23,652 nt of DNA from positions 1-23,652 of IMG/VR virus record IMGVR_UViG_3300025301_000119; one strand, written 5' to 3'. The DNA is from a virus. Both the position numbers and the translations under genes were made by a program. A model generated the notes under the pieces. The model was not told where the DNA came from, did not search any database, and was given only the letters and a program-made list of their open reading frames with translations. Below, piece after piece: positions 1-23,652 of this stretch (its first letter is position 1; each line of letters opens with the position of its first letter).

Positions 1-871
1 AACCACCGGCTTGGGCCGCTTGCTCCGCTGTACCGGACGCTTGAATATCAGATTGACGCTGTGCCTCCCGCTTTTCAATATCGGTAACCATTCGCTGATA
101 TGGGTTCATGTACTGCTGAATGGTTTCTGCATCAGCCATCGTTCCAGCTTCAAAGCCCGGACCAAACTGTGCCCCACCGGGCGCACCTGTCCCAGTGTAT
201 TGTGCTGCTAATTCTCTGGCGGTGTAATCCTGACCTAACTCACGGGCTGCATAGCCGGGATCAAATTGCCCAGCCTCATAACCGCTAACAGAAGGAGCCG
301 CTTTAAATTGAGATTGCCTAAGTCGAGCTTCATAGCCCGGATCAAATTGCCCAGCCTCATAACCGCTAACAGAAGGATCTGCCTGAAATTGAGATCCCCT
401 GAGTTGAGCTTCATAACCGGGATCAAATGGTCCGGCCTGATAACCCATACCACGCTGACCAGCCCGATAGCCCTGCCCTAACTGACCTGCCCGATAGCCG
501 GGGTCCATATATGCCGCCCTATAGCCAGACCTGACTTGTTGCGGCTGGAATCCACGGGCAACATCCATTCCGGATATTTGCGGCCCATATCCGATTTGTG
601 ATGCAATATCTGAAGCCATCCCTATTTCAGAAGGTGCTCCGGAAGCCGCCATTTGAGAGACCATCGCTTGACTAGCCAACTCCGATGGATCGAAGTCCGC
701 GATTCTCTGCCCGGGATACGCTTCGTAAGGTCGTAGCGTTTCATATGCAGCCCTACCCATCATCTCCTGATAATAAGGTTTAGCAAATGCAGGAAGATTA
801 CTGGTTTCTGTATATACTTTTTGAACCGGAGGTTGTTGTTGTCCGCCGCCGCCACCGCCGCCTTTACTCAT
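1..871 (-). CDS. Repeat-containing virion protein, N-terminal part (3' end outside window)
   Basis: An open frame starts at the ATG at 871 and runs without a stop to the left edge, giving about 290 residues of a longer protein. The start overlaps the stop of the upstream GNAT-like gene by 8 nt and is preceded by AGAGG. The N-terminus is a Gly run followed by a Gln run, then a segment resembling phage minor structural proteins (YTETSNLPAFAKPYYQEM). Residues about 110-230 are tandem GYxAG / FDPGYEA repeats, and the last visible part (MNPYQRMVTDIEKREAQRQ) looks helical. I infer an internal virion or tail-associated protein from its place at the end of the structural operon. Specific function is unknown. 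Coding is supported by in-frame continuity over 871 nt and by repeats whose period is a multiple of three. Confidence 0.8.
   Translation of the reverse strand, partial: MSKGGGGGGGQQQPPVQKVYTETSNLPAFAKPYYQEMMGRAAYETLRPYEAYPGQRIADFDPSELASQAMVSQMAASGAPSEIGMASDIASQIGYGPQISGMDVARGFQPQQVRSGYRAAYMDPGYRAGQLGQGYRAGQRGMGYQAGPFDPGYEAQLRGSQFQADPSVSGYEAGQFDPGYEARLRQSQFKAAPSVSGYEAGQFDPGYAARELGQDYTARELAAQYTGTGAPGGAQFGPGFEAGTMADAETIQQYMNPYQRMVTDIEKREAQRQSDIQASGTAEQAAQAGG
259..446 (-). repeat. 81-bp tandem coding repeat (27 residues)
   Basis: Blocks starting at 259, 340 and 421 on the + strand recur at exactly 81 bp. The first two share at least 38 identical bases, and the third is degenerate and only partly retained. 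They encode the GYEAGQFDPGYEA units of the partial virion protein. A more diverged relative begins near 160, offset by 99 bp, also a multiple of three. Confidence 0.8.
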
Positions 872-1382
872 GATTATCTAACCTCTTTTCATAGACTGTA
901 TAAGTGCGATTAAACCCATCCTGCTCCAGCCATTTCCAAAATCCATGCCTGCCCGTCACTTCAATACCAGCACAGCTATTATCAGCAGCCCAACCATTAA
1001 ACCGATCAAGCATATCCCAGACCCAATCATTAAATTTCGAGCCTCCTAAAAACTGCACCGCCAACATTTGCTGGCATGGGTAACGCACTATCTCAGTTGT
1101 TCCTACACCGTCAATCTGATTGTCTTTATCAAAAGCCAGCCACAAATGTTGCTGCCCATTCGCAATGGCCGCATACAAATACTCCAAATTCCAACGCCCA
1201 TTAGACCTGTCAATAGCCGGAGCCAAATGATCCCGCACATCAAACCACAGCGAACTAATATAGTTCGGCGGCACCAAAGCAATCGTGTGAGTAATATCAC
1301 GAGACTCATTCTGCGACCTGACTAAAGGCTCCTTGGCAGTCTCACTTAGATCGACTAACGCTAGTTGTGCTAATTCAGTCAT
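864..1382 (-). CDS. GNAT-like protein (phage internal virion protein / acetyltransferase fold)
   Basis: This 172-residue protein starts in an ATGA overlap with the stop of the 809-residue gene. Its pattern fits the GNAT-like proteins of podoviruses, such as T7 gp13: a VPPNYISSLW segment near residue 38, HLWLAF at 79-84 for a central strand, EIVRYPCQQMLAVQFLGG at 97-114, and a C-terminal GRHGFWKWLEQDGF...YTVYEKRL at 144-168. The usual acetyl-CoA loop (Q/R-x-x-G-x-G/A) is represented only by Q110-F-L-G113-G-S115. Catalysis is therefore uncertain and a purely structural role is possible. Its neighbour encodes a protein with a long Lys-rich segment, a conceivable but unproven substrate. Confidence 0.65.
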   Translation of the reverse strand: MTELAQLALVDLSETAKEPLVRSQNESRDITHTIALVPPNYISSLWFDVRDHLAPAIDRSNGRWNLEYLYAAIANGQQHLWLAFDKDNQIDGVGTTEIVRYPCQQMLAVQFLGGSKFNDWVWDMLDRFNGWAADNSCAGIEVTGRHGFWKWLEQDGFNRTYTVYEKRLDNHE

Positions 1383-3808
1383 ATTGGCAGAACCCTATTA
1401 CTAATCCGTCTTGGCTGCATAATACCGCCTGTCTTAGCCATTCTCACATTGTTCATCATGGAATCGAGTTTGTCTGCCCCTGCATCGCTACTACCATCCC
1501 CAAGGCCGCTCACCACATCAGCCGGGACAATAAACTCACCGGGTGAAACCGCCACAGGCTGCTGGTTACCAATCATGCCTTGAATTTGGTCATCCATCCC
1601 TCCGCCCGGACCTTCAAGCATGCCTTGAGTCTGAGCATTTGGAACAGCCATCTGTAATGCTTGTTCACGCAGCATTTGAAAGGCTTCTTCGCCAAATTCA
1701 TCAATAAAGCGAGCAATAACAATTTCAGCCTGCTCTGGAGGTAACTCACCCAACACAGCCATCATAGTTTGTTCAATCAATTGATTAGCAGCCTCATTTT
1801 CTATCGGAGCTTCAGACTCAATAGGAACTTCCGGTGGCAACATATCAGCATCAGTCGGTATATCGGTTATACCTCCTTCTTGAAAATATCCAAACATCGA
1901 TGGATCAATAGGCTCAAATTCCTCTTCATACATTGATATTGCCTTCTTCTTAGCTTTCTTCTTAGATTTCTTCTTAGCTTTCTTCTTAGATTTCTTCTTA
2001 GATTTCTTTTTAGTTATACGCTGCCCTAACACCGATACTGATGGTACTACTGCTGGTGGTAGTGCTGGTGGTAGTGCTGCTGATGGTGGTGCTATCGGAG
2101 CTACCACTGTCGATGGTGCCGCTGCAATCGAAGGCATTGATCCAATTAATTCAGAATCAGCACCATAACGAGCAATCAAATCTTCCAAATTATCAAGACC
2201 CGATATTGCTGGCGGGGCTACTGGTGGTGCTACTGGTGGTGCTACTGGCGGAGCTACTGGTGGTGCTACTGGTGGTGCTACTAGTGGTGGTACTGGTGGT
2301 GGTACTGGTGGTGGTACTACTGCTGGAGCTGGTACTCCTGAAGTATCACCATAATAGGGATCAATTGGCTCAAATCCGCCCATAAAATCTAGTGCTCCTC
2401 CTGCTGGTGCTACTGGCGGTCCTCCTACTGGTGCTCCTCCTACTGGTGCTCCTCCTGCTGGTGCTATTGCTGGAGCGCCTGCAACATAATTAGCAGCAGA
2501 ATCAATAGCATCCGATGCTGCTTGATTGTTAATTATGTCCGGATAATCTTCTGAAATGAGTGTCTCTGCCTGAGCTTGTGCAGATGGAGATCCCGTCAAA
2601 TATCTATCTAATCCGCCGGAAGAACCACCTTTGCTGCTGCCATAACTACCACCATAATTCACACCACGTCCAAGGCCATAATAAGGATCAATAGGCTCAA
2701 ATTGAGCATCACCTTCACCAAGTCCTAAGAATTCAGATCCATAGCCCAAATTACCTCCTTGTCCTGGGCGCGTAGAATAATCCGGCAGAATTCCCGGCAG
2801 CCTTGGACCTCCGCCTTCGATGGGATCAGGAGCAACACCAACCCTGCTAGGCTTGAAGTATGTGATTTCAGGCCCGAATCCGGGACGCCCTGCCGCAGCT
2901 AGTTCTTCTGGGGTAATAACTCTGGGACCACGCAACCTAGCTTGTCTTTTTGCTGCCGTACCACCAGCCTGCATACGCACCGGATTACCAACTAACGCAT
3001 TAAATCCATTGCGACGTCTGGCATAATTCTCTGGATTGATTGAAACAATACCACCACGATTAGCATATTGTGGATAATCAATATAACTTTGCTCAAACCC
3101 TTCCTGCATCTGCCTTTCCGCTCTCCTGTCTTCTTCCTCGTCCCCGGTTGCTCTTTGCTGTGCCAATCTCTCCATCGATTCATTGAACTCGGCTTGAGCA
3201 AGTCCTGCAGACCCTATCTGCATTGGTAATAAAGTCCCAGCCTTTAAAGCCTCTGTTCCCATTGCTCTAAAGCCTTCAGTCGTAAAAGGAGCAGCAAGCC
3301 TTTGCCCGAAAGTAGATGGAGCAGTAGCAGCAGCTTTAGCAGCAGCATCCCCAACAACAGAACTCGCTCTCAAAGTGTCAGGTAACTTACTGTATAATTC
3401 TTGTGATACAACACTTTTACCAACTTCTCCGGCACCTTTAGCAGTACCAGCACCAGCACCGAAAATCTTACCAAGCCCTGCTCCCAAAATACCGGACGTC
3501 AAGCCTTTCTTAAAAGATCCTGTTGTCGCCCAAGTGGCAAGACCTGATCCAATCGCACCAGCAGCCCATGCAGGCAATGAACTAAGAGCAGCGGTGCCCA
3601 ACATGCTTCCCAATATCGGAGCCAAGAAGGGTAGAAACGCCTCCTGCTGGCCTGTGACTGGATTAATGGTTAATTGTCCAGTTGGAGATAACGCTGCAAT
3701 ACCCTGAAGCTCTGCTGGATTCATATGAACCAGCATGGAATCTCCATACCGTCCGTGTTGAGCTAAATTCTCAGCCACTCCCTGTAAGGGTGCATAATTA
3801 TTCATCAT
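1379..3808 (-). CDS. Large internal-virion-type protein with Pro-rich and Lys-rich segments (809 aa)
   Basis: The start is the first of two adjacent ATGs, preceded by AGGA. The N-terminal part (residues 30-56, MNPAELQGIAALSPTG onward) resembles a virion protein family common in aquatic phage contigs. Residues 57-125 are hydrophobic and rich in Gly and Ala, so they could be membrane-active during DNA ejection. Residues 205-240 are charged and helical. Residues 445-533 are Ala/Gly/Pro-rich with repeated VAPP units, and residues 599-623 are almost all Lys in KKKS/KKKA units. The C-terminus (VAVSPGEFIVPADVVSGLGDG near 752-772) is a recognisable conserved tail. FEPIDP occurs three times, and Gly-Gly-Ile motifs occur at 252, 645 and 794. 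Candidate roles are internal ejection protein or tape-measure analogue; I cannot decide between them. Confidence 0.75.
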   Translation of the reverse strand: MMNNYAPLQGVAENLAQHGRYGDSMLVHMNPAELQGIAALSPTGQLTINPVTGQQEAFLPFLAPILGSMLGTAALSSLPAWAAGAIGSGLATWATTGSFKKGLTSGILGAGLGKIFGAGAGTAKGAGEVGKSVVSQELYSKLPDTLRASSVVGDAAAKAAATAPSTFGQRLAAPFTTEGFRAMGTEALKAGTLLPMQIGSAGLAQAEFNESMERLAQQRATGDEEEDRRAERQMQEGFEQSYIDYPQYANRGGIVSINPENYARRRNGFNALVGNPVRMQAGGTAAKRQARLRGPRVITPEELAAAGRPGFGPEITYFKPSRVGVAPDPIEGGGPRLPGILPDYSTRPGQGGNLGYGSEFLGLGEGDAQFEPIDPYYGLGRGVNYGGSYGSSKGGSSGGLDRYLTGSPSAQAQAETLISEDYPDIINNQAASDAIDSAANYVAGAPAIAPAGGAPVGGAPVGGPPVAPAGGALDFMGGFEPIDPYYGDTSGVPAPAVVPPPVPPPVPPLVAPPVAPPVAPPVAPPVAPPVAPPAISGLDNLEDLIARYGADSELIGSMPSIAAAPSTVVAPIAPPSAALPPALPPAVVPSVSVLGQRITKKKSKKKSKKKAKKKSKKKAKKKAISMYEEEFEPIDPSMFGYFQEGGITDIPTDADMLPPEVPIESEAPIENEAANQLIEQTMMAVLGELPPEQAEIVIARFIDEFGEEAFQMLREQALQMAVPNAQTQGMLEGPGGGMDDQIQGMIGNQQPVAVSPGEFIVPADVVSGLGDGSSDAGADKLDSMMNNVRMAKTGGIMQPRRISNRVLPI
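1940..2014 (-). repeat. 12-bp tandem repeat encoding KKKS/KKKA
   Basis: The + strand shows a repeated 12-base unit of the form TTTCTTCTTAGA/C. Read on the minus strand it encodes a run of Lys-Lys-Lys-Ser and Lys-Lys-Lys-Ala units at residues 599-623 of the 809-residue protein. The strong positive charge suggests contact with DNA. Confidence 0.9.
2210..2323 (-). repeat. Pro-rich 12-bp tandem repeat (VAPP units)
   Basis: The + strand carries repeats of GGTGGTGCTACT and close variants. On the minus strand they encode consecutive Val-Ala-Pro-Pro units and related Pro-Pro-Val units at residues 496-533 of the 809-residue protein. This is likely an extended, rigid linker, and such short repeats may vary in number between relatives. 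Confidence 0.9.
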
Positions 3809-3814
3809 AAAATC

Positions 3815-4144
3815 CTATTTTGTTTCTACCCCAAATAAAGTAAAACTCATATTTGCAGAACTGGCATATGTCTTCATAACATCTGCCTGACCTAAACACA
3901 TGCCAATAACCGCTGTGAAAGTCGTATTCGCTGCAACAGACTTGCCATAGTAAAGAAACTGCTTATCATCATCGCCGGCACCAGCAACATTGATACGCAG
4001 TCTAAACGTGATGGCGCTTCCGGTTCTGTTACAAGCCAGAAACGAACTAACCGTCGTCTGCGTAAGGTCAGGAACCGTGTACAGGGTCTCTTGTGTCGTT
4101 GCTGCTGCATCAAGCTGCCCCAGTACCTTAATAATATCACTCAC
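3815..4144 (-). CDS. Small conserved virion protein (109 aa)
   Basis: The start is a GTG in a GTGA overlap with the stop of the upstream 65-residue gene, preceded by a GGGGG stretch that may serve as the ribosome site. No other initiator lies nearby in frame, and the N-terminus MSDIIKVLGQLDAA matches my recollection of a family frequent in aquatic phages. The rest alternates short beta-type segments (ITFRLRINVAGAGDDDKQFLYY, shown here only as a type). It ends in SFTLFGVETK. This suggests a small beta-sandwich virion component, possibly a decoration or tail accessory protein. Function is inferred from context only. Confidence 0.7.
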   Translation of the reverse strand: MSDIIKVLGQLDAAATTQETLYTVPDLTQTTVSSFLACNRTGSAITFRLRINVAGAGDDDKQFLYYGKSVAANTTFTAVIGMCLGQADVMKTYASSANMSFTLFGVETK

Positions 4145-4338
4145 GAAGCCCCCATCAACAAGAACTGAAATCGTCGCATTGCCAAAGAGCCATCCTTATC
4201 AGCCTGAGTCTTAGCTAACAACACATCGTTCTCAATGCTCTGTAATGCAAATTCAACCGTTCTACGCATGGTTTGTTCATTTTCTTGATCATACTCATCG
4301 CTAGGAGAAGGTAATGGATTTGTTCGTAATGAAGCCAT
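4141..4338 (-). CDS. Small conserved phage protein (65 aa)
   Basis: The ATG overlaps the stop of the gp10-like gene by one base (TGATG), which implies coupled translation. The protein has a Pro/Ser-containing N-terminus (MASLRTNPLPSPSDEYD) followed by a predicted helix (MRRTVEFALQSIENDV). It lies between the tail hub gene and a small virion protein gene and is co-translated with both. I recognise the general type from aquatic phages but know no function. It could be a small tail accessory or assembly factor. Confidence 0.65.
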   Translation of the reverse strand: MASLRTNPLPSPSDEYDQENEQTMRRTVEFALQSIENDVLLAKTQADKDGSLAMRRFQFLLMGAS

Positions 4339-6191
4339 CAGCGTCTTCCATCCTGTCTCATTTCAAACCTCAAATCACCCAAACGCCAGCCAAATCCCAA
4401 ACCGCTACTCTCTATCCTGACAACCGACTCTCTCGCTCTGGTGCGTAAGAAATTCTGCTCGGTACTGCTTGTAACTGTCGCTGTCGCCAGCGTCGAAAGG
4501 CTCTCCAGCGGGAATCTCTTGCCCTTAATAGTGACATCCACAGACACACTTCCAGTATCACCACTGAACCTGAAATCCGGAATCATCCGACTCAGGAACA
4601 TAAATCTTCCACCCTCATCCAGTTCCACATCGCCCGATTCGATATAGGCTGTCATCGCAGAGCCGTCATCGTCGTAACCGGTCTCGTGCCTGTATATATA
4701 ATTATTATCATCAGAAGTGATAACCGTACTGGCAAGGGGATAATTCCGTGTCCCGGCCTCAATCCACATTCCTCTCACCAAAGTACCCACCGACCATACA
4801 TTCTCCGCATAATTGAAAGTTACATAGTTGGTGATATCGGTATTTCCTTCGCCGACGGGGTAATACCAAGTGACTTCAGAAAAATCCACATTGGTCGCTG
4901 CATAAACCTTGTATCCCTGACTCAAATTAATATTGGAAAATACATGGTCCTTGACTGAACAAGACACCGGCTGCACTGCACCGTTGTACACAAAGAACCC
5001 ACCTCTATCCATGAAATACACAGAACCACGGGCATTAGCTGCTGCGTTCGGAGAGATCATCGAGATATTATGGCTCAATAAATTAAATTGAAAAATAAAT
5101 GGTGATCCTATAAATCGCATTGAATGGACACTGGTATCCGTCCAAATCAGGATTTCCTGTCTGGTCTGCAACGCACCGATAATCTTTGAGCCTTCATTAA
5201 TTCGTACACCGCCAGCGGTATTGATCGCCGTTGGTGTCCAGTCTGCTGCTGATTGCTGATCTGACCAGCGAACCAACAATGGATCGATAACGCTTGAGCC
5301 AATATCATTTACACCGAAGCAAATAACATGCTGATCCACATCAGAAATCATAATTTGCAATGCCACGGTAGGCGTAGCGGAAGCGCCACCAATCGTACTG
5401 ATATCGACGGCTCTTGTGCCAGTACCGCTGCTGGTATCCCAATAATAAACGCCACCGCCACGAACATTGGCAATTAAATCTTCTCCAAAATTATCCTGAC
5501 TCCAAAGACGCAATTGATTACCACTGGCAACACTGCTGGAACTGCCAAATGTCCCTTCATTCCACGCATTAGCACCCCAGCCTGTACCATCCACATAAAC
5601 ATTCAGACCGGTTTTAATCTGATATGCGCCAACGACAGACGATCCGCCATTGCCTGAATCACTTGAATTTGCAGTAATTTCATCGCCTGAAGTATCTTTG
5701 GCTGTGAAGGTAAAGGTACTGGTACTTGGAACTGTGGCGATCTGGTATTCCTGATTCAATGCATCTGCTATAACCAAGCCGCCCAGAGTTGCTGCGCCGG
5801 AAAATGTGACGAAATCATTAACTCTTGCTCCATGTGCTGAATCCGTTGCAGTGATGGTGGATGAGCCATTGGTTGCTGCAAATGTGACATCTCCTGCCGA
5901 AGTTGTTGAACGGATAGGAGTTACATCATAAAAACTCGTTCCTTCCGCAACATACAGTTTCAAATGCGTACCAATACCCAAAAACTTTGTAGATTCCAAA
6001 TCAGCCCAGTCATGTATCGACCGGGACACACCAAGAAAAGCACTGGCAGAAAACTTCTCCCAGCCGCCTATCTTTTCAGGGCGTCCCTTTCTGAAACGAA
6101 CTTTATCCGAGTCAAACCAACCAGAGCCTGCACTGTATTCAGTACCTTCTTTGTTAACTCCCGGCTGAAATTGTAATTTACGCAGCGGCAT
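4338..6191 (-). CDS. P22 gp10-like tail hub / packaged-DNA stabilisation protein
   Basis: The 617-residue product begins MPLRKLQFQPGVNKEGTEYS and continues with a WFDSDKVRFRKGRPEKIGGW segment. That opening is characteristic of the P22 gp10-type stabilisation proteins that form the tail hub of podoviruses. The body alternates beta strands with tryptophan and tyrosine residues (YYWDTSSG, ILIWTDTSVHSMRFIG, VYFMDRGGFFVYNG), consistent with a propeller-like hub. Residues about 105-190 look like an inserted beta domain (HGARVNDFVTFSG ... LNQEYQIATVPS). The C-terminus FGWRLGDLRFEMRQDGRR is also typical. The gene starts 2 nt after the Pro/Gly-rich gene. It lies downstream of lysis, away from the connector genes, which is notable. 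Family assignment is from memory of the pattern. Confidence 0.65.
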   Translation of the reverse strand: MPLRKLQFQPGVNKEGTEYSAGSGWFDSDKVRFRKGRPEKIGGWEKFSASAFLGVSRSIHDWADLESTKFLGIGTHLKLYVAEGTSFYDVTPIRSTTSAGDVTFAATNGSSTITATDSAHGARVNDFVTFSGAATLGGLVIADALNQEYQIATVPSTSTFTFTAKDTSGDEITANSSDSGNGGSSVVGAYQIKTGLNVYVDGTGWGANAWNEGTFGSSSSVASGNQLRLWSQDNFGEDLIANVRGGGVYYWDTSSGTGTRAVDISTIGGASATPTVALQIMISDVDQHVICFGVNDIGSSVIDPLLVRWSDQQSAADWTPTAINTAGGVRINEGSKIIGALQTRQEILIWTDTSVHSMRFIGSPFIFQFNLLSHNISMISPNAAANARGSVYFMDRGGFFVYNGAVQPVSCSVKDHVFSNINLSQGYKVYAATNVDFSEVTWYYPVGEGNTDITNYVTFNYAENVWSVGTLVRGMWIEAGTRNYPLASTVITSDDNNYIYRHETGYDDDGSAMTAYIESGDVELDEGGRFMFLSRMIPDFRFSGDTGSVSVDVTIKGKRFPLESLSTLATATVTSSTEQNFLRTRARESVVRIESSGLGFGWRLGDLRFEMRQDGRR

Positions 6192-6193
6192 CG

Positions 6194-7051
6194 TTAACGC
6201 ACCCTCCCTCTGGGAATTCCAACTATCCCGCCGTTAGCTCTCAATTCAATGGCTTGACCATAATTTCCCAGAGAGTAATTACCAAATTGATTCTCATAAC
6301 TAGGTCTAACCTGATTAAAATATCCACGCCCACTGCTTACGCCTGCTCCCCAATTACTTCGCTGTGCTGGAGTCCACCTTGACCAAAGAGATTGAGATTT
6401 AGGTCCAGGATCGCCCGCATAGCCGGGTATCTGAAAAGTCTGATTTTGCGGGATTGCGGTTTGTCCGGTTTGAGCAATCTGATCGGCCTGCCCAGTTTGT
6501 ACGGTTTGATCAGCTTGACCTTCAGCTTGAACTTCAGCTTGTTGCTGCTGCTGCGGTGGAGTCGATCCGTGCAAATAAGCTCGATCAGATATCCGACTAT
6601 CTAGCGGATTTCTCATCGGAGGTCTGAAAGGAGGCAGGTAACTCATGTCAGGAAGAGCACCGTAGCCACTAAATCGCTGCGGTGAATACTGCATCTGCCC
6701 ATAACCACTGGGAATCCAAGGCTGTCTGTAGGATGAGCCAGGCATAAAAATAGGATTGGTTGCAGGTGACCACGGGGATTGACCACCCTTGCCCGGACTT
6801 CTCATGGGAGGTCTGAAAGGAGGCGGCCCCCACACAGGCGGATCTCTAAAATAGGGTGGCCTTATCGGTCCGGGAGATCTGAAAGAAGGCGGTCTCTGAT
6901 GGTAAAACGATTGAGATTGACCACCAAACGGTGTTTGCTGACCTGCCGTGCCACCACCCTTGTTAGGTCCACCCTGGAACTGTTGAGGCTGTCCAAATCC
7001 GCCTCCTCCAACCCCTCCTTGAAATGCTTGATTCGGACGAGCCATACCCAT
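6194..7051 (-). CDS. Pro/Gly/Gln-rich low-complexity virion-associated protein (285 aa)
   Basis: The ATG at 7051 follows an AGGAG site with 6-nt spacing in a 22-nt gap after the lysozyme gene. The sequence is dominated by Gly, Gln, Pro, Arg, Tyr and Phe, with repeated PPFRPPMR motifs (near residues 76-83 and 141-148), a Gln run near 166-171 and QTGQADQ-type repeats near 184-200. No folded domain can be recognised. The C-terminus ANGGIVGIPRGR resembles short motifs in the 809-residue protein further down. The protein is probably disordered and may be a scaffold-like or internal virion component. Codon-frame continuity and the good ribosome site support it as a real gene. Confidence 0.7.
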   Translation of the reverse strand: MGMARPNQAFQGGVGGGGFGQPQQFQGGPNKGGGTAGQQTPFGGQSQSFYHQRPPSFRSPGPIRPPYFRDPPVWGPPPFRPPMRSPGKGGQSPWSPATNPIFMPGSSYRQPWIPSGYGQMQYSPQRFSGYGALPDMSYLPPFRPPMRNPLDSRISDRAYLHGSTPPQQQQQAEVQAEGQADQTVQTGQADQIAQTGQTAIPQNQTFQIPGYAGDPGPKSQSLWSRWTPAQRSNWGAGVSSGRGYFNQVRPSYENQFGNYSLGNYGQAIELRANGGIVGIPRGRVR

Positions 7052-7073
7052 ATCTATCTCCTATTATAAAAAA

Positions 7074-7514
7074 CTAATTCAGATACTCACCTGTCCGAAT
7101 TATTTCTGCCAATTCTTTAGACCTGTTACCAACCTGACTGGCCCACCGACTATCAAGAAATTGCTTACCAGCCTCTTCCCAGTCACCTGATTCCATCGCC
7201 TCCAATGCCTTTCTGAACCCTCTCAACCTTGTCTGTCCAAGATTAAAGCTGATATCAACCATCGCATCGGAGCGTGCTTGATTCAGTCCTGCAAACCACG
7301 CATATTCACCATCCAGTTCTTGCATCACTCGATCAATATCGTTCTGTAACAAATAATCAACCTCGTCATCCGACAACCCCAATCCTCTTGCACGACCGTT
7401 ATCACCGGCATCGATATTCCTGCCCACGCCGATAGTCGTGAAGTTCTGACTGCATAAATAAGCGTGACTTTCCACGCCTTCATGGCGACGCAACATTTCG
7501 GTTAATTTACTCAT
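7074..7514 (-). CDS. T4-type lysozyme (GH24 muramidase) endolysin
   Basis: The 146-residue enzyme hydrolyses peptidoglycan at lysis. The N-terminal catalytic region reads MLRRHEGVESHAYL...TTIGVGRNID. E12 aligns with the T4 catalytic Glu11 and T27 with T4 Thr26. The position of T4 Asp20 is Cys21 here. The C-terminal lobe has the family pattern QARSDAMVDISFNLG (about residues 79-93) and a late FLDSRWASQVGNRSKELA segment. Length is typical of the family. No signal peptide is seen, so export would depend on a holin. The gene starts in an ATGA overlap with the o-spanin gene and closes the lysis cassette. Confidence 0.93.
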   Translation of the reverse strand: MSKLTEMLRRHEGVESHAYLCSQNFTTIGVGRNIDAGDNGRARGLGLSDDEVDYLLQNDIDRVMQELDGEYAWFAGLNQARSDAMVDISFNLGQTRLRGFRKALEAMESGDWEEAGKQFLDSRWASQVGNRSKELAEIIRTGEYLN

Positions 7515-7900
7515 TCTTCTATATGTTGTTCTTTATCCTCTTTTTGCCGTTCTTTATCAACATCCCGGTAATATTCAATTATCGATAAAACTTGTCTGAT
7601 ATACCGTTGAATCTGTGCCATGTTATTACTAATATTCTCGTATCCTTTAGTGGTTAGAGAATACCACGCATTAACTGGAGCTTCGCCAGCCTTCAAATCC
7701 TCCAAATACTCTTCCATCGTGTCCGGTGTCAAAATCTTCCATTCGACCGGCATACTCTTGATTCTGGGTGGAAGCGGCGGGTGATACATCGGAGCCGGTT
7801 TCTCGATGGTTACCACTTCCACTGGCCTCACCTCCGGCGGACGAAACGCCGTTGTGCAACCACTGCAAATTAATAGCAGAACCAGAACCAAGACTTTCAT
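7511..7900 (-). CDS. Outer-membrane spanin lipoprotein (o-spanin, Rz1-like)
   Basis: The 129-residue product has a lipoprotein signal peptide (MKVLVLVLLLICSGC) with the lipobox Cys at position 15. The mature part is Pro-rich to about residue 50 (PPEVRPVEV, PMYHPPLPPRIK), then carries WKILTPDTMEEYLEDL and a C-terminal helix with QIQRYIRQVLSIIEYYRD. It would sit in the outer membrane and pair with the inner-membrane spanin encoded just upstream. The start follows AGAAGG and lies 2 nt beyond the i-spanin stop. It is longer than lambda Rz1, but lipobox plus Pro-rich region plus position support the call. Confidence 0.75.
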   Translation of the reverse strand: MKVLVLVLLLICSGCTTAFRPPEVRPVEVVTIEKPAPMYHPPLPPRIKSMPVEWKILTPDTMEEYLEDLKAGEAPVNAWYSLTTKGYENISNNMAQIQRYIRQVLSIIEYYRDVDKERQKEDKEQHIEE

Positions 7901-7902
7901 GT

Positions 7903-8325
7903 TTAACCTTCTGTTTTCTCATCAAACTGACCCGGATTCGTTAAATCTTCAAGTTCTTTAAAAACAGTTGCCGTACCACGATTAACAAGTTTTTCTACTA
8001 ATCCTGGCTTACGCAACGACAACATATCAAGATCATGCCGTGCAAATTTCTCGCGTAATTCATCGATCTTTTCAGTTGCCTCATTATTAGAAACAGTCAA
8101 CAATTCAATACGTGCATCGGATGTCTTTTTATTTTCAATCGCTTTCTCAATTTGCTTATTCTGAGTATCAATTGCATTCTCAAGACGTAACTGATTATCC
8201 ATTGATGTCTGCAACTGCATTGCTATAGCCATTTTCTCCGCTTCTGACTTGTCATAGTAGAGTTTAAAAGCTCCCGACAACATCACTAAAGCAATTCCTA
8301 GCACAATAGATAATTTAAACCCCAT
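7903..8325 (-). CDS. Inner-membrane spanin (i-spanin, Rz-like)
   Basis: The 140-residue protein has one N-terminal membrane segment at residues about 4-22 (LSIVLGIALVMLSGAFKLYY). It is followed by a long predicted coiled coil from about 28 to 95 that is rich in Gln, Asn, Glu and Lys. This is the standard i-spanin plan: an inner-membrane anchor with a periplasmic coiled coil. The next gene encodes an outer-membrane lipoprotein and the one after it a lysozyme, which fits a separated-pair spanin system that fuses the membranes at the final step of lysis. Sequence identity to lambda Rz is not evident, so the call rests on topology and context. Confidence 0.78.
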   Translation of the reverse strand: MGFKLSIVLGIALVMLSGAFKLYYDKSEAEKMAIAMQLQTSMDNQLRLENAIDTQNKQIEKAIENKKTSDARIELLTVSNNEATEKIDELREKFARHDLDMLSLRKPGLVEKLVNRGTATVFKELEDLTNPGQFDEKTEG

Positions 8326-8337
8326 TAACTCATTTCC

Positions 8338-8559
8338 CTATGTATTCTTATCGCCATCAATTACCCATGCCTCATCTTCTGGGGTATCGGGATCATCGCC
8401 AAGATAACGCCCCTTGCTATCCCTGGCTCTGTAACGATCACTCTCCTTATTTTCAACATCCACTACCTTCAATGGAGGCTGTTCTGTTGTTTTCTTTTCT
8501 TTCTCAGTCGTACCAAAAAATTTACTCAGGCTGAGTCTAAGTTTTTCAAAAAAATCCAT
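8338..8559 (-). CDS. Small charged lysis-cassette protein, unknown function (73 aa)
   Basis: The ATG lies 3 nt after the stop of the 57-residue membrane protein. The N-terminal 20 residues (MDFFEKLRLSLSKFFG) could form an amphipathic helix. The centre is highly charged, and the C-terminus carries RYRARDSKGRYLGDDPDTPEDEAW. I recognise that pattern as recurring in small proteins of aquatic phages near lysis genes, but no function is known to me. Possible roles are lysis control or membrane association; neither is demonstrated. Confidence 0.7.
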   Translation of the reverse strand: MDFFEKLRLSLSKFFGTTEKEKKTTEQPPLKVVDVENKESDRYRARDSKGRYLGDDPDTPEDEAWVIDGDKNT

Positions 8560-8562
8560 GAC

Positions 8563-8736
8563 TTAATTACTCTTTTGCTTGGCCTTACCAATGTTCAAAG
8601 CCAAAACATCAACCAGCTTATACAATTTCCCAATCCATACATCGTCTTTAGGTGTTGGAGTTACAGCAGCAATAAAGCTAGCGCAACATACAATCCCTGT
8701 AACAACTGATACTAATGTAATTATGAAATCAAACAT
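8563..8736 (-). CDS. Small membrane protein, holin candidate (57 aa)
   Basis: A short frame runs from the ATG at 8736 to the TAA at 8563, preceded by GAGGT with good spacing. It encodes one N-terminal hydrophobic segment at residues about 4-24 (IITLVSVVTGIVCCASFIAA), then TPTPKDDVW and a basic tail ending KAKQKSN. The TPTPKDD...KLYKLVDVLALNIGKAK pattern recurs in small phage membrane proteins. Its place at the head of a cassette with spanins and lysozyme makes it the best holin candidate here. With a single membrane segment it would be a class III-like or pinholin-like holin. No holin family is matched with certainty. Confidence 0.72.
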   Translation of the reverse strand: MFDFIITLVSVVTGIVCCASFIAAVTPTPKDDVWIGKLYKLVDVLALNIGKAKQKSN

Positions 8737-8746
8737 TGTTCACCTC

Positions 8747-9436
8747 TTAATTAACAACTTTTTTGTCGATATCTTGAACATTCCAAACATTTAGATTAGC
8801 CGCCACAGTGCGACGCTCACCATCTCCTTCAAATGGATATACAGAATGCTGAAGCCATGACGGAAACATAAGAAACTTTCCAACTTCAGGCTTAATCACA
8901 AAGCTCTGAGGAGGCCGTAATCTCTCAACATCAATTACAGAATTAATTCCATAATTAAATGCCAAGCAACCATCGGCATTTCCACTAGCGTTATACAGAG
9001 AATACTCCGGGCTTCCTGCTGTAGGCTGATCTAATATCTGCTGAGGCACTTTCGTCCATGCAGTACATGAAACGCCCATCAGTGTTTTAGTGCCATGATC
9101 ATGGATGGGATTATAATCACGTTCATAAGAATGTACTGACCATAATTCATCGATCTCGATTTGACGCTCACCACTCAGTGGATTATCAGTAATTTGACTA
9201 AAATGCTTCACATAATCCGCTGCTAAAACTCCGGTCATTTCACAAAAAGCAGCCAGTCTTGAATCCTTATGATCCATCGTCAACTGCTGCCCATGACCAA
9301 TTTGACCCACCAATGTACCAGCGTGGGAAACACGATCATCCTTCTCCATTAACTCATCTAAATACGCATTGAGTCCTTGCACCATATCTTCTGGCATCCA
9401 TGTTTCTAAAAGAAACACCGATGGAACCGTGTGCAT
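8747..9436 (-). CDS. 2OG-Fe(II) oxygenase
   Basis: I prefer the ATG at 9436 (229 aa) because it follows AGGA with 7-nt spacing. A GTG seven codons upstream at 9457 overlaps the preceding stop but has no visible ribosome site. Numbered from the ATG, the active-site features are NPIHDHGTKTLMGVS with H112 and H114, then a C-terminal FPSWLQHSVYPF with H197, followed by R208/R209 and ANLNV. This matches the putative 2OG-Fe(II) oxygenase family PF13759, whose metal ligands and 2-oxoglutarate-binding arginine fall in these motifs. Such genes are common in aquatic phages; the substrate is unknown. Its position between the fibre genes and lysis hints at modification of a virion protein or host metabolism, which is inference. 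Confidence 0.85.
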   Translation of the reverse strand: MHTVPSVFLLETWMPEDMVQGLNAYLDELMEKDDRVSHAGTLVGQIGHGQQLTMDHKDSRLAAFCEMTGVLAADYVKHFSQITDNPLSGERQIEIDELWSVHSYERDYNPIHDHGTKTLMGVSCTAWTKVPQQILDQPTAGSPEYSLYNASGNADGCLAFNYGINSVIDVERLRPPQSFVIKPEVGKFLMFPSWLQHSVYPFEGDGERRTVAANLNVWNVQDIDKKVVN

Positions 9437-9453
9437 TTTGTATTCCTGTTTTA

Positions 9454-9771
9454 TCACGAAGGCACTGCAAAAGCTTTATCAGGAACTGGCTGCACTACAG
9501 GACTGGTAATCACTGAAGCTACTTGGCTCGCAAATATAACGTCCCAATGTGAAACAGGACAGAGAGCGACTAAATTTGCATTACTAAATGTACCTTTGGC
9601 AGCTTTGCTAAAATCTCCATCATCTGCAACTGCTATATGAGTAAAAATACTTGTGTAGTAAGTAGAATCACCTTCGCTATCATTCTCATACTTCATTTCA
9701 ATTTCCCATTTCTCCACTCTGTTAGATTTAACATAAGGAATCGTTTTTACTAACGCTTTTGTGACAGCCAT
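9454..9771 (-). CDS. Conserved small protein downstream of tail fibre, unknown function (105 aa)
   Basis: The ATG directly abuts the TAG of the tail fibre gene with no spacer, which suggests coupled translation. The protein starts MAVTKALVKTIPYVKSNRVEKWEIEMKY-like and has a central acidic YENDSEGDSTYYTS segment followed by DGDFSKAAKGTFSNANLVAL. No membrane segment or known domain is recognised. Its position immediately after a fibre gene would suit a fibre accessory or assembly chaperone, but S74-type fibres carry their own chaperone, so that is only a guess. Confidence 0.68.
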   Translation of the reverse strand: MAVTKALVKTIPYVKSNRVEKWEIEMKYENDSEGDSTYYTSIFTHIAVADDGDFSKAAKGTFSNANLVALCPVSHWDVIFASQVASVITSPVVQPVPDKAFAVPS

Positions 9772-12645
9772 CTACTTATCCTCATTTCCACATTTGTTAT
9801 GCGATTTACTTTCTAATTCTTTAACTTTTTCTGAAAGTTCTTGGATTGCTTTCACTAAGATAGGTACAAACTTACTATACTGTAAACCGTACTGTTTGCC
9901 GTCTTCTGTAAGATGCGTAGTAAGATTTGTTTTATCAGAAATGACATATCCTGCCTCTTTCTCTAAAGCCTCAACCGCTTGAGCTTTAAAGCCCACGTCT
10001 AACCAATCTTCTTTATGAGTGCCGTCGTGCGTGATTGCATCTAAATCATCGCCCTTTTCAGCGTACTTAGAACGCTTATCCCACTTATATGTAACAGGCT
10101 CAAGAGCTTTTACAAAGTCTAAACCGAGATTTAAGGCTGTAAAATCTGTCTTGTCTCGTTCATCAGAAGCGACTGTCCAGTCAACCTGGATATGAGCATT
10201 GGCGATATTTTCATCACCAAGACAAATTTGATTGTCTCCTGTAGTAACAGCACCACCTGGAGAGTTTGCAATTCCTGCATCTCTTCCCAAACAAAGATTA
10301 TTATCGCCTGAACTAATCACATTACCAGCAGAAATCCCTACACCCGTATTAAATATTCCAGCGACAACACCATTAAGTGCGCCCTGACCGACAGCCGTGT
10401 TTGAGCCTCCGGTGGCATTTTGCAGTGCATCAGCACCGATAGCAGTAGAAGAATTAGCATCAACCATCGCAACTAGCGCACCAGAACCTACAGCCGTATT
10501 ACTTGCTCCATCTACATTTACTCCTAGTGCATTGTCACCAAAAGCAGTGTTGTTGCTCGCTGTCGTATTAGCATCGAGAGCATTTGCGCCCACAGCTACG
10601 TTATTCGTTCCAGTTGTATTGGCAGCAAGCGCACTTACTCCTACCGCTACATTATTGGCTGCTGTCGTATTCGCGGTCAGGGCTGCATAACCAACAGCAG
10701 TATTGCCGCCACCAGTACAAGCCTCTAAAGAAGATTGTCCGACAGCGGTGTTACTATTTACATCTACAGACACAACAAGAGCATTATAGCCAACAGCAAC
10801 ATTCCCTGTTCCGGTCGTGTTTGCACCGAGAGCTGCATAACCTACAGCAACATTATTGCTAGCGGTGCTATTGACGTCTAAAGCTAGGTAGCCAACAGCC
10901 GTATTGCTATCACCAGTATTTGCTGCTAATGCGCCTTTACCAAGAGCCGTATTATTTGATCCCGTACTAACAGTGCTAAGAGTATCAACGCCCATTGCGA
11001 CGTTGTAATTACCTGTGGTAATTGATGTTCCTGCAGAACTTCCAATAACAGTATTTTGTGCGCCCGTAGAATTTGCCAACAAAGCAGCAGAGCCAACCGC
11101 CGTGTTATAACTTGCTGTTGTCGTTGCCCCACCAGCATTGTCACCTATAAAAGTGTTATCAGCTCCAGTGGTGACTGCATCTCCTGCCGCGTTTCCAACC
11201 AACGTATTATCAGTCCCTGTGCTGACCGCAACTCCGGATTGATAACCGACTGCTGTATTATTGTTGCCCGTAGCAACTTTTAATGCTTCAAATCCAACTG
11301 CTGTTCCTGTCGTTCCGGTGGACATAGTAAGTAAAGCACTTGCTCCAACGGCAGTATGACCTGACGCAGTAGTTACTGCCCCGCCCGAATTAAGCCCAAC
11401 GAAAGTGTTATTCGATCCGGTTGTTACTGCATCGCCAGAAGTGGCTCCAAGCAAAGTATTTCCAGCACCCGTGCTGACAGCCAAACCTGCACGATAACCA
11501 ACTCCACTATTATTATTTCCAGTTGCAGCTTTAAGTGCTTCAAATCCAACTGCTGTCCCATTCGTTCCTGTGGTAATAGTTTGTAAAGCAGCAGAACCTA
11601 CTGCTGTATGACTTGATGCAGTGGTTATTGCCCCGCCAGCGTTATCTCCGATTAAAGTATTGCTGGCACCAGTCGTTACAGCATCTCCGGCTTCGTTTCC
11701 TATTATCGTATTCTCTGTCCCTGTGCTAACGGCCACACCTGACTGATAACCGAGTGCTGTGTTGTTATTGCCTGTCGCTACCTTAAGTGATTCAAATCCA
11801 ACCGCTGTTCCTGACGTACCGGTACTTATAGTAAGCAGGGCACTCGACCCAACTGCGGTATGTCCTGAAGCCGTAGAAACCGCTCCTCCAGCATTGTCTC
11901 CGACAAAGGTATTATCAGCACCAGTCGTGACTGCATCGCCTGCTGCATAACCGATAGCTGTGTTATCTGTTCCGGTCGAATTGGCTTTAAGAGTATCAGT
12001 TCCGACTGCCGTATTATCAGCAGCGGTCGTCGCTACAAGTAAAGCCGCAGAGCCTATCGCAACACTATTGCTGCCAGTTGTTAATGCACCTGCTGCATTG
12101 TCTCCGACAGCCGTGTTGTCTGATCCAGAAGTGACTGCATCAAGCGATGCCTCACCTATGGCTACATTATCTGTTCCAGTGGTTATGGCTGTTCCTAAGT
12201 TACCAGAACCAAGTCCTACATTGCCTGTCCCACCAGTTAAATCTAATACATCAGTAACTGCTGCACCTGCACCTGCACCATCAGCAACAATCATCTTAAT
12301 GCCACCATTAGGAATGACGACATTTGCACCTGTGCCTTGAGATATAGATACAGCATACCCTGCTGAATTTTGGATGATCCAAGTCTTGTTAACTGTGTTT
12401 GGAGCAAGCGTTACGGTATTAAGGGCAGTAGTGCTTCCCGTTAGAGTCATTACCATCGCTCTGGCAGCATCTGATGCACCATCAGCCATCGTAATCGTAT
12501 GTGTGGTTCCCGTGATGCCTTCTGAACCACTACCAAAGGCTTCGCCTATCAATTCTAAGTTGGTATTGGTGCTAGTGCCCCAGGTTCCTGACTCATCGCC
12601 AGTTGCGATTTCTTTCAGTCTTAAATCATTTACATATGTCGCCAT
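9772..12645 (-). CDS. Tail fibre/spike with YadA-head-type repeats and S74 intramolecular chaperone
   Basis: The 957-residue protein has three parts. Residues 1 to about 140 form an N-terminal virion-attachment type region (MATYVNDLRLKEIATGDESG, GTSTNTNLELIGEAF). Residues about 142-800 are roughly 14-residue repeats of the NNTAVGxxAL type found in trimeric adhesin heads, predicted to form a trimeric beta-roll shaft. The C-terminal 131 residues are a peptidase S74 domain: S827-D-E-R-D-K832 supplies the expected Ser and Lys spaced by five. It is followed by LEPVTYKWD, GFKAQAVEAL and a terminal coiled coil (SKFVPILVKAIQELSEKVKEL). Self-cleavage before S827 would release the chaperone after trimer folding. 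This is likely the host-recognition fibre. The gene starts one base after the preceding stop. Confidence 0.9.
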   Translation of the reverse strand: MATYVNDLRLKEIATGDESGTWGTSTNTNLELIGEAFGSGSEGITGTTHTITMADGASDAARAMVMTLTGSTTALNTVTLAPNTVNKTWIIQNSAGYAVSISQGTGANVVIPNGGIKMIVADGAGAGAAVTDVLDLTGGTGNVGLGSGNLGTAITTGTDNVAIGEASLDAVTSGSDNTAVGDNAAGALTTGSNSVAIGSAALLVATTAADNTAVGTDTLKANSTGTDNTAIGYAAGDAVTTGADNTFVGDNAGGAVSTASGHTAVGSSALLTISTGTSGTAVGFESLKVATGNNNTALGYQSGVAVSTGTENTIIGNEAGDAVTTGASNTLIGDNAGGAITTASSHTAVGSAALQTITTGTNGTAVGFEALKAATGNNNSGVGYRAGLAVSTGAGNTLLGATSGDAVTTGSNNTFVGLNSGGAVTTASGHTAVGASALLTMSTGTTGTAVGFEALKVATGNNNTAVGYQSGVAVSTGTDNTLVGNAAGDAVTTGADNTFIGDNAGGATTTASYNTAVGSAALLANSTGAQNTVIGSSAGTSITTGNYNVAMGVDTLSTVSTGSNNTALGKGALAANTGDSNTAVGYLALDVNSTASNNVAVGYAALGANTTGTGNVAVGYNALVVSVDVNSNTAVGQSSLEACTGGGNTAVGYAALTANTTAANNVAVGVSALAANTTGTNNVAVGANALDANTTASNNTAFGDNALGVNVDGASNTAVGSGALVAMVDANSSTAIGADALQNATGGSNTAVGQGALNGVVAGIFNTGVGISAGNVISSGDNNLCLGRDAGIANSPGGAVTTGDNQICLGDENIANAHIQVDWTVASDERDKTDFTALNLGLDFVKALEPVTYKWDKRSKYAEKGDDLDAITHDGTHKEDWLDVGFKAQAVEALEKEAGYVISDKTNLTTHLTEDGKQYGLQYSKFVPILVKAIQELSEKVKELESKSHNKCGNEDK
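11113..11868 (-). repeat. Three tandem 252-bp super-repeats in the tail fibre gene
   Basis: In transcription order, copies run 11868-11617, 11616-11365 and 11364-11113. Each encodes 84 residues, that is six 14-residue head repeats. They begin at SGHTAVG, SSHTAVG and SGHTAVG respectively and correspond to residues 260-511. The block looks like recent duplication on top of the older short repeats, so fibre length may vary among relatives. Confidence 0.85.
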
Positions 12646-12646
12646 T

Positions 12647-13411
12647 TTAAGCTACCTTTTTCCATTCAGGAGTCTGGTCACTATCTACCGAACTCCAACT
12701 TGGTGTTTGTGTTGTTGATACCGATGACCAAGAAGGGTCTTGAGTGGTTGAAACAGCAGACCAACTTGGTGTCTGGCTGCTGCTGACAGCACTCCAATTC
12801 GGGGTCTGATCCGTATCCACAAGTCCCCATACCAAAACTTGCGTGATTGCACCGGTTCCTGCCAGACCTTCGAGCGTAACACCTGAAGCACCTGTAACCG
12901 TAACCGACCCAACCTGTCCTGTAGCCACTCCCAGATCAGTGAGACTAATAATATTGTTGGTAACCAGCGAGAGGCTACCCAGCGCCGAAGTCCCTGCCAC
13001 GCCTGTCGGATAGACATTCGCATCACCGGTAACCGTTTCATCGCCCAACCCAACCGTAGATGCCGTACCGCTGACGCCAGTAATGGCATAGCCCGCTGCC
13101 AGTAACGTGCCAACAGCAGCGGTACCAGCAAGGCCAGTGACCGCAACATTGGCTGCAGCAGCGATACTGACTGAGCCAACCGCGCCCGTACCTGCCAACC
13201 CCGTAACCGCAACATTGGCAACACCCGTGGCAACCACCGTACCGACAGCGCCGGTACCTGCAAGGCCCGTGACAGCGACATTCGCCGCAGAACTGACACT
13301 AACCGAGCCAAGCGCCGACGTACCGGCAAGACCGGTAAGATCGACAGAAATAGGCTCACCCCATGTGCCCGATCCCCATGTGCTACGACCCCAACCATTG
13401 ATGTTTGCCAC
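12647..13411 (-). CDS. Repeat-rich virion protein (254 aa, GTG start)
   Basis: The likely start is a GTG at 13411; the upstream ribosome site is weak. The N-terminus has an INGWGRSTWGSGTWGEP motif seen in phage structural proteins. Residues 26-113 contain four 22-residue repeats with GLAGTxAxG and ANVAVT, and a looser set follows to about 190. Residues 200-252 hold five 11-residue repeats with the core QTPxW or QDPxW. The protein is probably an elongated beta-rich virion component. It sits directly upstream of the tail fibre gene, with a one-base gap, so a role in fibre attachment is plausible. The region is more GC-rich than its neighbours. Confidence 0.75.
   Translation of the reverse strand: MANINGWGRSTWGSGTWGEPISVDLTGLAGTSALGSVSVSSAANVAVTGLAGTGAVGTVVATGVANVAVTGLAGTGAVGSVSIAAAANVAVTGLAGTAAVGTLLAAGYAITGVSGTASTVGLGDETVTGDANVYPTGVAGTSALGSLSLVTNNIISLTDLGVATGQVGSVTVTGASGVTLEGLAGTGAITQVLVWGLVDTDQTPNWSAVSSSQTPSWSAVSTTQDPSWSSVSTTQTPSWSSVDSDQTPEWKKVA
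12656..12814 (-). repeat. 33-bp repeats encoding QTPxW units
   Basis: Five approximately 33-bp units encode 11-residue repeats with the core Gln-Thr/Asp-Pro-x-Trp-x-x-Val at residues 200-252 of the 254-residue virion protein. The regular Trp spacing suggests a folded or binding repeat, not random low complexity. Confidence 0.8.
13073..13336 (-). repeat. 66-bp tandem repeats encoding GLAGT units
   Basis: Four 66-bp units encode 22-residue repeats with GLAGT at residues 27, 49, 71 and 93 of the 254-residue virion protein. The DNA of the units is diverged but phased exactly. A sample 60-base stretch at 13201-13260 is about 63 percent GC. Confidence 0.8.
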
Positions 13412-13421
13412 ATTGCTCTCA

Positions 13422-13853
13422 CTACGCTATGCGAATAACCGCATTACTGGCGTCCGCTGTTGGAAACGTAATCGTGAAACTTCCAGCAGTAGATGTCTTA
13501 TCACCGCCAAAATCGAACACCGCCACCGCCGGATCACCGGATGCTGAGTCGTTAAAAATCATGCAGCCTCGCGCCGTGATCGTGCAAGTACCGAAAGTTA
13601 AATCAGCGAAATCCGTGAACGCAGTGGTTCCAGATGTTGACGGATCAATCCGCGTCAATGAATTTCCTTTCGCTGTATAATTTGTTCCACTTGCTTCTTG
13701 ATTCGTAGAATATGCAGTTGTAGCAGCCGACATAGTGGCTGAACTGGTATATAACGCCAGCCGAAAGGTATTACCTCCCGAAAGCAAAAAATTGTGTTTT
13801 GCCTCCATCAGTTCTTTCTTGAAGCTGGTACACATTGCTTGGGTGATTGCCAT
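13422..13853 (-). CDS. Small virion structural protein (143 aa)
   Basis: The ATG directly follows the stop of the upstream gene, with an AGGAG site inside that gene's 3' end. The N-terminus MAITQAMCTSFKKELMEAKHNF and the following FRLALYTSSATMSAATTAYS pattern match a virion protein family widespread in aquatic phages. The remainder is beta-rich and ends VFDFGGDKTSTAGSFTITFP. It would be a beta-sandwich structural protein of the neck or tail. The exact location in the virion is unknown. Confidence 0.72.
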   Translation of the reverse strand: MAITQAMCTSFKKELMEAKHNFLLSGGNTFRLALYTSSATMSAATTAYSTNQEASGTNYTAKGNSLTRIDPSTSGTTAFTDFADLTFGTCTITARGCMIFNDSASGDPAVAVFDFGGDKTSTAGSFTITFPTADASNAVIRIA

Positions 13854-14144
13854 TTAAAGTCTCCTAATAATTTCGGCCATATCACTGTGACCTTTTTGTT
13901 CCAAAATATTGCCTACCGTACAGATATGGCTTGCAATCGCTTTGTGCATGTAATCAGCCAATACCGCTTCTACCTGTTGCTTAAACACATGCGCCTGCTG
14001 TTTAATAGGTTCGGGAGCCGTGTTACTGATACCCACAATTCTATTGGCCGCCATCTGTGCCCATTCTTCCGGAGTGTGCCCCCGATAATGGGTCGTTTCA
14101 ACGCCCAAATTACCTACCGATGTATCCAATTCTACTTGCAGCAT
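13854..14144 (-). CDS. Small helical conserved phage protein (96 aa)
   Basis: The ATG at 14144 overlaps the preceding stop by one base (TGATG). A TTG one codon earlier is possible but less likely. The recognisable core is RGHTPEEWAQMAANRIVGIS followed by helical segments (PIKQQAHVFKQQVEAVLADYM) and a C-terminal DMAEIIRRL. I recall similar proteins in aquatic tailed phages but no function. It is co-translated with the Rossmann-like enzyme gene upstream and a virion protein gene downstream, which suggests a morphogenesis role. Confidence 0.68.
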   Translation of the reverse strand: MLQVELDTSVGNLGVETTHYRGHTPEEWAQMAANRIVGISNTAPEPIKQQAHVFKQQVEAVLADYMHKAIASHICTVGNILEQKGHSDMAEIIRRL

Positions 14145-14881
14145 CAATAACTCGCTGGCTCAACAGCCTGTAATCCAGACCCTTTAACAAGCCGTATATT
14201 ATCCTGGCGACCAGAATATCCTTTCACCGGCTCATCCATCTCAACTTCCGAATACTTAGTTAATTTCAAATCTCCGTCCTCATCCAAATACACCACCGGT
14301 GGATTCTCCAACCGATGATATCCATATAGTTTCTGATTTTCTGGAATATTGGTATCTAGTAGTGAAGACCGTGGTGCAATAGACACCTCCATTCCAGCAG
14401 TAATACAGCGAGACAACCAGAATTCACAACAGGCACGACCTAATTCGCCAAAATAAACATTGGTTGTATAACTGAAATCCGCACCGAACAAACTGAGTTT
14501 CTTCACTTTCATCCACAAAGCATAAGCAATCGCATAAGAAATGGTATTGTTGAAATAACCACACCCCAGTTCCTGCACAATCTTCTCTAGCGGATATAGT
14601 TCTATTGACGGCACCCGTTTATCATATTCACACGAATACACCGGACAGGTCAGTTTAGGTAAGGTCTTACGCATCACTTCTGTCTGTGCTCCGGCATGTT
14701 TAGTCTCGAAAAACCGTGAAGCGGGGTCCATCATAAATACGCGGTCGGCATCAACCACCGCACACATTGAATTCACCGCCCATACTTCGTCATATTCCAC
14801 ACTGTGCGTTAGCGACAAGTGGTAATCCAACTGGCTTTGTCCCAGTCCAAGCAATGCTACATGATTAAGTTTCTTAGTCAT
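14144..14881 (-). CDS. Rossmann-like protein, possibly DUF115/GT42-type enzyme (245 aa)
   Basis: I choose the ATG at 14881, which overlaps the previous stop by one base (TGATG); a GTG one codon earlier is also open. The N-terminus HVALLGLGQSQLDY (8-20) resembles a nucleotide-binding strand-loop. It is followed by DEVWAVNSMC (31-40) and DRVFMMDP (46-53). Later, NNTISYAIAYALWMKVKKLSLFGADFSY (split motif, 111-138) follows a pattern I associate with DUF115/MptE-like and sialyltransferase-related proteins, in which an Asn/Ser motif precedes a hydrophobic helix and a Gly-x-Asp loop. APRSSLLD lies at 169-176. It would be an enzyme acting on a nucleotide or nucleotide sugar. The remote family assignment is tentative and the substrate is unknown. 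It sits inside the connector gene cluster. Confidence 0.6.
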   Translation of the reverse strand: MTKKLNHVALLGLGQSQLDYHLSLTHSVEYDEVWAVNSMCAVVDADRVFMMDPASRFFETKHAGAQTEVMRKTLPKLTCPVYSCEYDKRVPSIELYPLEKIVQELGCGYFNNTISYAIAYALWMKVKKLSLFGADFSYTTNVYFGELGRACCEFWLSRCITAGMEVSIAPRSSLLDTNIPENQKLYGYHRLENPPVVYLDEDGDLKLTKYSEVEMDEPVKGYSGRQDNIRLVKGSGLQAVEPASY

Positions 14882-15522
14882 CACGCCCTCATCGCCCTGA
14901 CAGAGCCACCTCGGTAACTATCCGTAGTGTTATATCCTTCACCTAAAATCTTCAATTGTTGTACCGCTTCCTGATACCGTCCTTCATACATCTGCATCAA
15001 ATCGGCTTCACCTTTCAAAAAACTATAGGATTCAACCAAAGATGCGTACAGCAATGCCAACTCAGCATTGTCACCGAGCCAACTGGTACCGCTGCTGGCT
15101 GCCGTAATAGACTCCGGCTTGTAAAAATAATGCAATTCAACGGCGTAACCGCTACCCGGAGTCGGGCCGAGAATAAATGAGTCGTCATCAAACAAACCGT
15201 AATATTTCGGAACACCAGTTGTAGATGACACTGGATAAGCAGCCCGAATAAAGTTCACGTCTTTAAAAATTAGATATTCATAACCGCTATTGTCCAGTGC
15301 CAGTGAATAGGGCGCTAGAAAATCACTCGGCGTTGCCAGATACGCATTACTCGAAGTCATCGTACCAGTCGTATTCTTACGAAAATCAGGTAATTGCACC
15401 GTTTTCAGAATACGATTCTCTGCTTGAGAGATAATTGTGCCCAAATCGTTAACAAACGTAGTCTCGGTTGTTTCCAAATAGTCTTGGAGAGCAGATTTCA
15501 GCGTTGTATATGTCCAAGCCAT
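14881..15522 (-). CDS. Phage adaptor / head-tail connector protein (213 aa)
   Basis: The start overlaps the preceding stop by one base (TGATG). The N-terminus MAWTYTTLKSALQDYLETTE leads to FVNDLGTIISQAENRILKTVQLPDFRKNTTG, a pattern of the phage adaptor family (annotated as DUF6682 in some databases, from memory). A beta region with YLATPSDFLAPYSLAL and YYGLFDDDSFILGPTP follows, then a helical C-terminus (ALLYASLVESYSFLKGEADLM, MYEGRYQEAVQQL). This helix-beta-helix plan suits a neck ring component linking portal and tail. Neighbouring genes encode other connector-type proteins. Confidence 0.7.
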   Translation of the reverse strand: MAWTYTTLKSALQDYLETTETTFVNDLGTIISQAENRILKTVQLPDFRKNTTGTMTSSNAYLATPSDFLAPYSLALDNSGYEYLIFKDVNFIRAAYPVSSTTGVPKYYGLFDDDSFILGPTPGSGYAVELHYFYKPESITAASSGTSWLGDNAELALLYASLVESYSFLKGEADLMQMYEGRYQEAVQQLKILGEGYNTTDSYRGGSVRAMRA

Positions 15523-15863
15523 CAGCCTGTACTCACCTTTAGTTTGCCAACCTGACCGTGCATCGTCAGCCCTACCGTGCGACTACCCAAGGCGCTGTTA
15601 CCACCACCAATCGGGTCCCAAGCATAGACCCGACGACTTTCAGCCAAAGTAGAATCCGGTCTGGCATTGCGTAATGCTTCGGGATCATTGGTATTAAAAC
15701 GACCCAACTGAAGCTGTGGCTGATCTTTATCCACCACGTCTCTGCCTACACGCATTCCAGTTGGCCTTCCGCCTTCATATTGTTCAACCATGTCTCTCAG
15801 CTTATAGCGAAAGCCGGTGCGGTCACAGTAGCCAAAAGCATATTTACCGTTCGCATAACTCAT
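15522..15863 (-). CDS. Conserved small phage protein with degenerate zinc-finger-like N-terminus (113 aa)
   Basis: The start is in an ATGA overlap with the stop of the upstream gene. The N-terminus KYAFGYCDRTGFRYKLRDMV resembles a family of small phage proteins in which this segment often reads Cys-Asp-x-Cys-Gly-Phe. Only one Cys is present here, so zinc binding appears lost or absent. The continuation (VGRDVVDKDQPQLQLGRFNTNDPEALRNARPD, several short conserved blocks) is typical. The C-terminus contains a small Gly/Ser beta part. It lies between two connector-type genes and is probably a virion or assembly protein. Confidence 0.7.
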   Translation of the reverse strand: MSYANGKYAFGYCDRTGFRYKLRDMVEQYEGGRPTGMRVGRDVVDKDQPQLQLGRFNTNDPEALRNARPDSTLAESRRVYAWDPIGGGNSALGSRTVGLTMHGQVGKLKVSTG

Positions 15864-16555
15864 GGGAATCGATAGCCTCCCGGCGTTACCCGAAATGACG
15901 CTTTCTCTCTGTCGGCATCAGCCGCCAGATTCCATTGCTCTTCATATTCAGACTTCAGCATGGGTGCTCTTTCTGAGACTTCAGGCCGCTTGAGACTGAT
16001 CTGATACGCCAGCCCTGATACCAAGCACGGCAGATACCGAGATGGCACATCCATGTTATTTGACCCTGGTGATCCGGAATCTTCGACACGCTGCATATAA
16101 TAATAGCCCAGCGTATAGGTTTCAGCACTGTCCGGCACAGGCCACAGATTCACCGCAATCGCAGATGGATCTTTCTCAAGCCAATACTGCAACGGCTTCG
16201 CCTCATTCAACTTATTGGATAAATGCGAATACTGACTAATCGAAACCCGCGTCAGCACTTGATCAAACTGTTTGCTGCTATCGCCTGAATCGGTACGAAT
16301 ATAGGCTTCGATAATATCGACGATATCGCTGGATAGTGCATAACGGGCTGTACCTGCGGTGATTGACGTCGTGCCTTCCTGTATGGTCCACAGATTCAAG
16401 CCACGGTTCTGCCATTCCAGCATCAATAAATCGATACTTCTTCTGGCGGTACGAAAATCATAACCAGTGCGTAATTCCAGTCCCGCCCGCTCGAATGACT
16501 CTTCAATCATATCTGCCAGATCGAGAGTAAAAGCGTAAGTGCCGCTGGTTGCCAT
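15860..16555 (-). CDS. Head-tail connector, P22 gp4-like tail accessory type (231 aa)
   Basis: The start overlaps the stop of the Lys-rich gene by one base (TAATG). The protein begins MATSGTYAFTLDLADMIEESFERAGLEL and has TARRSIDLLMLEWQNRGLNLWT near residues 36-57. That helical pattern is shared with the P22 gp4-like first connector proteins of podoviruses. A beta segment (SSDIVDIIEAYIRT) and LQYWLEKDPSAIAVNLWPVPDS follow, then a helix with YLPCLVSGLAYQISLKRP. It would bind the portal ring and start the tail. The assignment to gp4 rests on recognised pattern and gene position, not on an alignment. Confidence 0.68.
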   Translation of the reverse strand: MATSGTYAFTLDLADMIEESFERAGLELRTGYDFRTARRSIDLLMLEWQNRGLNLWTIQEGTTSITAGTARYALSSDIVDIIEAYIRTDSGDSSKQFDQVLTRVSISQYSHLSNKLNEAKPLQYWLEKDPSAIAVNLWPVPDSAETYTLGYYYMQRVEDSGSPGSNNMDVPSRYLPCLVSGLAYQISLKRPEVSERAPMLKSEYEEQWNLAADADREKASFRVTPGGYRFP

Positions 16556-16857
16556 TAACGCTTCCTAGATGGTTTTTTCTTAGCTTTAGCTTTTTTAGCT
16601 GCCTTTTTAACAGCCGGTTTTTTCTTCACTGCTGCCTTGACTTCTGGCTTAGCTGCTGCCTTGACTGCTGGCTTTGCTTTAGGAGCTTTTGGCTGCATTT
16701 CAGCCAATCGCGCCTGGGCTTCCTTCTTGCTCATCCCATCGAATACAACGATATCGTATTCACCATCTGCGTTCTTTTTGCCTATCTGATAAACAGGCTC
16801 TCCTATCCTATCAGGATGAAGAGATGTCCCATTCTGAAAAATCTCAAGACTACTCAT
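16555..16857 (-). CDS. Small protein with histone-H1-like Lys/Ala/Pro tail (100 aa)
   Basis: A strong AGGAGG site 5 nt before the ATG at 16857 supports the start. Residues 1-55 form a small domain with EPVYQIGKKNADGEYDIVVFDG and a helix KKEAQARLAEMQ. Residues 57-100 are almost only Lys, Ala, Pro and Val and end KKPSRKR, as in bacterial and eukaryotic H1-type tails. This should bind nucleic acid without sequence preference. Possible roles are packaging or condensing phage DNA, or acting on host nucleoid DNA after injection. None is proved, and the low-complexity tail could also contact the capsid interior. Confidence 0.75.
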   Translation of the reverse strand: MSSLEIFQNGTSLHPDRIGEPVYQIGKKNADGEYDIVVFDGMSKKEAQARLAEMQPKAPKAKPAVKAAAKPEVKAAVKKKPAVKKAAKKAKAKKKPSRKR

Positions 16858-16866
16858 TATTGCCTC

Positions 16867-17274
16867 CTAAGAATAATGCTTCACCATTTTCAAAACAACG
16901 GTATAAGCATCTCCTGAACTATGTCCAACTGTCGTGAGCATGATATCGCCCGTTACACCCGTGCCAGCGTTGTTGTTTAAACCACTAAATTCACTCATGT
17001 CCAACGTGTCCGCATAATCTGCCGGTAAATGCAGTGCCAACACATCAGCATCAGCATCCCAAAGCAGTTTTACACTCATGCCCAAGGTCGAAAACCATAC
17101 CGACTGAATAGCCACGGTGCTACAAGCACTACCCGTAACAGGGTCAGAACCCAGCGCCGAGACATCCACTTTTTTGACCGCAGATTCTCCGGTGCCATCA
17201 CTGACATTGGTAAAACTCATCACCACATGACGGGCACCATCTTGAATTGTTTGGCTTGTTACAGCATCAGCCAT
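16867..17274 (-). CDS. Virion structural protein (135 aa)
   Basis: The ATG at 17274 is preferred because AGGAG lies 7 nt upstream; an in-frame start 18 codons earlier has no good site and would run into the upstream hairpin. The N-terminus MADAVTSQTIQDGARHVVM and the block SFTNVSDGTGESAVKKVDVS match a virion protein family common in aquatic phages. The following part alternates short strands (VKLLWDADADVLALHLP, GDIMLTTVGHSSGDAYTVVL). It is likely a beta-sandwich decoration or neck protein. The gene is separated from its upstream neighbour by a stable hairpin, so its mRNA level may differ. Confidence 0.75.
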   Translation of the reverse strand: MADAVTSQTIQDGARHVVMSFTNVSDGTGESAVKKVDVSALGSDPVTGSACSTVAIQSVWFSTLGMSVKLLWDADADVLALHLPADYADTLDMSEFSGLNNNAGTGVTGDIMLTTVGHSSGDAYTVVLKMVKHYS

Positions 17275-17281
17275 TTCATTT

Positions 17282-17286
17282 CTCCT
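17282..17286 (-). promoter_or_regulatory. Ribosome binding site fixing the start at 17274
   Basis: AGGAG on the minus strand lies 7 nt before the ATG at 17274. It supports the shorter 135-residue form over a longer reading that would begin upstream. Confidence 0.8.
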
Positions 17287-17298
17287 GTATGAATAATT

Positions 17299-17320
17299 GG
17301 GTGAGGCCGAAGCCCCACCC
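17299..17320 (-). terminator. Strong hairpin with UUCG tetraloop after the 194-aa virion gene
   Basis: On the minus strand, GGGTGGGGC and GCCTCACCC pair over 9 bp (one G-U) around a TTCG loop closed by C-G, an exceptionally stable RNA loop. The flanks add two A-U pairs. It begins 16 nt after the stop at 17336 and is followed by AATTATTC, a moderately U-rich stretch and not a clean U-run. It may be a partial terminator or a 3' stabiliser of the capsid-region mRNA. Confidence 0.65.
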
Positions 17321-17335
17321 AAAATCAATCAACTA

Positions 17336-17920
17336 TTAGCTATCAACAAATGGTGTGGCTAATGTTCCATCACCCATCAGGAATGCCTCAACCCACCAAG
17401 TGGTAGTGTTAACGCCAGTAAGTAATATCCATCCACCTGTTAACCAGCCTTGCTCCACCTCACCTAGATCAATAATGTCGTTAGAGGATGCCGGATGAAA
17501 ATTATCTGTTTCGCCAATCTCGCCTGTATCAAACAGGAACGCCGTACCTAGAAACCCATCGGTTCCATCAGTCGTCGCTGTTTTGATCTGTCCCGCCCCA
17601 GTAAAGGTTGTTTCAACGAGAAATTTGTAAACGATTCCCGCTGCCGGAGTAGGCAACGTAACCACGATACCACCCGCTCTGTTAAAACCAAAAACGGTTC
17701 CAGTATCGGCTGATGTCAGAGTTTTTGTTGCTGCTGTGATTGACTCATAGTCAGAGAGGATGTTCGCCGCTCCGGTTAGCTTCAACGTACCCGAACCAGA
17801 TACATTTCCGCTTGAGTCGATGTCGAAATTGTTTGTGACCGTGCCGGTTCCAGCAGCTTTACTGATTTGCTCAAAGCCGCCTTCAGACCTAACTGGGCCG
17901 TTAAAAGTTGTGTTAGCCAT
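17336..17920 (-). CDS. Virion structural protein downstream of major capsid (194 aa)
   Basis: The ATG at 17920 follows an AGGAG site. The first residues MANTTFNGPVRSEGGFEQI and the Gly/Ser/Thr-rich beta pattern (DIDSSGNVSGSGTLKLTG, VFGFNRAGGIVVTLPTPAAG) resemble capsid-associated or decoration proteins of aquatic phages. The C-terminal part contains several Trp residues (WLTGGWILLTG, TTTWWVEAFLMGDG). No catalytic motif is visible. The gene stands alone between two hairpin-containing gaps, directly after the major capsid gene, which suggests a high-copy virion component. The specific role is inferred. Confidence 0.7.
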   Translation of the reverse strand: MANTTFNGPVRSEGGFEQISKAAGTGTVTNNFDIDSSGNVSGSGTLKLTGAANILSDYESITAATKTLTSADTGTVFGFNRAGGIVVTLPTPAAGIVYKFLVETTFTGAGQIKTATTDGTDGFLGTAFLFDTGEIGETDNFHPASSNDIIDLGEVEQGWLTGGWILLTGVNTTTWWVEAFLMGDGTLATPFVDS

Positions 17921-17945
17921 GTCTTTCTCCTGTCTTGGCTAGTGT

Positions 17946-17965
17946 CTGCCGCATTATTGCGACAG
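17946..17965 (-). other. Stem-loop in the leader of the 194-aa virion gene
   Basis: On the minus strand CTGTCGCA and TGCGGCAG form an 8-bp stem (one G-U) around an ATAA loop. No U-run follows, so termination is unlikely. It lies about 25 nt before the start at 17920 and could be an mRNA processing or 5' protective structure. Confidence 0.5.
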
Positions 17966-17982
17966 TCAGGAAAAAGAGAGCG

Positions 17983-17998
17983 ATAACTTACAAGTTAT
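17983..17998 (-). terminator. Weak hairpin followed by CU/U tract after major capsid gene
   Basis: On the minus strand ATAACTT-GT-AAGTTAT is a perfect inverted repeat, followed after two bases by CTCTCTTTTT. The stem is AT-rich with almost no loop and the U-run starts late. I regard it as a possible weak terminator or attenuator downstream of the capsid gene at the start of a 118-nt gap. Confidence 0.35.
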
Positions 17999-18038
17999 AT
18001 CATATCAAGCAAGTACCGCTCCCCATATTCCGAGCTAA

Positions 18039-18974
18039 TTACGCACCCGGCGATCCGTACATTCCCAATGGATCACTCACCCCGAATGAGTACCTTTCTC
18101 TGGCTTTGTATCTCACATTGCCAGTATCGAAGTCACCGTCCATTGAAGTTTCCAACGCGGTACGCTCGAAGTGGCGCATACCATTTGGTACATCAGTAAC
18201 GATGAACCAGGCATCCGAATCAGTCAGGTAATGATTGACCGAATAACCTTCAGGTACTGCTCCAAGACTACGCACAGCATTGATGTCATTATCAGCCGTA
18301 GCAACTCTTTGATCTGACTCAAGCAGTCGCGTAGCTGTAAACATCAAGGCCGGTGGCACCAACAACCGTTTCGGACGAGCCGCGATCAGAAGTCCACGCT
18401 CATCGGTCACGGCAGCGATTGTTACGATTGCTGCCTCCAATGAGGTTTCGTTGAGATCTGCCGCCGTTGACGGACGGTTATCGTTCGTGCCTCCGCTGAC
18501 GAGCGGATGCCCGCCACCGCCGGTTACACCGTCACCGGACGCAGTGAAGAAATTAACTCCATCACCTGTCTGATAACTATTAGTGAAACCGTTGTTAAGC
18601 GGATTGACAGCCTTAACCTGCTTCGTGTACGACATTGCACGAGCGAGTGCCTTGGTATAGCGAGCAGATAGCGAGTCATAAAGATTATCTTCCATCGCCT
18701 CCTCTGTAATCGCGAATCCCATTGCAATCGTTTCGTGGTTGTATCGTGCCGTAAAGGCTTCCTGCGCTGAATCATATGAGATACCAGCACCTTCATCCTT
18801 CACCGGAGCAGCGTCAAACCCACTCAACTTCACTTCTTCTTCAAAAGAACGCTCAGATGAGTCCGTGTCATAAATGACAGTGTGCTCATCAGAGTACTTC
18901 TCATACTCCAGGCCAAAAAGGGCGTTAAGCCCCGGCAGGAGTTCTTTGAGCATCTGTGCTCTTGAAATAGCCAT
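18039..18974 (-). CDS. Major capsid protein
   Basis: The 311-residue protein lies two genes after the scaffold-like protein, the expected place for the capsid subunit. It begins MAISRAQMLKELLPGLNALFG. It contains EAFTARYNHETIAMGFAITEE near residues 71-91 and a helix YTKALARAMSYTKQ, a combination typical of HK97-fold capsid proteins of this phage type. It continues with RPKRLLVPPALMFTATRLLES and the C-terminal RYKARERYSFGVSDPLGMYG, the common 'Arg-Tyr...Phe-Gly-x-x-Asp-Pro' ending. GGAG lies before the ATG. The gene's flanks contain hairpins that may set a separate mRNA level. Confidence 0.88.
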   Translation of the reverse strand: MAISRAQMLKELLPGLNALFGLEYEKYSDEHTVIYDTDSSERSFEEEVKLSGFDAAPVKDEGAGISYDSAQEAFTARYNHETIAMGFAITEEAMEDNLYDSLSARYTKALARAMSYTKQVKAVNPLNNGFTNSYQTGDGVNFFTASGDGVTGGGGHPLVSGGTNDNRPSTAADLNETSLEAAIVTIAAVTDERGLLIAARPKRLLVPPALMFTATRLLESDQRVATADNDINAVRSLGAVPEGYSVNHYLTDSDAWFIVTDVPNGMRHFERTALETSMDGDFDTGNVRYKARERYSFGVSDPLGMYGSPGA

Positions 18975-18986
18975 GCTAAGTTCTCC

Positions 18987-19565
18987 TTATATGCCTGTAG
19001 TATTGGTTAACTGATGCCCCGCATTAAAGCGGAAAATGCCATCAGTGTAGGTGTCACCAACCGTACTTTTCGGGCCGTCAACAAAATCGACGAGCCGAAT
19101 CGGGAAGGTGTTGGTGGTTGCAACTGTCGAAGCATCACAAGCGTTCTTGCTCCTGCCAATGGTCGTTGATCCCGCCGTCTGAATGACGGAGAAATTAGCG
19201 CCCAAGCCAGTCTGAGCAATAGTAGCATCGCCCTGCATTTTGAACAGGACATCCGGGTCAATCAGCACATAACCTGCTGCGTCTGAAGCTGCCATTGAGG
19301 CAGGCCAAGTCTGATTAAACGTCAGTTGAGATGTACTCGAATCAGTATATTTACAACCTAGAAATATTCCTATAGAAGTTAGTGCAGAGGTTCCGGTATC
19401 CAATTCAATCGTACCGGCTGTAACCAGCTTCACAAAATCTCCATAGAAAATAGCGGTGCCATACGCACTGGCAATCTTGATATGAACAACTTTTCCTGTA
19501 AAGGAGCCGCTGCTTGAACAAGTACCAACAGGTTCCGCACCATTTGGTGTCGCACTTGTAGCCAT
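18987..19565 (-). CDS. Putative head decoration / capsid-associated protein (192 aa)
   Basis: The ATG at 19565 follows an AGGAG site. The Gly/Ser/Thr-rich, beta-type sequence contains GSFTGKVVHIKIASAYGTAIFYGDFVKL (residues about 21-48, given as successive short blocks), SIGIFLGCKY, AAGYVLIDPDVLFKMQ and RLVDFVDGPKSTVGD. This composition and the location just before the capsid gene fit small head decoration or stabilisation proteins of aquatic phages. No enzymatic motif is seen. It is separated from the preceding gene by a 40-nt gap that contains a hairpin. Function is inferred from position. Confidence 0.7.
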   Translation of the reverse strand: MATSATPNGAEPVGTCSSSGSFTGKVVHIKIASAYGTAIFYGDFVKLVTAGTIELDTGTSALTSIGIFLGCKYTDSSTSQLTFNQTWPASMAASDAAGYVLIDPDVLFKMQGDATIAQTGLGANFSVIQTAGSTTIGRSKNACDASTVATTNTFPIRLVDFVDGPKSTVGDTYTDGIFRFNAGHQLTNTTGI

Positions 19566-19597
19566 TTTGATTTCTCCTAATTGCTACTGTTAATATT

Positions 19598-19615
19598 AAA
19601 AGGCGTTAGCCTTTC
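19598..19615 (-). terminator. Hairpin at the stop codon before the capsid genes
   Basis: On the minus strand GAAAGGC and GCCTTTT pair over 7 bp (one G-U) around a TAAC loop. The TAA stop of the upstream gene lies in this loop. It is followed by AATATTAAC. The arrangement resembles a short intrinsic terminator or attenuator at the border between the scaffold-side genes and the decoration/capsid genes. Confidence 0.5.
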
Positions 19616-20055
19616 CCAAAGGTGGTGCGCGTACTTTTCTCCGGTCTCAACAAAGGCATACGCGGGTCGTTCTCTCTCATGTAGTTACTGTCCACAGATT
19701 CCATTTGTCTTCGTGCCACCTCATTAAAATGTTTTGTGCGTGCCTTCATTTTCTCTTCGGGCGCTTTGCACAAAAGTAACCCGCCCTGCTCAATATTCCC
19801 TTCAAACTGGGAATTGATATCAGAGGTAATTTTCAGTTCCGGATGATCATCCCTTTTTACGGGGACCCATCCTTCCCTGAATTTCCTAGATACGTTGGTA
19901 TCATCAGTTTGGCCCAGCGTACTGGTTCTAATCCATCTGAATCTCCAACCATTCTGCGGATCTGGAGTCGGTAACACAGAAGATGGAATCCAAGAGTCAT
20001 CCTCTCGGACAAAATCTTCACGAGTATCGTGAGACCTATCGGTGCGCTCATCCAT
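19606..20055 (-). CDS. Conserved head-module protein, unknown function (149 aa)
   Basis: I set the start at the ATG at 20055, not the in-frame start at 20085, because AAGGAG lies 7 nt upstream. It overlaps the scaffold gene's stop by 8 nt. The core block LPTPDPQNGWRFRWIRTS near residues 29-46, followed by VSRKFREGWVPVKRDDHPEL and GGLLLCKAPEEKM, is a recognisable conserved pattern of phages with this gene order. The C-terminus NDPRMPLLRPEKSTRTTFGKG is basic. The protein is soluble-looking and compact. It may be a minor capsid or assembly protein; no function is known to me. Confidence 0.75.
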   Translation of the reverse strand: MDERTDRSHDTREDFVREDDSWIPSSVLPTPDPQNGWRFRWIRTSTLGQTDDTNVSRKFREGWVPVKRDDHPELKITSDINSQFEGNIEQGGLLLCKAPEEKMKARTKHFNEVARRQMESVDSNYMRENDPRMPLLRPEKSTRTTFGKG

Positions 20056-21157
20056 TTGCCATCTCCTTTGCAAGTTGTTTGGCATACTGATTATTCGTTA
20101 ACCCCAGTCTCTTAGCGAGGGAGACTTGAGTGGACGTCAACCGCACTTTGCGTGGCCTTGCACCGTTATTCCTTGCGGACGGTGCAACAACCGACGTTGC
20201 CGAAGCTCTCCTGGTCGTCGCGGTCGCGGATTGTCCAGTTCCACCTTGATCCGACCAAGAGTAATTGGGAAATTGTTTCCGCATTCCCGTGTTAATGTAA
20301 TCATAATACTCATCCGATTTCAGATCCATATGAAGGTCGCCCTTTGCCGTTTCATGTAAGGCATAAGCAACCGCACTCATCAACTTTTCTTTAGGATCAC
20401 CAAACCATTTATTTTCCTCAGCCCACACTTTTTGCTTCTCATCAAGCTGCGGAGGCTTCTGGGCAGCAGCCTGCTGCTGAAGCTGTTGCTGATATGCAGC
20501 TTGTTGCTGTTGCTGATATGCAATTTGTTGCTGTTGCTGATAAGCCGCCTGCTGTTGCGCAAGCTGATTAGGGTCAGGTAAATTTCTTTCGTATTGCTCG
20601 GCTTCATTAAGCTCCGACTGCGCTCTGATCATATTCTCCTGCGCATCAACCACGTTATCAGTGTTGCCTTCTTCATAAGCCTTTCGATAACTTGATTTAG
20701 CTTTATCAACTGCCAGTTTAGCCCGTTCTTTTACTTGCGTAATTAACGCACCTTCACCGCGCTGAATAAGAGCTTCCATCTCCTGATTTCTGCCAACCTG
20801 CTGTTGAGCGAAATTAACCGCTTCATCACGCAACCGTTGAGCTTCTTCCTTCTGACGACGCTCCTCATGCTGTGCAAAGCGCAGCTTATCAATACGCTTT
20901 TGAACTTTCTTGCTGTAACCATCCAGTTCCTTATCATCAGTATCCCCATAATCATCGCTATCAACAGACTTACTAGTCCTGGGGAAAGGACGATCTTCAA
21001 GAGGACGATCATCCACAATCTCAATATCAAACTCGGACTTATTTTCGGTTTGATCTTCAGACCGCTTACCTATCTTCGTACGCACCCCAAAGAATTTTTC
21101 TTCTGCTGAATGCGTACCTTGTGCGCCGCTCTCAACGACATTTTCTGATTCGCTCAT
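20048..21157 (-). CDS. Scaffold-like capsid assembly protein (369 aa)
   Basis: The gene starts in an ATGA overlap with the GroES-like gene. Residues 1-75 are acidic. Residues about 80-190 form a long charged helical or coiled-coil region. Residues 201-229 are Gln-rich with AAYQQQQQ-type repeats. Residues 245-297 contain ENKWFGDPKEKLMSAVAYALHE and SDEYYDYINTGMRKQFP, which recur in phage scaffold-type proteins. The C-terminal 40 residues are basic with an HTH-like block LTSTQVSLAKRLGLTNNQYA, which I associate with capsid-binding ends of scaffold-like proteins. It would direct assembly of the capsid encoded two genes later. No protease motif is seen. Confidence 0.8.
   Translation of the reverse strand: MSESENVVESGAQGTHSAEEKFFGVRTKIGKRSEDQTENKSEFDIEIVDDRPLEDRPFPRTSKSVDSDDYGDTDDKELDGYSKKVQKRIDKLRFAQHEERRQKEEAQRLRDEAVNFAQQQVGRNQEMEALIQRGEGALITQVKERAKLAVDKAKSSYRKAYEEGNTDNVVDAQENMIRAQSELNEAEQYERNLPDPNQLAQQQAAYQQQQQIAYQQQQQAAYQQQLQQQAAAQKPPQLDEKQKVWAEENKWFGDPKEKLMSAVAYALHETAKGDLHMDLKSDEYYDYINTGMRKQFPNYSWSDQGGTGQSATATTRRASATSVVAPSARNNGARPRKVRLTSTQVSLAKRLGLTNNQYAKQLAKEMANG
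20063..20068 (-). promoter_or_regulatory. Ribosome binding site fixing the start at 20055
   Basis: AAGGAG on the minus strand lies 7 nt before the ATG at 20055, inside the end of the scaffold gene. It favours the shorter 149-residue form of the downstream protein and implies coupled translation. Confidence 0.85.
20471..20557 (-). repeat. 24-bp repeats encoding Gln-rich AYQQQQQ units
   Basis: The + strand shows repeats of TTGTTGCTGTTGCTGATA-type units. On the minus strand they encode the Gln-rich segment (residues 201-229) of the scaffold-like protein, with an 8-residue period. It is likely a flexible linker between the coiled coil and the C-terminal domain. Confidence 0.85.
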
Positions 21158-21552
21158 ACCTTTACGATACCTCGCGGGTCTTCAACTACAGCTTCCACAC
21201 TGTCATCATTAATCAACCGAAATTCCTTGCCATGAACCATAAACCGCGTACCTGAATACGCACGCATCACGATCCAATCGCCCTTTTCACAAAACGGACC
21301 TGACGGGAAACGCTCGGCGTTTTTATAAGCATCCGGCCCCATAGCAATAACAAAGCCCACAATAGATCCCACCTCTTCGGTATGAATCGTTTGTTTCGCT
21401 TTAATAATACCGCCATCGGTTTTCTCATCTGGTTCGGGTAAGGCAATCAGTATCTTGTAACCTTTCGGCTTCGGCATCTGACTGGCTTTACGAGCACTTG
21501 CTTCATCAATATCTATCGGCTCGGTTTTTACTGTTGCTAATGAACTAGCCAT
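21154..21552 (-). CDS. GroES-like co-chaperonin (phage-encoded)
   Basis: I set the start at the ATG at 21552 (132 aa). The GTG at 21600 would add 16 residues that do not resemble the family. The fold is recognisable: PKGYKILIALPEPDE (about 29-43) as the first strand, TDGGIIKAKQTIHTEEVGSI as the mobile-loop region, and GFVIAMGPDAY for the roof. KGDWIVMRAYSGTRFMVHGKEFRLIND follows as the second barrel half and DSVEAVVEDPRGI as the closing strand. It would cap host GroEL and help fold a phage protein, probably the capsid subunit. It lies between portal and scaffold and is translationally coupled to the scaffold gene (ATGA). Confidence 0.87.
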   Translation of the reverse strand: MASSLATVKTEPIDIDEASARKASQMPKPKGYKILIALPEPDEKTDGGIIKAKQTIHTEEVGSIVGFVIAMGPDAYKNAERFPSGPFCEKGDWIVMRAYSGTRFMVHGKEFRLINDDSVEAVVEDPRGIVKV

Positions 21553-21615
21553 TAATAAAAAGACCTTGCACTGGAAAACGGCGTCCAGAGTCGCCTGCAC
21601 CGCTTATGCGGAGAA

Positions 21616-21837
21616 TCATGTCCGCTCCAACCTTTCTTCGAGGTCAAGCAATTCCCGTTCCGCGAGGGCCAGTCCTTCAACCACTCCGCAACAACGGGCA
21701 TATTCACTGTAATCCTTGCAAGCACCTGTACTCAGATGATCGCTACTTTCATTCATCATGCGCCGTAATTGCATCCGTAAATAGGCCAGCGTGTTATCCG
21801 GCGCTGGATCAAGACGTTTAACAGCAGCATCATTCAT
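21616..21837 (-). CDS. Small helical conserved phage protein (73 aa)
   Basis: The ATG overlaps the end of the portal gene by 8 nt. The protein is helical, with DHLSTGACKDYSEYARCCGVVEGL and ALAERELLDLEERLE blocks that I recall from aquatic phages at this position. It carries three Cys residues within a dozen positions. Its role is unknown; position next to portal suggests a portal-associated or assembly factor. The gap to the GroES-like gene downstream is about 63 nt and contains no clear hairpin. Confidence 0.68.
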   Translation of the reverse strand: MNDAAVKRLDPAPDNTLAYLRMQLRRMMNESSDHLSTGACKDYSEYARCCGVVEGLALAERELLDLEERLERT

Positions 21838-23652
21838 TCATTAAGTCCTTGGCAATATTCACGCCTACTTTCGCGCCCTCAATTTCCGACTTGGCAGCAA
21901 TCTTTCTACTTTCCAGTTCTTCCTTGGAATTCTCTGCCGCAATCTTCACACCCAGTTTTGCACGATCGGTACGTTCCTGTAAATCCAGTCTGGCACGTTC
22001 CAACTCATCCTTACTTGCCGCTTTTTGGATATCAAGGTTAATTTTTGCCATTTCAGCTTGCGCCTTAGCCTGCGCTTCTTGTTGTTTAATTTCAAGTTCT
22101 TGGCGTTGCATTTGTAAAATCGGATCTTCCGCTTGTTCTTGCTGTTTTTGCATTTCAGCTTCTTTTTGGTCCTTACCAAGCAGTTGCTCAGCCGCTGGAG
22201 CCACTAATTGCGACAACCGGTACTCAATATCATCAGGCAATGGTTCTTCTGGTGATGGTAATGGCACACCGAGTTCTTTTTCAATCTCACGGCGGTACTG
22301 GAAGGCCACATGCTCGGAAATATGCGCTGACATCGCCGCCTCAGTCGCTTGAGCAGTCGGACTTTGACCGATCAACTCCAAAATCTTGGGATCTTGCACC
22401 AAAGAGATGTGCGCCTGGATATGAGCTTCATGATCTTGATAAATAAAGGCTTTTACCGGCTCACCATTGATAATATGCATGTTTTCGGTGATAGGATCAC
22501 TCGGATTAATGACATCTTCATCAGGAATGATGTCTTCGGTGTCCCGAATACCCAAAACTTCCAGCATTTGCCGGTGTAACAGCGGTAAATCGTACATTTG
22601 CGGTGCCTGAGCAGCCAATTGTAACGCCGCCTGATATTGCATAATGCGTTGCGCCAGTGTTCCGGCGTTCGGATCGCTCACCGGAATGATATCAACGCGA
22701 TCATCGAAGTCTTCGGTGGTCAATTCATCACCGATCAACTCATACGGGTACTCGGTGGGACCAAAATCACGAACAATGCCCGATAAAATGCGCAATTCCT
22801 TACGCATTGAGGCGTGTAAGCGGGCCTGCACCGCGCTCATCACCTTCATCGAGCGTTCTAAAATGGCTAATGTGGTGCCAACGGGTGCTTCGGCGTTCAT
22901 ATCCGCGACTTTTACGTCCGCTGCGGAAGCAAACCGGCGTCCTTCCTCAACAATATCGCCCATCAACTGATATAAAACAGCAGATGGCTCTTTGTAGGGC
23001 AGAAAACTGATGTTGTCGCGGATTACACCGCCCGGTACGTCCACATCACGGAACTCTCCGGGCATGATCGGGGTGTCATCACCCTTGATTCGCAGTCCAC
23101 GCGCCTTCAAACCGCCCGGCAAGTTGGATAAGGTGCCCGCATCGACCAGTTGTCGCAATAATGAGGTAGCGGATTTCGCCAAGCCACCGATCATGTGAAT
23201 TAAACCGAAACCATAAAATCCCAGTCCGGGCATATACTGGTAATGCACGAAATGCTCACGCTTCATTTTCAGTTCATCGTCTTCATACCAGTTACGGCGA
23301 ATCGCTAAAATGGTGCGTGAGGACTTATCGATGCTAACAACATAGGGCAAGCCAATCTCAGTCGGCTCACCATCCTGAGTATCTTCAAATCCCGGCAGAT
23401 CCAGATCAGCCTGAATCTCTAAAATGGTATGACGCGAATCCATGTCATAGTTAGCCGAATCACCGGTTAACTGATTATATTTGCGTTCTATCTCGCCGGT
23501 ATCGGGGCTGGGTGCGGGTAAATCCACGTCCAGATAAAATCCGGACACCTGTAATTTACGCACCTCGTTCTTGGTACGCTTCATCATATGGGTGGCACGT
23601 TCACAGGTAGTCAGATCAGCAGCACCATAGCTGACCACGAAATCTTCAGCGG
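21830..23652 (-). CDS. Portal protein (5' end outside window)
   Basis: The frame stays open to the right edge, reading AEDFVVSYGAADLTTCERATH at the visible start, so the N-terminus is missing; an internal GTG at 23638 is not the true start. About 607 residues are visible. Blocks typical of P22-type podovirus portals are present: FYLDVDLP, YVVSIDKSSRTILAIRRNWYED, HYQYMPGLGFYGFGLIHMIG, LLRQLVDAGTLSNLPGGLKARG, FRDVDVPGG, and VKVADMNAEAPVGTTLAILE. The last 110 residues are Gln/Glu/Lys/Ala-rich and likely form a helical barrel or coiled coil. The protein makes the DNA entry ring and contacts the connector proteins encoded further down. Confidence 0.92.
   Translation of the reverse strand, partial: AEDFVVSYGAADLTTCERATHMMKRTKNEVRKLQVSGFYLDVDLPAPSPDTGEIERKYNQLTGDSANYDMDSRHTILEIQADLDLPGFEDTQDGEPTEIGLPYVVSIDKSSRTILAIRRNWYEDDELKMKREHFVHYQYMPGLGFYGFGLIHMIGGLAKSATSLLRQLVDAGTLSNLPGGLKARGLRIKGDDTPIMPGEFRDVDVPGGVIRDNISFLPYKEPSAVLYQLMGDIVEEGRRFASAADVKVADMNAEAPVGTTLAILERSMKVMSAVQARLHASMRKELRILSGIVRDFGPTEYPYELIGDELTTEDFDDRVDIIPVSDPNAGTLAQRIMQYQAALQLAAQAPQMYDLPLLHRQMLEVLGIRDTEDIIPDEDVINPSDPITENMHIINGEPVKAFIYQDHEAHIQAHISLVQDPKILELIGQSPTAQATEAAMSAHISEHVAFQYRREIEKELGVPLPSPEEPLPDDIEYRLSQLVAPAAEQLLGKDQKEAEMQKQQEQAEDPILQMQRQELEIKQQEAQAKAQAEMAKINLDIQKAASKDELERARLDLQERTDRAKLGVKIAAENSKEELESRKIAAKSEIEGAKVGVNIAKDLMNE

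Follow-up and report, generated by a model that had tools for sequence, protein, structure and literature searches.

An optional gene in the neck operon of marine phages encodes a predicted GT42/DUF115-like enzyme that may modify the virion

Why should an enzyme be encoded among the genes for the neck of a phage particle? The question is raised by the IMG/VR record IMGVR_UViG_3300025301_000119, a viral fragment of 23,652 bases that was analysed over its full length and is referred to here as the window. Its layout runs from the portal protein (21830-23638) to the capsid protein (18039-18974), two adaptors and tail genes, and then to lysis genes. Among isolates, its capsid is closest to those of Synechococcus and Planktothrix phages, of DSL-LC04 and of the pelagiphages HTVC027P and HTVC023P (59-67% identity). 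The same region holds a GroES/Cpn10-like phage protein (21154-21600, minus strand, PF00166, E 4.6e-9) and, just 3' of the capsid gene, an Rfam Mu-gpT-DE RNA element (17918-17971, minus strand, 64.9 bits). The original prediction had described a 245-residue protein carrying GLGQSQ, NSM and LFGADFSY segments, joined to an adaptor-type gene and a small virion gene by one-base TGATG overlaps. All three segments were found, at residues 12-17, 37-39 and 131-138, respectively, in a reading frame on the minus strand, which had gone unstated; it starts with an ATG at 14881 and has a TGA stop ending at 14144, while many stops interrupt the plus strand of that interval. Both overlaps can be read directly from the DNA, the adaptor stop meeting the start of the gene, here called enz, at 14881 and the enz stop meeting the start of p97 at 14144. 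The adaptor-type neighbours were likewise borne out by Pfam. The genes concerned are as follows.

15860-16555, minus strand: adA, second SU10-type adaptor (SU10_adaptor, PF24175, E 6.8e-15)
15522-15863, minus strand: p113, small conserved neck-operon protein (phrog_28581, E 1.8e-7; order conserved)
14881-15522, minus strand: adB, SU10-type adaptor directly upstream of enz, with a one-base overlap (SU10_adaptor, PF24175, E 9.8e-23)
14144-14881, minus strand: enz, GT42/DUF115-like stand-alone enzyme gene, 245 aa (from reading frame, fold, hhalign to DUF115 and dN/dS)
13854-14144, minus strand: p97, small helical-looking conserved protein starting at a one-base overlap, also present in loci that lack enz
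13422-13853, minus strand: p143, Ser/Thr-rich conserved protein, used as anchor gene (phrog_644, E 9.4e-20)
12647-13411, minus strand: tail254, 254 aa, with VAVTGLAGTGAVG repeats and a W-S-x-V-x-x-x-Q-T-P repeat tail
9772-12645, minus strand: tail-fibre-like protein, 957 aa, with many NTAVG-type repeats and an S74 chaperone domain (Peptidase_S74, E 6.7e-9)
8747-9457, minus strand: 2OG-Fe(II) oxygenase (PF13759, E 2.5e-13), possibly a second virion-modifying enzyme

From their context, the small genes downstream of enz are likely virion genes. Pfam and PHROG searches returned no family match for p97, and p143, in which Ser and Thr make up 29% of residues on average, matches phrog_644, a family that carries no assigned function.

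It can be observed that enz belongs to a large viral family. Searching IMG/VR with the window protein recovered 20 relatives (53-100% identity), an alignment-based scan confirmed at least 592 viral stretches encoding relatives, and a scan starting from a divergent branch gave at least 594. Where dN/dS could be computed, it was 0.033-0.039, indicating strong purifying selection. The number of viral stretches, the conserved gene order and the low dN/dS together place enz far beyond chance. Among relatives, the 5' junction is most commonly an overlap of 4 bases or of 1 base, the latter not being universal; at the 3' junction, roughly half of the relatives have a TGATG or TAATG overlap.

The family is undescribed and new to the reference libraries used here, even though its fold is known. 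No match to enz exceeded the cut-off in Pfam, NCBIfam or PHROGs; the weak Pfam trace was MptE-like only (residues 115-140, E 0.19), and the score against PF01973 (MptE-like/DUF115) was 11.9 bits, below the gathering cut-off of 34.6. Among 27 relatives, 3 gave any match to PF01973, the best with E 0.03. When 50,697 phage records were searched by tblastn, the window protein found no match and a divergent member found one only, a Microcystis phage protein encoded just upstream of the terminase (locus L091, 7680-8483, PP496355.1; E 2.8e-11 to the enz family). It is annotated as a "type 11 methyltransferase". This label looks wrong and is likely a misannotation, since a Methyltransf_11 control profile reached a Prob of only 0.05-0.09 against the enz family. 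Distant homologues were also found in genome bins (L175-L179). Two of them, L175 and L176, are of the same phage type; the homologue in a Planctomycetaceae bin (L177) lies beside a capsid-type gene and that in an FCB bin (L178) beside p113 homologues. In a TA06 bin, a phage-like region (L179, 1641-3791) contains a tandem pair of enz-like genes, after which comes a gene of sulfotransferase type (Sulfotransfer_4, E 1.1e-6). Genes of the enz type thus adjoin virion genes again in unrelated phage-like loci, namely those of the Planctomycetaceae bin, the FCB bin and the Microcystis phage. The literature search turned up no account of an MptE-like or sialyltransferase gene in phages, and the pelagiphage and roseophage papers searched did not mention such a neck-operon gene.

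The fold was modelled by AlphaFold2 with 48 sequences (pLDDT 78, pTM 0.72), residues 218-245 being disordered in the model with pLDDT below 50. The original prediction had associated the protein with DUF115/MptE-like or sialyltransferase-related folds, and it is these that ranked highest in VIA-align. At the top was the Maf flagellin glycosyltransferase of PF01973/DUF115 (Z 11.6 over 161 residues, 3.8 Å), followed by the MptE pyrophosphokinase (Z 11.2, 2.8 Å), thiamine pyrophosphokinase (TPK; Z 10.5), SteA (Z 10.4) and the GT42 enzymes (Z 9.3-10.1; CstI and CstII about 10 over 150-160 residues, 3.5-3.8 Å), so that the model can be said to adopt the GT42 fold; human GT29 enzymes scored about 7 and the next unrelated fold 5.8. 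In Foldseek, the first PDB match was GT42 CstII (E 8.5e-5), and the viral matches include phage proteins named MptE-like. A separate model of the Planctomycetaceae homologue gave Z values of 11.9 for Maf, 11.7 for MptE and about 10 for GT42, its best Foldseek PDB match being MptE. Profile comparison pointed in the same direction: hhalign of the enz family against DUF115 domains from gammaproteobacteria gave Prob 96 (P about 2e-9), compared with 0.04-0.09 for the two Rossmann controls (short-chain dehydrogenases and type 11 methyltransferases). The family profile retrieved seven PDB sequences up to E 10, all of them GT42 and none significant alone (best E 1.8). By profile homology and predicted fold, enz thus belongs with PF01973 (MptE-like/DUF115) at the superfamily level.

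Conservation was counted over 140 distinct marine relatives. Residues G14, D46, D52, P53, R56, C84, D87, R89, N111, N112, G133, D135, E146, R149, E153, S172, D176 and Y186-R190 are present in 100% of them and N37 in 97%; even the far homologues keep W34, G133, D135, R149, E153, S172, Y186 and G187. The residues at which the core strands end vary little or not at all, with an enrichment at strand C-ends that is only modest, 11 of 178 circular shifts being as high. The original prediction had tied its reading to structural matches within the families it named and to the persistence of putative active-site residues across homologues; such matches were obtained, and the candidate nucleotide-site residues, far from being lost, are nearly invariant in the 140 relatives. 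The elements concerned are listed below.

14831-14848, minus strand: GLGQSQ loop of the first strand (residues 12-17), corresponding to the DUF115/GT42 GxGPS loop (aligns to the GPSL loop)
14726-14728, minus strand: D52 of D46-x5-D52-P53, acidic residue spaced as in Maf/DUF115
14546-14551, minus strand: N111-N112, before the helix that leads into GxD (aligns with the CstII YFNQRITSG stretch in HMMER)
14477-14485, minus strand: G133-A-D135 (GxD), after the fifth core strand, invariant to the most distant homologues
14423-14446, minus strand: ELGRACCE (E146, R149, E153), conserved polar helix
14147-14161, minus strand: EPASY at the C-terminus, a conserved EPxx[YWF] ending that follows the disordered linker (from sequence and pLDDT)

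Relative to the GxGPS of the DUF115 set, the GLGQS loop keeps G14 and S16 while the proline is replaced. The known classes can be told apart by how the acidic residue after the third strand is spaced. Maf-type DUF115 domains read PD-x5-D-P, matching D46-x5-D52-P53 of the phage proteins, whereas MptE (8sd5) reads PDIIVSDLDG and a TPK-like sequence GDLDS. The DxD (DLD) motif found there in MptE and TPK is absent from the enz family, in which D52-P53 occurs in 140 of 140 relatives and continues as D52-P53-x-[S/T/A]; the acidic residue stands at +6 and is followed by proline, compared with DxD at +5/+7 in MptE and TPK. This spacing favours, rather than proves, a Maf-like transferase over a pyrophosphokinase. 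The ELGRACCE helix characterises the phage family and may give the acceptor or leaving-group site a different shape. The EPxx[YWF] ending is found in 100 of 138 complete relatives and is possibly a docking element.

The order adA-p113-adB-enz-p97-p143-tail was nearly constant in the loci found through enz. This was partly to be expected from the way in which those loci had been found, and p143 was therefore used as the anchor instead. Among 78 scorable p143-anchored loci, enz was present in 53 and missing from 25, all of which keep adB, p97 and p143. Isolates DSL-LC04 and MJing1 show adB-p97-p143 without enz, while HTVC023P, HTVC027P and CRP-901 show adB-p143, again without it. An inseparable enz-p97 pair was consequently dropped as an interpretation, because DSL-LC04, MJing1 and the 25 viral loci have p97 but no enz. 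On the adB, p143 and adA trees, the presence and absence of enz require 9 changes among 185 loci and 10 among 74, and a single clade of loci lacking enz was rejected (p-AU 3.3e-5 on a quick tree). Repeated change combined with purifying selection implies a cassette that is under selection yet dispensable, rather than a required neck component. In pairwise identity, enz tracks p143 (rho 0.74) and p97 (0.65) better than adB (0.42), and close neck relatives may carry a diverged enz, as in the window and locus L023, where enz is 76% and adB 93% identical. Given these patterns and the repeated changes, the cassette also behaves as exchangeable at one junction. In two loci, L165 (2534-3623) and L169, an insert of about 1.1 kb lies between adB and enz and holds a putative 2OG-Fe(II) oxygenase ORF (PF13759, E 2.6e-5; 25.0 bits, below the cut-off of 27); a second ORF in the insert is oxygenase-like by eye only.

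Of the known systems, Maf (PF01973; PDB 5mu5) is like enz in giving the best Z, in profile homology, in its surface-protein context and in a D/E six residues past the PD/DR position, and unlike it in being a three-domain protein of more than 600 residues, whereas enz has a single domain. Maf enzymes attach nonulosonic acids to Ser/Thr of flagellin, a surface filament protein, by O-glycosylation, and their central PF01973 domain resembles CstII (PMC11339370). The archaeal MptE, a 6-hydroxymethyl-7,8-dihydropterin pyrophosphokinase (PDB 8sd5), shares the fold and a similar size; it has DLDG where the enz family has MDP, and enz has no pterin context. GT42 CstI and CstII (PF06002; PDB 2p2v, 1ro7) are single-domain proteins like enz, and their YFNx...GxDF stretch aligns with it, but PF06002 matched none of 27 family members. 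Position 143, the presumed counterpart of the GT42 catalytic histidine in a register set by sequence and not by superposition, is not invariant: it is His in 76% of relatives and Tyr in 14%, including the window.

We tentatively propose, at somewhat below an even chance, that enz is a stand-alone transferase of DUF115/GT42 fold that moves a sugar residue from a host nucleotide sugar to one of the phage's own virion proteins during assembly. The proposal starts from the fold, the conserved strand-end residues, the purifying selection and the precise optional position, from which we infer the steps that follow. It also draws on the Maf-like spacing of the acidic residue, on the recurrence of such genes next to virion genes in unrelated phage-like loci and on the putative oxygenase inserted beside enz in two loci. 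The enzyme would be produced from the same operon as the neck and tail proteins and might be docked by its conserved C-terminal tail. It would take a nucleotide sugar made by the host, plausibly carrying a nonulosonic acid or another residue, and transfer it while the virion is assembled. The acceptor would be a surface-exposed product of the operon, namely a neck protein, p143 or the tail fibre; the Ser/Thr-rich p143 and the fibre (9772-12645) are the candidates suggested by our analysis. No CMP-sugar synthetase (PF02348) exceeded the cut-off in 20 long contigs, so the donor would be of host origin. Loci that carry enz are no different from those that lack it in their downstream tail genes or in Ser/Thr content, and the p143, p97 and adB columns gave no convincing acceptor signal in this comparison, single-column differences being confounded by kinship. 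A phage precedent for the idea is provided by mycobacteriophage glycosyltransferases (e.g. of Maravista), which have been proposed to glycosylate the capsids of these phages (PMC11256854); they are like enz in their proposed role, as phage enzymes glycosylating a virion protein. The broader claim, that enz represents a new family of mobile, widespread protein glycosyltransferases coupled to the neck operon, decorating marine phage virions and swapped at the junction of adaptor and tail genes, is doubtful at present.

The fold itself speaks against too firm a transferase reading, since pyrophosphokinases are equally close. An MptE/TPK-type pyrophosphokinase or another nucleotide-modifying enzyme would agree with Z values within about 1 of that of Maf and with the best Foldseek match of the distant homologue; however, the absence of the DxD motif and a location among virion genes, where nothing suggests a pterin or thiamine function, make this quite improbable. 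Modification of host surface glycans (LPS or capsule) that blocks superinfection, with late expression as a coincidence, is unlikely, if somewhat less so. GT42 enzymes act on lipo-oligosaccharide, according to PDB titles, and pelagiphage glycosyltransferases have been linked to lipopolysaccharide modification (PMC9599517), but the enz model shows no apparent membrane-association segment, and its close and repeated association with neck and capsid genes would be unusual for a surface-modifying enzyme.

A structural exaptation, in which a virion component kept the fold and lost catalysis, had been left as an option by the original prediction. It would account for the location between adaptor and tail genes and for the conserved tail after the disordered linker. 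This option loses weight, because between a quarter and a third of related loci are without enz, the rest of their neck operon being intact, and isolates HTVC023P, HTVC027P, CRP-901 and DSL-LC04 are without it as well; the conserved set, moreover, includes polar residues that end core strands, and we regard such a role as no likelier than that of a pyrophosphokinase. Accessory counter-defence genes typically have a patchy distribution, as enz does, and the fold is a nucleotide-binding one, which would suit a sponge for a nucleotide signal or defence product that modifies no glycan; given the placement in a late virion operon and no pointer in PHROGs or NCBIfam, this is very unlikely. The enz product may modify a virion protein or a glycan. 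Its function is a well-founded guess, while the earlier observation and the reading of the fold were right.

To our knowledge, only a few systems of phage virion glycosylation are known. Here, a family lacking annotation is given both a fold and a function that can be tested. HTVC023P-type pelagiphages and CRP-901-type roseophages carry homologous adA, p113, adB and p143 genes in the same order as the window, whereas the cultured HTVC023P, HTVC027P and CRP-901 are without enz. The neck operon is otherwise constant and enz is optional at a single fixed junction, which allows a natural comparison of presence and absence across hundreds of marine phages. If the virion is modified, its surface would be switchable, which could alter adsorption, host range or resistance to receptor-based defence. 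The presence of enz in the neck operon suggests that these abundant marine phages may coat parts of their own particles with sugar.
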